Shown: positions 1 to 64,000 of the stretch, one piece after another
How the letters are laid out: each line of letters begins with the position of its first letter
Numbering within the stretch: position 1 is the stretch's first letter
Assembly (NCBI RefSeq): GCF_028369105.1
Contig: NZ_JAQNDO010000001.1
Location: forward strand, 12,866,501-12,930,500
Origin: Polyangium mundeleinium
Lineage (GTDB): Bacteria > Myxococcota_A > Polyangia > Polyangiales > Polyangiaceae
Direction of reading: 5' to 3'
DNA: 64,000 nucleotides
Position numbers and translations under genes: made by a program
The notes under the pieces: generated by a model
Seen by the model: the letters and a program-made list of their open reading frames with translations, nothing else
The model's database searches: none
What the model was told of the DNA's origin: nothing

Positions 1-415
1 TCACGAAAAGGCCATCGCCGAACGCAACGTGAGTGAGCGGCTCAGGCGTGGGGAGATCGATGCCCGTCCACGTGACGCCGTCCTCCGAGGAGAGCGCGAC
101 CGGACTCGACGGGCCGGTCGCCGTGGGCGAGTGATTGCCACCCACAACGACGAAGACGCCATTGCCGAACGCGACGTCGTGGAGCTCTTGCCTGGGAAGC
201 GAAGCGTCGTGCCGCGTCCACGAACGGCCGTCCGCGGAGCTCATGAGCAAGGGCAGGTTGTCGGCGCGATCGATCTCCTCGTAACCGACCGCCACGAACC
301 GGCCCTCGCCATGCGTCACGGCATGCAGCTCGTAACGCGGGTCCTCCTCGCCGCAGGCGCTCATCGCGAGCGCGAGGAACACGAGGAGCGAGACACGCGA
401 GGACCGGTTCGTCAT
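1..415 (-). CDS. Partial secreted lipoprotein with BNR/photosystem-assembly-factor-like repeats (3' end cut by window)
   Basis: Reading leftward from an ATG at 415, the product starts with a basic n-region, a hydrophobic stretch and the lipobox ALAMSAC, so it should be an exported lipoprotein with the modified Cys near residue 21. Downstream there are two or three degenerate repeats of the type 'gnGvFVvVG...ssDGvtWt', which resemble the BNR/sialidase or Ycf48-like propeller blades common in myxobacterial lipoproteins. The gene runs off the left edge with no stop codon, so only about 138 residues are visible. It lies just downstream of, and on the same strand as, aconitase (10-bp gap) and may be read through from it. 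The function is unknown. Confidence 0.75.
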   Translation of the reverse strand, partial: MTNRSSRVSLLVFLALAMSACGEEDPRYELHAVTHGEGRFVAVGYEEIDRADNLPLLMSSADGRSWTRHDASLPRQELHDVAFGNGVFVVVGGNHSPTATGPSSPVALSSEDGVTWTGIDLPTPEPLTHVAFGDGLFV

Positions 416-424
416 GCGGCCATG

Positions 425-3190
<2,766 letters not shown>

Positions 3191-3330
3191 GGTCGTCACC
3201 TTGGGGGGCGGCACAGAGAGAGGCAAGGGATCCGGAGGCCGCGCGGCGGAAGGCTTCTCAGGAAAAAGGTCCGAGAGCAAGGGGGGAGCGCAGGAAGGTG
3301 CGCGTCAGGGGTTTTGCGGAGGCGGTTTGT

Positions 3331-3357
3331 GCCTGGGGCTGAAGGAGCGGCCCAGGC
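3331..3357 (-). terminator. Possible weak hairpin terminator between the outer-membrane protein gene and acnA
   Basis: A 7-bp perfect stem (GCCTGGG/CCCAGGC) with a 13-nt loop lies about 50 bp past the stop of the 3406-4131 gene. No T-run follows, so factor-independent termination is doubtful. Confidence 0.25.
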
Positions 3358-3405
3358 GGGCACCTGCCCGAACCTCGATCCGTTCGGGGAGGAGGCAGAA
3401 GGGGG

Positions 3406-4131
3406 CTAACGGCCCAGGAACCGCGTCAGGAAGCTGATGGGGTCGACGGAGACCTGAAGGCGGAGCTCGTTGTGGCCGGCGTCTGCGACGTTGCTGTAGA
3501 TCCATTGATGGGCGACCTCGGCCGCGAGGCTGCCGTTGTAAAGCATGAGGACGAGGCTCGAGCGGGGGCCGACAGCGAAGCCGCCAGCGACGTCGCCAAT
3601 GACGAGTTTTTCGAGGATGCCGATGGAGGTCTGGTTCGTCCCGAAGAGGGGGCCGACGCCGACGGCCACCATATGCCCAGGGCCCAGGGTGTCGTAGGAG
3701 TAGCCAGCCTCGGTCCAGACGGACGTGTAGGAGGCGACGCCTGCGCGAAAGCCGAGTCCAGCGTCGAGGGCGAAGGCGGGCTTGGCCGAGCTTCCGGGGA
3801 TGAAATGAAAGCTCGCGCCGGGGGAGACGCGCAGGGTGAGCTGGTGCTTGGGCTTGCGGGAATTGGACCCGGCATCGATGTAGTTCGGTGAGCCGTACGC
3901 CGGATAGGGCTGCTGGTAGGGGTTCGGCTGCTGGTACGGGTAGGGCTGTTGATAAGGGTAGGGCTGCTGGTACGGGTAGGGCTGTTGATAAGGAGCGGGC
4001 TGCCCGTACGGGTAAGGCTGTTGATAGGGGTAGGGCTGCGGAGGCGGATAATACTGCGCTTGGGCCAGGCTCGCGTGGAGGGTCGAAAGGAGGACGGTGC
4101 CCACGGCGAGAAGCTGCGTAGAGATGCGCAT
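3406..4131 (-). CDS. Outer-membrane beta-barrel-like protein with N-terminal PYPYQQ repeats
   Basis: The product is 241 residues. A Sec signal peptide ends in ASLAQAQ (about residues 1-24). It is followed by a low-complexity Pro/Tyr/Gln tract (about 25-80) built from roughly ten copies of a PYPYQQ-like hexapeptide, then a C-terminal half with alternating hydrophobic/polar strands (LTLRVSPGASFHF, VGVGPLFG, LRLQVSVDPISF) typical of small outer-membrane barrels. The ATG at 4131 has AAGGAA about 6 nt upstream; longer readings would run back into the flank of the insertion sequence. The hexapeptide tract is encoded by an 18-bp tandem repeat, so copy number could vary between strains. The function is unknown. 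Confidence 0.8.
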   Translation of the reverse strand: MRISTQLLAVGTVLLSTLHASLAQAQYYPPPQPYPYQQPYPYGQPAPYQQPYPYQQPYPYQQPYPYQQPNPYQQPYPAYGSPNYIDAGSNSRKPKHQLTLRVSPGASFHFIPGSSAKPAFALDAGLGFRAGVASYTSVWTEAGYSYDTLGPGHMVAVGVGPLFGTNQTSIGILEKLVIGDVAGGFAVGPRSSLVLMLYNGSLAAEVAHQWIYSNVADAGHNELRLQVSVDPISFLTRFLGR

Positions 4132-4291
4132 CGAAGTTCCTTGGTGTGTACCCCGGCGCTTTGCAAGGGGGAGGCCATCGGGGGAGGGCCTGGGGCCCGC
4201 GGCGTTTGCCGAGGGACGTGGGCGCGCTGAGAACGGCCGTTTCCATACGGGCGTGGCCGGAATGTCAGGGGGCGGGGATACCGGACGGATG

Positions 4292-4295
4292 CTAA
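4292..4295. repeat. Left target-site duplication (CTAA) of the insertion sequence
   Basis: CTAA directly abuts the left inverted repeat and is repeated at 5826-5829 next to the right one. Confidence 0.65.
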
Positions 4296-5825
4296 CAGCC
4301 CGTGGATCTACGCGCCCCCGATCGCGACCCCAACATCTTGCATTTGATGCGGGTACATCCCGCGCCACGTGGCCCGGGAAAATCGTGCCAACCGCCTCGG
4401 CGTGCCCCGTACCAGGGCCACCATGGCTGCCCATATCACCAAAACTGCAAGGGCGGAGCCCTTCCGGGCCGCGGCCAGGGCCCGCGGGGTCCCTGCGCCG
4501 AGTATTTGACGTAGCACGAGCCCCAAATTGAGCGCGGCGATATGCGCCAGGTAGCGTTTTCTCACGTTCTCCCGGCCTCTCACTCGCACCCTCCTCATTC
4601 CGCCCGTCTCGCATGCGTGGGCGAATGTTCGTTCGATGAGCTCTCCACGTTTGCGTTGAAGAGCGCGCCCCTTCGGACGACGCACGCGGTTTCGGTTCCC
4701 GTAAAACGTTTGCTGCATATCCCAGCCCTTGTCCACCCATCTGCGGACGGACTGGATCCTCTCCGGGACGTACGTGCGATAGCCGGACACCTTCAACGAT
4801 AGAAGCAGCTCGGCCTTGTGATACCCCTTGTCCGCCACGACCTCGATCACGGTGCGCTCGGGCTCCGCGTCGCTGCTGCCGCCCTCCGGAGGCGGATCGT
4901 CGTCCGAATCGCGCTCCTCGCTGCTCTTGGCCTGCTCGACATTCGTGCGCGCCTGCTCGAGGCTTTGCGCCATCGTCGCTGGGTCGGCCTCGTTCGCTGA
5001 ATAGACCTCCGCGGCGACCACGACGCCCGTGCTCATGTCGACGACATGCTCGGTCTTGTAGGCCAATCGCGTGCGGCCATCCTTGAGCTTTGCGATGCGG
5101 GCATCTTCGTCGGTGGGGCTTTTCCAGTCGGTATTCGACGTCTTCTTTCCCTTGCGCTTGCGGTCGAGTCGCCGAGCATCCTCCATGGTCGGATTCTCGA
5201 TGCCTTCCTCCTTCGCCAGCCGCTTGATGTAGTCCGCGTACACCTCGCCCGTCTCGCGCCGCACGATCGCCTTCATCGAGGCGTCCGCGCGGAGATACGT
5301 CGAGTCCACGCCCATGACTTTGCCATGGAGGAGCCCGGAGCGATTCACGACCCCGAGCACGAAGGCGAACATCCCCTCGAAAACCTCACTGCCGAGGCGC
5401 TTGCGCATCTTGGAAAGCGTCGAATGGTCGGGCACCGTTTCGCCGGGCAACAGCCCGAGGTATTCCCGCAGCGACAGCGAGTCCGAGCAGCGCCACTCGA
5501 GCCCACGCTCGGACTCGATCCCCTCGAAGTAGCCGACCAGCAGCATCCGGAAGTAAAGCCCAGGCGGGATCGATGGCCTCCCCGCCGTCCCGTCGGCCTC
5601 GAAATACTTCGCGCACGCCGCCTCCATGGCCCGGTCAAACCCGTTCTCGCGAAGAAGCTCGTTCAGCTTCTCGTAGAACCGGTGCCCCGGCGACCGCGGC
5701 AGCGAAGGCGCCGCCACCCAGAGCGACGCCTGCTTCTCACGTGTTCGCCCCATCGACATGACGCGGACAAACTACCATCGACGCCAGTTCCTGTCGAGCC
5801 TCCTTCGGGATAAGTCCACAGGCTG
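4296..5825 (-). mobile_element. Complete IS1182-like insertion sequence, 1530 bp
   Basis: One DDE transposase gene nearly fills the element. The outer ends are imperfect inverted repeats: CAGCCCGTGGATC at the left (4296) against CAGCCTGTGGACT read inward from the right end (5825). The 4-bp direct repeat CTAA flanks both ends and fits target duplication on insertion. The transposase stop codon (4308-4310) lies inside the left terminal repeat. Both ends and the reading frame are intact, so the element could still be active. The right-hand CTAA supplies the TAG stop codon of the neighbouring lipoprotein gene. Confidence 0.8.
4308..5759 (-). CDS. IS1182-family DDE transposase
   Basis: This 483-residue protein has the IS1182/IS5-superfamily layout. 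The N-terminal DUF772-type region (about 30-105) contains PPGLYFRMLLVGYFEGI and DHSTLSKMRKRL. The DDE catalytic core has its first Asp in MGVDSTYLRADA, its second in VVADKGYHKAEL and its Glu in GELIERTFAHACETGGMRR. A charged acidic insert (about 265-300, DSDDDPPPEGGSSD) lies between the first two catalytic residues. A second in-frame ATG lies two codons after the first, so the start is uncertain by two residues. No frameshift is seen. Confidence 0.93.
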   Translation of the reverse strand: MSMGRTREKQASLWVAAPSLPRSPGHRFYEKLNELLRENGFDRAMEAACAKYFEADGTAGRPSIPPGLYFRMLLVGYFEGIESERGLEWRCSDSLSLREYLGLLPGETVPDHSTLSKMRKRLGSEVFEGMFAFVLGVVNRSGLLHGKVMGVDSTYLRADASMKAIVRRETGEVYADYIKRLAKEEGIENPTMEDARRLDRKRKGKKTSNTDWKSPTDEDARIAKLKDGRTRLAYKTEHVVDMSTGVVVAAEVYSANEADPATMAQSLEQARTNVEQAKSSEERDSDDDPPPEGGSSDAEPERTVIEVVADKGYHKAELLLSLKVSGYRTYVPERIQSVRRWVDKGWDMQQTFYGNRNRVRRPKGRALQRKRGELIERTFAHACETGGMRRVRVRGRENVRKRYLAHIAALNLGLVLRQILGAGTPRALAAARKGSALAVLVIWAAMVALVRGTPRRLARFSRATWRGMYPHQMQDVGVAIGGA

Positions 5826-6293
5826 CTAAGGGGCGCAGTAGCCGAATCCAGGGCCGAAAAGGCGCTCTTCTTTGCAATGGCGGCCCGTGGGGCAATCGAC
5901 GTCGTCGTGTTCGAGGCGACAGATCGGGACGCGATCGCTGCTGCTGCACGCGTCCGAGCACTCGACAGCCGTGTACTTGAAGGCGACCTCGTCCCACAGG
6001 CCGCAACAGACGCCGCCGAGGTGCGCGCAGTCGTCGGGACCATCGCACGGGATCGCGAGGGAGATGCAGGCGTCCGCGGCCGTGCACGCAGTGGTGGGGG
6101 CGCTGCCCTGCTCGACGCAGCAGACCTCGGAGGAGCCGCAGGTGTCGTCGCCGCAGCGGACCCCATGGCCTTGCGCCGAGCCGCCGCCGCCCGCGTGGCC
6201 CGTGGGCGGCTGGTAGTCGCCGAGCCAGCACGCGCTCGCCGCAGAGATGAGGCCCACCACCATCGATGACAGAAGGATCCTCGTGCGCACCAT
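5826..6293 (-). CDS. Cys-rich exported protein, probable lipoprotein; stop codon lies in the IS target duplication
   Basis: The product is 155 residues. It has an N-terminal hydrophobic segment ending SAASAC, which is a weak lipobox because position -3 is Ala, then a Gly/Gln linker and about 14 cysteines in pairs (CGDDTCGSSEVCC, GGVCCGLWDE, CPTGRHC). This is the extracellular disulfide-rich style frequent in myxobacteria. The chosen ATG at 6293 places the hydrophobic segment at the terminus; the frame is open to 6509, but that extension is Arg/Cys/Pro-rich and overlaps the TetR gene. The final codons GYCAP-TAG end exactly at the insertion sequence. The function is unknown. Confidence 0.7.
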   Translation of the reverse strand: MVRTRILLSSMVVGLISAASACWLGDYQPPTGHAGGGGSAQGHGVRCGDDTCGSSEVCCVEQGSAPTTACTAADACISLAIPCDGPDDCAHLGGVCCGLWDEVAFKYTAVECSDACSSSDRVPICRLEHDDVDCPTGRHCKEERLFGPGFGYCAP

Positions 6294-6369
6294 GCCACGC
6301 CAGGATGGCACGGCACGGCGTGATCGCGGAAGATCGCAAGGGCTCGCCCCGCACGCTTTCGTGCGGAGC

Positions 6370-6993
6370 TTACCCTTCGCCTCGGGCGCGCGTGAGCCCG
6401 TCGAGCAAGCGCCCGTGCGCGAGGTCCGATGCGGCGCGTACGTCGGACACGCCGAACGGAGCGAATGCGCCGGACATGGCGAGCACCGCGAGGCCCTGGT
6501 GCATTGCAAAGACGGGGATCACGTAGGAGAGCGCCTCGCCTTCGCCGAAATACCCCGCCGCCTGGGCCTCCGCGATGTAGCGATAGAGGAGGCCGAGGCT
6601 GCGCTCGCGGCCGTTCACGAACGCAGGGTCGTTCGGATCGGCGTCGGCGGAGAACATCGCCTGGAAATACCCGGGGTGCTCCATCGCGAAGCGCACGTAC
6701 GCATGCGCGGCCGCGAGGAAACGCGCGCGGAGGTCCGGGCCCGCCGCCGTGAGCGCCGCGTCGACCGCGTCCGCGAGGCGATGCGCCCCCTCGGCCGCGA
6801 GCGCCGTGAGCAGCGCCCGCTTGTCCGCAAAATGCCGGTACGGCGCCGCATGCGAAACGCCGACCCGACGCGCGAGCTCGCGAAGCGTGAACCCCATCGG
6901 CCCATGCTCCTCGATGAGCGCGAGCGCGGCCTCCCGAAGCGCGCGAGGCAGATCCCCATGGTGGTACGGGCGAGGCGGCGGACGTCGAGGCAC
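6370..6993 (-). CDS. TetR/AcrR-family transcriptional regulator
   Basis: The product is 207 residues. The N-terminal helix-turn-helix (about 12-60) reads ALREAALALIEEHGPMGFTLRELARRVGVSHAAPYRHFADKRALL in shortened form: LRELARRVGVSHAAPYRHF. The C-terminal half resembles the WHG (TetR_C_33) ligand domain, with EHPGYFQAMF and GLLYRYIAEAQAAGYF. It is divergently transcribed from the flavin-dependent dehydrogenase gene at 7128, and a dyad lies between them. It probably represses that gene and perhaps itself; this is inferred from the arrangement. The ligand is unknown. Confidence 0.92.
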   Translation of the reverse strand: MPRRPPPRPYHHGDLPRALREAALALIEEHGPMGFTLRELARRVGVSHAAPYRHFADKRALLTALAAEGAHRLADAVDAALTAAGPDLRARFLAAAHAYVRFAMEHPGYFQAMFSADADPNDPAFVNGRERSLGLLYRYIAEAQAAGYFGEGEALSYVIPVFAMHQGLAVLAMSGAFAPFGVSDVRAASDLAHGRLLDGLTRARGEG

Positions 6994-7020
6994 CTCGGGA
7001 GCCTACCACGTCCGCGGCGC

Positions 7021-7051
7021 ATGTTGACGATCGCAACATTCCATGTTGACG
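7021..7051. promoter_or_regulatory. Candidate TetR operator between divergent genes
   Basis: A 6-bp perfect dyad, ATGTTG-7 nt-CAACAT, spans 7021-7039, and the sequence ATGTTGACG recurs at 7043-7051. The site lies between the TetR gene start (6993) and the dehydrogenase start (7128), as expected of a TetR-family operator. TTGACG inside each copy could also act as a -35 hexamer. Confidence 0.4.
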
Positions 7052-7127
7052 GTGGAAACTTCAGGATGTTGCCGCTGTCTACATGGGCACGACCGGAGAG
7101 GAACCCCGGTCCCCGGAGGGAACCGTC

Positions 7128-8312
7128 ATGATCAAAGGAACCGAGAACGTCCTCGAAGCCCGCCTGCTCGCGTCCGTCGCCCGCGTGCGCCCGATCGCGG
7201 AGGCCCACGCGGACGCGTCGAACGAGGGCGCGACGCTGCACCCGGCCGTGGTGGACGTGATGAAGGCGGAGGGGCTGTTCGCGCTGGCGGCGCCGAAAGA
7301 GGTCGGCGGGCTCGGCGCGGACGGGCGGACGCAGTTCGTGGTGTACGAGGCGATGGCGCACGCGGACCCGTCCGCAGGCTGGGCCCTGATGATCGGGGCG
7401 ATCATGAACGGAATGATGGGCGCGTACCTACCGGAAGCGGCGACGCGGGAGATCTTCGCCGGTGGAATGCCGACGTCGGCCGGGCTGCAGGTGCCGATGG
7501 GGAAGGCGCAGCGGGTGCGCGGCGGGTTCGAGGTGACGGGGCGCTGGGGTTTCGGGAGCGGGATCCGGCACGCGAGCTGGGTGTACACGGCCGCGATGAT
7601 CGAGGCGCCGGGGCAGGCCGGGCCGCCGTCGTTCGTGCAGGTCGCGGTGCCCGTGTCGCGCGTGACGATCGAGGACACGTGGAACACGGCGTTCCTGCGC
7701 GGGAGCGGGAGCAACCATTACCGCATGGAGGCGGTGTTCGTGGACGAGTCGTTCACGTGTTCGTATCCCGGCGCGGCGCGGAAGCGCGGGCAGGCCTATT
7801 TCGAGCTGCCGTTCATCGCGCTCACGGCGCCCGGGCACATCGGCTTCGCGCTCGGCGTGGCAAGGCGCGCGCTCGAAGAGATCGCGATCGTCGCGCCGCG
7901 CCGGATCAAGGCCTGGAACAGCGAGACGCTGGCGGCACAATCGAGCTTCCGGGTGGAGCTCGGCCGAAAGCGCGCGGCCCTCGACGCGGCGCGGGCGCTC
8001 GCGCGCGAGGTGATGGAGCTGTCGATGCAAAAAGCCGAGGCGGGGGCGCCGCTTTCCCCCGAGGATTGGGCCGCGGTGCGGGCCGCGACGACGTATACGA
8101 CGGAGGTCGCGGCGGACGTCACGTCGTTCGCGTTTCGGGCGGGCGGGTCGAGCGCGATTTATGCGGGTACGGTGCTGGAGCGGTGCTTCCGGGACATTCA
8201 CGCGGCCGCGCAGCACATCGCCGCGACGGACGATTCGTACGAGTACGCGGCCCGCGTGGCCATGGGCGAAGCGCCGTTCAATCTGCTGCTCTTGCCGCGG
8301 GATTCGGCCTAG
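7128..8312 (+). CDS. Acyl-CoA dehydrogenase-like flavoprotein
   Basis: The product is 394 residues with the three-part acyl-CoA dehydrogenase fold: an N-terminal helical domain (EGLFALAAPKEVGGLGADG), a middle beta domain (GFEVTGRWGFGSGIRHASWV) and a C-terminal four-helix bundle (VARRALEEIAIVAPRRIKAW). The middle and C-terminal parts are closest in style to the flavin-dependent hydroxylase/monooxygenase branch (HpaB/HsaA-like, Acyl-CoA_dh_2), so it may be a two-component oxygenase rather than a beta-oxidation enzyme. I chose the ATG at 7128 because GGAGGGAA lies 7 nt upstream; the frame extends 15 codons further to 7083. Its stop overlaps the stop of the convergent outer-membrane gene by a few bases. 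Confidence 0.87.
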   Translation: MIKGTENVLEARLLASVARVRPIAEAHADASNEGATLHPAVVDVMKAEGLFALAAPKEVGGLGADGRTQFVVYEAMAHADPSAGWALMIGAIMNGMMGAYLPEAATREIFAGGMPTSAGLQVPMGKAQRVRGGFEVTGRWGFGSGIRHASWVYTAAMIEAPGQAGPPSFVQVAVPVSRVTIEDTWNTAFLRGSGSNHYRMEAVFVDESFTCSYPGAARKRGQAYFELPFIALTAPGHIGFALGVARRALEEIAIVAPRRIKAWNSETLAAQSSFRVELGRKRAALDAARALAREVMELSMQKAEAGAPLSPEDWAAVRAATTYTTEVAADVTSFAFRAGGSSAIYAGTVLERCFRDIHAAAQHIAATDDSYEYAARVAMGEAPFNLLLLPRDSA

Positions 8313-9001
8313 AAACCAGCGCCGAAGCTGATGTACCCGAACGGCAGGACGCCGACGGCGCCCGGATCCGGATCGTCGCCGAAGACGTTGAACCCCGGGC
8401 CCACGAGCGCCATCGCGCCGACGCGGAACTGAAAACCAGCGCCGTCCACCGGGTGCAAGCGATACCCGACCATGAGATTGCCATACGCGCCGATGCCCGA
8501 GCCCGACGCGCTCGAACCGAAGCTGTTCGACGCCTGCGCCGTCGCATACGTGACTGAGACCCCACCGCCGAGCTCGAGCGCGTGCTTGCCGCTGCGAACG
8601 CCGAGGTAGCTCGCCGTGATGGGGAAGGTCAAAAGGCTCGCGCTCGCGCTCGCCGAAGAGGACCCCGACGAGACCGTCGCCCCGATCGAGATGTAGCTGA
8701 ACCCGACGCGCACGCCGAGGTCGTCGATGACGCGGCGCTCATAATTGATCGAGTACCAGAGCCCAGCCCCGAGGCCCTCGGCATAGACCGAGTTCGGCGC
8801 GGGTTTGTCCTTCGTATCTTCTTCCTTGGGCTCGGCCTTCGCCGGCGCAGCCTGCGCAGGCGCGGCAGGGGCCGCCTCGGGTGCAGCAGCCGGCTGCCCC
8901 TCGGGCGCGGGCGGCGCCGCCGGGTCGCCCTGCGCGAATGCAGCGCTCGGGGCGAGGAGGAGAAGAGCGCTTGCCGCAATGCAATAAGAAATCCTGGCCA
9001 T
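8309..9001 (-). CDS. Outer-membrane beta-barrel protein with Pro/Ala-rich linker
   Basis: The product is 230 residues. A clear Sec signal peptide ends SAAFAQG (about 1-24). A Pro/Ala/Lys/Glu linker follows (about 25-70), then a series of amphipathic strands (GAGLWYSINYERRV, LGVRVGFSYISIGA, YGNLMVGYRLHP) ending in an aromatic residue (FGAGF), as in small outer-membrane barrels. GGAGGT lies 5 nt before the ATG. The 3' end overlaps that of the convergent dehydrogenase gene. The function is unknown. Confidence 0.82.
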   Translation of the reverse strand: MARISYCIAASALLLLAPSAAFAQGDPAAPPAPEGQPAAAPEAAPAAPAQAAPAKAEPKEEDTKDKPAPNSVYAEGLGAGLWYSINYERRVIDDLGVRVGFSYISIGATVSSGSSSASASASLLTFPITASYLGVRSGKHALELGGGVSVTYATAQASNSFGSSASGSGIGAYGNLMVGYRLHPVDGAGFQFRVGAMALVGPGFNVFGDDPDPGAVGVLPFGYISFGAGF

Positions 9002-9187
9002 GGGACCTCCCTGAAGAACAAGGGTGAATCCCCCAAAAACATGAAATGAAGCGCTCCTGTCAAGCGAAAACGGCCGTCTTGGACACGCGATCGGCCGAAT
9101 GCGTTCCGTTGCTTTTATTCAATCAAAGATCTGCGAAAAGTTCTGCGCGCCCTTGGCGCGGCATGTCATAGGTGCGGGTTCACAATG

Positions 9188-9231
9188 CAATCGTGGGTGA
9201 CGGGTCCCCCCGAACCCGTCACCCACGATTG
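9188..9231. repeat. Perfect 18-bp inverted repeat (hairpin)
   Basis: The arms at 9188-9205 and 9214-9231 are exactly complementary (first ten bases CAATCGTGGG), with an 8-nt loop of five C then CGA. It lies in the 290-bp gap between the start of the outer-membrane gene and the end of the hemerythrin gene. It could act as a terminator or transcript end for the leftward hemerythrin gene, although no T-run follows. Confidence 0.8.
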
Positions 9232-9240
9232 GCCTCGACG

Positions 9241-9280
9241 CTCGCGGCCGGCGGGCCCCCCCGAACCCGCCACCCGCGAG
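9241..9280. repeat. Second, imperfect copy of the hairpin
   Basis: The 15-bp arms at 9241-9255 and 9266-9280 pair with two mismatches. Loop and inner stem (GGG-CCCCCCGA-ACCCG) match the hairpin at 9188, so the two are tandem copies of one element. This copy starts 12 bp past the hemerythrin stop codon. Confidence 0.65.
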
Positions 9281-9291
9281 GGCCGCGAAAC

Positions 9292-10245
9292 TCAGCCCCG
9301 CGCCCGCTGCTTGCGCGGCGCCGGCGCCGCCTGGCCCCGCGTGTTCCCGCCGCGCGCCATCCCCTTCTGCGCCCCACGCGCGCCCCCGCTCTGCGCGCCC
9401 CTCTGCGCGCCCCTCTGCGCGCCCCTCTGCGCCGCAGGCGCGCCCGCACTGCCGCGCTGCGACTGCGACTGCGTCCGCGACGCCCCCTGCCCCCGCGCCG
9501 CCGGCGCCTTCTGCGACGCCGCGCTCTTGCGCGCTTGCGTCCGCGCCGCCCCGCCCGCCACGGCGCCCGCGTTCCGCTTCTGCGCGGCCGCCGCGCCCCG
9601 CTTCGCCGGCGCCGCCTTCGCCGCGCCCCGCTGCGCCGCACCCCGCTGCGCCGCGCCACGCTTCGCCGCGCCCGCCGCCCGCTTCGGCATCGCCTGGCGC
9701 TTCGCCGGCGCGCGCTTGCGCGGCGCCGAAGCCTTCTTTGCCCCGGGCGCCTGCGCGGCCACCTGCCGCGCCGCGATCCCCAGGCTGCGCTCCAGAATCG
9801 GGCGGTGCCCCTCCGCGACGCGCTCCGAGAACCGCACCGAGAGCCGCTCCCCGAGGTGCTCGAGCTGCTCACGCTCCATTTCCCCCTCTGCCTGGGGCAG
9901 GAGCTCGCTCTCCTCCTCCTCGACGTGGTTCATCACGATGTCTTTGAGCGCGCCGAGCTTGGCCGAGAACGTCTCGTCGCCCACGCTGACCGACATCAGC
10001 CGATAGAGCGCGAAATCCGCCACCGCGTGCTCCTCGAAGGCCTCGCGGATGCGACCGCTCGGGCCGAGCGCCTCCATCGCCGCCGGATAGAAGATCTCCT
10101 CCTCGATCGCCGTGTGCGCCGCGAGCGCGTTGGCGAGCTCCTCGCGGAGCGAGGCACGCTCGTCCTCGTCCTCGGCGCCCTCGATCTCGCGGAACAACTC
10201 TTCGACTTCGCGGTGATGCTGCTTGAGTAGGTCGGTCGCCTTCAT
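9292..10245 (-). CDS. Hemerythrin (HHE) domain protein with a long basic, Ala-rich C-terminal tail
   Basis: The product is 317 residues. Residues 1 to about 145 form a hemerythrin-like cation-binding domain with the expected iron ligands in QHHREVEELF, HTAIEEEIFYPA, EHAVADFALY and NHVEEEESELLP. This domain suggests oxygen, iron or nitric-oxide sensing. Residues from about 175 to the end are a disordered Lys/Arg/Ala/Gln tail with repeats such as RGAAQ and QRGAQ, similar to histone-H1-like or nucleoid-binding tails. The ATG at 10245 is preceded by GAGGAG at 6 nt; the frame is open upstream, but that part lacks domain similarity. The tail is encoded by 12-15-bp tandem repeats. DNA or RNA binding is inferred from composition only. 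Confidence 0.85.
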   Translation of the reverse strand: MKATDLLKQHHREVEELFREIEGAEDEDERASLREELANALAAHTAIEEEIFYPAAMEALGPSGRIREAFEEHAVADFALYRLMSVSVGDETFSAKLGALKDIVMNHVEEEESELLPQAEGEMEREQLEHLGERLSVRFSERVAEGHRPILERSLGIAARQVAAQAPGAKKASAPRKRAPAKRQAMPKRAAGAAKRGAAQRGAAQRGAAKAAPAKRGAAAAQKRNAGAVAGGAARTQARKSAASQKAPAARGQGASRTQSQSQRGSAGAPAAQRGAQRGAQRGAQSGGARGAQKGMARGGNTRGQAAPAPRKQRARG

Positions 10246-10280
10246 GTCGAGCTCCTCAATCCGTTCCTTCTCGGCGTGCC

Positions 10281-10297
10281 GCGCCTCGCCGAGGCGC
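10281..10297. promoter_or_regulatory. 17-bp palindrome upstream of the hemerythrin gene
   Basis: A perfect dyad with 8-bp arms around one base (GCGCCTCG-C-CGAGGCGC) is centred 44 bp before the ATG. It could be an operator or a hairpin in the 5' leader. Confidence 0.35.
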
Positions 10298-10636
10298 CGC
10301 CCTTCGTGCTCGCGGCTCCTTGCGCGTGGCATGCCAAGGCCCCGGAGGGCTGCAAGAAAAGCGAGGGACGGACGGCGAACATCCCCCGAGCGCGCCCCGA
10401 CGGAAGGCCGCGACCCGAGCGAAAGCACGAGCAAAACGAGGCAACGAGCCGAGCCTGCGCCGCGCGCGGGGCACACGCCGCGGAGGCTCGTGCCCCGCTC
10501 GTGCCGCGCGCTGGCAGGCTCGAAACGACGAGCCGCGACCGCGCGCGGCCGGCGCAGTCGATCGTGGCGGGTGGCACGGAGGTGCGCACCCGGGGCGATC
10601 GCGCGGGACGCGCGCGGGCAACAAAGGAGCAGGCGG
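10298..10636. other. Intergenic stretch without a recognised gene
   Basis: This GC-rich region lies between the hemerythrin promoter side and the end of the lipoprotein gene. Open frames exist on both strands, but none has a ribosome-binding site with a recognisable domain. I see no repeat or hairpin worth naming. Confidence 0.5.
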
Positions 10637-11371
10637 CTAGGGCGCGGCCGGCGCCTCGCCCTCCACGAACACGAACGACGGGGGGTGGGTCGAGACCATG
10701 CGGTTCACCACGCCGTTGTAGTCTTGCGCGCCCGGTCCGATCACGAACGGATCGACGCCGGCGTCGATCGCCGCGCCAAAATCCACGGCGGAAAACCAGG
10801 ATGCGACGTCGAACTGGACCTCGATCCGCGAGGTCGCCTCGGTGACCGTACCCTCGACCTTCGTGGTTGGCACGGCGCGCTGGCCCTGAAAGAGCGGCGT
10901 CACGTCGATGTCCGCCTCGAACCGGACGGACGTGCCGGCGCGGCTCGCCACGCCCCGCACGCGCGCCGAATGCCCGCCCGGCGCCTCGGGCGAAGCCGTG
11001 GCCTCTTGCTCCGGCAAGAACCAGTGAATCCCGTAATCGTACGAGGCGCTGCGCACGTCCCCCGCGAACCCCGCGTACGTGCCGAGCGGCGTCTCCCCTT
11101 CCGCGAGGGCATCAATTGCCGTGATGCGCCGGATCTCCCCGACCGCCGCGTCGCAAAGCGTGGCCGAGCCCGAGGCGCTGGCGCAAAAATAGGCCGGCCC
11201 AAAGGCCACGCGCGCCTCGTCCAGCGTGACGGTCACGTCGTCTACGACGAATTCCTTCGTCGCGGGCGAGGTAAAGAGCGCCGGGAACGAAACGTCGGGC
11301 TGGCCGGTGCTGCTGCCGCAGCCGGCGAGGACGAGGACAAACGGGAACAACGAGCGCAGAAGACATCGCAT
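10637..11371 (-). CDS. Lipoprotein of unknown function, co-transcribed with the TonB receptor
   Basis: The product is 244 residues with signal peptide MRCLLRSLFPFVLVLAGCG and a good lipobox (LAGC). The mature part is beta-rich with no recognised catalytic motif; one pair of Cys (FCAS, LCDAA) may form a disulfide. It begins 14 bp after the stop of the TonB-dependent receptor gene, so the two are very likely one transcript. An accessory role at the outer membrane for the same substrate is inferred. The ATG at 11371 was chosen because it puts the signal peptide at the N-terminus. Confidence 0.8.
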   Translation of the reverse strand: MRCLLRSLFPFVLVLAGCGSSTGQPDVSFPALFTSPATKEFVVDDVTVTLDEARVAFGPAYFCASASGSATLCDAAVGEIRRITAIDALAEGETPLGTYAGFAGDVRSASYDYGIHWFLPEQEATASPEAPGGHSARVRGVASRAGTSVRFEADIDVTPLFQGQRAVPTTKVEGTVTEATSRIEVQFDVASWFSAVDFGAAIDAGVDPFVIGPGAQDYNGVVNRMVSTHPPSFVFVEGEAPAAP

Positions 11372-11385
11372 GGCGGATCGAAGGC

Positions 11386-14055
11386 TCAAAGGTAAAAGGT
11401 CAAATTGCCGAGGATCGTGAGCGGCGACCCGGCGGAAATGTGGCGCGCGGGCAGATGCGAGGGGATGTCGCTCGTCCGCCAATCGGAGACGAAGACGTAC
11501 TCGGTGTCCGCATAACGCACGTTGAAGAGGTTCGTGGCGTCGACGCCGATCTCCACGAAATCGCGGCGCAAGCCGAGCGAAGCGTCGACGACGAAGACGG
11601 TGCGGGCCTCCTGGGCATACGGCAGCGGGCGCGGCGACAAGAACGTGGCGCCGTACCCGGCGCGGGCGACGAGGGGTTTGCCGCGGAGCGTGCCCAGGGC
11701 GCGGCGATAGGAGACGTCGGTCCGCACGACGACGGGCGGAACGTAGGGGAGCGATTGGCCCTCGACATAGGGCGGCGTGGGGTTTTCCGGGGTCGGCGGC
11801 GGCGGGGAATCGAGGGTGGCCCGGACGAACGTGGCGCTGATCGAGGCATTAAAGCCGGTCAGCGGATTGGCCTGGAGGTAGGCGACGAGGCCGCGGCGGG
11901 TGGTCGGGCCGATCCGCTCCAGCCGGCCTTCCTCCGCGTCGAAGGCGAGGTCGTAGGAGAGGCGGGTCTCGTACGCGACGAGGGTGGCCGAAATGCGGGC
12001 GGGTTCGTATTGATACCGCGCGCCGGCCTCGTAGCTATGCACCGTGGCGAAGGGCGCCTGCTCGCCCTCTTCGAGCTGCCGGGCCTGCGGCGAGCGATAC
12101 CCGCGGCCATAAGCAGCGAAGAGGCGCAACGAGGGCAAGGGATCGACTTCGAGCGTGGCGCGCGGGCCCCAGGCGATGCCGGCGGCGGTGCGACGATACC
12201 CGATGAAATGGGTTTCTTCGCGGAAGGCGGGGACCTGGTTGCCGAGGCGGTCGTCGATGTCGAAGGAGATGAGGTCGGCGCGGAGGCCGCCGCGCAAGCG
12301 CGCCCAGCGGGAAAACGTGAACAGGGCGTCGGCGAAGGCGCCAATGCGGAGCGAGCGGACGGTGGTGTCGACGCGGCGATCCCAGGTCTCGTTTTGCGGG
12401 GCTTCGAGGAGGTTCTGCGCCTGGTCGATGGAATGGGCCTCGGCGTCCGCGCCGAGCGTGAGCTGGGCCTTGAGCCAGGAAGCCGCCTCGTACCGGCGGG
12501 TGCGATACGAGGCGCGGGCGCCGAAGCCGCCGTCGTCGTTCGATTGCTCGATGAGGTCGCCGCGGCCGGCCCAGGTGGGCCGGAGGCGCGAGCGCTGGGT
12601 GTAGCCGGTGAAATTGAGGCGACTGCGGTAGGTGGCATACGCGCCCCACAGGCCAAAGGAGGCCTCGGAGCCGTCGTCGCCGGTACGCTGGAGGGAAAAG
12701 CTCGCCTGCGTGCGCGTGGCGGCGGCGGATTGCGAGCGGGCGGAGGTGTCGGGGTAGGCGCCGTAGAAATCGACGACCCGGCGGTCGATGTCGTCCCGGC
12801 GGAGGACACCCGCGACGGTGGAGCGAGCCCCATACGAGGAGAGGTGGACGAGGGCGGAGAGGTCGCCCGGCAGCTCGAAACGGTATTGCCCCGTAAAACC
12901 GCCCGTGATGCTGCCGCGCACGCCATCACCAAAACCGTCCGTCGTACGCACGACGGCCGCGCCAAACGTCTCCTCGGATTGGCCGGCGGGCGCGAAGATG
13001 GCGACGAGGCGCTTCGTGTCGAAGGAGCCGTACGACGCGGTGGCCCGGACGCCGCGCTCCTCGACGCCGAGGTCGAAATCGACGCTGCCCGCGACGGCGA
13101 AATCCCCCTGGTGTGGATCGTAGACGCCCTCGAGGACGCGCAAGCTGCGCACGGTCTCGGGGATCAGAACGTTGAGGTCGGCATACCCCTGCCCGTGAAT
13201 GTGGGAGGGCTGATTGAGGGGAATCGTGCCGCCGACGGTGAACTGGATGTCCTGGCCATGATCGGCGTCGAAGCCGCGGAGAGACACGCGCTGGGCGACG
13301 GCGTCGCCTTCGGGGCGCATGACGTGAAAGCCGGGCGCGGACTTGATGAGGTCGGCGGTGGTCGGCCGCGGGGCGCTGTCGAGGACGGCGCGGCCGAGGC
13401 GAAAGTCGGAGGCGCCGCGGCGCGGAGGGTTCGGCCGGCCCTGCACGTGAATCTCGATGGGCTTGCCCGGCTCGGCGACGGCGTGCGGCAAAGCGAGGCC
13501 CGAGTCGAGCTCGGCAGGTTGCTCGCCGTGCGAATGCGTGTGCTTGTCCGGGGGCGGCTTGTCCGCGGGCGGTTTGCCCGGGGGCGCGGGCGGGCCGGGC
13601 GAAGGGGCCGGGCCCGCGTCCGTGGGCGGAGTGTCGGTCGGCGCGCCGGGCGGGACGGGGACGGGCGGATGCGGCTCGGGCGCGAAATGGAAGGGGACAC
13701 GAATGCGGGCGCGGATGGGGACGCCGTCGCGTGTGGCGGGGCTGAACCGCCAGCGACGAACGGCGGCGAGGGCCGCGGCGTCGAAGGCTTCCCCGCCGGA
13801 GACGGCGATCTGTGCGTCGCCGACGGTGCCGTTGCGCTCGACGGTCACGAGGACCTCGACGGTGGTGTCGACGCCCTGCGCGAGCTTGTCCGGGGGATAG
13901 ACGGCGTCGACGTGCTCGACGACCGTCGGAAGGGTGACGTTGGCCTGGCCGGCCGGCGCCTTGGGGGCTTGCGGCTGGGCAAACGCGGGCCGCGCGGCGA
14001 GGAGGCCCGCAGCTAGGGCGATGGCGTGTGACCATCGAGACAAAACGAACCTCAA
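11386..14055 (-). CDS. TonB-dependent receptor with an N-terminal TonB C-terminal-like domain
   Basis: The product is 889 residues. The signal peptide ends RPAFAQ (about 27). Residues 40-125 match a TonB energy-transducer C-terminal domain (YPPDKLAQGVDTTVEVLVTV, then AAVRRWRFSPAT). A Pro-rich, His-containing linker follows (about 126-185, DKHTHSHGEQ), then a plug domain (about 205-325, TTADLIKSAPGFHVMRPEGD and SLRGFDADHG) and a C-terminal 22-strand barrel ending in aromatic LTFYL. The start is a TTG at 14055, supported by GGAGG 5 nt upstream. The substrate is unknown; the His-rich linker makes a metal possible. It forms an operon with the lipoprotein gene downstream. Confidence 0.93.
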   Translation of the reverse strand: MRFVLSRWSHAIALAAGLLAARPAFAQPQAPKAPAGQANVTLPTVVEHVDAVYPPDKLAQGVDTTVEVLVTVERNGTVGDAQIAVSGGEAFDAAALAAVRRWRFSPATRDGVPIRARIRVPFHFAPEPHPPVPVPPGAPTDTPPTDAGPAPSPGPPAPPGKPPADKPPPDKHTHSHGEQPAELDSGLALPHAVAEPGKPIEIHVQGRPNPPRRGASDFRLGRAVLDSAPRPTTADLIKSAPGFHVMRPEGDAVAQRVSLRGFDADHGQDIQFTVGGTIPLNQPSHIHGQGYADLNVLIPETVRSLRVLEGVYDPHQGDFAVAGSVDFDLGVEERGVRATASYGSFDTKRLVAIFAPAGQSEETFGAAVVRTTDGFGDGVRGSITGGFTGQYRFELPGDLSALVHLSSYGARSTVAGVLRRDDIDRRVVDFYGAYPDTSARSQSAAATRTQASFSLQRTGDDGSEASFGLWGAYATYRSRLNFTGYTQRSRLRPTWAGRGDLIEQSNDDGGFGARASYRTRRYEAASWLKAQLTLGADAEAHSIDQAQNLLEAPQNETWDRRVDTTVRSLRIGAFADALFTFSRWARLRGGLRADLISFDIDDRLGNQVPAFREETHFIGYRRTAAGIAWGPRATLEVDPLPSLRLFAAYGRGYRSPQARQLEEGEQAPFATVHSYEAGARYQYEPARISATLVAYETRLSYDLAFDAEEGRLERIGPTTRRGLVAYLQANPLTGFNASISATFVRATLDSPPPPTPENPTPPYVEGQSLPYVPPVVVRTDVSYRRALGTLRGKPLVARAGYGATFLSPRPLPYAQEARTVFVVDASLGLRRDFVEIGVDATNLFNVRYADTEYVFVSDWRTSDIPSHLPARHISAGSPLTILGNLTFYL

Positions 14056-14221
14056 CCGATCCTCCGTCGGGCCCCTTCAGAACGGTGCTTTACACGCGGA
14101 GGGCGGGGAGCGGAAGCGGGAAGCGGGGTGGTGCGGCGTGAAATGTCATGGGGGGACAGCGATGAGACACGCCAGGTCCAGATTCGGAACACTCACCTGT
14201 GTGCCACAAGTTCGGCAAGGT
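14056..14221. other. Divergent intergenic region upstream of the TonB receptor
   Basis: This must hold the receptor promoter. I see no clear -35/-10 pair or known operator (no Fur-box-like AT dyad) in this part. The right part of the gap is taken by the 63-bp repeat. Confidence 0.4.
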
Positions 14222-14284
14222 TGGTCACGTTTGATCAGCTCATCTTTTCGACCTTCGCAGAGGCGATAACCCTGCTAAGAGGGA
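14222..14284 (+). repeat. 63-bp conserved element, copy 1 (upstream of the GNAT toxin-like gene)
   Basis: The element begins TGGTCACGTTTG, continues with CTTTTCGACCTTCGC and ends CGATAACCCTGCTAAGAGGG plus A. A second copy with exactly the same spacing precedes dnaN (47524-47586). About 53 of 63 bases agree, in conserved blocks of 12, 15 and 21 bp separated by variable bases. The end can form a small CCCT-6 nt-AGGG hairpin. It lies 66 bp before the ATG of the acetyltransferase in the same orientation as that gene. Confidence 0.85.
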
Positions 14285-14350
14285 TCCCGACGGACGTTCT
14301 TCCTGAACGTTTTTTCCGTGAGCCAACCCTGACGGCACGGTCATCCTCGT

Positions 14351-14971
14351 ATGAACAGCGTCTCTCCGGCACGCCCGTCGCTCGATCCGAACCGGCTCGA
14401 AATCCGGCTGCTGGACGAAGCGGTCATTGATGACGCGCAAGGGTTTTCCTGCGGCGATAGCGATCTCGACGAGTTCCTGCTCGTCGAGGCAATGCGCCTT
14501 CAGGTTCGGCACATCGTTCGCACGTACGTCGCATACTACGAGGGCTGTCTCGTCGGCTTCGTCTCGCTGATGACCGACTCCGTCACCCTGGAGACGAAGG
14601 AGCGAAAGCTCCTCGCGCTCGGTCACCACGACCACCCCGTGATCCCAGCTCTAAAGATCGCGCGTCTCGGCGTAAGCACGAGTTTTCGCGCTACCCATCG
14701 CGGCTGCGGAGAATCGCTCGTCCGATTCGCCTGGGCCATGGCGCTCGAATCATCCGAGCGCGTCGGTTGTCGCCTGCTAACGGTCGATGCGTACGAGGCG
14801 TCCGTGCCGTTCTACGAACGGCTCGGTTTCCTCAGGAACCGCGCCAAGGAGTACCGGGAACGACCCAACACGAGCATGCGGCTCGATGTCCACGCGCCGC
14901 GCCCCCCGTCTTGGCTTAGCGAGCCGACGGCTCCTTTGGGGGGCGACGCGAAAGAACCTTCGGACGCTTAA
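14351..14971 (+). CDS. GNAT acetyltransferase, toxin-like (TacT/AtaT style)
   Basis: The product is 206 residues. It has the TacT-type N-terminal signature FSCGDSDLDEFL followed by RTYVAYYEGCLVGFVSL, the acetyl-CoA loop region around RATHRGCGESLVRFAW, and the conserved end EASVPFYERLGFL. This branch includes toxins that acetylate aminoacyl-tRNA, usually encoded beside a small antitoxin. No DUF1778 gene precedes it here; instead, a small gene converges on its 3' end. The last 30 residues are Pro-rich and overlap that gene. The toxin role is inferred from family resemblance and context. No strong ribosome-binding site is visible. Confidence 0.82.
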   Translation: MNSVSPARPSLDPNRLEIRLLDEAVIDDAQGFSCGDSDLDEFLLVEAMRLQVRHIVRTYVAYYEGCLVGFVSLMTDSVTLETKERKLLALGHHDHPVIPALKIARLGVSTSFRATHRGCGESLVRFAWAMALESSERVGCRLLTVDAYEASVPFYERLGFLRNRAKEYRERPNTSMRLDVHAPRPPSWLSEPTAPLGGDAKEPSDA

Positions 14972-15107
14972 CGTCCGCAAGATAGCGCTTCGCCGCTTCC
15001 AGCCGCTTTTCGACCTCCTCCGGGGAGGCCACCTCTTCCAGAGACGCGAGGAGCTCCTCGGCATCCTCGCCGGAAAGGGGCGGAGTCGGCTCGATCGGAC
15101 GCGCCAT
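14916..15107 (-). CDS. Small antitoxin-like protein converging on the GNAT gene
   Basis: The product is 63 residues, MARPIEPTPPLSGEDAEELL at the start, then a charged helix (VASPEEVEKRLEAAKRYLAD) and a basic tail. Short proteins beginning with this (I/L)xPTPxLxGxDAxxFL motif commonly neighbour GNAT genes, so I read this as the partner antitoxin; that is recall of family context, not a search result. The 3' ends of the two genes overlap by 56 bp. A longer start at 15146 is possible. The frame has a stop just before the sulfatase-like gene, which is transcribed in the same direction upstream. Confidence 0.6.
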   Translation of the reverse strand: MARPIEPTPPLSGEDAEELLASLEEVASPEEVEKRLEAAKRYLADVKRPKVLSRRPPKEPSAR

Positions 15108-15183
15108 AGCTTGGGGCATCATGGGCGGTCTTGGCTTCACCGTCAATCAGAACGTCGGCCACGACTCCGCGACCTTACCTCCA

Positions 15184-17541
15184 TCACTCGATCGTCCCCC
15201 ACACGCGCAGCGCCGCCGCCGTGTCCGGGTCGATCGTCGCCGGCTCCCGCCTCTGCAGGCCCGCGCGGGTCGCCTGATCGCGCGCCATGATCCGGCGGAA
15301 GAGCGCCTGCGCCGCGAGCGGAAGGGTTTCGCGGCGGTTGAAGGCGCAGGTCGGGTCGAGCTCGAGGTCGCAAAGGAACGGCGCGGCGTCGTAGCGGCCC
15401 GTCATGATGAGCTCGCCCCAGCGGGCCGAGAAGCGGTCGTCGAGCGTGGCGATCTGCGGCTCGAAGGAGGAGTCTTCGAGGCCCGAGGCGACGGCGGAGA
15501 GGTCGCGGCCGAGGCCCGGGCGGGAGAAGGAGATGCCGAGCGCGGAGAGCGTCGTCTGGCTGAGGTCCCACATCTCGGTGGGGAGGTTGACGTGGGCGCC
15601 GCCGTACCGGGCGTCCGGGAAGCGAACGTAGAGCGGCAGGGAGAGGTGGGGCTCGGCGAGGCCGTCGCCCTCGGCGTAAAGCGCGCCGGCGCCGGCCGCG
15701 ACGTCGCCCGTGACGACGAAGACGGTGCTCTCCCAGACGCCAGCGGTCTTGAGAGCGGTCACGAGGCCACCGAGGGCGCGGTCCTGCGCGGCCATGGCGG
15801 CGCCTTCGAGGGCGCGGATCCGCTCCTGGTCCTGCGCGGAGAGGGCGTCCTTCTTGTCCTTCTTTTTCCGCAAGGTCGCGAGCTGCTGCGCCCCGCGGCG
15901 TGGCTCGATGACGCCGGTGTAGGAGCTCGGCGGGAGCTGCGCTTGCTCCTTCGGCGAGACGTCCCAGGGCGGATGTCCGCCGCGGGCGTGCACGACGAGG
16001 AGGAGGCGCGCCTCGGGCGATTGGCGGAGGACGTCGGTGAGCCAGGTGGCGGCGGCGTCGAGGGGCGCGGTCGCCGGGTCGTTGCCGTAGGGGGGATATT
16101 CGGCGAAATGCTCCCAGCCCTCGCCGAACCCGAAGGATTTGAAGGTGGCCGGGACGCCGGTGAACATGGCCGCGCGAATGCTGGCGTCGTGGGCGACGGC
16201 GCCGAGCGTGGTGTTCGAGGCCGGCATGCGCGCGCCGAAATCGGTGAGGGTATGCGCCCGCGGCGGCATGGCCGTCAGCAGGGAGCCAACGACGCTGCCC
16301 GGGAAGGTGGTCGGGGCGCGGTGGCGATGGAAGGTGGTCGCCGTGAGCGCGAGCTCGGAGAGGGTCGGGAGCAGCGGCGTGGGGCCCGCGTGCCACGGCG
16401 GGAGGCTGTCGCGGTCGAGGCCGTTCATGACGACGACGACGACGGCGCGGGCCTTGGCGGTGGCCGGCGGAGGCGCCGCAGGCAGGACGAGGACCGGATC
16501 GCCGAAAAGGACACGGGCGCCCTGGGGCGTGCCCTCGGCGCGGAGCTCCAGCGTGGCGAGGGGGCCGCCCTGGGGGTCGAGCGGGAGGTCGACGTCGGTC
16601 CAGGTCGCCTTGTCGCCGCCGGTGAGGTGCTGGGTGAGGACGTCGACGGGCTTCTGGCCGTCCCGAAGGAGGCGCACGCGGGCGTCGGCCTCACCGGGGC
16701 CGAGGACGCCGACGGAGGTGCGGAGGCGAGCGCCGGGCGGGAGGCGGAGGGTGCAGCGGACGGCGCCGGGGCCGCGGAGGGCGATCGAGCGGTGCGGAAC
16801 GCCGGAGAGCGCGGCCTCGCGGAGGATGACGTCCCGGAGGGTGGGCGGGCCGTAGGTGGCGGTGCTCTCGTCGGGGACGCCGATGCGGATCCAGTCGAGG
16901 TCGACGAGGGGATCGCCGCTCTTGGCGCGGCCCATGAAGCGGAAGGTGAGGGTGTGGGGGCCGGGGTCGACGGGGAGCGAGGTGGCCCCGGTGGTGGCGA
17001 TGCGGATCTGGCTGCGCTGGAAGTTGAGGGTGCCGAGGGGCTGGTCGTCGAGGGAGACGGTGGCGGCGCGGGCGCCGAGGCCCATGGAGCGAGCGGCGAC
17101 GAAGATGGGGCTCGCTTCCGGCAGGACGAAGGTGACGCGCAGGGTGCGGTTCGAGATGCGCATCCAGGTGGAAGCGTCGTGCTCGATGGGATCGATGCCC
17201 CTCGGGGCGACGCCGGTCCAGGCGAAGCGGCCGACCATGGCATCGGTGCCGGTGTCGAGGAGCAGGCCGCGATGTTCGAGGTCGCAGCCGGGGAGCTGGT
17301 CGACGAGGTCGGCGACGATGCGGGCGGGCGCAGGCGGCTGCAGGGCGGCGGCGCTGGTGGTGGGCGCGGGGGTCCCCTGCTCCTGGCGTTTGCCGGAGCT
17401 ACAGGCGCTCACGCCGAGGGCGACGGCGAGGAGGGACGAGAGGACGATCGGGGCGGAAGGCGTCAACGCGACCAGGGTGGCGCGATGCGGAGGCGCGTCA
17501 AGCGGGCTTGTGGGGGGAAGACGTAGGAGCGAGGTCACCAA
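15184..17541 (-). CDS. Sulfatase/alkaline-phosphatase-superfamily lipoprotein
   Basis: The product is up to 785 residues. A hydrophobic segment ends in the lipobox LGVSAC, so the protein should be membrane-anchored and exported. The N-terminal half (about 90-340) is beta-rich and may bind carbohydrate or act as a spacer. The C-terminal half (about 350-720) resembles the sulfatase family: AVVVVVMNGLDRDSLPPWH, then FHRHRAPTTFPGSVVGSLLT and VFVVTGDVAAGAGALYAEG. The usual CxPSR/SxPSR active-site motif is replaced by APTTFPGS, so Thr or Ser may be the nucleophile, as in phosphoethanolamine or phosphoglycerol transferases; catalysis is not assured. The GTG at 17541 is the longest start, and a shorter TTG start near 17466 is possible. 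Confidence 0.75.
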   Translation of the reverse strand: MVTSLLRLPPTSPLDAPPHRATLVALTPSAPIVLSSLLAVALGVSACSSGKRQEQGTPAPTTSAAALQPPAPARIVADLVDQLPGCDLEHRGLLLDTGTDAMVGRFAWTGVAPRGIDPIEHDASTWMRISNRTLRVTFVLPEASPIFVAARSMGLGARAATVSLDDQPLGTLNFQRSQIRIATTGATSLPVDPGPHTLTFRFMGRAKSGDPLVDLDWIRIGVPDESTATYGPPTLRDVILREAALSGVPHRSIALRGPGAVRCTLRLPPGARLRTSVGVLGPGEADARVRLLRDGQKPVDVLTQHLTGGDKATWTDVDLPLDPQGGPLATLELRAEGTPQGARVLFGDPVLVLPAAPPPATAKARAVVVVVMNGLDRDSLPPWHAGPTPLLPTLSELALTATTFHRHRAPTTFPGSVVGSLLTAMPPRAHTLTDFGARMPASNTTLGAVAHDASIRAAMFTGVPATFKSFGFGEGWEHFAEYPPYGNDPATAPLDAAATWLTDVLRQSPEARLLLVVHARGGHPPWDVSPKEQAQLPPSSYTGVIEPRRGAQQLATLRKKKDKKDALSAQDQERIRALEGAAMAAQDRALGGLVTALKTAGVWESTVFVVTGDVAAGAGALYAEGDGLAEPHLSLPLYVRFPDARYGGAHVNLPTEMWDLSQTTLSALGISFSRPGLGRDLSAVASGLEDSSFEPQIATLDDRFSARWGELIMTGRYDAAPFLCDLELDPTCAFNRRETLPLAAQALFRRIMARDQATRAGLQRREPATIDPDTAAALRVWGTIE

Positions 17542-17641
17542 GAAGGGGCTTCGCGACCGCCGCGAAGGTGCCTCGTGACGCGCGTGCGCCCGCCGCGGGC
17601 GCCGCGACGGCGTCGGTGGAGCTACGGGGGAGGTGTTCGAG

Positions 17642-17783
17642 GGCCGGGATGCCGTCGAGAGGGCGAGGGGATCGCTTCGCGGGGGTCGGGATGCCGTCGA
17701 AGCGGCGACGAGGTCGCTTCACGACGGTCGCGATGCCGTCGAGGCGGCGACGAGGTGGCTTCGCGACGGTCGCGGAGGCGAGG
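17642..17783. repeat. 42-bp tandem repeat, about 3.4 copies
   Basis: Units start at 17642, 17684, 17726 and (partial) 17768, each beginning GG(T/C)CG(G/C)GATGCCGTCGA. Period is exactly 42 bp, so all frames stay open through it; a short leftward frame would encode a DGIATVVKRPRRRF-like 14-mer repeat. It fills the 294-bp gap between the sulfatase-like gene and the large signalling gene. No start or ribosome-binding site makes a coding role convincing. Confidence 0.8.
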
Positions 17784-17835
17784 CGTAAGGTACGGAGCGG
17801 CTTCGCGAGCGAGTTGCCGTGCTGGAAGCGGAGCC

Positions 17836-20800
17836 TTACCGCGACCAGGGGGGCGCGATGCGCAGGCGCGTCAAGCGTCCTTCCTTGACGAGGGCGAACC
17901 GGACGCGCTCCTCGCCGCGGAGGCGGACGCGGATCTCGTACGGGTCCTTCTTGGGGGCGAGCTTCGACTGGACGATCGGCCCGGTCCCGATGAGCTGGCC
18001 GTCGACGAAAATCGAATCACTCGGCCCGGCCACGACCTCGAGGAGACCCTGGCCCGCGGGGACCTTGTCCTCGGCGCGGAGAGGGAGATCCTGGGGCATG
18101 ACGGGGAAGTCGGCGGTGTCGCCCTCGCGCCGGTCGCGGGGGGTCGTCGCGGCCGCGGCAGGCTCGGGCGTGGGCTCGGGCGCGGGTGCGGCCGCGGGCA
18201 GGCCTTCCGCGGTGACGGTCGGGAGCGCCGCGGGCGCGGGCGCCGGGGCGACGCGCTGGTGCGCGAGGCGGCTGCCAACGGCGAAGACGGTGCCGGCGAC
18301 GGCGAAGAGGATCCAGGCGCTGACGCGGGTGCGCGAGCTGCCCTCGCGGCGAGAGGGCGGCGCCCCGTCGCGGCTGACCTTTTCGTTGCGGCGGAAGCGG
18401 CTCGGGCGGCTCTCGACGTCGGGATCGAGGGTGCGAGCGCCGGGCGCGTGGGCCGAAGGCAACGCGGAACGCGGAGGCGGCGGGAGATCCTCGACCGGCG
18501 GGGGGACGAGGGTGCCGAGCGACGTCGGAATGGGCCGCGCCGACGGGAGGGTCGAAGCACGCGGCGCGGGCGCGGCGGCGGGCGCGGCGGCGGGCGCAGC
18601 CATGGGCGCGGGCGCGGGCGCGGCGGCGGGCGCGGTGATGACCGCTGGCGCGAAGAGCGGCGCCGGGGCGGCCACGGCCACGGGCGCGGGCGTGAGCACA
18701 GGCACGGACAGGCGCTCGACCTTGCGCGGGGCGACCGGGCCCGGCGTGGGCGAGGGCTGCTTCACCGCAATCAACTGCCGCAGTACGTCGAGCGTCGGCT
18801 CCTCGGTGGGCATGTGCGCGAGGTCGAGGACCGAGCCGACCTCGACCGAGAGGACCTCGTCCGGCTGGAGCGAAAGGATCGACGGGGCCGGCGAGACCTC
18901 CTCGCGGGCGAGGACCGGGCCGGGCGTGGCCGAGCGGTCGATGATCGCGGAGATCGGCTCCGGCGTGCTCGGCGCAGGCTCGGGCAGGATGTCGGCGAGC
19001 GCCGGGATGAGCGCCGGCGGCGGCGGACGGCGCACGCCGCGGAGCCGCTCGGACTCGCGGTGCACGGCAGGCGTGAGCAGATCCGCGCCGGCCTCGCCGA
19101 CGACGGCGGTGATCGCGCCATGGGCCGCCGCGTCGCAAAGGACGTCCTCGACGAGGTGCGCGGCAGCCTTGCCGTTCGCGACGAGCGCGCGGGGCGAGGC
19201 GCCGGCCGCGATCGAGCGCAGGAGCGAGCGCAAGGGCTCGGGGGTCGCGTGCTCGGCGGGGCCGAGGAGGTCGAGGTCGATCTCGACACGCTCGACGGTC
19301 ATGAGCGAGGCGCCCGAGAGCAGGCGTTGCGCGGCGCGGGCCGAGGCGATCGGCGCGACGAGCTGCTCGGCGAGCGAGCCTTCGAGGTCGGGACGCGCAC
19401 CGGAGACACGCGCGGCGTCGTCGTCGACGGGCGCGACGACGAAGCGGCCGGCGCCGAGGCCGAGGAGGCGCGCGAGCACACCGGGGCCACGCTCGAAGGA
19501 GCCGTCGGCCGTGGTGCGCGTGGCCCGCACGGGGCGGCCTTCGCGGATCTCGACTTCGTAGAGGTAGAGCGCATCCCGCACGGTGAGCGTGGAGGCGGGC
19601 CGGTGCGCACAGGCGAGCGCGAGCAGGGTGCGGGGCGTGAGGCCGTCGACGCGGCCGCGAACCTCGCCGCCTTGCGCGAGGCGCTCGGCGACGCGCAGGC
19701 GGGGGCGCAGGATCTCGCAGAGGCGCTGGACGATCGCCGAAGCGCTCGCCTCCTTGCGGAGGTAGCCGTCCGCGCCGGCGCCGAGCTCGCGCACGCGCTG
19801 GAGGAGGTCCTCTTTCCAGGAGAGGAGCACGACGGGGACGTCGCGGAGCGCGAAGTCACGCTTGAGCGCGCGGCAAAGGGCAAAACCGTCGAGGCCGGGC
19901 ATGACGATGTCGCTGACGACGAGGTCGGGCGCGACCTCGCACGCGAGCTCGAAGGCGCGCTCGCCGTCGTGGGCCTCGTACACGGTGGCGCCCGCGGCGC
20001 GCAGGACGCCGGCGAGGAACCAGGTGACGGCGGCGTCGTCGTCGGCCACGACCACGCGGAGGCGATCGAGCGTGGGCACGCGCGCGCCGCGGGCCTCGCC
20101 GAGCGCCCGCACGCGCGTCGCCTTGCCCGACTGCTCGGGGCCACCGAGCCACGGCGCGAACGGGAGCGCGCCCTCCGGCCCGCTCGGCGAAAACCGCACC
20201 TTGCCTTGCGACTCGATGGTGACGAGGTCCCGGATCCGCGCGACCGCGCCCCAGAGCGCGGCGAGCACCTGGCTGCCCTCGCCGAGCTCGATCCGCGTGC
20301 CACGGGCGCGCGCGTCGGCCGCGTCGCAGAGGCCACGACGCAGCTCCTCGGCGAGGCGCGCGCCGAGATCGTCCAGCGTGACCTCACCGATCGGCGCGCG
20401 GGCGATCTCGCGACGCACGTAACTCGCGGCCACCTCGGCGCAGGCCTTCCGCAGGGCGTCCGGCGAGACGGGCTTGGGCAAGGTGCGCGCGACGCCGAGC
20501 GCCGCGTAGAGCGCAGCGTCGTCGGGCCGGGAGAAGCGGCCGAAGAGGAGGATCGGCACCCCCTCGATGAGCGGATCGGCGAGCAAGGAGGCGACGAGCT
20601 CCCGCGCGCCGGGCTTGTCCGCGTCGATCACGACGACGTCCGGCGCGAGCGCGCGCGCGAGATCGGGCGCGGCCACGAGGTCCTCGGTGCGCTCGACCTC
20701 GAAGAACGAAGCAGCCCCCTCGGCGTGATCCTTCGCGAGGGCCTCGGCGAGCCGCTCGGGGCCGACGAACAAGACGGTCTGCGGAATCCCCGGCGCGGCC

Positions 20801-21357
20801 GCGCTCACGGGCTTGTCGGCGGACCTCTCCGCCGAGGGCAAGGTGCGCGGGCCGCTGCTCGCCGATCGCGGCGCGGGCTCACGCTCGGGCGTGACGAGCG
20901 AGGCCTCGCCCCACGCGAGCTCGGGCAGCCGATCGAGCAGGCTTCGCAGCGCCTTCCACTCGTCGTCCGTGAGCTTGCCGCGCTCGGCGACACGGTCGAC
21001 GAGGGCCTCCCCGGACTTCAGCTCCTCGGCGAGCTTGTTGAAGCGGAGCAGCCTCGCGGCGGCGGCGAGGGCATGCACGCGGCGGCGCAGATCGTCGCGT
21101 CGCGCCGGGGAAGCTGGCTCTTCGGCGAGCTTGGCGACAGCGGTACGGAGCTCGACGACCCGACGGCCGAGGGTGGCCACGAAATCGGCCCGGACGCCGC
21201 CGAGGCGCTCGGGGGACGACGCGGGCCGAGCGTCCTTGGGCGCCTCGGCCCGCCGCTCGGGCGTGGAGGGCGGAGCGATGCCCTCGAGCGTGATGACGCC
21301 CATGGCCTCGGGACGGCCGCCTTCAGTTCGGTCCAACGCGGTAGCTTGCGCGCCCAT
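17836..21357 (-). CDS. Large signalling protein: HPt-like, two receiver domains, PATAN, TM helix, PEGA-like tail
   Basis: The product is about 1173 residues. Order: an HPt-like helical domain (about 50-140, VHALAAAARLLRFNKLAEEL with a candidate His); a degenerate receiver (about 190-300, DVVVIDADKP); a canonical receiver (about 433-545, DLVVSDIVMPGLDGF with phospho-Asp); a PATAN/DUF4388-like domain (about 565-650); a long Pro/Ala linker (about 770-990); one TM helix (about 1010-1030, VSAWILFAVAGTVFAVGS); and a C-terminal PEGA-like domain (SDSIFVDGQLIGTGPIV). Soluble input modules therefore sit on one side of the membrane and a cell-envelope domain on the other. Starts at 21396 (TTG) and 21303 are alternatives. 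The mechanism is unknown. Confidence 0.85.
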   Translation of the reverse strand: MGAQATALDRTEGGRPEAMGVITLEGIAPPSTPERRAEAPKDARPASSPERLGGVRADFVATLGRRVVELRTAVAKLAEEPASPARRDDLRRRVHALAAAARLLRFNKLAEELKSGEALVDRVAERGKLTDDEWKALRSLLDRLPELAWGEASLVTPEREPAPRSASSGPRTLPSAERSADKPVSAAAPGIPQTVLFVGPERLAEALAKDHAEGAASFFEVERTEDLVAAPDLARALAPDVVVIDADKPGARELVASLLADPLIEGVPILLFGRFSRPDDAALYAALGVARTLPKPVSPDALRKACAEVAASYVRREIARAPIGEVTLDDLGARLAEELRRGLCDAADARARGTRIELGEGSQVLAALWGAVARIRDLVTIESQGKVRFSPSGPEGALPFAPWLGGPEQSGKATRVRALGEARGARVPTLDRLRVVVADDDAAVTWFLAGVLRAAGATVYEAHDGERAFELACEVAPDLVVSDIVMPGLDGFALCRALKRDFALRDVPVVLLSWKEDLLQRVRELGAGADGYLRKEASASAIVQRLCEILRPRLRVAERLAQGGEVRGRVDGLTPRTLLALACAHRPASTLTVRDALYLYEVEIREGRPVRATRTTADGSFERGPGVLARLLGLGAGRFVVAPVDDDAARVSGARPDLEGSLAEQLVAPIASARAAQRLLSGASLMTVERVEIDLDLLGPAEHATPEPLRSLLRSIAAGASPRALVANGKAAAHLVEDVLCDAAAHGAITAVVGEAGADLLTPAVHRESERLRGVRRPPPPALIPALADILPEPAPSTPEPISAIIDRSATPGPVLAREEVSPAPSILSLQPDEVLSVEVGSVLDLAHMPTEEPTLDVLRQLIAVKQPSPTPGPVAPRKVERLSVPVLTPAPVAVAAPAPLFAPAVITAPAAAPAPAPMAAPAAAPAAAPAPRASTLPSARPIPTSLGTLVPPPVEDLPPPPRSALPSAHAPGARTLDPDVESRPSRFRRNEKVSRDGAPPSRREGSSRTRVSAWILFAVAGTVFAVGSRLAHQRVAPAPAPAALPTVTAEGLPAAAPAPEPTPEPAAAATTPRDRREGDTADFPVMPQDLPLRAEDKVPAGQGLLEVVAGPSDSIFVDGQLIGTGPIVQSKLAPKKDPYEIRVRLRGEERVRFALVKEGRLTRLRIAPPWSR

Positions 21358-21521
21358 CGGTTCGGGCCGTATCACGGGTCGGCGCGGCAGCTCCAATTTG
21401 TGGCGACGCCTGCGGGGGGGCTGGATCGCGATCGGCGGTCGATTTTGCGCAACCGTTCGGCGCTCCTGGCGAAGTTGGGTTTGTGGAGCCGTATCTTACG
21501 CGCCGAGGTATGCTGCGTCGC

Positions 21522-22148
21522 ATGATGGCGATCGCGATGGCAGACGTGCTTCAGCCGGAACCGATGACGCTCGAGCAGTGGGCCGACATGGATGACGACG
21601 AGCCGGGCGAGCTCGTCGACGGCGTACTGGTGGAGGAAGAGGTGCCGACGAATCTGCACGAGCTCATCGTGAGCTGGGTGTCCTACGCACTCATGACCTG
21701 GGCCAAGGAGCGCGGTGGGCGCGTCTTTGGCTCGGACCACAAGCTGGGCGTGTCCGCGCGCCGCGGCCGCAAGCCTGACGTGACGGTGTACGCGCCGCGC
21801 ACCAAGATGAGCTGGCAGGCCTCGCTCTCGCGCATCCCCCCGCTCATCGTCGTGGAAGTGATCTCCCGGCGCGCGCGCGACGTGCGGCGAGATCGCGCCG
21901 AGAAGCTCGGCGATTACGCGCGCTTCGGCGTGCGCTGGTACTGGCTCGTCGACCCCGAGGCGCGGCTCATCGAGGTCCTGGAGCTCGGCGCGGACGGGCG
22001 ATACACGATCGCGATGCAAGCCTCGACCGAACGCGTGGCCGTGCCCGGCTGTGAACCGCTCGAACTCGAGCTCGCCGACCTCTGGAAGACGGTCGACGAA
22101 GCCATGGCGGAAGGCGACGAGGAAGAGGAGGAGAGCGGCGAGGGCTGA
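21522..22148 (+). CDS. Uma2-family (DUF820) PD-(D/E)XK endonuclease-like protein
   Basis: The product is 208 residues. The Uma2 core runs ELVDGVLVEEEVPTNLHELI, then KPDVTVYAP (catalytic Asp), then IPPLIVVEVISRRARDVRRD (catalytic Glu and following basic helix) and YARFGVRWYWLVDPEARLIE. The tail is acidic. Restriction-like nuclease activity is inferred from the fold; the biological role of Uma2 proteins is largely unknown. Several ATGs lie at the 5' end (21510-21537) with no decisive ribosome-binding site. The gene converges on a second Uma2 gene, with four bases between the stops. Confidence 0.85.
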   Translation: MMAIAMADVLQPEPMTLEQWADMDDDEPGELVDGVLVEEEVPTNLHELIVSWVSYALMTWAKERGGRVFGSDHKLGVSARRGRKPDVTVYAPRTKMSWQASLSRIPPLIVVEVISRRARDVRRDRAEKLGDYARFGVRWYWLVDPEARLIEVLELGADGRYTIAMQASTERVAVPGCEPLELELADLWKTVDEAMAEGDEEEEESGEG

Positions 22149-22152
22149 AGCG

Positions 22153-22746
22153 CTACGTCGACGAGCCAGCCGGCGGCGCGGGCTTGTTCCAAAGCTTGGA
22201 AAGATCAAGCTCGATCGCATCGAAGGGCACGGCGCGGACCTTGGCGTCGTCGTGGTGCACACCGCGCAGGAGCCAGCCCTCGGGGGTGAGGGCGAATACT
22301 TCGAGCAGGCGCTCGATCGGGTCCACGATCCAGAGGTGCTGGACGCCTTCCCGAGCGTACACCGGCATCTTCTTCGCCCGGTCGATCGCCGCCGTGGAGG
22401 GGCTTGCCACCTCGCAGACCCAGTCGGGCGCGAGGGGGAAGTACGGGGTCTCGGGCAGTTCGGGCATCCGCTCGACGCGCCAGCCGGCGAGGTCCGGGAC
22501 GAGGGTGTCGCCGCCGAGGTGCAGCTCGGGTTCGTTGAGGATCCACCAGCCGCCGGGACCACCCTCACCGAACCGGAACGGGGGACCAAGCTGCATCCCG
22601 AGCGACGAGTGCGCCGACGCATGCCTCGGCGCAGGCCGGGGAAACACGTACAGCGTGCCCTGGATCAGCTCGGCGACCTGATGCGGCGGGACCGCTTCGA
22701 GGTCCGCGTACGTCGCCGGATGCAGCTTCTCCGCCGGGTGCCCCAT
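22153..22746 (-). CDS. Uma2-family (DUF820) PD-(D/E)XK endonuclease-like protein, second copy
   Basis: The product is 197 residues: VAELIQGTLYVFPRPAPRHA, then LVPDLAGWRVERMPE (catalytic Asp), then PDWVCEVASPSTAAIDRAKK (catalytic Glu) and YAREGVQHLWIVDPIERLLE. It is only distantly similar to the neighbouring Uma2 protein (different linker and C-terminus), so this is an old pair or an independent acquisition rather than a recent duplication. The ATG at 22746 is the first in frame. Confidence 0.85.
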   Translation of the reverse strand: MGHPAEKLHPATYADLEAVPPHQVAELIQGTLYVFPRPAPRHASAHSSLGMQLGPPFRFGEGGPGGWWILNEPELHLGGDTLVPDLAGWRVERMPELPETPYFPLAPDWVCEVASPSTAAIDRAKKMPVYAREGVQHLWIVDPIERLLEVFALTPEGWLLRGVHHDDAKVRAVPFDAIELDLSKLWNKPAPPAGSST

Positions 22747-22805
22747 GGCACGTTCTTACCGCATCGATGGACCCCTGCCCAGGGATCCGCCGTCGCGCCC
22801 GACCC

Positions 22806-23138
22806 TCACCCCGTCTCGCCCGCCCCCGGCAGCACCAGATAGTCCGAGACCGACTCCAGCCGGATCTCCGGAAACCGCTCCGCCACCGCGCTCCGCATCT
22901 GCTCCGCGTCGGCCGGATCTCCCGCCTCGGCGAACGCCTGCTGCCTCGCCGCGTCGCTCGGCCATTGCGCGTATCCGTAGAAGAGCCCGTCCGATCCGCG
23001 GTGCAGCCGCGACCCGAGCGAGCCCTTCTCCAGATAGTGCGCCGTGATCCGCGACCAGGCCTCGATGAACGCTTCCTCCCTCCCCGGGTGAAGCCTCCAC
23101 CGATACAGCACCACGAATCCCGGCCCGCGACCGCTCAT
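22806..23138 (-). CDS. Antibiotic-biosynthesis-monooxygenase-like (ABM, dimeric alpha/beta barrel) protein
   Basis: The product is 110 residues. FVVLYRWRLHPGREEAFIEA and GSLGSRLHRGSDGLFYGYAQ fit the ferredoxin-like ABM/DUF4188-type barrel, a fold shared by cofactor-less monooxygenases and stress proteins. It is the third gene of a leftward run, six bases after the dehydrogenase gene. The function is unknown. Confidence 0.72.
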   Translation of the reverse strand: MSGRGPGFVVLYRWRLHPGREEAFIEAWSRITAHYLEKGSLGSRLHRGSDGLFYGYAQWPSDAARQQAFAEAGDPADAEQMRSAVAERFPEIRLESVSDYLVLPGAGETG

Positions 23139-23144
23139 CCGGCC

Positions 23145-24224
23145 CTACAGCTCCTTCGCCACCCGCTCCCGCACCCACGCCGCCGCGGCGCGTGTGCCCA
23201 GCGTGCCGCCCACGTCCACGGTGCACGCCTTCTCCTCGATCGCCTCCGACACCGCTCGCTCGATTCGCTTCTCCTCGTCCGGCCATCCGAGGTGCGTGAG
23301 CATCATGCCCACCGTCAGCAGCGCCGCGAACGGGTTCGCGATGTCCTTGCCCGCGAGCGGCGGCGCCGAGCCGTGCACTGGCTCGAACATCGCCACACGC
23401 GTCGGGTCGGACGCGTGCACGTTCGCGCTCGCCGCCATCCCGAGGCCGCCTTGCAGCGCTGCGCCGAGGTCCGTCACGATGTCGCCGAAGAGGTTGTTCA
23501 TCACCAGCACCTCGAACTGCGACGGGTCCTGGATCATGAGCAGGCAGAGCGCGTCCACGTAAAGGTGCCGCGACTCGATCTCCGGGTACTCGCGCCGCAC
23601 CTCGTCGAACACGCGCAGCCAGAGCTCGTGCGCGTGCCGCATCGCGTTCGACTTGTCCGCCATGCACACGCGCTTCTTGCCCGTGCGCTTCGCAAAGTCG
23701 AACGCCGCGCGCACGATCCGCTCGACGCCCTTGCGCGTGTTGAGGTCCTCGTTGATCGCGACCTCGTCGGGCGTGCCTCGCTTGAACTGCCCGCCCATGC
23801 CGACGTAGACGCCCTCGGTGTTCTCGCGGAACACCACCATGTCCACGTCCTTCGCGCCTCGACCCTTGAGCGGCACCAGGCGATCGGAGAGCGCCTTCAC
23901 GGGCCGCACGTTCGCGTAGAGGTCGAAGCCGAAGCGCATCCCGAAGAGGATGTCCCGCGCGTGCTCCAGGCCAGGCACGCGCGGGTCTCCCAGCGCGCCG
24001 AGCAGGACCGCGGCGCACTCGCGTTGCACCGCGATCTGGATCTCCTTCGGAAACGTCACGCCGTCGCGCAGGTAGCGATCGGCGCCCAGGTCGAGCTCCC
24101 AGAGATCGAGCGGCAAGCCCGCCTTGTCTCGGTAGATCTCGAGCAGGAGCTTCGCCTCGTGCGTGACGCTCGGCCCGATCCCGTCTCCCCCGATGATGGC
24201 GATCTTCTTGCGCTGCGATCCCAC
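23145..24224 (-). CDS. Isopropylmalate/isocitrate dehydrogenase family protein (LeuB-like)
   Basis: The product is 359 residues of the NAD(P)-dependent beta-decarboxylating dehydrogenase family: IAIIGGDGIGPSVTHEAKLL at the N-terminus, VVFRENTEGVYVGMGG (substrate loop), YVDALCLLMIQDPSQFEVLV, NLFGDIVTDLGAALQGGLGM and EPVHGSAPPLAGKDIANP. It could be 3-isopropylmalate dehydrogenase or a tartrate/homoisocitrate-type relative; the neighbours are not leucine genes. The start is a GTG at 24224 with AAGGGAG 5 nt upstream. It follows ald by 21 bp. Confidence 0.85.
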   Translation of the reverse strand: MGSQRKKIAIIGGDGIGPSVTHEAKLLLEIYRDKAGLPLDLWELDLGADRYLRDGVTFPKEIQIAVQRECAAVLLGALGDPRVPGLEHARDILFGMRFGFDLYANVRPVKALSDRLVPLKGRGAKDVDMVVFRENTEGVYVGMGGQFKRGTPDEVAINEDLNTRKGVERIVRAAFDFAKRTGKKRVCMADKSNAMRHAHELWLRVFDEVRREYPEIESRHLYVDALCLLMIQDPSQFEVLVMNNLFGDIVTDLGAALQGGLGMAASANVHASDPTRVAMFEPVHGSAPPLAGKDIANPFAALLTVGMMLTHLGWPDEEKRIERAVSEAIEEKACTVDVGGTLGTRAAAAWVRERVAKEL

Positions 24225-24245
24225 GGCTCTCCCTTTCAGTTCAGC

Positions 24246-25358
24246 TCAGCCGAGCGCCCGCTCGACCGGCACGTACTCGAGGTTGTGCGCCTGCGCGACC
24301 GGCCCGTACGTCACCGCGCCGCCGAACGTGTTCACGCCGAGCAAGACCGCGCGATCCGCGCGCGCCGCCGCCGCCACACCCTTGTCCGCGATCGCAAGGC
24401 CGTACTGCAGCGTCGTGTTCGTCAGCGCCCACGTGCTCGTGTGGCTCACGGCGCCCGGCATGTTCGCCACGCAGTAGTGCACGACGCCGTGCACCTCGTA
24501 GGTGGGGTTGTCGTGCGTCGTCGGCCGGCACGTCTCGATGCAGCCGCCCTGATCCACGGCCACGTCGACCACCACGCTGCCCTTCTCCATCTCGGAGATG
24601 AGCTTCTCGGTCACGAGCTTCGGCGCCTTCGCGCCCGTCACGAGCACCGCGCCGATCACGAGGTCCGCGCGCTGCACGCACGCCTCGATGTTGTCCGCGT
24701 TCGAGTAGAGCGTCTCGATCGCCCCGCCGAACACGTCCTCGAGGTACTCCATCGTCTGGCCGCGCACGTCGAGCACGGTCACCTGCGCACCCATGCCGAC
24801 CGCGATCGTCGCGGCGTTCTTGCCGACGACGCCGCCGCCGAGGATCACCACGCGCCCGCGCCGCGTGCCGGGCACGCCGCCGAGCAGGACGCCCTTGCCG
24901 CCGCGCTCCTTCTGCAAGCACGCCGCGCCGACCTGCGCGGACATGCGGCCGGCCACCTCGCTCATCGGCCGGAGCAACGGCAGCGAGCCATCGGCGAGCT
25001 CGATCGTCTCGTACGCCACGCCCGCGACACCCGTCTCGGCGAGCTTCTTCGTGAGCTCGGGCTCGGCCGCGAGGTGCAGGTACGTGTAGACGATGAGGTC
25101 TTTCCGGAAGAAGCCGTACTCGGCGGCGAGCGGCTCCTTCACCTTCACGACCATCTCGGCGCCCCAGGCGTCGGCGGCGGTCGGGACCATCGTCGCGCCT
25201 GCGCGCACGTAGGCCTCGTCCTTGATGCCGCTGCCTTCGCCGGCCCCTTGCTGGACGAGCACCTTGTGTCCGCGGCCCACGAAGGCGCGAACGCCCGCCG
25301 GGGTCATCCCGACGCGATACTCCCTGGTCTTGATCTCCTTCGGAACTCCGATGAGCAC
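24246..25358 (-). CDS. ald: Alanine dehydrogenase
   Basis: The product is 370 residues and catalyses NAD-dependent oxidative deamination of L-alanine to pyruvate in the cytoplasm. It starts [20 protein letters not shown], carries the Lys region VKVKEPL, the catalytic-His segment [12 protein letters not shown], and the Rossmann glycine motif [14 protein letters not shown]. The length matches the family. The start is a GTG with GGAGGAG upstream. It is first in a likely ald / LeuB-like / ABM operon. Confidence 0.95.
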
Positions 25359-25519
25359 GATGTCTCCTCCCGACTTGGTCGACGCTTCGGCGCCGCGATG
25401 GCGCGCGCGACCATAGCAGAAGGAACGGCACGTGGATCCAGTTCCGCGAACGACGCGATGCGGCGATCGTGGCGACTTTCCAGGGATTTAGCGCGCTGCG
25501 CGGAAGCGCCGCGTCAGGA

Positions 25520-26881
25520 TCACGCCGTCTCGAGCTCCGCGATCCGCTCCTTCGTGTGCGCTTCCTCGTAACCGAACTCCGTGAGCGGCAGGCCGGCTCC
25601 CCGGAGCGCGGTCATGAGCGCGCGGCTCGCACTCCCGCCCTCCTGACGGTAGTGGACGTTGCCACGCAATCGGCCGCCGCCCTTGCCACAGAGGAGCATG
25701 GGCAGATCGTCCTGCGCGTGGGTCCAGCCTTCGGTGTGCTCGGTGCAGACGAAAATCGAGCTGTGGTCGAGCAGGTTGCCGGTCGCGTCGGGCGTGTTCT
25801 TCAGCCGATCGAGGAAATAGGCGAGCTGGCCCATGGTGAACCGCACGGCGTCCTTTTGTTTCGTGTAGGGCGCGGGCTCGGTGTGGTTCATGTAATGCTG
25901 CCCGTCGGTCGCGCCGACCATCCAGAAGACCGCGCCCGAACCGCAGGTCGAGTACTGGATCGAAAACGATCGCGTGAGCCCGCAGGAGAGGGCGAGGGCC
26001 ACGAGATCGCTCACGGCCTTGTTTTTCTCGGCGATCTGTTCGTTCGAGGCGAGATCGGGGAACACGCCCGGATCGTCGGGCTTGTTGCACTCGCCAATGG
26101 GCAGGTTCAGCCGGGACTCGATCTCCGAGATGCTCGTGAGGTGCTGTTCGAGCCGCTGTTTGTCCTTCGCGCCGAGCCGCCCCTGGAGCGTCTTGATCTG
26201 CCCGCTCACGGCGTCGAGCACGCTCCCGCGCGCGCGGTCCACTTGCGGCGAGCCCGCGCCCTTGTTGAACAGGCGATCGAAGAACGCGTGCGGCGATTCC
26301 TCCGACGGATTGACGTTCGTCTCACCGCTCTTGCTGCCGTTGTGCGAGAGGTGCTGGAACGACGTGCCCTCGTCGGTGCCGCGGAAACGCGTCACGGCGA
26401 CTTCGAGCGATTTGTACGGGTTCGGCGCGAGGGACTGGAAGTATTGCGCGGCGACCTGATCGATGCTCGGGTACTTCATCGTCGACACGATCGTGTCGCG
26501 CACGTCGTCGATCTTGAGGTGCGGCCCGCCCGAGCAAACGGCGGACATCCCCGAATGATGCGGGTGCCGCGGCGTCATCACCGAGAGCCCGCTGATCACG
26601 CTGACATATTCCTTGTACGGCAGCAGCGGGGCGAGGCCGAAGTCCTCGGGCACGGTCCAATCGGGCCCCACGGTGGGCGGGGTCCACGTGGGCAGGTGGA
26701 CGCCATTGCCGAAGAACCAGAGGCCGAAGCGGGTCGGGATGTCTTCACCGTCGGCGAAGGCGTCGCCGTTCCCGTTCAGCATCATCTCGAAGATCGGCAG
26801 GCCCACAGCGACGGCGGCGCCGCCGAGCAGTCCGCGCAGGAACAGGCGACGGGAGGGACGTTCGATTTTGCGTGCGCTCAC
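25520..26881 (-). CDS. DUF1552 protein with Tat signal
   Basis: The product is 453 residues. The N-terminus has a twin-arginine motif followed by a hydrophobic helix (SRRLFLRGLLGGAAVAVGLP), so the protein should leave the cell via Tat. The body matches DUF1552 (HPHHSGMSAVCSGG, SIDQVAAQYF, SFSIQYSTCGSGAVF, HSSIFVCTEHTEGW). DUF1552 genes commonly pair with DUF1592 genes in planctomycetes and myxobacteria; their role is unknown. The start is a GTG that shares the sequence GTGA with the stop of the upstream gene; GGAGGTG lies inside the upstream gene's end, so translation is probably coupled. Confidence 0.9.
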   Translation of the reverse strand: MSARKIERPSRRLFLRGLLGGAAVAVGLPIFEMMLNGNGDAFADGEDIPTRFGLWFFGNGVHLPTWTPPTVGPDWTVPEDFGLAPLLPYKEYVSVISGLSVMTPRHPHHSGMSAVCSGGPHLKIDDVRDTIVSTMKYPSIDQVAAQYFQSLAPNPYKSLEVAVTRFRGTDEGTSFQHLSHNGSKSGETNVNPSEESPHAFFDRLFNKGAGSPQVDRARGSVLDAVSGQIKTLQGRLGAKDKQRLEQHLTSISEIESRLNLPIGECNKPDDPGVFPDLASNEQIAEKNKAVSDLVALALSCGLTRSFSIQYSTCGSGAVFWMVGATDGQHYMNHTEPAPYTKQKDAVRFTMGQLAYFLDRLKNTPDATGNLLDHSSIFVCTEHTEGWTHAQDDLPMLLCGKGGGRLRGNVHYRQEGGSASRALMTALRGAGLPLTEFGYEEAHTKERIAELETA

Positions 26882-28509
26882 GGCTTCACCTCCTGCGAGG
26901 GCTTGCTGGCGTAGCGATATCCGTCGTTGGTCACGAGGCCGAGGACGAGGTCCTTGAACCGGTAATCGCTCGCCACGAAATCGGCGACGAGCTCCTCGAC
27001 GCTGTTCTTGTCCCCCTTGCCGGCGAGGTGCGCGCCGGCGTGCTCGTAAAACCGCCGCGCGATGCAGGCGCCGACTTCCGGGAGCGAGGCGGCGAGCTCC
27101 GCCATGTCGATCGGCCCGGCGACGGGATGGCCGTCGACCACCGTGGTCGAATCGACCGTCAGGCCATTCTCGTCGGTCTCGCGGTACACGCCGATCGCGT
27201 CGTACTTCTCGAAGGCGAAGCCGATCGGATCCATCTGCTCGTGGCAGCCTGCGCATTCCGGATTCGTCCGGTGCTCGTCGAGCCGCTGCCGCAGCGTGGT
27301 GGGCTTGCCCGGCTCGGCCTCGGGCAGCGTGGTGTTGATTCCGGGCGGGGGTGGCGGGATGTCCTGGCAGAACATGTTGAGCCGGACGAAGCGCCCGCGG
27401 TGGGTCGGCGACGTCTGCGTCTTGTGCGCGTTCAGCGCGAGGAACCCCGGCGTCGTCAGAATGCCTGCGCGCCGGCCGTCGTCGGGCAACGTGACGGGCG
27501 TCCATTCCGGCCCCGTGATGCCCTCGATGCCATACACGCGCGCCAGGTCCTCGTTGACGTACGTGTCGCGTGTCGTGAACATGTCCCGGAAATCGCCCTC
27601 TTTTTCGAAGACGTTGTTCTCGAACATGCGCTCCATCTCGATGCGCATCGAGGGCCCGAGCGTGGCCGAGAGCTGGGGGAATTTGTCCGGCTGCTTGTCG
27701 AGCGCGTCGAGCTTGCCGATGTTCATGAAGTCGCGGAAAAACCGCGTGAGCGTGACGCGCGCGCGGGGATCGTCGAGCAATCGCGATGCCTGGGCCTGCA
27801 CGCCCTCGGCCGTCGCGAGCTCACCGCGCCGTGCGGCCTCGCGAAGCGTATCGTCGGGGGGCGCGTCGAGCAGCAGGAACGAGAGGCGGCTCGCCATCTC
27901 CCAGCCCGTGTAGCGATACCCCTCGTCGCCCGGCTCGCCGACCTCGACGCGGAACAAGAAATGCGGCGAGAGCAAGACCGCGGCGAGCGCGAACTTGAGG
28001 CCCTGCGCCTCGTCTTCGAGGTCGGTCGCGACCTTCGCCGAGAGCACGTGCAACGACGTGACCTCCTCCTCGGAGACGGGCCTGCGCCAGGCACGCGTGG
28101 TGAACGAGGCGACGAAGTCCTTGACGCACGGCTCGCCCACGGCCGTCACGGGGCAACCGACGAGCGCGTCGCGCCGGGCCGGATCGGCGAAGATTTGATC
28201 GAGCAGCGCGTACGTCGCGTTCTCGTATTTCTCGGCGTCGACGGGGGCGATGGTGCTGCGGGCGGCGGAGATCGACGAGAAGCCGTAGAGCACGTCGTCG
28301 ACCGGCAAATCCGCGGGCATCGTGAGCGGTTTGCCGAAGAGATCGAGCCAGGCGTTCTGGATCTGCGGCCGCGTGAGGCGATGCAGCGTCGGCTCGGCGG
28401 GCGCGAACGCCGCGGCGGCGGCCCTCTCGTCGCCCGAGTCCCCGATCATGCCCACGCAACTCGCGAGGCCCACGAGCGCGCATAGCAAAGGCGCGAATGC
28501 CTGTCGCAT
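26878..28509 (-). CDS. DUF1592/DUF1588-type lipoprotein with a CxxCH heme-binding motif
   Basis: The product is 543 residues. The lipobox LVGLASC follows the signal sequence. The domains follow the planctomycete-type order DUF1587-DUF1595-DUF1592-DUF1588-DUF1585: LTRPQIQNAWLDLFG, FTTRAWRRPVSEEEV, LSPHFLFRVEVGEPG, FLALNAHKTQTSPTHRG and the heme motif NPECAGCHEQMDPIGFAF. This is a probable surface or periplasmic c-type cytochrome-like protein. It overlaps the DUF1552 gene by four bases. The ATG at 28509 was chosen to place the signal peptide at the N-terminus. Confidence 0.9.
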   Translation of the reverse strand: MRQAFAPLLCALVGLASCVGMIGDSGDERAAAAAFAPAEPTLHRLTRPQIQNAWLDLFGKPLTMPADLPVDDVLYGFSSISAARSTIAPVDAEKYENATYALLDQIFADPARRDALVGCPVTAVGEPCVKDFVASFTTRAWRRPVSEEEVTSLHVLSAKVATDLEDEAQGLKFALAAVLLSPHFLFRVEVGEPGDEGYRYTGWEMASRLSFLLLDAPPDDTLREAARRGELATAEGVQAQASRLLDDPRARVTLTRFFRDFMNIGKLDALDKQPDKFPQLSATLGPSMRIEMERMFENNVFEKEGDFRDMFTTRDTYVNEDLARVYGIEGITGPEWTPVTLPDDGRRAGILTTPGFLALNAHKTQTSPTHRGRFVRLNMFCQDIPPPPPGINTTLPEAEPGKPTTLRQRLDEHRTNPECAGCHEQMDPIGFAFEKYDAIGVYRETDENGLTVDSTTVVDGHPVAGPIDMAELAASLPEVGACIARRFYEHAGAHLAGKGDKNSVEELVADFVASDYRFKDLVLGLVTNDGYRYASKPSQEVKP

Positions 28510-28570
28510 GCGCTTGAAGTTACAAGACTCCAGGGAGTCGCTACAAGCGCGATTGTGATACGATCGGTCC

Positions 28571-29476
28571 GTGTCGACGCTGCGAATTTTCCACTCCGCC
28601 TCGAATCTTGTGTTTGCGCTCCTGCTCACGGCTTGTGCGAGCGGTGGGAGCGGCGACGAGGGCGGCGGCGGGGGAGGAAGCGCCGGCGGCGGCAGCGGAG
28701 GCTCGAACGAAGGCGGGCACGGTTGTTTCTCGACCGAGACCACGTGCAATGGCAAATGCGTCCACCTCGAGGACAACGCGTCGCATTGCGGCGCGTGCAA
28801 CAACGCCTGCGGGGCGGGCGGCGTCTGCCTGAACGGGACCTGCGCCTACGACTGCAATGGCACGCTCGTGGAAAACCCCGCCGATTGCCTGAACCTCTAC
28901 GGCGCGTTCGAAACCTTCCCGCCGGAGTGCCCGGGGTGCGGCACGGCAAACGCGCAGACGGGCGCATGCGGCTGCCCGAGCCCGGCGTCCGCGCTGCCGC
29001 TTCTGGTGCAAAGCGACTGCCCCGGCGTGCCGATGCGATCGGCGACGACGTTGCAGCTCTGCGTGACGCCCACGTTATCGCCGGACAGCGATTTCGGCGG
29101 AGCGTACCAGGTCGACGATCTCGACGGATGGTGCGGCTCGACCGCGCGTTGCCGCGTGGGAAACCCAATGGCCGGCGGGGCCTGCGTGTGCCCCGCGGGA
29201 TTCGACGAGGCCATCGGGCTGCGCTCGATCATCCGGCTGCCGTGCAACGGCGCGGAGGGAGGGTCGGTGGTGGTGCTTTGCGGCAACAAGGAGGCGCCGC
29301 TGCGAACGTTCGGAGGCGCATTCCAGGTGGACGACGTGGAGCCGACGTGCCGCGTGGGCAATCCGTGGACCGGGGGATGCTCGTGCCCAGCGGGGACGAA
29401 CGAGCATGTGTATCGCGTGATGGTGGATGGAGGGGCGGGGCTTTATGGGTCGACGGTTCGGCTTTGTATGCCCTGA
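28571..29476 (+). CDS. Cys-rich lipoprotein with Gly-rich linker and an internal repeat
   Basis: The product is 301 residues. The signal ends LLLTAC (lipobox), followed by a Gly/Ser linker (about 25-48) and the disulfide module CNGKCVHLEDNASHCGACNN, found in many myxobacterial surface proteins. Residues about 150-225 and 226-301 are two related modules, each holding FGGA(Y/F)QVDD, CRVGNP and C(V/S)CPAG. The start is a GTG at 28571. It is divergent from the DUF1592 gene, with 61 bp between the starts. The function is unknown. Confidence 0.8.
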   Translation: MSTLRIFHSASNLVFALLLTACASGGSGDEGGGGGGSAGGGSGGSNEGGHGCFSTETTCNGKCVHLEDNASHCGACNNACGAGGVCLNGTCAYDCNGTLVENPADCLNLYGAFETFPPECPGCGTANAQTGACGCPSPASALPLLVQSDCPGVPMRSATTLQLCVTPTLSPDSDFGGAYQVDDLDGWCGSTARCRVGNPMAGGACVCPAGFDEAIGLRSIIRLPCNGAEGGSVVVLCGNKEAPLRTFGGAFQVDDVEPTCRVGNPWTGGCSCPAGTNEHVYRVMVDGGAGLYGSTVRLCMP

Positions 29477-29482
29477 GCCGCG

Positions 29483-30889
29483 TTACCCCGCCCCCGCCGC
29501 CGCCTCCAGCGCTGCCCGCAAGAGCGCCGCCAGCTCCGCCGGGATCGTCGCGTCGAACTGCCCGATCAGCTTATCCGCTTCGAGCAGCATCACCTCCCCC
29601 GCCTCGCAATGCGCTTCGAGCGCCGCTCGTTCCGCTTCGCCCACCCGCACCACCGCCGCCGTCCCCGGCAAGGAGAGCGCCCACGTCGGCGCCATCGTCT
29701 CGTCCGTCGGCAGCCCGATCACCGCGACCTCCACGCCCTCGCCGAGACGCAGCGTCCCGAGCGAGCGCGTCAGCGGCGCCCGCGACGTCGGCTCCGGCGC
29801 CATCACCACGTCCGTGATCCGACGCATCGAGTACGCGAGCACCCCCAGCCGTTGCGGGCTCGTCGCCAAGAGCAGCCGCGGCGGCACCGAGAAGCCGGGG
29901 CGCACGAGCCGCGTCGCCAGCGAGCGCAGCACCGGGATCTGCTCCGGCGTCGCCAGCGGCGTCGTCAGCGTGGCGAGCGGGATCGTCTTGACCTTGCCGC
30001 TCTTCTTGAGCTGCCCGAGCGCGTCCAGGATTTCGAGGTCCGGACCGTCGATCTCGTCGAGCAGCTCGTCGATGCTGCGCGGCATCTGCAAGAGCTCGAA
30101 GATCCGACCCCGCATCGACTCCGGGTCCGGCATCGACTCCGGGCCGTCGAGCAGCCCCGAGAGGCTCGCCAGGTCCGAGAGCGCAAACACCTCGCCCTCG
30201 GGCGAGAGGCTCGCGCGACGCTCGTTGAGCTCGTCGACCTGCCGCATCGCCTCCATCAGCAGCATGTTCGTGGAGGCCTGGATGCGGCGCTGGGTCGGCG
30301 GGTCGCCCGGCGAGAAGGCGAAACGGCCGCGGCGCTCGGCGAGCAGCCGGTAGAGCGCGCGTTCCCCCGTCCGACGGCTGAAGCTCGCGTCGACGATCTG
30401 CCCCTCGGCGAGCTTCACCTCACCCGGGCCCCGCGCCGTGGTGATGCTCAGCGACCCCGTCCGGCGGTTCATCGCCAGGAGCTGCAGCATGTCCACGAGC
30501 GGCACCTGCTCCAGGTCGCCGCGGATGTCCTGCGGCAGCGGCGGACGCGACACGCGCCGCGACACCTCCGTGATGCGCGAGACGATCTGGTCGACGTCGA
30601 CCCGCATCACCTCATCCTGCACGAGGTCGACGTCGACCATCTTGTCGACGAGGAAGAGCACCGGGATGTCGGCGAACTCGGGCCTCTCCTTGAAGACCTC
30701 GCGCACGTTGCCGCCGCGCTCGGGGGCACGCGGCACGAGCACCACGTCGGGGCGGCTCTGGTAGGCCTGCTCGAGCGCGCTCTCCGCGCTGTTCGCGTTC
30801 GCCACCGCGAGGCCCATGGCCCGCAGCGCGGAGGCGAGCGCGCCGAGCGCGTCGACATCGGAGTCCACGAGGAGTACGCGTCGCGACAT
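29483..30889 (-). CDS. Receiver-like plus PATAN (DUF4388) signalling protein
   Basis: The product is 468 residues. Residues 1-115 have a receiver fold (RRVLLVDSDVDALGALASAL) but the phospho-Asp strand reads PDVVLVPRAPE, so phosphorylation is unlikely. Residues about 130-230 are a DUF4388/PATAN domain (LEQVPLVDMLQLLAMNRRTG, then GERALYRLL). The rest has helices and a beta domain with no recognised match. It lies 14 bp after the gene at 30904 and is the last of a four-gene leftward operon beginning with the DUF167 gene. Confidence 0.83.
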   Translation of the reverse strand: MSRRVLLVDSDVDALGALASALRAMGLAVANANSAESALEQAYQSRPDVVLVPRAPERGGNVREVFKERPEFADIPVLFLVDKMVDVDLVQDEVMRVDVDQIVSRITEVSRRVSRPPLPQDIRGDLEQVPLVDMLQLLAMNRRTGSLSITTARGPGEVKLAEGQIVDASFSRRTGERALYRLLAERRGRFAFSPGDPPTQRRIQASTNMLLMEAMRQVDELNERRASLSPEGEVFALSDLASLSGLLDGPESMPDPESMRGRIFELLQMPRSIDELLDEIDGPDLEILDALGQLKKSGKVKTIPLATLTTPLATPEQIPVLRSLATRLVRPGFSVPPRLLLATSPQRLGVLAYSMRRITDVVMAPEPTSRAPLTRSLGTLRLGEGVEVAVIGLPTDETMAPTWALSLPGTAAVVRVGEAERAALEAHCEAGEVMLLEADKLIGQFDATIPAELAALLRAALEAAAGAG

Positions 30890-30903
30890 GGCCCTCCCTT
30901 ATC

Positions 30904-32700
30904 CTATCCAATCACCCGGACGCCCGCGGCCCGGCCGAGGCGCTCGGCCAGCACGTCGGCGAGCAGCGGATCGGCCGCGTGCGCACCCCGGAGCAAGCCG
31001 TCGTCGTTGCGCGCCACGAGCGCGTAGGCCCCGTGTTCGGCGATGATCGCCAGCGCCTCGATCCGCTCGCAGCCCGGCACGCTCCGCAGGTCGAGCGCGT
31101 GCAGCGTGATCTTGTCGGCGTCGTGCCCCAGCGCCGAGCGCACGGCCGCGCCGAGGCAAAGGTCCGTGTGGTGCGCGACCACGATCGTCGCCGCGCCGCC
31201 GCGCTGCGCGTCGGCCACCACCGCCTGCGCGAGCGACTGCGCTTCGGCCGCGGCCAGCTCGATCGGCCGCACCGCCGACGTCTGCCGCGCGGGCGCCGCG
31301 TTCACCGTCTCCCAGATCAGCATTTCGAGCAGGTCCGGCACCGTGCTCGACTCCGGATCGAGCCTGTGCACCACCGACGTCTTGCTCGCCTCGGCACGCA
31401 AGCGCGCGACCCGGAGCAGCTTGCCGAGGTCTTGCCCGTCGGTCGGGAACGCCGCGGCGCCGACGAGCAGCGCGCGGCTCGTGGCCGACTTCTCCCCGCT
31501 CCCGAGCCGCGCGATGCGACGCCGGACCGAGTGCGCGCCGAGGCCACTCGTCTCGGGCAGCAGCAGGTGGAACTCGTTCTCGTCGACGCGGGCGAGCACA
31601 TCCGTGTCGTGGATCGTGGCGAGCAGCCGGTCGGCGTACTCGGGCGGGGAGAGCGCCGGCTGCCCGGGGATCGGCTCGTACACCATGGTCACGATCGCGA
31701 ACCGCCGGTTGTACCGGCGCGCGCGCCCGATCTCCCGACCGGCCACGTCGACGTAATAGGCGAACGAGTACGCGCTCGACGTCGGGTCCTTGATGGCCGC
31801 GCCCCCGCGGGCCGCGCGCTCGCGCTCGCCGAGCATGGCGATCGCGGTCGCGGCGACGTTCGCGAGCAGCCGGATGATCCCATCGATCGGCGGGTCGGCG
31901 CCGGCCGGTGCGGGGACACGTGGCTTGTCCTCATCGAGCAGCACATACCCCGCCGCGACGTTGCGCGAGCCGAGCGGCACGGCGAGCAGCCGGCGCGGCG
32001 TGGCGAACGTGTCGAGGATGTGTTTTTCGGTGCCGGCCTTGGGCGCGCTGTCGAGTCCGGGGCTCGCGGCGCCGAGCACGAGCTCTTGCGGCGTGTCCCC
32101 CGCGAGATACACGGCGGCGCCCTTCGCGCCCGTCACCTCGACGAGGATCTCCACGAGCTCACGCGCGGCGCTCGTCCGGTCCGCCGCTTCGGCGATCTCG
32201 GCGATGCGGGCGATCCATCCCGTCGCGCGTGCGCTCACGGCGGCGGCGCGCTCCAATCGATCTCGCTCGGCGCGCTCGACCAGCCGTTGCTTGATCCCCC
32301 AGACCGAGCTCAGGACATCGTCGCCCGAGAGCGGCATCAAGAGCAGACCCGACGCGCCGAGCGAGAGTGCGCTCGCGGCGGCGTCGAGGTTCTTCTTCGT
32401 CGCCAGCGTCACCACGGTGATGTCCGCCACGAGCGCCTTCAGGTGGTGCACCAGGCTCAGGCCTGCGCCGTCGCCGATCCCGAGCTCCACGAAGGCGATG
32501 TCCGGCATCTCGGCCGTCGCCATCATGAACGCCTCGGAGAAGTCGGCCGTCACCAGCACCTTGTCGAAGCGCAGCACGCGCGGGACGAGCTCGCGTATGG
32601 CGGCGTCTTGCGCGATGCAGAGCACGGTCAGCGCGGGCGCGCCGCCCCGATCGAGCGGCCGGCGGCGGGACGCGGGGATCGGGGGCATGGAGTTCATCAT
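30904..32700 (-). CDS. Receiver-GAF-degenerate GGDEF signalling protein
   Basis: The product is 598 residues: a receiver-like domain (about 25-145, DIAFVELGIGDGAGLSLVHH, lacking a clear phospho-Asp), a GAF-like domain (about 175-300), a GGDEF-like domain (about 320-440) in which the signature is VDENEF rather than GGDEF, and a C-terminal segment of about 130 residues resembling a second degenerate receiver. Diguanylate cyclase activity is unlikely. The ATG at 32700 overlaps the dapF stop (ATGA), so translation is coupled. Confidence 0.8.
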   Translation of the reverse strand: MMNSMPPIPASRRRPLDRGGAPALTVLCIAQDAAIRELVPRVLRFDKVLVTADFSEAFMMATAEMPDIAFVELGIGDGAGLSLVHHLKALVADITVVTLATKKNLDAAASALSLGASGLLLMPLSGDDVLSSVWGIKQRLVERAERDRLERAAAVSARATGWIARIAEIAEAADRTSAARELVEILVEVTGAKGAAVYLAGDTPQELVLGAASPGLDSAPKAGTEKHILDTFATPRRLLAVPLGSRNVAAGYVLLDEDKPRVPAPAGADPPIDGIIRLLANVAATAIAMLGERERAARGGAAIKDPTSSAYSFAYYVDVAGREIGRARRYNRRFAIVTMVYEPIPGQPALSPPEYADRLLATIHDTDVLARVDENEFHLLLPETSGLGAHSVRRRIARLGSGEKSATSRALLVGAAAFPTDGQDLGKLLRVARLRAEASKTSVVHRLDPESSTVPDLLEMLIWETVNAAPARQTSAVRPIELAAAEAQSLAQAVVADAQRGGAATIVVAHHTDLCLGAAVRSALGHDADKITLHALDLRSVPGCERIEALAIIAEHGAYALVARNDDGLLRGAHAADPLLADVLAERLGRAAGVRVIG

Positions 32701-33554
32701 GGCGTGGTCCCGGCCCACGATGGAGGACTCGTGTGGCCCGGGCCAAGCCCGAAGCTCGTTTCCCACGTCCCACGGAACACCCGCCGCGCCGGCCCTTTCA
32801 TCCGCAGCGCCCGCGCTTCGTCCACCGTGATCTCGAGCGGCCCGCCCGGCAGAAACACCTCGATCGGCGCGCCCCGCGGGGCCCGACCTTGCTCACACGC
32901 CGCCGCCGCCACGGCGCACGCGCCCGTCCCGCAGGCGAGCGTCCGCCCCACGCCGCGCTCCCAGACCGTCACGGCGATCCGCGGCCGCGCCCCTTCCCCG
33001 AGCATCCGGCAGAACTCCACGTTGATCCCTCCCGCCGGCGCTGTCGCCACCGTCGGCCCCACCCGGTCGATTTCATCCTCGGCGTATGGCTCGAACGTGA
33101 TCGCGTGTGGATTGCCCACATCGACGGTCGTGAACCCGTGCTTCCGCCCTTCCGCCTCCACGTCGAGCCTCGGCCCCATCTTCGCGTGACCCATGTCCAC
33201 GGTCACGTCGTAAAGACCCTCGCGCCTTCGCTCGATGGCGCACGGCTTGTCCCCTGCGTCCGTGGCGATCACCATCGACAGCCCCTCGGCGCCCGTTCGG
33301 TCGGCGAGGAACGCGGCCACGCACCGGAGCCCGTTCCCGCACATCTCCGGCCGCGACCCGTCGGCGTTCAGCACGACCATGCGCGGCGTCGCGCCGCCGA
33401 TCACGAGCAGCACGCCGTCGCCGCCGATGCCTCGGTGCCTGTCGCAGAGCGCGCGTGCTTGCTCCGGCGTGATCGCATCTTCCGAGCTTGCATCAAGGAC
33501 GACAAAATCGTTGCCGAGCCCTTCCCACTTCTCGAACGCGAGCGTGCCGCTCAT
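32697..33554 (-). CDS. dapF: Diaminopimelate epimerase
   Basis: The product is 285 residues and converts LL- to meso-diaminopimelate for lysine and peptidoglycan synthesis. Both catalytic cysteines are in place: NADGSRPEMCGNGLRC and TLACGTGACAVAAAACE. The start FEKWEGLGNDFVVLD is typical. The last ~20 residues (GPGHTSPPSWAGTTP) are an unusual Pro/Thr tail. The gene overlaps the DUF167 gene upstream and the receiver-GAF gene downstream by four bases each (ATGA at both junctions). Confidence 0.95.
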   Translation of the reverse strand: MSGTLAFEKWEGLGNDFVVLDASSEDAITPEQARALCDRHRGIGGDGVLLVIGGATPRMVVLNADGSRPEMCGNGLRCVAAFLADRTGAEGLSMVIATDAGDKPCAIERRREGLYDVTVDMGHAKMGPRLDVEAEGRKHGFTTVDVGNPHAITFEPYAEDEIDRVGPTVATAPAGGINVEFCRMLGEGARPRIAVTVWERGVGRTLACGTGACAVAAAACEQGRAPRGAPIEVFLPGGPLEITVDEARALRMKGPARRVFRGTWETSFGLGPGHTSPPSWAGTTP

Positions 33555-33886
33555 CGCTTCGCCTTGCTGAAGAGCTCGCGCACCGTGGTCGAGCTCGTCC
33601 CGTTGATCTCCAAGAGCTTGCTGCGGCTGCTCGTGCCCACGAGAATGTTCACGTCCGCGCGGCGCACCTCGAGCACGCGTGAAAGGAGCTTGCGCAGCTC
33701 CTCGTTTGCGGCTCCTTCGGCGGGTGGCGCGGTCAACGCGACGTCGAGCGCTCCTTCGCGCACCCCGAGGATCGAACAGCGAGACGAGCGCGGGCGCACG
33801 TGCACGGAGAAGCGCACGGCGCCGGCGCGCTCGCTCATCTCGAGGCGCGACCATTCCCCGGGAATCTGGTTCGTTGCTTTCGACAT
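33551..33886 (-). CDS. DUF167 (YggU) family protein
   Basis: The product is 111 residues. The core matches DUF167: VRFSVHVRPRSSRCSILGV, then LTAPPAEGAANEELRKLLS and VNILVGTSSRSKLLEI. The function is unknown; the family often sits beside cell-division or envelope genes. ATG 33886 is used, and an internal ATG 16 codons later is possible. The stop overlaps the dapF start (ATGA). Confidence 0.88.
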   Translation of the reverse strand: MSKATNQIPGEWSRLEMSERAGAVRFSVHVRPRSSRCSILGVREGALDVALTAPPAEGAANEELRKLLSRVLEVRRADVNILVGTSSRSKLLEINGTSSTTVRELFSKAKR

Positions 33887-33993
33887 CGCGCGGTGGGCGC
33901 ATCCTAGCGCAAACCGAGACGTCCATACCGTTCCTGAATTCGAACTTTCGCCCGATCCTTTTGGGACCTGCCTTCCTGTACTAGCGTGGGGGC

Positions 33994-35157
33994 ATGGCGC
34001 GACTTCGTTGGATGACAGCGGGTGAATCTCACGGCCCTTCGCTGGTGGCCATCGTCGAAGGCATCCCGGCCGGGATGCCCCTCCTCTCCCAGGACGTCGA
34101 TCACGACCTCGCACGACGTCAACGCGGGTATGGCCGTGGCGGGCGCATGAAAATCGAAACGGACCAGGCCCAGCTCGTCGGCGGCGTCCGGGGTGGCGAG
34201 ACCCTGGGCGGCCCCATCGCCCTCCGCATCGACAACCGCGACCACGCCAACTGGGCCGGCCGCATGGGCCCGGACCCCTTCCCCGCGCCCCCCGAACCCC
34301 TCACCCGCCCCCGCCCCGGCCACGCCGACCTCGCGGGCGGCCTCAAGTACGACCGCAAGGACCTCCGTGACATCCTCGAACGGGCCAGCGCCCGCGAGAC
34401 CGCCTCCCGCGTCGCCGTCGGTGGCATCTGCCGCAAGCTCCTCGCCCTCCTCGAGATCGACATCTTCGCCCACGTCGTCTCCATCGGCTCGGTCACGGCC
34501 ACCCTCCCCGACCTCCCCTTCTCCGAGCTCCGCGCCCGCGCCCGCGCCTCCGACCTCGCCTGCGTCGACCCCGACGCCGAGCCCGCCATGCGCACGGCCA
34601 TCCACGAAGCCTCGCACGCCGGCGACACCCTCGGCGGCGTCTTCGAGGTCATCGCCACCGGACTCCCGCCGGGCCTTGGCAGCCACGTCCAGTGGGACCG
34701 CAAGCTCGACGGCCGCCTCGCCCAGGCCCTCATGAGCATCCACGCCATCAAGGGCGTCGAGCTTGGCCTCGGCTTCACGGCCGCCACCCTCCGTGGCTCG
34801 CAGGTCCACGACCCCATCACCTACGACCCGGCCCACCACTTCGACCGACCCACCAACCGCGCCGGCGGCCTCGAAGGAGGCATCACCAACGGCATGCCCC
34901 TGATCTGCCGCGCCGCCATGAAGCCCATCGCCACCCTCCGACGAGCCCTCCCCTCCGTCGACGTCCACACCAAGGAACCGTTCGACGCCGCGCACGAGCG
35001 CAGCGACATCTGCGCCGTCTCCGCCGCCTCCGTCGTCGGCGAGGCCATGGTCGCCATCACCCTGGCGGACGCCGTCCTGGAGAAGTTTGGAGGCGACAGC
35101 CTGGGGGAGCTTCGGCGCAACGTGGAGACCTACCGCGCGCAGCTCGCGGCGTACTGA
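33994..35157 (+). CDS. aroC: Chorismate synthase
   Basis: The product is 387 residues and carries out the last step of the shikimate pathway using reduced FMN. Motifs: WMTAGESHGPSLVAIVEGIP, RRQRGYGRGGRMKIE, RASARETASRVAVGG and RPTNRAGGLEGGITNGMP. It is divergent from the DUF167 gene. The next rightward gene is the fused aroKB, but 717 bp of repeats separate them. Its 3' third is strongly C-rich at wobble positions. Confidence 0.96.
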   Translation: MARLRWMTAGESHGPSLVAIVEGIPAGMPLLSQDVDHDLARRQRGYGRGGRMKIETDQAQLVGGVRGGETLGGPIALRIDNRDHANWAGRMGPDPFPAPPEPLTRPRPGHADLAGGLKYDRKDLRDILERASARETASRVAVGGICRKLLALLEIDIFAHVVSIGSVTATLPDLPFSELRARARASDLACVDPDAEPAMRTAIHEASHAGDTLGGVFEVIATGLPPGLGSHVQWDRKLDGRLAQALMSIHAIKGVELGLGFTAATLRGSQVHDPITYDPAHHFDRPTNRAGGLEGGITNGMPLICRAAMKPIATLRRALPSVDVHTKEPFDAAHERSDICAVSAASVVGEAMVAITLADAVLEKFGGDSLGELRRNVETYRAQLAAY

Positions 35158-35163
35158 CCAGGA

Positions 35164-35179
35164 CGTTTCACGTGAAACA
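35164..35179. other. parS centromere-like site 1
   Basis: The 16-mer CGTTTCACGTGAAACA differs from the consensus ParB site TGTTTCACGTGAAACA only at its first base. It lies 6 bp after the aroC stop codon. All four copies in this window share the 20-mer ACGTTTCACGTGAAACATCC. Confidence 0.93.
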
Positions 35180-35191
35180 TCCGGCCTGACC

Positions 35192-35526
35192 CGACCTCGA
35201 GCTTGCCCTCGCCCATCTCTGCGCCCCGCAGACATGTACCCGAGGTCACCCTCGCCCATCTCTGCGCCCCGCAGACCAGCCTCCAAGCTTGCCCTCGCCC
35301 ATCTCTGCGCCCCGCAGACCCACCTCCAAGCTTGCCCTCCACCATCTCTGCGCCCCGCAGACCCACCTCCAAGCTTGCCCTCCACCATCTCTGCGCCCCG
35401 CAGACATGTACCCGAGGTCACCCTCGCCCATCTCTGCGCCCCGCAGACCAACCTCCAAGCTTGCCCTCCACCATCTCTGCGCCTCGCAGACCAACCTCCA
35501 AGCTCGCCCTCCACCATCTCTGCGCA
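35192..35526. repeat. 43-bp tandem array, about 7.8 units, each with a short hairpin
   Basis: CATCTCTGCG starts at 35214, 35257, 35300, 35343, 35386, 35429, 35472 and 35515, giving an exact 43-bp period. Each unit contains the dyad TCTGCG-CCC-CGCAGA; the unit at 35472 has a loop change (CCC to CCT) but keeps the stem, and the last unit is degenerate. Units have two interchangeable arms: GACATGTACCCGAGGTCACC (units 1 and 6 style) or a CCTCCAAGCTTGCC-containing arm. The period is not a multiple of three, so it is not a peptide repeat. It lies between aroC and aroKB. Confidence 0.93.
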
Positions 35527-35573
35527 TGTCCAACCCCACCCCAACCGCGGAGGCATGGTCCTGTGCTGGACCG

Positions 35574-35830
35574 GAGCGGAGGGGGTGTCGGGCGGCGGGA
35601 GGTCGGGGGGGCTGGGGGGGGGACCCGTTGTCTGAGCGAGCCACGCCCTACCTCTCGAAACCCCACACCCCAACCCTCACCCACGTGACCTAGCCGGTGG
35701 GCGACATCCATCCCCTCCCGGGTCTTGCCCAAACCTCGACACCCTCCCAATCCGTCCGGCGTGGCTCGCGAGTTCGGGTGGGGCCCCCAGCCCCCCCGAC
35801 CTCCCGCCGCCCGGCGCCCCCTCCGCGCTC
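35574..35830. repeat. Long inverted repeat with ~73-bp arms
   Basis: The left arm (35574-35647) and right arm (35758-35830) are inverted copies. They include a perfect 30-bp block (35589-35618 with 35784-35813) and a perfect 12-bp block (GCGAGCCACGCC, 35636-35647, with GGCGTGGCTCGC, 35758-35769). The loop is about 110 bp. It lies between the 43-bp array and aroKB, whose ATG is 45 bp downstream. The arms are extremely G- or C-rich (runs of seven to nine G). Confidence 0.88.
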
Positions 35831-35874
35831 ACTCCACCTAGACAAATCCTCTCCCCCATCGAATCGTAACCCCC

Positions 35875-37506
35875 ATGCCTGCGCTCCCCATTCCCCAGCC
35901 TCGCCCCCAGCGTCCCCTCCTCCTCTCCGGACTCATGGGGTCTGGCAAGTCCACCATTGGCCCCCTCGTCGCGGCACAGGCGGCTGTCCCCTTCCTCGAC
36001 CTCGACGCCGTCATCACGCAGACCACCGGCCGCTCCGTACCGGCCCTCTTTGCTGAACCTGGCGGCGAGCCAGCCTTCCGCGCCCTCGAGGCCGACACCC
36101 TTCGTCGACTCCTCGCGTCTCCCGAGCCTCGCGTCATCGCGCTCGGCGGCGGCACCCTCCTCGACCCGGAGCTTCGCGCGTTTGCCCTTGCCCACGCGCA
36201 CATCGTCACCCTCACGGCGCGACCCGACACCCTCGCTGCGCGCACGGCGGCGCCCGGTCGACCCCTCCTCGACGAAGCCCCCGACCGCCTCCAGCGCCTC
36301 CGCGGCCTCCTCGCCTCCCGCGGGCCCGTCTACGCCGAGGCCCATGCTCACCTTCGCACCGATGATCGCTCCCCGGACGATGTCGCCGATGCTGTCCTGC
36401 GTGCCTGGCTCGACCCTACCCTCGTCGTCCCGCTCGGCGCTCGGTCCTACCCGGTCCGCCTCACCCACGACGCCCCGCGCACCCTCGCCGAGGTCGCGCG
36501 TACCCTTGCGCCTTCCGCCGTCTTCGTCGTCACGGATGAGAACGTCGCGCCGCTCGCGCTCGAACCGGTCCTCGATGCTCTCCGCACCGTGGGCCTCCGC
36601 GTCCCGGCCACCGTCGTCCTTCCGCCCGGTGAGCCCCACAAGCAGCTCCCGGCGGTCGAGCGTATCCTCGCGGCCCTCGTCGAGTCGGGTGCGGACCGGG
36701 AGTGCCTCGTCGTTGCCCTCGGCGGGGGGGTCGTCTCCGATGTCGCCGGGTTTGCCGCGTCCCTTTTGCTTCGTGGCGTCCGGTGGGTCGCGATGCCCAC
36801 GACCTTGCTCTCGATGGTTGATGCCGCCGTGGGTGGGAAGACCGGCGTCGACCTCGGGGTCGCCAAGAATGCCGTTGGCACCTTCCACCAGCCCTCGGCC
36901 GTGCTCATCGACCCGGCGCGCGTGCAGAGCGAGTCCCCCCGGGCCTACGTCTCCGGCCTGGCCGAGGTCGTCAAGGCGGCGGCCATCGCCGACCTCTCCC
37001 TCTTCGAGCTCGTCGGCCGGGAGCGCACGCGTGTCCTTGCCCGTGACCTCGACCTCGTTCGGGAGATGGTCCTCGGCGCGGTCCGGGTGAAGACGGAGAT
37101 CGTCTCCCGCGACGAGCGGGAGTCCGGCGATCGGGTCCTTCTCAACTTCGGCCACACCATCGGGCATGGGCTCGAGGCGGCCGGCGCTTACACCCGCCTC
37201 ACCCATGGCGAGGCCGTCTCGCTCGGCATGGTCGCCATCCTGCGTGTCGGTCGCGCCCTCGGCGTCACCGACCCTGAGGCGGCGGCGCGCATCGAGCGCC
37301 TCCTCGTTGACCTCGGCTTGCCCACCGACCTTTCCCGTGAGCCCATCGACGAGGGCCTTCGCCTTGCCGCGCTCGACAAGAAGCGCACCGTGGCGGGCAT
37401 TCGTGTCGTCCTCCTCGAAGGCCTTGGACGACCTCGCATCGAGCTCCTCTCGCTCGACGCGCTGGGGCGCCTCCTTCATGCGGGGATGCAGAGCGCTTCC
37501 GTCTGA
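35875..37506 (+). CDS. aroKB: Fused shikimate kinase / 3-dehydroquinate synthase
   Basis: The product is 543 residues. Residues 1-175 are shikimate kinase, with Walker A LSGLMGSGKSTIGPLV and the shikimate-binding segments LDLDAVI and ALGGGTLLDP. Residues about 180-543 are 3-dehydroquinate synthase, with the NAD-binding LPPGEPHKQL, VVALGGGVVSDVAGFAAS, PTTLLSMVDAAVGGKTGVD and the metal-binding NFGHTIGHGLEA and RLTHGEAVSLGM. Both halves look complete, so two non-consecutive shikimate-pathway steps are joined in one protein. It follows aroC in the same direction. Confidence 0.95.
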   Translation: MPALPIPQPRPQRPLLLSGLMGSGKSTIGPLVAAQAAVPFLDLDAVITQTTGRSVPALFAEPGGEPAFRALEADTLRRLLASPEPRVIALGGGTLLDPELRAFALAHAHIVTLTARPDTLAARTAAPGRPLLDEAPDRLQRLRGLLASRGPVYAEAHAHLRTDDRSPDDVADAVLRAWLDPTLVVPLGARSYPVRLTHDAPRTLAEVARTLAPSAVFVVTDENVAPLALEPVLDALRTVGLRVPATVVLPPGEPHKQLPAVERILAALVESGADRECLVVALGGGVVSDVAGFAASLLLRGVRWVAMPTTLLSMVDAAVGGKTGVDLGVAKNAVGTFHQPSAVLIDPARVQSESPRAYVSGLAEVVKAAAIADLSLFELVGRERTRVLARDLDLVREMVLGAVRVKTEIVSRDERESGDRVLLNFGHTIGHGLEAAGAYTRLTHGEAVSLGMVAILRVGRALGVTDPEAAARIERLLVDLGLPTDLSREPIDEGLRLAALDKKRTVAGIRVVLLEGLGRPRIELLSLDALGRLLHAGMQSASV

Positions 37507-37587
37507 ACCCTGCGGATCTTTGCCGGCTTGGCGCCTTTCCCGATACACTGACGGTTGACCTCAGGCGTCGAGGGAGGCTCCTCCACC

Positions 37588-38319
37588 ATGAAGATCCAGC
37601 GAAGGCATGTCGGCAGTTTGACCGCGCTTCTGGCGCTCGGCGCATCGCTTGGCGCTGGTTGTGCGGAGAACGAGAGCAGCCTCTTCGTCCGGGGGGTCCT
37701 GAAGTTCCCCGAGGAGACCTGCGAGGTCACGGCCGAGGCTTCGGCCCCGGTCATCTTCCGCGGCACCCTCGACGTCGCGTTCAGCAGCGAGTACAGCGCG
37801 GCGCTGCTCGTCGGCAACCAGATGGTCCGGCGCGGCAATGCCGCCACGCTTCGCACGGAGACCTCCCGCGTCATCTTCGAGAGCGCCGATGTGCACACCT
37901 TCGATTCGGCGGGAAACGAGCTGGCCGCCTTCTCCGCGGCGGCCAGCGGGTTCGCCGACCCGGCGACTGGCGCCGAGCCGGGGTACGGCATTGCGCATGT
38001 CGTGCTGGTCGACTCGGGCACCTCGGCGACGGTTGTGGGTGGCGCGAATGCAGGCCCTGTAGAGGTCCTCGCGAGGGTCATCGTGCGTGGTCATACGCTC
38101 GGTGGTGAAGAGATCGCCACCGGCGAGTTTCAGTGGCCGGTCGACGTCTGCCGCGGCTGCCTCGTCTCCTTCCCGGGCGAGGCCGACGACCCTCTCCAGC
38201 CCGGACGGGATTGCAGCATCACGGATGACGGTCCGACCGGCGTCTGCCGACCCGGCGTCGACAACGCGGTCGACTGCCGAGTCTGCGTGGGGGTGAACCC
38301 GTTCTGCACCCCCCCCTGA
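37588..38319 (+). CDS. Lipoprotein of unknown function with Cys-rich C-terminus
   Basis: The product is 243 residues. The signal MKIQRRHVGSLTALLALGAS is followed by the lipobox LGAGC. The body is beta-rich, and the last 60 residues hold CRGCLVSFPG and DCRVCVGVNPFC, probable disulfides. The ATG at 37588 has GGAGG about 10 nt upstream. No family is recognised. Confidence 0.75.
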   Translation: MKIQRRHVGSLTALLALGASLGAGCAENESSLFVRGVLKFPEETCEVTAEASAPVIFRGTLDVAFSSEYSAALLVGNQMVRRGNAATLRTETSRVIFESADVHTFDSAGNELAAFSAAASGFADPATGAEPGYGIAHVVLVDSGTSATVVGGANAGPVEVLARVIVRGHTLGGEEIATGEFQWPVDVCRGCLVSFPGEADDPLQPGRDCSITDDGPTGVCRPGVDNAVDCRVCVGVNPFCTPP

Positions 38320-38354
38320 GCCGCCCTCACCCACCCAGGGCCAAGCGCCCCCAA

Positions 38355-38370
38355 CGTTTCACGTGAAACA
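38355..38370. other. parS centromere-like site 2
   Basis: CGTTTCACGTGAAACA, with the same flanking bases as the other copies. It lies between the 3' ends of two convergent genes. Confidence 0.93.
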
Positions 38371-38384
38371 TCCCGCCGGACCCG

Positions 38385-39017
38385 TCACCGCACGGGTCTC
38401 GTATCCCGCGACCCTCCGCGAATCGCGTTGAAGAGGAGCTGGAACGGTAAGCTCAACGCCACCAGGTCGAGCTGCGCGCCGATCACGATCGAGGTCTCCC
38501 GCGAAGGACCGAGCCCGTACCGGAACTGCGCGAGCAGCCCGAAGGCCATGACGTACGAGGCGTGGAAGTTGTAGCTGCGGCTCCCCCAGAACAGCGCTCC
38601 CGCTACCCCCGGCTCGAGCCCCTGCATCGGGGCGTATCGCCCGTACCCGCCCACCGAGACCACGAGGGGCAACGCTTGCAGCACGGGGAACAGCGTCGAC
38701 ACCCCGGCGCCGAACTGCACTTCGTCGAAGGCGTGCGTCATCACCTCGGCATAGGGACCCACGCCGAAGTCGGTCACCTTGCTCCGACCGAACAACACGT
38801 CCCCCCGCAGCCCCAGGTGGAAGACCGTCTGGTCCCAGATCTTTCGATCGAGCCCTCGCCCTGCGGCGCCGATCGTCAACCCGACCGTCCCTTGCGGCTC
38901 GGCCTGCGCCTCCGCCCCGACCGCCAGGCACCCGACCAGCACGGCCCCGCCCACGAGCGCCCGCCGTCCCGCCCGACCCAACCCAGACCCTCGCAAGCAC
39001 GCCCGCCTGCTTTCCAT
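38385..39017 (-). CDS. Outer-membrane beta-barrel-like protein
   Basis: The product is 210 residues. It has a long basic n-region, a hydrophobic core and a signal cleavage near AEAQAEP. The mature part has repeated amphipathic strands (GLRGDVLFGRSKVTDFGVGP, YVMAFGLLAQFRYGLGP). The ATG at 39017 has GGAAG nearby. It lies between two parS sites (38355 and 39065), one just past each end. The function is unknown. Confidence 0.72.
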   Translation of the reverse strand: MESRRACLRGSGLGRAGRRALVGGAVLVGCLAVGAEAQAEPQGTVGLTIGAAGRGLDRKIWDQTVFHLGLRGDVLFGRSKVTDFGVGPYAEVMTHAFDEVQFGAGVSTLFPVLQALPLVVSVGGYGRYAPMQGLEPGVAGALFWGSRSYNFHASYVMAFGLLAQFRYGLGPSRETSIVIGAQLDLVALSLPFQLLFNAIRGGSRDTRPVR

Positions 39018-39064
39018 CTTCTTCCCATCGCCCACCCTCCCCCACCCCGTCAAGCAACCCCCCA

Positions 39065-39080
39065 CGTTTCACGTGAAACA
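39065..39080. other. parS centromere-like site 3
   Basis: CGTTTCACGTGAAACA, in the promoter side of the outer-membrane protein gene, about 50 bp before its start. Confidence 0.93.
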
Positions 39081-39127
39081 TCCCCCCACCCCCCTCCTCC
39101 CTATCCCCTAAGATCGACGCAGGAGGA

Positions 39128-39350
39128 AGTTCGGCGGGGGTGGGCCACCCGGAGGGGCACGAAAGAGAACCGAGCGAGGTACGCCCACGGTCAGTCCTCG
39201 CGAGGCGGTTCAGTGCCAGGGGCCACCCCGCTACCGGACGCACCCACCCGAGCGAGACGTTCGGGCGCCACCCTGCAAAACACCCCACCCGCCCAAATCC
39301 AATCAGAACACCCCCGAGTGCCCCTCCGGGTGGCCCACCCCCGCCGAACT
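39128..39350. repeat. Perfect 33-bp inverted repeat flanking 157 bp, upstream of zapA
   Basis: The arms 39128-39160 and 39318-39350 are exactly complementary (left begins AGTTCGGCGGGGGTGG). The 223-bp unit looks like a small terminal-inverted-repeat element or a large structured leader. No target duplication is evident. The interior has no convincing gene; a 63-codon open frame on the minus strand lacks a ribosome-binding site and known motifs. zapA starts 50 bp downstream. Confidence 0.88.
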
Positions 39351-39399
39351 CCCTCCCCGCCTCGCATCCCGGCCCCCCGCATGGTACCGTCCCCCCGCC

Positions 39400-39723
39400 A
39401 TGGGTGGCCGTCAGGTCCAGCTCCGCATCAGCGGTCAGACATACCGGGTCGTCACCTCCGCGTCCGACGACGAGCTCCACCGCCTCACCCTCATGGTGGA
39501 GGAGAAGCTCACCCAGGTCGCTGGACCCGGCCGCATGGTCAACCCCCAGGCCCTCCTCCTCGCCGCGCTCGCCCTCGCCCACGACCTCGAAGAGGAGCGC
39601 GCTCGGCATACCGACCAGGTGGCCCGCACCCGCATTGCGTTCGGTCGCATGCTCGAACGTGTGGATGCTGCCCTCGGCGCCCTCGAACCCGGCGCCGATG
39701 CCCCCGACGAGGACGATCGATGA
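39400..39723 (+). CDS. zapA: Cell division protein ZapA-like
   Basis: The product is 107 residues. The N-terminus VQLRISGQTYRVVTSASDDE matches the ZapA fold that binds FtsZ; the C-terminal half is a coiled coil (LALAHDLEEERARHTDQVAR) ending in an acidic tail. It should promote FtsZ bundling in the division ring. Its stop overlaps the bioF start (ATGA). Confidence 0.85.
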   Translation: MGGRQVQLRISGQTYRVVTSASDDELHRLTLMVEEKLTQVAGPGRMVNPQALLLAALALAHDLEEERARHTDQVARTRIAFGRMLERVDAALGALEPGADAPDEDDR

Positions 39724-40841
39724 CCGAACGCGGCGCCCTTCGCCATCTCGCGGCGGAGATCACGGCGCTCGAACAAGCAGGACTGCTCCGCAAGCCGAGC
39801 GCGCCTCCGCCCGCGGGATGCCTCGTCCTCTGCTCGAACGACTATCTCGGCTACGGCACCGACCCCTGGCCTGCACCCGCGGAGGCGCCCTCCGGCGCTG
39901 GGGCTTCACGCCTCGTCAGCGGGCATCATGCCGAGCATGCGCTCGCCGAGCAGGCGATCGCCACCTGGCTCGGCGTGGAGGCCGCGCTCCTCTTCTCGTC
40001 CGGGTATGCGGCGAACGTTGGCACCCTCTCGGCCCTCACGCGGCCGGGGGACGTCATCGTCTCGGATGCGTTGAACCACGCCTCCATCATTGATGGCTGC
40101 CGCCTCTCGGGGGCCAAGGTCGTCGTCGTTCCTCATCGGGACGTGGCTGCCGCCGAGGCTGCGCTCGAGCAGGCGCAGGGGGCGCAGCGACGGTGGCTCG
40201 TGACCGAGTCGTACTTCAGCATGGATGGCGATTCGCCCGACCTCGTCCGGCTTCGGGCTGCGTGTGACCGATGGGATGCGGCGCTCATCGTGGACGAGGC
40301 CCACGCGGTCGGGGCCCTCGGGCCCGAAGGTCGCGGCCTTGCGGCGCGGGTGGGTGTTCGGCCGGATGTCCTCGTGGGGGCGCTCGGGAAGGCGCTCGGG
40401 CTTCAGGGTGCGTTCGTGGCCGGGTCGATGGTCCTTCGCACCTGGCTCTGGAACCGCGCGCGCAGCTTCGTGTTTTCAACGGGCATCAGCCCTGCGCTCG
40501 CCGCGGCCATTCGGCATCGGGTCCTCCGCGTCGCGGCCGATGACGAAGCGCGGGCTCGGCTCGACCGGGTCACCGACCGCTTGCGCGCCGACCTCACCTC
40601 CATCGTCGGGGACGCGCTCCTCCCCTCGCATGGACCCATCCTCCCCTGCTTCGTGGGTCCTCCCGAGGAGGCTGTTCGGATCTCCCTCCGCCTCCGCGAG
40701 CGCGGAATCCTCGTTCAGGCCATTCGCCCCCCGACCGTGCCGGCGGGCACCTCGCGCCTTCGCGTCACCGCCCATGCGGGCCTCACCGACGCGGACCTCT
40801 CTCGGATCGTCGCTGCCTTCGCGGAGGGTTGGAAGCCATGA
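39720..40841 (+). CDS. bioF: 8-amino-7-oxononanoate synthase
   Basis: The product is 373 residues: a PLP enzyme joining pimeloyl-thioester and alanine in biotin synthesis. Motifs: LCSNDYLGYG, GAGASRLVSGHHAEHALAE, DALNHASIIDGCRLSGA, LIVDEAHAVGALGPEGRG and the PLP Lys in LVGALGKALGLQGAFVAG. It overlaps zapA upstream and bioD downstream by four bases each. Confidence 0.95.
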   Translation: MTERGALRHLAAEITALEQAGLLRKPSAPPPAGCLVLCSNDYLGYGTDPWPAPAEAPSGAGASRLVSGHHAEHALAEQAIATWLGVEAALLFSSGYAANVGTLSALTRPGDVIVSDALNHASIIDGCRLSGAKVVVVPHRDVAAAEAALEQAQGAQRRWLVTESYFSMDGDSPDLVRLRAACDRWDAALIVDEAHAVGALGPEGRGLAARVGVRPDVLVGALGKALGLQGAFVAGSMVLRTWLWNRARSFVFSTGISPALAAAIRHRVLRVAADDEARARLDRVTDRLRADLTSIVGDALLPSHGPILPCFVGPPEEAVRISLRLRERGILVQAIRPPTVPAGTSRLRVTAHAGLTDADLSRIVAAFAEGWKP

Positions 40842-41539
40842 GCCGCATCGTCGTCATCGGAACCGGCACCGGGGTCGGCAAGACCCACGCGGGTGTCGCC
40901 CTCGTCTCGGCCCTCGCCTCGGCCCGCGTCTCGGTCGCCGGCCTCAAGCCCATCGAGTCCGGCGTCCCGGCCGAGCCCTCATCCGCGACGGCCACCGATG
41001 CCTCCGCGCTCGCGGCGTTCAGCACGTTTCACGTGAAACATCCCCCGCCCTACGCGCTGCCGGATCCGGTCTCGCCGCACCTTGCCGCGCGTCGCTTGGG
41101 GATGGGCATCGACCTGAGGCGCGTGACCGAGTGGGTCGACGCGCATGCGTGCGCGGAGGTGCTGGTCATCGAGACGGCGGGGGCGTTGCTGTCGCCGCTC
41201 GGGTCGGGGCTCGTCAACCTGGACCTCGCGCGCGTGCTGCGACCCGATCACCTCCTGCTCGTGGCTTCGGATCGGCTGGGCGTGCTCCACGATGTCGCGG
41301 TCACGTTGCACGCGATGCGCACGATGGCCCCGGACCTGCCGGCGCCGCTGCTCGTGCTCCAGCCGCCGGCGGTGGCGGACGCGTCCACCGGGACGAATGC
41401 GGAGGAGCTCGTGGAGTTGAAGATCGTCCCGGGGTTGGTCGTGTTCCCCCGGGCCGAGCCGACGGCCGAGGAGACGAGGGCGTCGGCGAAGCTGGTGCTC
41501 TCGACGCTCGCCCTCCAGGACCAGACTCAGAACGCGTAG
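40838..41539 (+). CDS. bioD: Dethiobiotin synthetase, with a parS site in its coding sequence
   Basis: The product is 233 residues. The ATP-binding loop is VIGTGTGVGKTHAG and the substrate strand is AGLKPIESG. After it comes ASALAAFSTFHVKHPPPYAL and DPVSPHLAARRLG. The segment STFHVKH is encoded by parS site 4 and has no obvious counterpart in BioD families, so a centromere sequence has apparently been accommodated in a variable loop. ETAGALLSPL is the usual ETAGG region, with Ala for Gly. The start overlaps the bioF stop (ATGA); the 3' end overlaps the convergent outer-membrane gene by 13 bp. Confidence 0.93.
   Translation: MSRIVVIGTGTGVGKTHAGVALVSALASARVSVAGLKPIESGVPAEPSSATATDASALAAFSTFHVKHPPPYALPDPVSPHLAARRLGMGIDLRRVTEWVDAHACAEVLVIETAGALLSPLGSGLVNLDLARVLRPDHLLLVASDRLGVLHDVAVTLHAMRTMAPDLPAPLLVLQPPAVADASTGTNAEELVELKIVPGLVVFPRAEPTAEETRASAKLVLSTLALQDQTQNA
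41025..41040. other. parS centromere-like site 4, inside bioD
   Basis: CGTTTCACGTGAAACA, translated in frame as part of BioD residues around 63-69. Confidence 0.93.
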
Positions 41540-42705
41540 AGCACGCTGCCGCCGAACCCGGGTCCTCCCGAGGTCGACCTTCGCGCCTGGTAGCCGCCGC
41601 GAAGCTGCACCGAGAACCCACGCCCGAGCGCGATGCCCACCTCGCCGAGCAGGCGCACGCCGTACGATTCTGCGTTTGGCATGTCCGTCACCTCGACGAT
41701 CGGCGACACCAGCACGCGGTCACCTGCGACCAGGTCGAGCCGGCTGTAGAACCGATTCCCGAACGGCGCGCTGTCGCCGAGGCCGATCGACTCGAACCCG
41801 AGGATGAGCTTCGAGCCGTACGGGTCGCCGATCAACGTCGACGCCCCGAAGCCGACCGAGAAGCCGATCTCCGTGACGCTCGTCAGGAGCTCCGTCTCCA
41901 CGTGCCAGAGGTCGAGCAGACGGAAGCGGATCCGGGCCGCGCCGAAGTTCAGGCCGACCTTGTACCGCTCCTCGTTGAACTCCGAGAGCGACACGAGCGA
42001 CCACCCGCGCACGAGGCCCAGCCGGAAGCCGAACTCCGACACCGTGCGCAGGGGCCGGTACGTGTAGCTGGCCTCCACCCGGTAGTACCGCTCGTCGACC
42101 GAAGGCAGCACCTCTTCGCCCGCCTGGCAGGTCGGCTGACCCGCCGCGCAGGGGATCGGCGTCGTGCCCGTCGTGTTGCCGAAGCCCACGTACTCGCCCG
42201 ACACCCCGACGACCGAGCGACGCCCGCCGAGCCGACTCAGCGCTGCGCGCTCTTGCGCGTCGGTCCGGTCCTCGATCACGCTGACCGGATGGAGGTGCTT
42301 CCGGGAGGCGAACGCCGAGACGCGTGTCCCGTTCGTTTGCTCGACCTCGATCGTGTAGCCGATGCCCGGCGCCTTCATCGCCTCGCCCGGGATGACGGCG
42401 GTGTAGCCTCGTTCGCCGCCTCGTTGGAACGGCACGGCCTTCATCTCGCCGAGCGCCGTCTGGTAGACGACGAGCACGTGCCGGAGGAGCTCCGCATGCT
42501 CGAACGACGCCTCCAGCACGAGCTTCGTGCCCGGCTCCGCGCTGGCGATCGGCGCATGATGGATGCGCGGCGCCGTGGGTTTCGGCGCCTCGCCGGCCAG
42601 AGCGTCCGCGGCTTTTTGGGCCGCGGCGTCAGGCGGCGCGAGCGACAGGGACAACGCGGCCGTGCTGAACACGGCCAGGGTCTTCGCGAAGGTTCGCGTC
42701 ACCAT
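41527..42705 (-). CDS. Outer-membrane beta-barrel protein, second of a pair
   Basis: The product is 392 residues. The signal ends PPDAAAQ. The N-terminal domain (about 45-125) looks like a beta-sandwich (LVLEASFEHAELLRHVLVVY), followed by a C-terminal barrel ending GPGFGGSVLYAF. The upstream neighbour ends GPGFGGAVGYEW and has the same order, so the two are paralogs. The start lies inside the end of that gene (7-bp overlap), so they are co-translated. The function is unknown. Confidence 0.8.
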   Translation of the reverse strand: MVTRTFAKTLAVFSTAALSLSLAPPDAAAQKAADALAGEAPKPTAPRIHHAPIASAEPGTKLVLEASFEHAELLRHVLVVYQTALGEMKAVPFQRGGERGYTAVIPGEAMKAPGIGYTIEVEQTNGTRVSAFASRKHLHPVSVIEDRTDAQERAALSRLGGRRSVVGVSGEYVGFGNTTGTTPIPCAAGQPTCQAGEEVLPSVDERYYRVEASYTYRPLRTVSEFGFRLGLVRGWSLVSLSEFNEERYKVGLNFGAARIRFRLLDLWHVETELLTSVTEIGFSVGFGASTLIGDPYGSKLILGFESIGLGDSAPFGNRFYSRLDLVAGDRVLVSPIVEVTDMPNAESYGVRLLGEVGIALGRGFSVQLRGGYQARRSTSGGPGFGGSVLYAF

Positions 42706-44426
42706 TCGTACCCCACGGCTCCGCCGAAGCCCGGCCCTGCATGGTTGATGGTTCGGCCCTGGAACGACACCCGCGCCGCGACGACCAGCCCGGGCGTGAG
42801 CCGGTAGCCCACCTGCACGATCCCGCGCGCGCCGACCTCGCCTTCCTCGGTCGACAACGTCGGCTGCCCGTTCTCGGTCGGGGGCTGGAACGTCCTCGAT
42901 CCGGCCGGCTGGTTCGTCACCTCGGTCCGGACCAGGATGGGCACCCGCTTGAAGGTGTTCAGTTCGAGCTGGGTGAAGCCGCGCAGACCCACGCCGCCGA
43001 GCAGCTCGCCGCCGAGGACCAGGTTCGTCTCGCGGTCGTTGCCGATGCGGAAGAGGATCTGCCCGCCGCCCGAGATGCCGTCGTCGAGCAGCCCGATCGC
43101 CACCCTGCCGATCACGCCGAACAGCCGGTGGAAGCCGACCTCCGTTTCGAGGTAGCCGTAGGTCAGCCCCACGGGCCGGCCCGAGAGCCCCAGCGTGTCG
43201 AGGTCGTTCAGCGATCCGCCGACGCCGCGGTAGACGCCGAACCCCGTGCGCAGCGCGCGCACGCCCGTGTCGCCGTACCGGAGCCCGAACGTGCCTTCGG
43301 TCTGCCAGACCCGATCGTTGCCCTTGAGCCCGTTGTAGTCGGCGAAGTCCGTGAGCAACATCGCCGACGCGATACGTTTTTCCGGTTTCGCGATCTTGGG
43401 CGCGTCCTGGATCTGGATCCGCTCGGGCGAACCGGGCATGCCGACGACGGCCTTCGCGTCGCCGCTCTCCATCGTCGCCTCGATGAAATACTCGATCTCC
43501 GAGGACACGAGCCGGTCGCCGGGCACGGTCGCGGCCCAGTATCCGAGGCCAGCGCTCGCCATGACGAGCGGTGTGTACGTCTGTTTTCCTCGCGTCCGCA
43601 CGTGCAGGATTGCGCCCGTGGCCAGGTCGTCGAGCTCCACCGCGAGCTCGAGCGGGCTGCCTTCGACGGCCGCCTTCGGGGGCTTGAAGCTCACGAGCGA
43701 AGGCTCGGTCCGCGTGGTCTGGCCTTTCGCGGGTGCGGATTTCGCGCCGGGTTTGCCCTCGGCTTCGAGCAGCCGGCGCAGCGACGCGGCTTCTTCGTAG
43801 AGCACGCGCGCATACCGGCCGTTCGGCTTCTCCCGGACGTAATCCTCGTAGGCTTTGATGCGCGTCACGAGGTCGGCGCCCTTGAGCTTGTCGAACATCG
43901 TGGCGATCACGATGGCCTCGGGATCGGCGCTCGCCGCATCGCCTTCGCCGGCGGGCTTATCCGGCGCTTGGGCCGCGCCTCCGGCGTCGGGCTTCGTGGG
44001 GGCCGTGGGCGGGGCTTTGCGCAGGATCACGAGGTCGCCCTTTTCGGGGGTCCGCGTGAGCGTGCCGGTCGCCTTGGCGATCGACATCGAGGGCCGCACT
44101 TGCCCGAGCTCCAGGGTTCCGATCCGGAATCGATCGGAGATCACCTTGCCGGTCACGGGGTGTTTGAGCTTCAGCGGGCGCCAGATTTCGACCGTCCCCC
44201 CCTCCGTCGCTCCTTGGTTGCCGCCGAGGTCCAGGATCAGCTCCTCGCCTTCCTCTTCGAGGGCGAGCACCGTTCCCGTGATCTCGATCGGCGCCGCGTC
44301 CGAGGCGGACGTTTTCGTCTGCGCCCCGGCGCCCGTCGTGATTCCGAGAAAGCAGAGCGCGGCCAAGACCGCAACGAAGCGCGCCCCCGTGCTCCCCCGG
44401 TTCAATACATTTTCTGGATCGAACAC
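42699..44426 (-). CDS. Outer-membrane beta-barrel protein with N-terminal beta domains, first of a pair
   Basis: The product is about 575 residues. The signal ends TTGAGAQ; then come a beta-rich domain with a possible SH3-like fold (about 45-135), a Pro/Ala linker, a helical segment (about 170-220), a beta-sandwich (about 245-330) and a C-terminal barrel (about 355-575). The GTG start at 44426 has AAGGA about 10 nt upstream. It is tandem with the 41527 gene. Confidence 0.77.
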   Translation of the reverse strand: MFDPENVLNRGSTGARFVAVLAALCFLGITTGAGAQTKTSASDAAPIEITGTVLALEEEGEELILDLGGNQGATEGGTVEIWRPLKLKHPVTGKVISDRFRIGTLELGQVRPSMSIAKATGTLTRTPEKGDLVILRKAPPTAPTKPDAGGAAQAPDKPAGEGDAASADPEAIVIATMFDKLKGADLVTRIKAYEDYVREKPNGRYARVLYEEAASLRRLLEAEGKPGAKSAPAKGQTTRTEPSLVSFKPPKAAVEGSPLELAVELDDLATGAILHVRTRGKQTYTPLVMASAGLGYWAATVPGDRLVSSEIEYFIEATMESGDAKAVVGMPGSPERIQIQDAPKIAKPEKRIASAMLLTDFADYNGLKGNDRVWQTEGTFGLRYGDTGVRALRTGFGVYRGVGGSLNDLDTLGLSGRPVGLTYGYLETEVGFHRLFGVIGRVAIGLLDDGISGGGQILFRIGNDRETNLVLGGELLGGVGLRGFTQLELNTFKRVPILVRTEVTNQPAGSRTFQPPTENGQPTLSTEEGEVGARGIVQVGYRLTPGLVVAARVSFQGRTINHAGPGFGGAVGYEW

Positions 44427-44594
44427 GCTGCGATCGATCCTTATCGAATCAAATCAAAAAAGAAAACAAAATACCGGCCGACGGAAATTCGACACACTAG
44501 GGACGTTCGCGGGTTTCGCGCGAATTCGTATTCGCGTTCATCGTCACCGCGCATTCGCGGCGACGACCCATTGCGTCTTTTTTTCGACAGGTTC
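44427..44594. promoter_or_regulatory. AT-rich promoter region with two hairpins
   Basis: On the minus strand, after the ABC gene stop, come a 10-bp stem (CGTCGCCGCG-AATG-CGCGGTGACG) and a 7-bp stem (CGCGAAT-ACGA-ATTCGCG). Then comes a T-rich tract (about 44440-44475) that is strikingly AT-rich for this genome. It probably serves as terminator of the ABC gene and promoter of the outer-membrane gene at 44426. Confidence 0.45.
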
Positions 44595-45254
44595 TCAACC
44601 GGTAACTGGTTCGACCACGCGACCCCGATCGAGCACGAGGCGCGCGCCGGCTCGCTCGCGGAAGAGCTCCGGCTCGTGCGAGACGACGACCACGGCCGCG
44701 CCACGCGCGACCTCCTCGTCCACCACCGCGAGCAGGCGCGAGACACCCGCCTTGTCGAGGCCGGTCGTCGGTTCGTCGAGCAGAACCAGCGAAGGCTCGT
44801 GCGTGAGCGCCCGCGCGAGCGCGATACGTTGCCGCTGCCCACGCGAGTACGTTCGCACCGGCCGCTCGGCGAACGGCCCGAGCTCGAACCGCGTCACCGC
44901 CCGCTTCCACGCCTCGTCCGCGTCGAGCCCCACGAGCCGCGCCGCGAGCTCGACGTTCTTCCGTCCCGATAGGTCCGGATACGCCATCGTCTCGTGCGAG
45001 ACCCAGCCGATTTCGGCGCGCACGGCGAGCAGGTCGTCCCCGAGCGGCTCGTACACGACCGTGCCCGCCGTCGGCTTGATCACGGTGCCGAGGATGCCGA
45101 GCAGCGTGGACTTGCCCGAGCCGTTCGCGCCCTCGATGACGAGCAGCTTGCCGAGTTCGATCGTGAGGCTGACGCCGCGCAAGGCCACGGTGGGGCCGTA
45201 GGCCTTGATGAGGCCCTTGCCGACGATCCGCGAGAGGCGTGGGGCTCGGCTCAT
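44595..45254 (-). CDS. ABC transporter ATP-binding protein
   Basis: The product is 219 residues: Walker A IEGANGSGKSTLLGILG, signature YSRGQRQRIALARAL, Walker B LVLLDEPTTGLDKAG and switch His in VVVSHEPEL. The size and motifs resemble the CcmA-type (heme exporter or ABC-2) branch. No permease gene adjoins it in the window. It starts 19 bp after the Ser/Thr kinase stop. Confidence 0.88.
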   Translation of the reverse strand: MSRAPRLSRIVGKGLIKAYGPTVALRGVSLTIELGKLLVIEGANGSGKSTLLGILGTVIKPTAGTVVYEPLGDDLLAVRAEIGWVSHETMAYPDLSGRKNVELAARLVGLDADEAWKRAVTRFELGPFAERPVRTYSRGQRQRIALARALTHEPSLVLLDEPTTGLDKAGVSRLLAVVDEEVARGAAVVVVSHEPELFRERAGARLVLDRGRVVEPVTG

Positions 45255-45273
45255 CCGACGCGACCTTCGAGGC

Positions 45274-47103
<1,830 letters not shown>

Positions 47104-47523
47104 CGCGAGAGCCCTACGTTCGGCCATTCCGAAGCGGGGGGCCACTGCAAAATCGCTCGGCGATCGCGTTTTCGTTCCCACGACGGACGCTCACGCCGAA
47201 CGCGGCGCGCGCGTCCGTGTTCGATCTGCGCGCCGTCTGTCGGGCGAGGCCACGGCGCATACACCCGAGCGGGGGCAACCTGGGGATAACTTCCGGTGAT
47301 CCCAGGGTCAGGCTTGGGGACAGGACCGGGCGAGGCCGCCCACCCGTAAAGATCTCCCCGACCCGACCCCGAGATGCCCCCGAACTTTCCACAGGGGGGT
47401 GGCTCCGTAAGTTACCGAAATCATGAACCGATCCAGAGTTCTCCCCATCGTCCACAGGCCCTACGATGACGACCTGATCTAGATCTATAGATCCTCCCTA
47501 GATCGGAGGGTAACGCGTGAGCA
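47104..47523. other. Candidate chromosome-origin region (oriC) upstream of dnaN
   Basis: The kinase runs left and dnaN runs right from this gap. TTATCCCCA (minus strand, 47281-47289) is one base from the DnaA box TTATCCACA. Weaker boxes (7 of 9) lie at 47385-47393 (CTTTCCACA) and 47448-47456 (TCGTCCACA). The segment 47465-47510 is the most AT-rich part and holds four GATC sites in 29 bp, including the palindrome GATCTATAGATC. dnaA is not here, so the true origin may lie elsewhere. Confidence 0.4.
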
Positions 47524-47586
47524 TGGTCACGTTTGCCTCGGTCCTCTTTTCGACCTTCGCCCCGCCGATAACCCTGCTAAGAGGGA
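47524..47586 (+). repeat. 63-bp conserved element, copy 2 (upstream of dnaN)
   Basis: TGGTCACGTTTG, CTTTTCGACCTTCGC and CGATAACCCTGCTAAGAGGG plus A occur with the same spacing as at 14222-14284. It ends 39 bp before the dnaN ATG and is in the same orientation as dnaN. Confidence 0.85.
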
Positions 47587-47625
47587 CCGACCCGCTGCCT
47601 TGGGCCGCGGCGGAGTTGAAGGGCC

Positions 47626-48750
47626 ATGGACCTCGTCATCGCGAAGAAAGATCTGCTGCGCCTCGTCGACCGCTGCCAGGGCGTCGCCGACAAGAAGAGC
47701 GCCATGCCGGTGCTCGCCAACGTGCTGCTCGCCGCCGACGGCAACGCGCTGCGCGTCGCCGCGACCGACCTCTACCTCGCGGTGAGTGGTCAGACGGCGG
47801 CCGAAATCGTGAGCGCAGGCTCCGTGGCCGTTCCGGCGAAGGACCTGCTCGACCGCGTGAAGGCCATGCCCGACGGGCCCATCCAGGTGACCGCGCGCGA
47901 GGGCGCGCAGACCGTCATCAAGGCCGTCGGCTCGCCGCGCCGCTACACGCTGCACGGCATGCCCGGCAGCGAGTTCCCCGCCCTGCCGAAGGCCGCGCCC
48001 GACGCGCCCTCGCTCGAGCTGCCGGTCGAGCTCCTCTCGCGGCTCATCGAGCGCACGCACTTCAGCATCTCGACCGACGAGACGCGCGCGCACGTGAACA
48101 GCGCGCTCTTCGAGTGGGCCGGCCACCGCGTCCGCATGGTCACGACGGACGGTCACCGGCTGTCCAAGATGGAGGTCACGCTGGAGGGCACGAGCGCGAC
48201 GGCGACGATGCTCATCCCGCTGAAGGCCATCCACGAGCTGCGTCGGCTCACGAGCGGCGTCGACAAGGAGACGCCCACGGTGCACATCACGCAGAGCGGG
48301 CCGAACGCGTTCTTCGGCGTCGGTGGCATGACCTTCTCGGTGAAGCTCGTCGACGCGCAGTTCCCGCCCTACCAGCAGGTCATCCCGAACGTGAGCGACC
48401 GGAGCATCCGCGCGCCGCGCGGTCCGCTCGCCGAGGCCCTGCGCGCCGTCTCGCTCGCCGCGAGCGACCGCACGGGCGGCGTGAAGCTCACGGTCACGCA
48501 GCGCGCGCTGCGCATCACGAGCGAGAGCCCCGAGAGCGGCAACGGCTTCGACGAGGTGCCGATCGACTACGAGGGCGGCGAGGTGACGATCGGCTTCAAC
48601 GCGAAGTACTTCCTCGACGTGCTCGCGGGCATCAACGACGACGAGGTCGTCCTCGGCGTGTCGGGCGAGCTCGACCCGGCGGTCATCCGTCCCGCGACGG
48701 AGTCGGCGGCGGAGAGTTACGTTTCGGTCATCATGCCGATGCGGATCTGA
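47626..48750 (+). CDS. dnaN: DNA polymerase III beta subunit (sliding clamp)
   Basis: The product is 374 residues, forming the dimeric ring clamp that tethers DNA polymerase III. The three clamp repeats are visible, with MPVLANVLLAADGNALRVAA in the first, RVRMVTTDGHRLSKMEV in the second and the conserved C-terminal SYVSVIMPMRI. AAGGG lies 3 nt before the ATG. It is followed by recF and gyrB. Confidence 0.97.
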   Translation: MDLVIAKKDLLRLVDRCQGVADKKSAMPVLANVLLAADGNALRVAATDLYLAVSGQTAAEIVSAGSVAVPAKDLLDRVKAMPDGPIQVTAREGAQTVIKAVGSPRRYTLHGMPGSEFPALPKAAPDAPSLELPVELLSRLIERTHFSISTDETRAHVNSALFEWAGHRVRMVTTDGHRLSKMEVTLEGTSATATMLIPLKAIHELRRLTSGVDKETPTVHITQSGPNAFFGVGGMTFSVKLVDAQFPPYQQVIPNVSDRSIRAPRGPLAEALRAVSLAASDRTGGVKLTVTQRALRITSESPESGNGFDEVPIDYEGGEVTIGFNAKYFLDVLAGINDDEVVLGVSGELDPAVIRPATESAAESYVSVIMPMRI

Positions 48751-48769
48751 AACACACCCTCACCCCCGA

Positions 48770-48792
48770 CCCCTCTCCCTCCGTGAGAGGGG
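48770..48792. repeat. 8-bp hairpin between dnaN and recF
   Basis: CCCCTCTC-7 nt-GAGAGGGG, of the kind found as dispersed hairpins between genes. It may tune dnaN/recF transcript levels. Confidence 0.5.
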
Positions 48793-48826
48793 CCAGAGCC
48801 CATCACCCGGGGGTGCACGAAGTCCC

Positions 48827-49957
48827 ATGAATCGCCTGGAGCTCGAACGGCTCAGCGTACGCGGCCTGCGCGTCCTCTCGCGGGTGGACATGGAGCCCGC
48901 GCCGCGGCTCAACGTCGTGTGGGGCAACAACGGGCACGGCAAGACGAGCGTGCTCGAGGCGATTTACTTCGCGGCGACTTCGAAGAGCTTTCGGACCTCG
49001 CGCGTGGGCGAGCTCGTGCGGCACGGTGAGCAGGCCGCGAGCGTGAAGGCGCGCTTCGTCGAGCGCGGCGGCGCGCTGCCGGCGCTCGCGCGTGAGCAGA
49101 CGGCCGCGGTGCAGGGCAAACGCGTCGCCGTGCACATCGATGGCAATCGGCCACGCGCGCTCGTCGAGTACGCGACGCGCTCGCCCGTCGTCGTGTTTCA
49201 TCCCGAGGAGCTCACGCTGTCGAGCGGGCCCGCGCAGGGCCGGCGCACGCTGCTCGACCGGCTCGCGCTCTTCACGCGACCCGAGAGCGCCGACGCGCGC
49301 GCGCGGTATGCGCATGCGCTCAAAGCACGGCACGAGCTTTTGCGGCGCGGCGCGGACATACCTTCGAGTGATACACGCGAGCTCGACGCGTTCGAGGAGC
49401 TCTGCGCCGAGCATGGGGCGGCCCTCACGCGGGCGCGCGCGGCGGCGGCCGAGGCGCTCGTGGTCGAGCTCGCGGGCGCGTTCGCGCAGATCGCCGCGCC
49501 GGACCTGCGACTCGAAGCGCGATACGCGCCGGGAGGCTCGGCCGACGTGGAGACCGCGCGCGCCGAGCTTTTGCGGGGCCGAAAGCGGGATGCATTCCGC
49601 GCGTCGGCGGGGTTTGGCCCGCATCGCGACGAGCTCGAGCTGAGGCTGGATGGGCATCCGGCGCGGATCGTCGCGTCGCAGGGGCAACATCGCGCGCTCA
49701 CGCTCGCGCTGAAGGCGGCCGAGACGGCGACGATCGCCAAAGAGCGGGGCATCGAGCCCTTGCTCTTGCTCGACGACGTTTCGAGCGAACTCGACCCGGA
49801 GCGCACGGGCGCGCTCTTTTCATTCCTTGCGCTCCATCGGGGTCAGATTTTCCTGACGACCACGCGCCCCGAGCTCATCCGCGCCGAAGACATACCGGCC
49901 GAGGGACGATGTGACTTCCGGGTGTTTCGGGGCGAGCTCGACGAGGGCGCGGGCTGA
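48827..49957 (+). CDS. recF: DNA replication and repair protein RecF
   Basis: The product is 376 residues, an SMC-like ATPase that loads RecA at gaps. Walker A is VWGNNGHGKTSVLEAI, the Q-loop region is AATSKSFRTSR and Walker B is PLLLLDDVSSELDPER. The order dnaN-recF-gyrB is the ancestral origin-side order. Confidence 0.95.
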   Translation: MNRLELERLSVRGLRVLSRVDMEPAPRLNVVWGNNGHGKTSVLEAIYFAATSKSFRTSRVGELVRHGEQAASVKARFVERGGALPALAREQTAAVQGKRVAVHIDGNRPRALVEYATRSPVVVFHPEELTLSSGPAQGRRTLLDRLALFTRPESADARARYAHALKARHELLRRGADIPSSDTRELDAFEELCAEHGAALTRARAAAAEALVVELAGAFAQIAAPDLRLEARYAPGGSADVETARAELLRGRKRDAFRASAGFGPHRDELELRLDGHPARIVASQGQHRALTLALKAAETATIAKERGIEPLLLLDDVSSELDPERTGALFSFLALHRGQIFLTTTRPELIRAEDIPAEGRCDFRVFRGELDEGAG

Positions 49958-50047
49958 CCTTCGGCCGCTTCGGAGCGCCTCGGGAGCGAGCGCGAGAAAC
50001 GGGCACCAATCGGGCGTGATTTCCTCACGAAAAGGGCCCCGCTACGC

Positions 50048-52752
<2,705 letters not shown>

Positions 52753-52774
52753 CGGGGGCAAACCCCCCAACGCA

Positions 52775-52813
52775 AAGCCCCCCTCAGCATTGCTCGAGGG
52801 GGGCTTCGTTTTT
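52775..52813. terminator. Strong Rho-independent terminator, bidirectional, after gyrB
   Basis: An 11-bp perfect stem (AAGCCCCCCTC, 52775-52785; GAGGGGGGCTT, 52796-52806) with a 10-nt loop is followed by TTTTT at 52809-52813. It lies between the ends of gyrB and the convergent lipoprotein gene. Confidence 0.92.
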
Positions 52814-52822
52814 CGAGGGGTT

Positions 52823-53371
52823 TTACTTCTTCAGCATGTTGTTCGGGCCGCCCTTGGCCCGATCCTTCGGGACGGGCCTCTGCCACGAGGTGCCCTCGAC
52901 GTTCATCCACGACACGACCACCTCGATCGTGACATCGGCTTGCCCCGCGGCCTTGTCGAAGGGGCCGACCGTGATATCGGCGTCCTTCCCGGCCTCGAGC
53001 CCCTTCGGGAACTTGCCGCTGATCGTCTCGACGAGCTTATCGTCCTTGCCGTAAGCGAACGCCTTGTACTCGAGCATCTTGATGCCTTGCTCGCTCGTGT
53101 TCTTCAGCTTGCCGCTGAAGCCCTTGTCGGCGACGGCGCCCTTCTCGAACTTCACGGCGTCGGCGACGGCCTCGAGCGCCGCGCTGTCGAGCTTCTTCGG
53201 CTCGGGCTTGGCCGCCTCGGCCTCTTTCTTGGGCGCTGCGTTTGCGTCGGCGCTTTTGGCGCTCGCCTCGGCGGCGGGTTTGTCTTGATTGCTTTCGGTC
53301 TTGGACTGCCCGCAGCCAGCGAGCAGCAGCGCGCCGAGGACAACCGGAACAACGAGATGATTCGTCTTCAT
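52823..53371 (-). CDS. Lipoprotein of unknown function
   Basis: The product is 182 residues. The signal ends LLLAGC (lipobox), followed by a Glu/Lys/Ala-rich linker (about 22-60) and a compact beta domain (VKFEKGAVADKGFSGKLKNT, DVTIEVVVSWMNVEG) of the FxLYD-like kind seen in many lipoproteins. The ATG at 53371 gives the best signal peptide. Confidence 0.82.
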   Translation of the reverse strand: MKTNHLVVPVVLGALLLAGCGQSKTESNQDKPAAEASAKSADANAAPKKEAEAAKPEPKKLDSAALEAVADAVKFEKGAVADKGFSGKLKNTSEQGIKMLEYKAFAYGKDDKLVETISGKFPKGLEAGKDADITVGPFDKAAGQADVTIEVVVSWMNVEGTSWQRPVPKDRAKGGPNNMLKK

Positions 53372-53462
53372 TGCGCGGGACTCTAGGCCGGCGTGACCCA
53401 AGTTGTCCAGCTCGTCCGGTCGCCTCGGGCGTCGCGTCGTCGTGCTGAAACCGGTGATCCGG

Positions 53463-55841
53463 TCAGTTCGGTCCACCCTCACAAACGCCGCTGCCCTGCG
53501 CGACGTTGTTGTCGGTCCGGCATTCGTGCCATGCGTGCGGCGGCGATTGATCATCGACGATCACGAAGATCTTCTTCGACCCGTCGAGCACGCCGGGCGG
53601 CGGCATGGGGAGCGGCAGGCTCACGTCCTCGGCTTCGGCCGGATAGAGGACCTTCGTGGTCATGACGGGGCTGCCCGGCAGCGCCACGCCGCCGCTCGCC
53701 GGGTCGTCCAGGTAAAACCCGATGTTCACGCCCGCCGGCACGCTCGCCTCGCCGATGTTGCGCACGCGCGCGATGAGCCCGTACGTCGGGCTTCCGCAGA
53801 CCGGGAACACCGTGGCGACGAGGTCCGGCGCGGAGAACTCGCCCGAGGGCTGCACGTTTTGCCGGAAGTTGTTGAGCTTCGGCTGCTTGTAGTTCGGCAG
53901 CTCCACCTGGGGGATCGTTCCATCCTCCTCCACGTTCGTCACGTGATAGCCGTGCTGGTTCCACACCCTTCGCGTGCGCACCCAGTTGCCATTCTTATCG
54001 CCGAAGACCCGCACGCCGGCGGTCTTCGTGCCGTCCGCGCAGGTGAAGCTCGAATACGAGTTCGACACGACCACGATGTCGGCCTGCCCGTCGCTGTCCA
54101 CGTCCGCGACCAGCGGATACTCGTAGAGCGTCCCGTTCGTGTTGCACGTCTCGTAGAGCACCGTGCCGTCGGTCCCCGAATAGACGTGGATCATCTTCTC
54201 GTCGGCGTAGACCACCTCGGCCTTGCCGTCGCCCTCGAAATCGAAGACCGAGCTGCCCGTCGAGGCGGACGAGCAATCCTGCGTTTGTCGGATCCAGAGC
54301 AGCGTCTCGGCGTTCGGCACGGCGGGGTCCATGAGCTTCTTGCCGTCGAAGACCGCATATCCGACGCCGCCGGCCATGGCCACGTCGGGCACGCCGTCGC
54401 CATTGAAGTCCGCCACCGTGGGCGGGCCGCCGCCTTGCGTGAAGCCCGTGCTGTTCGCGGGGCAGAGGGCAGGGTTGAGGGTGCCGTTGATGTCGACGCC
54501 CGTGCGCACGACCTTGAAGCCGCCCGGCTCGTTCGGGTCGACGCGCCAGATCCGCAGCTCGTGGTTGCTGTTGTAGATGGCGATGACCTCGGGAATGCCG
54601 TCCTTGTCGAGGTCGCCCACGGCGGGGAAGCTCGCGACGAGGTTGGAGTCGACGAGCAAGGTGCCGTCGCCCTTGTAAATGCGCCGCGCGCCGACGATGT
54701 CGAGCTTGCCGTCGGCGTCCATGTCGGAGACCACGACGTTCGAGGTGTTCGCCGGGGTGAACGTGGCGACCGTGGCGCCGGTCTTCCCGTCGAGGATTTG
54801 CGAGTCCACGACGACCTCGACGTCGCCGTCCTGATCGAGGTCCGCGAGCGAGGGCATCGAGCACGTCCCGGCCGCGCTGAGCCACAGCTCGGTGCCGGTC
54901 GCCGAATAGGCGCGCGCGCGGCCGTCGATCGTGCAGATCACGATCTCATTGCCCGGCACGCCGTCGATGTTGCCCGCGGCGATCGAGCGGCCCGGATGGT
55001 TCGGGCTCGTCGCGCCCGCGTTCGCGGTCCACTTCTCGACGACCTGGCCATTGACGATCGAAATGGCGTGGAGCGTGCCATTCTCGTTGTACTTGTTCGT
55101 CTGGAACGTGGAGAAGACGATCTCCGGGATGTCGCGCTCGTCCACGACGCCGTCGCACGTGTCGTCGTCGAGCTGGATCACCACGGGCGCCATCATCACG
55201 CTGTCCTGCGTGTTTGGCGCGGTGGGGTTCCCCCAGGTGTACTTGAGCACGGGATCGAACTGGCCGACGGGCGGCTTGTACTCGCATTTCGCGAGGCAGG
55301 TGATCGGGTCGTTCGGGCCGGGTTCCATGCCGGGCGCGCATTCCGGAGGCTGCGGCAGGCATTTGCCCGTCGCCGGCGTCACGCCGCCCTGGCACGAGCC
55401 GCCCCCGCCGCCGCCGGGCATGCCCGGCTCGCCGAGCGCATATTCGCAGTACGAGTTCTGCGGGCATTCGGTGGCGTCGATGCACGTCGCGCCCGGCGTC
55501 ACGCATTGCTGGAACGAGCACACCTCCGCGCCGCCGCAACACGCCGTCCCGCAGGCCTTGTCCTGCGTGCAGCACACGTCGCCGACCGTACAGACGCCGC
55601 CGTCGCCGCAGGCCTCGCCCGGCGTGCATCCGGTCGTGCCGCTGTCGCCGAAGAGGTCGCCGCCCTGGCCGCCCTGGCCGCCGCCGCCCTGGCCACCCTG
55701 GCCGCCGCTGCCGCCCGTGGACGCCGAGGACGACGCGCCGCTGCCTGTTCCGTCACCGCCACTGCACGAGGCGAGGGCGACCGCGAGGGACGGCACGGCG
55801 AGCGCCGTGAAAGCGAGGAAAGAGAGCCGATGTTTGCGCAT
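53463..55841 (-). CDS. Large lipoprotein with FG-GAP/VCBS propeller repeats and CARDB domain
   Basis: The product is 792 residues. The signal ends ALASCSG (lipobox) and is followed by a Gly/Ser linker, a Cys-rich segment (about 60-160, CTPGEACGDGGVC, CCTQDKACGTACC) and repeated Ca-binding-like FG-GAP blades (DLDQDGDVEVV, DMDADGKLDIVG, DLDKDGIPEVIA, DFNGDGVPDVAMAG, DVDSDGQADIVVV). The C-terminal 100 residues are CARDB-like (APDLVATVFPVCGSPTYGLI). It is probably a surface adhesin or matrix protein. Confidence 0.87.
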   Translation of the reverse strand: MRKHRLSFLAFTALAVPSLAVALASCSGGDGTGSGASSSASTGGSGGQGGQGGGGQGGQGGDLFGDSGTTGCTPGEACGDGGVCTVGDVCCTQDKACGTACCGGAEVCSFQQCVTPGATCIDATECPQNSYCEYALGEPGMPGGGGGGSCQGGVTPATGKCLPQPPECAPGMEPGPNDPITCLAKCEYKPPVGQFDPVLKYTWGNPTAPNTQDSVMMAPVVIQLDDDTCDGVVDERDIPEIVFSTFQTNKYNENGTLHAISIVNGQVVEKWTANAGATSPNHPGRSIAAGNIDGVPGNEIVICTIDGRARAYSATGTELWLSAAGTCSMPSLADLDQDGDVEVVVDSQILDGKTGATVATFTPANTSNVVVSDMDADGKLDIVGARRIYKGDGTLLVDSNLVASFPAVGDLDKDGIPEVIAIYNSNHELRIWRVDPNEPGGFKVVRTGVDINGTLNPALCPANSTGFTQGGGPPTVADFNGDGVPDVAMAGGVGYAVFDGKKLMDPAVPNAETLLWIRQTQDCSSASTGSSVFDFEGDGKAEVVYADEKMIHVYSGTDGTVLYETCNTNGTLYEYPLVADVDSDGQADIVVVSNSYSSFTCADGTKTAGVRVFGDKNGNWVRTRRVWNQHGYHVTNVEEDGTIPQVELPNYKQPKLNNFRQNVQPSGEFSAPDLVATVFPVCGSPTYGLIARVRNIGEASVPAGVNIGFYLDDPASGGVALPGSPVMTTKVLYPAEAEDVSLPLPMPPPGVLDGSKKIFVIVDDQSPPHAWHECRTDNNVAQGSGVCEGGPN

Positions 55842-55978
55842 AAGGGCGCATCTTCGCCGAGGGCGACCGTCCATGTCGATCGCGAAGAACCCGAAAAGGA
55901 CCCCCGAGCGTGTGGTCGCTTCGGCGACTTGGCAAGGGCCTTGCTTGGATGGGATCCAGCCTTAGTTTCGGTCGTGCC

Positions 55979-58588
<2,610 letters not shown>

Positions 58589-58625
58589 AGAGCGAGTAGC
58601 TGACAGCGGCGGAGGTCTCGGCTAA

Positions 58626-59933
<1,308 letters not shown>

Positions 59934-60068
59934 GCGCCCCGCTCCGCGCAAAACTTGGCCGACTTCCCGAGAACCCTGTAGGAGCCCCCTAGTCACGCCG
60001 AGCGTCCGTCTCGCGCCCCACATCGCGGGGCTTGCGGGCGCCAGCGTTTGCTCGAGAAGGGGCGTCTC

Positions 60069-61028
60069 ATGCAGGCGTCGTGTGCGTCGTCGTCCATCGA
60101 AAGCAGGAGCCCGGAAGACACCATCCCGTCCGTCTTCCAGCCGCGCTCGTCCATGCTCCCGCCCCCCGCGGCGAACGAGGCCGAGACGCAGCCGGCGCCG
60201 TTCGCGCGCGAGAGCCACCCGACGATCCCCTATGAGCGCGCGAACCCCAAGTCCTGGTTCGCCAACCACAAGAAGCGCCGCAGGCTCGCGCGGCTCGACC
60301 TCGACGAGGAGAGCACCGAGAACGGCCGGCCCATGCCCGAGTGGTGCGTGGAGCACGGCGCCGGCCTGCGGGCCATGACCACGTTCGAGCTCTGGATGGC
60401 CCTCGCCAGGGGCGAGATCGAGGCCGAAACCTCGGTCTGGCGCGACGGGATGGAGGGCTGGACCCAAATCGCGCAGATCCCCGAGCTCGCGTATGCGCTC
60501 GCCGATTCGGTCTCGTTCGACCCGCTCCTCGTGACGCCCGCGCGTCTGCCGGACGTCGCGCTCACGTCGGCGCGGGGTGAGGCGAAGACGCCTTTGACCT
60601 TCAGCGGGGCCGTCGCGCAGACGGGGGACCCACCGCATGTACGGTCTCTGGAGGGGGACGAGACCCGCTCGGAGCCCATCTCGCTCCCTGTCCGGGCGTG
60701 GCCCTTCGGTCGCAAGGGTGGGTCCCGACGGTCTCTGGCAGGGCAAGGAGGGTTCTCCTTCGTGCTCGGGTGTGTCGTGGCGGTGACGGCCGTGGGTATT
60801 GCGCTCGTGCATCGAGGCATCGCGCCGGTGGTCCTGTCCGGGCAAGCTCCGGGTACGGACCCTCCCGCGCTCGTGGCCGGAGCCTCCGAGCTCGTGTCGA
60901 AGGTGGGGCAGAGGACGGCCGCGACCGTGCGGCAGACAGAGGCGACCCCCGTGGCGCCCCCTCCGCCCTCGGCGCGCCACCATACCGACCCTGGTCAGAA
61001 ACGATCACGACGGGGCGCGCGACGGTAG
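60069..61028 (+). CDS. GYF-domain membrane protein
   Basis: The product is 319 residues. A GYF_2-like domain (about 95-145: PEWCVEHGAGLRAMTTFELW, VWRDGMEGWTQIAQIPEL) is a protein-interaction module common in myxobacterial membrane proteins. One TM helix is at about 235-258 (FSFVLGCVVAVTAVGIALVH), followed by a Pro-rich, basic end. The ATG at 60069 has GAAGGGG at 7 nt; a TTG at 60048 is possible. The function is unknown. Confidence 0.8.
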   Translation: MQASCASSSIESRSPEDTIPSVFQPRSSMLPPPAANEAETQPAPFARESHPTIPYERANPKSWFANHKKRRRLARLDLDEESTENGRPMPEWCVEHGAGLRAMTTFELWMALARGEIEAETSVWRDGMEGWTQIAQIPELAYALADSVSFDPLLVTPARLPDVALTSARGEAKTPLTFSGAVAQTGDPPHVRSLEGDETRSEPISLPVRAWPFGRKGGSRRSLAGQGGFSFVLGCVVAVTAVGIALVHRGIAPVVLSGQAPGTDPPALVAGASELVSKVGQRTAATVRQTEATPVAPPPPSARHHTDPGQKRSRRGARR

Positions 61029-61130
61029 CGACCCTCTCTCGGGACCGTCGCGACCCTCCCCGGAGAGGGTAACGACCCTCCCAGCGACGGGAACGACCCT
61101 CCCTGGAGACGCTAACGACCACCTTCGCGG
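61029..61130. repeat. Array of ~22-bp direct repeats (CGACCCTC core)
   Basis: CGACC(C/A)(T/C)C-type cores start at 61029, 61051, 61073, 61094 and 61116, spaced 22, 22, 21 and 22 bp, about two helical turns. They start right after the GYF-protein stop and end 72 bp before the tRNA. They could be a phased protein-binding array or a remnant. Confidence 0.75.
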
Positions 61131-61201
61131 CGCGTGCGAAGCGCAAAGAGTCGCGCTATCGTCCCGCCCCTCTGGCGCTCCGGTCACTTCCGGGGCCTCA
61201 C

Positions 61202-61275
61202 TCCGGCGTCGTCTAAGGGCAGGACGGGGGACTTTGAATCCCCTAATCATGGTTCGAATCCATGCGCCGGAACCA
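61202..61275 (+). tRNA. tRNA-Gln (anticodon TTG)
   Basis: A 74-nt cloverleaf including encoded CCA. The acceptor stem TCCGGCG/CGCCGGA is perfect, the anticodon loop CTTTGAA (61232-61238) has TTG at 61234-61236, and the T-arm CATGG-TTCGAAT-CCATG is standard. It reads CAA (and probably CAG) codons. Confidence 0.96.
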
Positions 61276-61403
61276 GCCCGCGGGGGGCACGCAGGCGGGC
61301 CGCCGGGCTCGTCCGGTCCGCGGAAGACGACGGGTACGCGAGACAGACTCTAGCGCTGCGCGTACGAGGGCGTTTACGGTAGCTGCCAAGGGAGCAGCCT
61401 GGC

Positions 61404-62030
61404 GTGACGAGCGACGACGAGACCGAGGAGGCCAGGTTCGTCGCGCGTCTCGTGGCGCGTGACGAGTCGGCCTTCAACGAGCTCGTCGTCGCGTACGAGC
61501 GGCGCGTGTTCGCGCTCGTGTTCCGGATGATCGGGCGACGCGAGGAAGCCGAGGACCTCGCGCAAGAGGTCTTCGTCCAGGTCTTCAAGGCGATCGATCA
61601 GTTCCGCGGAGAGTCGAAGCTCTCCACGTGGATCTTCCGGATCGCCGTGAACCTCTGCAAGAACAAGGCGAAGTACCTGTCGCGGCGCCGCGTGGGCGAG
61701 CAGGAGGACGTCCACGAGATCGCCGATCGCGTGGACGGCGACGCGGGCAAGGGCGTCACGGTGAGCGGGGCGATCAACCGCCCGGACGAGATTCTGGAGG
61801 GCATGCAGCTCGAGCGCATCGTGAAGCGCGCGATCGAGCAGGTCGACGCGGACTTCCGCGAGGTCTTGATCCTGCGCGACGTGGAGGACATGTCCTACGA
61901 CGAGATCGCGGAGGTGACGGGCTTGCCGGAAGGCACGGTGAAGAGCCGCATTTTCCGCGCCCGCACGCAGCTTCGGGGCCTGGTCGAGAAGGCGCTCGGC
62001 GACAAGCTGAGGAGCGAGAAGAAGGCATGA
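61404..62030 (+). CDS. ECF-family RNA polymerase sigma factor
   Basis: The product is 208 residues. Region 2 (about 20-95) includes FNELVVAYERRVFALVFRMI, EEAEDLAQEVFVQVFKAI and STWIFRIAVNLCKNK; region 4 (about 135-195) includes DFREVLILRDVEDMSYDEIA and LPEGTVKSRIFRARTQL. It is RpoE/SigW-like. The start is a GTG with AAGGGAG about 9 nt upstream. The end overlaps the next gene (ATGA), its likely regulator. Confidence 0.93.
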   Translation: MTSDDETEEARFVARLVARDESAFNELVVAYERRVFALVFRMIGRREEAEDLAQEVFVQVFKAIDQFRGESKLSTWIFRIAVNLCKNKAKYLSRRRVGEQEDVHEIADRVDGDAGKGVTVSGAINRPDEILEGMQLERIVKRAIEQVDADFREVLILRDVEDMSYDEIAEVTGLPEGTVKSRIFRARTQLRGLVEKALGDKLRSEKKA

Positions 62031-62509
62031 GCGGCGACGCGAAGCGAAAGCCAGAGGCGGGCGCGCCGGCCGACGATCGGGACGAGGATCAGCTCGGCGC
62101 GGAGGGCGACGTCAGCGACGAGGAGGCCGAGCGCCTCGCGGCCGAAGCAGAGCGCTGGCTCGAAGCCGAAGAGAAGGCCGAGGCGAAGGACGAGGCGGCA
62201 GCGGCGAACGAGAAGCGCGACGCGAAGAAGCGCGACGAGGACGAGGACGAAGCGCCGCTCGACGAGGTCGAGGTGCGCGAGCTCTTGCGACGCGCGCTGC
62301 GTCCGCCGCCGGGCGCGGTGGCGCCGAGCCTGCTCGGAGGCGTGCAGAAGAAGCTGCGCACGCGCTCGCGAGGAAAATTCTACGGCGATGGATGGAGCAC
62401 GTCGCGCTCGCCGCGCTCGACGTACCTCGTGACCAGCGTGCTCATGCTGGTGCTCGTCGCGTTCGTGTTTTTGGTGCTCGTTCCGTGGGGCGGCGGCGCG
62501 TTGCCTTGA
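62027..62509 (+). CDS. Single-pass membrane protein, probable anti-sigma partner
   Basis: The product is 160 residues. Residues 1-105 are highly charged and mostly helical (DEEAERLAAEAERWLEAEEK, LDEVEVRELLRRALRPPPGA); one TM helix lies near the C-terminus (about 132-152, YLVTSVLMLVLVAFVFLVLV). There is no HxxxCxxC zinc-binding anti-sigma motif, so the role is inferred from ATGA coupling to the sigma gene and topology. Confidence 0.75.
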   Translation: MSGDAKRKPEAGAPADDRDEDQLGAEGDVSDEEAERLAAEAERWLEAEEKAEAKDEAAAANEKRDAKKRDEDEDEAPLDEVEVRELLRRALRPPPGAVAPSLLGGVQKKLRTRSRGKFYGDGWSTSRSPRSTYLVTSVLMLVLVAFVFLVLVPWGGGALP

Positions 62510-62548
62510 GGATCCTGTAATCTGACAAGCCCTGCAGAGGAGCTTGTC

Positions 62549-63571
62549 ATGTCCAAGGACGACGACGTTCGCATCAACGAGACCATGAAGCAGATCATGG
62601 TGCTCTTTCCTGCGGAGGGGCGTGGGCTGAAGGATGCGATCCAGAACGCGCTGATGACGCAGTTCGCAACCGGACCTGCGCGCACGAGCCTCAGCAAGGC
62701 GTTGTCGATCGGAGGGCTTCACATCGGCGGCACGCAGCGCCGGCACGTCGAGCGCATCTACCTGCTCGCGGAGCGCGTCCTCGGGAAGAGGACGGACGTG
62801 CAGATGGCCACGTGCAAGCAGATCGCCGACTCGCTGACGGAAGTGCAGCTCCGAGGCCTCGTCGTCGGTTTGGCCCAGACCGTCGCCGCCACACCGCCGG
62901 GCGGTACGGTCCAGATCGCCGAGTCGTTCAACTACGGCCCCGCGGACGCGGCGCGGCGCGCGGAGGCGGCCGTCACGAAGGCCAAGCGGATCCTCGGCGA
63001 CATGTACCAGGGCATCAACGCGGCGAAGGCCGACGCCAAGGAGCGCGCGCGCTACGAGAAGTGGTTTGGCCCGATGGAAACGACGCGCTACGACGCGGTA
63101 CGAAGGAACGTCGAGGCGATGTTCCGTGATGTCACGACGCGCCCGCTCAAGCTGTATTACCGAGGCGCGGGCGTCAGCAACAAGCTGGACGATCAGCCGG
63201 GCTCCAACTACCACAACATCCACGTCAAGCTGCGCGAGGACCCGAACAACTACGGCTGTTTCATCCCCGGCTGGCCGAACGGCGGGGCCGAGCGCGACCG
63301 TACGCACATCCTCCTCGGTGGAGCGTTCTTCACGAGCTGCCAGGACATCTCCCACCCGACCGACGTGACGAAGATGAGCGGGGCCGGCGTGATCGTCCAC
63401 GAGCTGTCGCACGCCGTGTGCGCCACGAACGACGAGAAAAACGCGAGCGGCCAGGTCCTCTACGGCCCGCGCAAGTGCCTCGCGGTCGCGGTCGATGCCC
63501 CGGCGAAGGCCGTGACGAACGCCGACACCTACCGGTTGTTCTCCGACGAGTACGACGGCGCTTCCGTCTGA
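62549..63571 (+). CDS. M35-like (aspzincin) metallopeptidase without a signal peptide
   Basis: The product is 340 residues. The C-terminal part carries GVIVHELSHAVCATND (HExxH zinc site at about 284-288) and then NADTYRLFSDEY (about 324), the Asp-zincin pattern of M35/lysine-specific endopeptidases. The N-terminal 150 residues are charged and helical and match nothing I recognise. No signal peptide or TM is seen, so it may act inside the cell or be exported by a specialised system. The 3' end overlaps the convergent histidine kinase by 43 bp. Confidence 0.8.
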   Translation: MSKDDDVRINETMKQIMVLFPAEGRGLKDAIQNALMTQFATGPARTSLSKALSIGGLHIGGTQRRHVERIYLLAERVLGKRTDVQMATCKQIADSLTEVQLRGLVVGLAQTVAATPPGGTVQIAESFNYGPADAARRAEAAVTKAKRILGDMYQGINAAKADAKERARYEKWFGPMETTRYDAVRRNVEAMFRDVTTRPLKLYYRGAGVSNKLDDQPGSNYHNIHVKLREDPNNYGCFIPGWPNGGAERDRTHILLGGAFFTSCQDISHPTDVTKMSGAGVIVHELSHAVCATNDEKNASGQVLYGPRKCLAVAVDAPAKAVTNADTYRLFSDEYDGASV

Positions 63572-64000
63572 TCCGGCGTCGACACGCCCGCAGCAGGCAG
63601 GTGAATCAGAAACCGCGTGCCGCCGCCTTCGCGGCCGAGGCAGCGGATCGTCCCGCCGTGCGCCTCGACGATGTCGCGCGTGACCGCGAGGCCGAGGCCC
63701 GTGCCGCGTTGTTTCGTGGTGAAGAAGGGATCGAAGATCGACGCGCGTAGCTCCTCGGGCACGCCCGAGCCCGTGTCGTCGACCGCGAGATCGATGCCGC
63801 CGTCGTCGGCCTTGTGGATCGAGACGATGAGCTCGCCGCCCTTCGCCATGGCCTCGCGCGCGTTGCGCATGAGGTTGAGGAGCGCCTGGCGGAACTGCGA
63901 CTCGTCGAGGCGCGCGTCGGGCAGATCGTCGTCGGCGTCGACACGGCTTGCCACGCCGCCGCGGTCGAGCTCGGGCCGCACGAAGGCCACGAGCTCGCGC
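63529..64000 (-). CDS. Sensor histidine kinase, C-terminal part (5' end outside the window)
   Basis: About 157 residues of the ATPase domain are visible: N-box ALLNLMRNAREAMAKGG, G1 LAVDDTGSGVPEE, F-box SIFDPFFTTK and G2 QRGTGLGLAVTRDIVEAHGG. The HisKA part and sensor are outside. The frame continues through the right edge. Confidence 0.92.
   Translation of the reverse strand, partial: RELVAFVRPELDRGGVASRVDADDDLPDARLDESQFRQALLNLMRNAREAMAKGGELIVSIHKADDGGIDLAVDDTGSGVPEELRASIFDPFFTTKQRGTGLGLAVTRDIVEAHGGTIRCLGREGGGTRFLIHLPAAGVSTPDQTEAPSYSSENNR

Follow-up and report, generated by a model that had tools for sequence, protein, structure and literature searches.

A 43-bp tandem array between aroC and aroKB of Polyangium mundeleinium and a dispersed set of intergenic arrays with the same period

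The tandem array between aroC and aroKB in Polyangium mundeleinium may be the local member of a dispersed intergenic family whose arrays keep their helical register, are probably bound by protein and turn over in sequence, a reading to which we give a probability of about 40%. In these arrays it is the 43-bp length that looks constrained rather than the small hairpin. Bacterial tandem repeats are usually defined by their sequence; here, across many loci of one genome and among six species at the aroC locus, it is length that is shared, not sequence. The pattern suggests that selection acts on the geometry of the DNA, or else that some unknown copying mechanism carries a ruler. The window referred to throughout is the whole stretch of 64,000 nucleotides that was analysed; its own genome is G000, one of six genomes of the genus (G000 to G005), among which G003 is Polyangium fumosum.

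The array and its counterparts in the genus

TRF places the array at 35188-35525 (no strand assigned), with a 43-bp period, about 7.9 copies, 83% matches and 0% indels, which bears out the initial annotation of an ungapped 43-bp tandem array between these two genes. Its start lies 30 bp past the stop codon of aroC (chorismate synthase; 33994-35157, plus strand; Pfam PF01264, E 4e-115), and aroKB, a fusion of shikimate kinase and 3-dehydroquinate synthase (35875-37506, plus strand; Pfam SKI, DHQ_synthase and DHQS_C), begins about 350 bp past its end. Just 6 bp past aroC sits a palindrome, CGTTTCACGTGAAACA, at 35164-35179 (no strand; recognised by sequence only), the first of four such sites in the window; from the ParB consensus we take it to be a putative parS. 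The array begins 8 bp past this palindrome by the TRF start, or 12 bp if the count runs to 35192, in place of the 13 bp first given. No 43-bp array accompanies the other three parS-like sites of the window, and the exact 14-bp parS-like core occurs only four times per genome, in all six Polyangium genomes, so that arrays in general are not at parS.

Within the array, the palindrome TCTGCG-CCC-CGCAGA is first met at 35218-35232 (plus strand). The sequence TCTGCGCCCCGCAGA is found exactly at 35218, 35261, 35304, 35347, 35390 and 35433, and the copy at 35476 carries the single loop change (CCT), with its stem kept, that had already been noticed. Read directly, unit 8 stops after the 5' half of the palindrome (TCTGCG, 35519-35524), the next bases being CATGTCC, and this truncated palindrome makes up the right edge of the array (35519-35525, plus strand); the eight full palindromes originally counted are seven full ones and one 5' half. 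Nor do the arms alternate between two types, as first described, since the second type, ATGTACCCGAGGTCA, occurs only in unit 2 (35231-35273, plus strand) and in unit 6 (35403-35445), which is the same unit, and the other six units carry variants of CCTCCAAGCTTG. A search with the unit finds seven places in its own genome, all within the aroC array (with one reversed-control match), and the palindrome extended by the four bases before it (19 bases, with as many as 2 mismatches allowed) has no site elsewhere in that genome. The genome-wide search suggested at the outset therefore gave a divided answer: 43-bp arrays of other sequence are common, as detailed below, and the exact unit is unique. 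At their gathering scores, Rfam models matched one tRNA only in the window, leaving the array without a match to a known structured RNA, and the array had no match in a plasmid collection.

AroC has a match in 38 of the 39 genomes searched (its own included), and the closest named relatives by this protein are Polyangium species, at 98% for P. fumosum. In all six genus genomes a parS-like site is followed by a 42/43-bp tandem array between aroC and aroKB; in several relatives from outside the genus that were read by eye, an aroK-like frame comes almost directly after aroC. The initial annotation had proposed a comparison of copy number, and among the six species it does differ, with the 43-bp (42/43) period kept and the units largely different: 43 x 7.9 in the window, 43 x 6.3 in P. 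fumosum (possibly a lower bound, because the array is cut by a contig end and a similar piece lies on contig G003:C182), 43 x 5.0 in G002, 42/43 x 2.3 + 11.6 in the two arrays of G004, 43 x 4.8 in G005 and 43 x 4.4 in G001. The P. fumosum region is split over these two contigs, the first of which ends about 120 bp past the array, and the similar piece is 80 bp long. The distance between parS-like site and array is variable, with about 0.8 kb of other sequence separating them in G005 and before the larger G004 array. In G004 (L039), two arrays of one family lie about 150-1350 bp past aroC and about 700 bp apart, with a small ORF between them that looks lipoprotein-like by eye; the intervening ~700 bp are probably an insertion into the array region. 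The sequence past the right edge of the array (CATGTCCAACCCCACCCC...) is common to the window and the G004 locus.

When units were compared as gapless circular profiles, the window array proved similar to that of G004, and the G002 array to that of G001, in both cases above all 3000 pooled null scores. The pair formed by G003 and G005 scores above every one of its 500 shuffles, yet its value of -0.6 falls below the 95% level of the pooled null, and three pairs that involve the G001 array are marginal (P 0.04-0.05), so that some distant relatedness among the arrays of this locus is possible. The nearest relative is P. fumosum, which shares 96.3% identity with the window in aroC and 92.7% in the neighbouring inverted-repeat region; the units of its array are unrelated to those of the window (P = 0.50), and the array has no match in the other five genus genomes. 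Because point mutation at such divergence would be insufficient, the arrays at the aroC locus appear to have been replaced or rebuilt. The locus offers a clean comparison of sister species, with conserved flanks, one period and different units.

A shared period across the genome and the length of the unit

Eighty evenly spaced 20-kb stretches of G000 were scanned together with the window, 1.664 Mb of 13.25 Mb in all. A strict scan (70% over 86 bp) gave 17 regions at lag 43; further lags not divisible by three were 86 (16 regions), 44 (four), 22, 85 and 88 (three each), 64, 65, 128 and 130 (two each) and single cases elsewhere, and lags that are multiples of three were frequent and mostly coding. 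The 17 strict lag-43 arrays all fall clear of called genes (overlap 0-1%), in a sample of which 89% was called coding by a simple hexamer script, trained on this same sample and applied unchanged, and less reliably, to other taxa. A looser scan of non-coding DNA (at least 60% over 86 bp) gave 24 regions at lag 43, 12 at 42, four at 44 and 16 at 63-66, the remainder falling at lags 30 (five), 48 (three), 36 (two) and 50, 54 and 60 (one each); over the 1.664 Mb it gave zero at lags 25-29, 31-35, 37-41, 45-47, 49, 51-53 and 55-59. Lag 43 is present in 21 of 364 intergenic regions of at least 150 bp and in none of five dinucleotide shuffles. Among non-coding repeat clusters, 40 of 45 include lag 21, 22, 42-44 or 63-66, some of these 40 being short-period or possibly missed coding sequence, as lags 21, 42, 63 and 66 are multiples of three. 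The 22 lag-43 clusters would extrapolate to about 175 per genome.

One array of this kind, represented by L148:1413-1800, L149 and L210, lies upstream of what we take, by eye, to be a sulfite-reductase-like gene. Its palindromes, of TCTG...CAGA type, recur roughly every 43 bp and are separated by stretches unlike one another; the array is conserved in three species and ends, again by eye, at a sigma-70-like promoter. A coding explanation of the arrays was considered and rejected: no called gene covers any of the 17 strict arrays, and substitutions in the sulfite-reductase array are without codon phase (14, 13 and 15). At least one of the six frames is open in 14 of the 17, which is unsurprising in GC-rich DNA. 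The arrays L131 and L121 were masked by overlap filtering in one TRF table and are present in the lag scans. Two further repeats called non-coding in the window, at 17580-17832 (lag 42) and at 61009-61130 (lag 22), the second just before a tRNA at 61202, fit a module of two helical turns.

Outside G000, a lag-43 peak is also seen in G001 (five of 36 intergenic regions), and 140 kb of G004 gave one strict lag-43 region, TRF showing only the aroC arrays of such a kind there. In G036, which belongs to another family of the order and is presumably Sandaracinus amylolyticus, lag 41 was found five times, lags 82 and 86 twice each and lags 43 and 62 once each. Lag-43 arrays were absent from 260 kb of G023, 140 kb of G024 and 172 kb of other Myxococcota contigs, and a mixed control set (mainly Firmicutes) had one region at lag 43 and an excess at 50-51. 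In its stretches L059-L117 (mainly Paenibacillus and Cohnella), self-matches in DNA called intergenic gave five regions each at lags 50 and 51 and two each at lags 100-102, a preferred period other than that of Polyangium.

Many of the arrays are related to one another in sequence. Gapless comparison of 27 arrays (351 pairs) put 28 pairs above 99.9% of the scores from shuffled columns; 23 of these join different loci and five represent the same locus across species. The L240 family is dispersed close to full length, with at least 11 more sites in G000 that match over 280 bp or longer (40 of 228 candidates scored), including the sampled L166 and L218, and L240 and L218 share, by eye, the start and end phase of the unit. 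Such relations between loci are what would be expected if the arrays were dispersed satellites, selfish or neutral, in which a 43-bp ancestor had spread between intergenic sites and been copied by slippage and recombination. This is a close rival to a protein-bound, helix-phased family, and we regard it as distinctly possible. The period would then persist by descent and not by function, because unequal crossing-over needs units in register. The presence of arrays in all gene-orientation classes and the turnover of unit sequence between sister species are also consistent with satellites.

The behaviour of unit length argues the other way. Across the 123 junctions between adjacent units in 32 arrays, length changes and substitutions stand at 11:731, against 28:230 in flanking non-coding DNA (P ~1e-9), a yardstick that is one region compared with three relatives and whose counts are therefore partly shared. 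The array rate of 0.015 length changes per substitution is near the 0.008 of coding DNA (17:2166), and this deficit counts against satellites. Six of the 11 changes fall in the G004 aroC array. Because detection was by period, and because recombination can bring in substitutions as blocks, the comparison is strong but not clean; the counts with the detection core left out, 8:415 across all arrays and 2:368 in G000 alone, reduce the bias from detection and block transfer and do no more than that. The deficit also holds where units are no longer alike, as in the sulfite-reductase array of G005 compared with that of G003, with 56 substitutions and 0 indels over 361 bp. Against G001, the same two arrays show 109 and 116 substitutions and 3 indels each, and one unit is 42 bp in G005 and G003 and 43 bp in G001; the exact 43-bp length is not obligatory. 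Helical phasing accounts more easily than satellites do for lags 21-22 and 63-66 and for lags 41, 62 and 82 of G036, and the window's own genome has no match to the Y1 (RAYT-type, PF01797) transposase, for which five of 14 control genomes are positive.

Transcripts, hairpins and guide RNAs

A different possibility is that the arrays act in the transcript, C-rich and G-poor stretches at gene 3' ends serving in Rho utilisation or in termination and insulation, with hairpins incidental. Arrays are indeed over-represented between convergent genes (7/44 intergenic regions against 14/455 others, P = 0.001), with ten among 262 co-directional and four among 193 divergent regions; these 21 arrays omit L172, one of the 22 lag-43 clusters, which lies at the edge of its stretch and has no left gene. 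The sense-strand C-over-G skew averages 0.15 in the ten co-directional arrays and 0.02 in 171 other co-directional regions (P = 0.05), and reaches 0.41 in the window array. Yet the four arrays between divergent genes and the opposite skew of three of the ten co-directional ones do not fit, and Rho loading gives no reason for a 43-bp period, so that we consider a transcript-level role improbable.

The initial annotation had inferred a selected RNA or DNA structure from the conserved stems. This is supported in part: what looks constrained is the 43-bp length, which fits a constraint at the level of DNA, and conservation of the stem is not borne out. An array of selected RNA or cruciform hairpins has several observations in its favour. 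The window array folds better than its shuffles (z -8.4 as RNA and -7.5 as DNA), with the caveat that copied units are counted as independent in these scores, and the TCTG...CAGA half-sites tend to persist in related sulfite-reductase arrays, where, however, the inner stem is often broken on one side only. Single-unit tests of the window palindrome are discordant: a perfect stem of at least 6 bp (loop 3-12) is found in 1.2% of shuffled units (P = 0.012), a looser single-centre dyad score gives P = 0.20, and self-complementarity of the whole unit gives P = 0.30. The identity of the stems within the window is not independent evidence, because the seven are copies of one another, and TCTGCG-CCC-CGCAGA is absent, by reading, from the locus in the other five genus genomes.

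The units in the other genomes may have inverted repeats of their own. Self-complementarity of the whole unit is significant (P < 0.01) in 13 of 27 arrays, with a mean z of 2.26 over the 27; these 13 include three sulfite-reductase orthologues, and two of the 13 rest on two units. Among the six aroC-locus arrays it reaches P < 0.01 in G002 and G001 and 0.06 in G004, and lies between 0.2 and 0.8 in the other three, the window included. The single-centre dyad score over the same 27 arrays is not above shuffles (mean z 0.38). As a matter of geometry, self-complementary units place dyads every 21.5 bp in the 13 arrays.

Covariation would be the mark of a conserved hairpin, and conservation of a hairpin within the array is not supported by it. 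In the 16 of 27 arrays judged well-phased, a set without, for instance, the sulfite-reductase arrays of G005 and G003, pairing within the same unit (375 of 1081 cells, 0.347) is no more frequent than pairing across units (0.343), and no compensatory variation of stems is seen. The few informative cells of the window alone are mixed, with 0.38 against 0.23 on one axis (24 cells) and 0.19 against 0.20 on the other (32 cells). A first, phase-mixed count of 45 rows had favoured same-unit pairing in several arrays, for example the G005 sulfite-reductase array (0.41 against 0.27). Since the pairing positions lack covariation, DNA dyads fit better than folded RNA, and the constrained 43-bp length likewise fits a helix-phased constraint on DNA better than a folded RNA; we think a selected hairpin array quite improbable. 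That the array is a source of guide RNAs, CRISPR-like or TIGR-Tas-like, is barely credible: a regular period, a short palindrome and variable arms, along with the unlike stretches between palindromes in the sulfite-reductase arrays, do recall such systems, but the window array has no diversifying spacers, its whole 43-bp units repeating with two main arm types, the intervening stretches of the sulfite-reductase arrays are conserved from one species to another, and the Nop domain (PF01798) of the Tas protein by which TIGR-Tas is defined has a match in none of the six genus genomes (four of 14 controls are positive).

A helix-phased family and its likeness to known systems

For a family of arrays held in helical register, the geometry is simple: 43 bp would correspond to about four helical turns and half the period to about two, so that successive units would face the same side of the helix. 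A putative DNA-binding protein, probably a dimer or oligomer, may occupy the array at fixed steps and in this way keep its length, perhaps in the manner of SopB, the ParB of F, on the 43-bp repeats of the F centromere. Because the palindromes differ between loci, one sequence-specific protein is unlikely. The self-complementary units of 13 of the 27 arrays speak for a protein-bound, helix-phased family; the lack of significant whole-unit dyad symmetry in the window array, the single-centre score at the level of shuffles and the lone strict lag-43 region in 140 kb of G004 speak against it. Recombination would homogenise the units within an array, and arrays would spread or replace one another between intergenic sites, with the result that sequence would change fast and the period would remain unchanged. 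At the aroC locus, we speculate that the array may add a nucleoprotein block beside the outermost of the four parS-like sites. A broader version, which we consider unlikely, is that a hundred or more arrays, bound by protein and made from a module of two turns (~21.5 bp), are spread over the chromosomes of Polyangiales, with register inherited, sequence nearly free and arrays of the same period swapped at sites, possibly organising the nucleoid and supplementing the centromere beside parS. If true, this would be a bacterial counterpart of satellite DNA.

The F plasmid provides a close parallel in period, its parS (parS(F)/sopC) being described as twelve 43-bp repeats with ten 16-bp inverted repeats, that is, with an inverted repeat in most units (PMC6238139, in excerpt). 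Like it, the aroC array is made of 43-bp tandem repeats; unlike it, arrays of the aroC type are chromosomal and occupy many loci with many unit sequences, and the inverted repeat of the window, 15 bp long against 16 bp in F and present in seven of eight units, is shared neither by the units of relatives at this locus nor by those of other loci. REP and BIME elements, which go with RAYT transposases, are dispersed, intergenic and often palindromic, with several families per genome. The Polyangium arrays share the dispersed, intergenic and often palindromic character and differ in their exact 43-bp head-to-tail period and in the absence of a Y1 transposase match from the window's own genome. In their head-to-tail intergenic copies the arrays also resemble VNTRs and minisatellites, and at the aroC locus copy number varies among species as it does in these, with units that differ. 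What sets the arrays apart from VNTRs is that they share one period despite unrelated sequence, that length changes are rare and that their lags fall near multiples of 21.5 bp. Judged by titles, abstracts and excerpts, none of the open-licence PubMed Central papers covered appeared to describe a class of intergenic arrays defined by length, and the excerpts of PMC8538405 and PMC9304148 held nothing relevant to 43-bp arrays.

Other repeats were encountered beside the arrays. At L240:6585-6666 lies another dispersed repeat: with a query starting at 6600, its leading 67 bp had matches at many sites across the genus, most of them at 80-95%. Next to it, at 6585-6613, is an inverted repeat whose perfect arms are 13 bp long and whose loop has 3 bases. 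At L226:1384-1418, a segment of some 33 bp, of CCGCGCTTCCGCCTCCGCCTCC type, also matches many genus places and may be of low complexity.

A long inverted repeat lies at 35573-35829 (plus strand; arms 35573-35647 and 35758-35829, 64 pairs), a neighbour of the aroC array and not part of it. Of the 64 pairs, 43 form one uninterrupted helix, and the RNA fold has a z of -7.8. The left arm has no second copy in the window's own genome at E 0.001. The structure is present between array and aroKB in all six genus genomes, and nine of its pairs show compensatory change among the six species, a number reached in 0 of 500 shuffles. It is possibly a leader structure of aroKB, or its arms may be kept alike by gene conversion.
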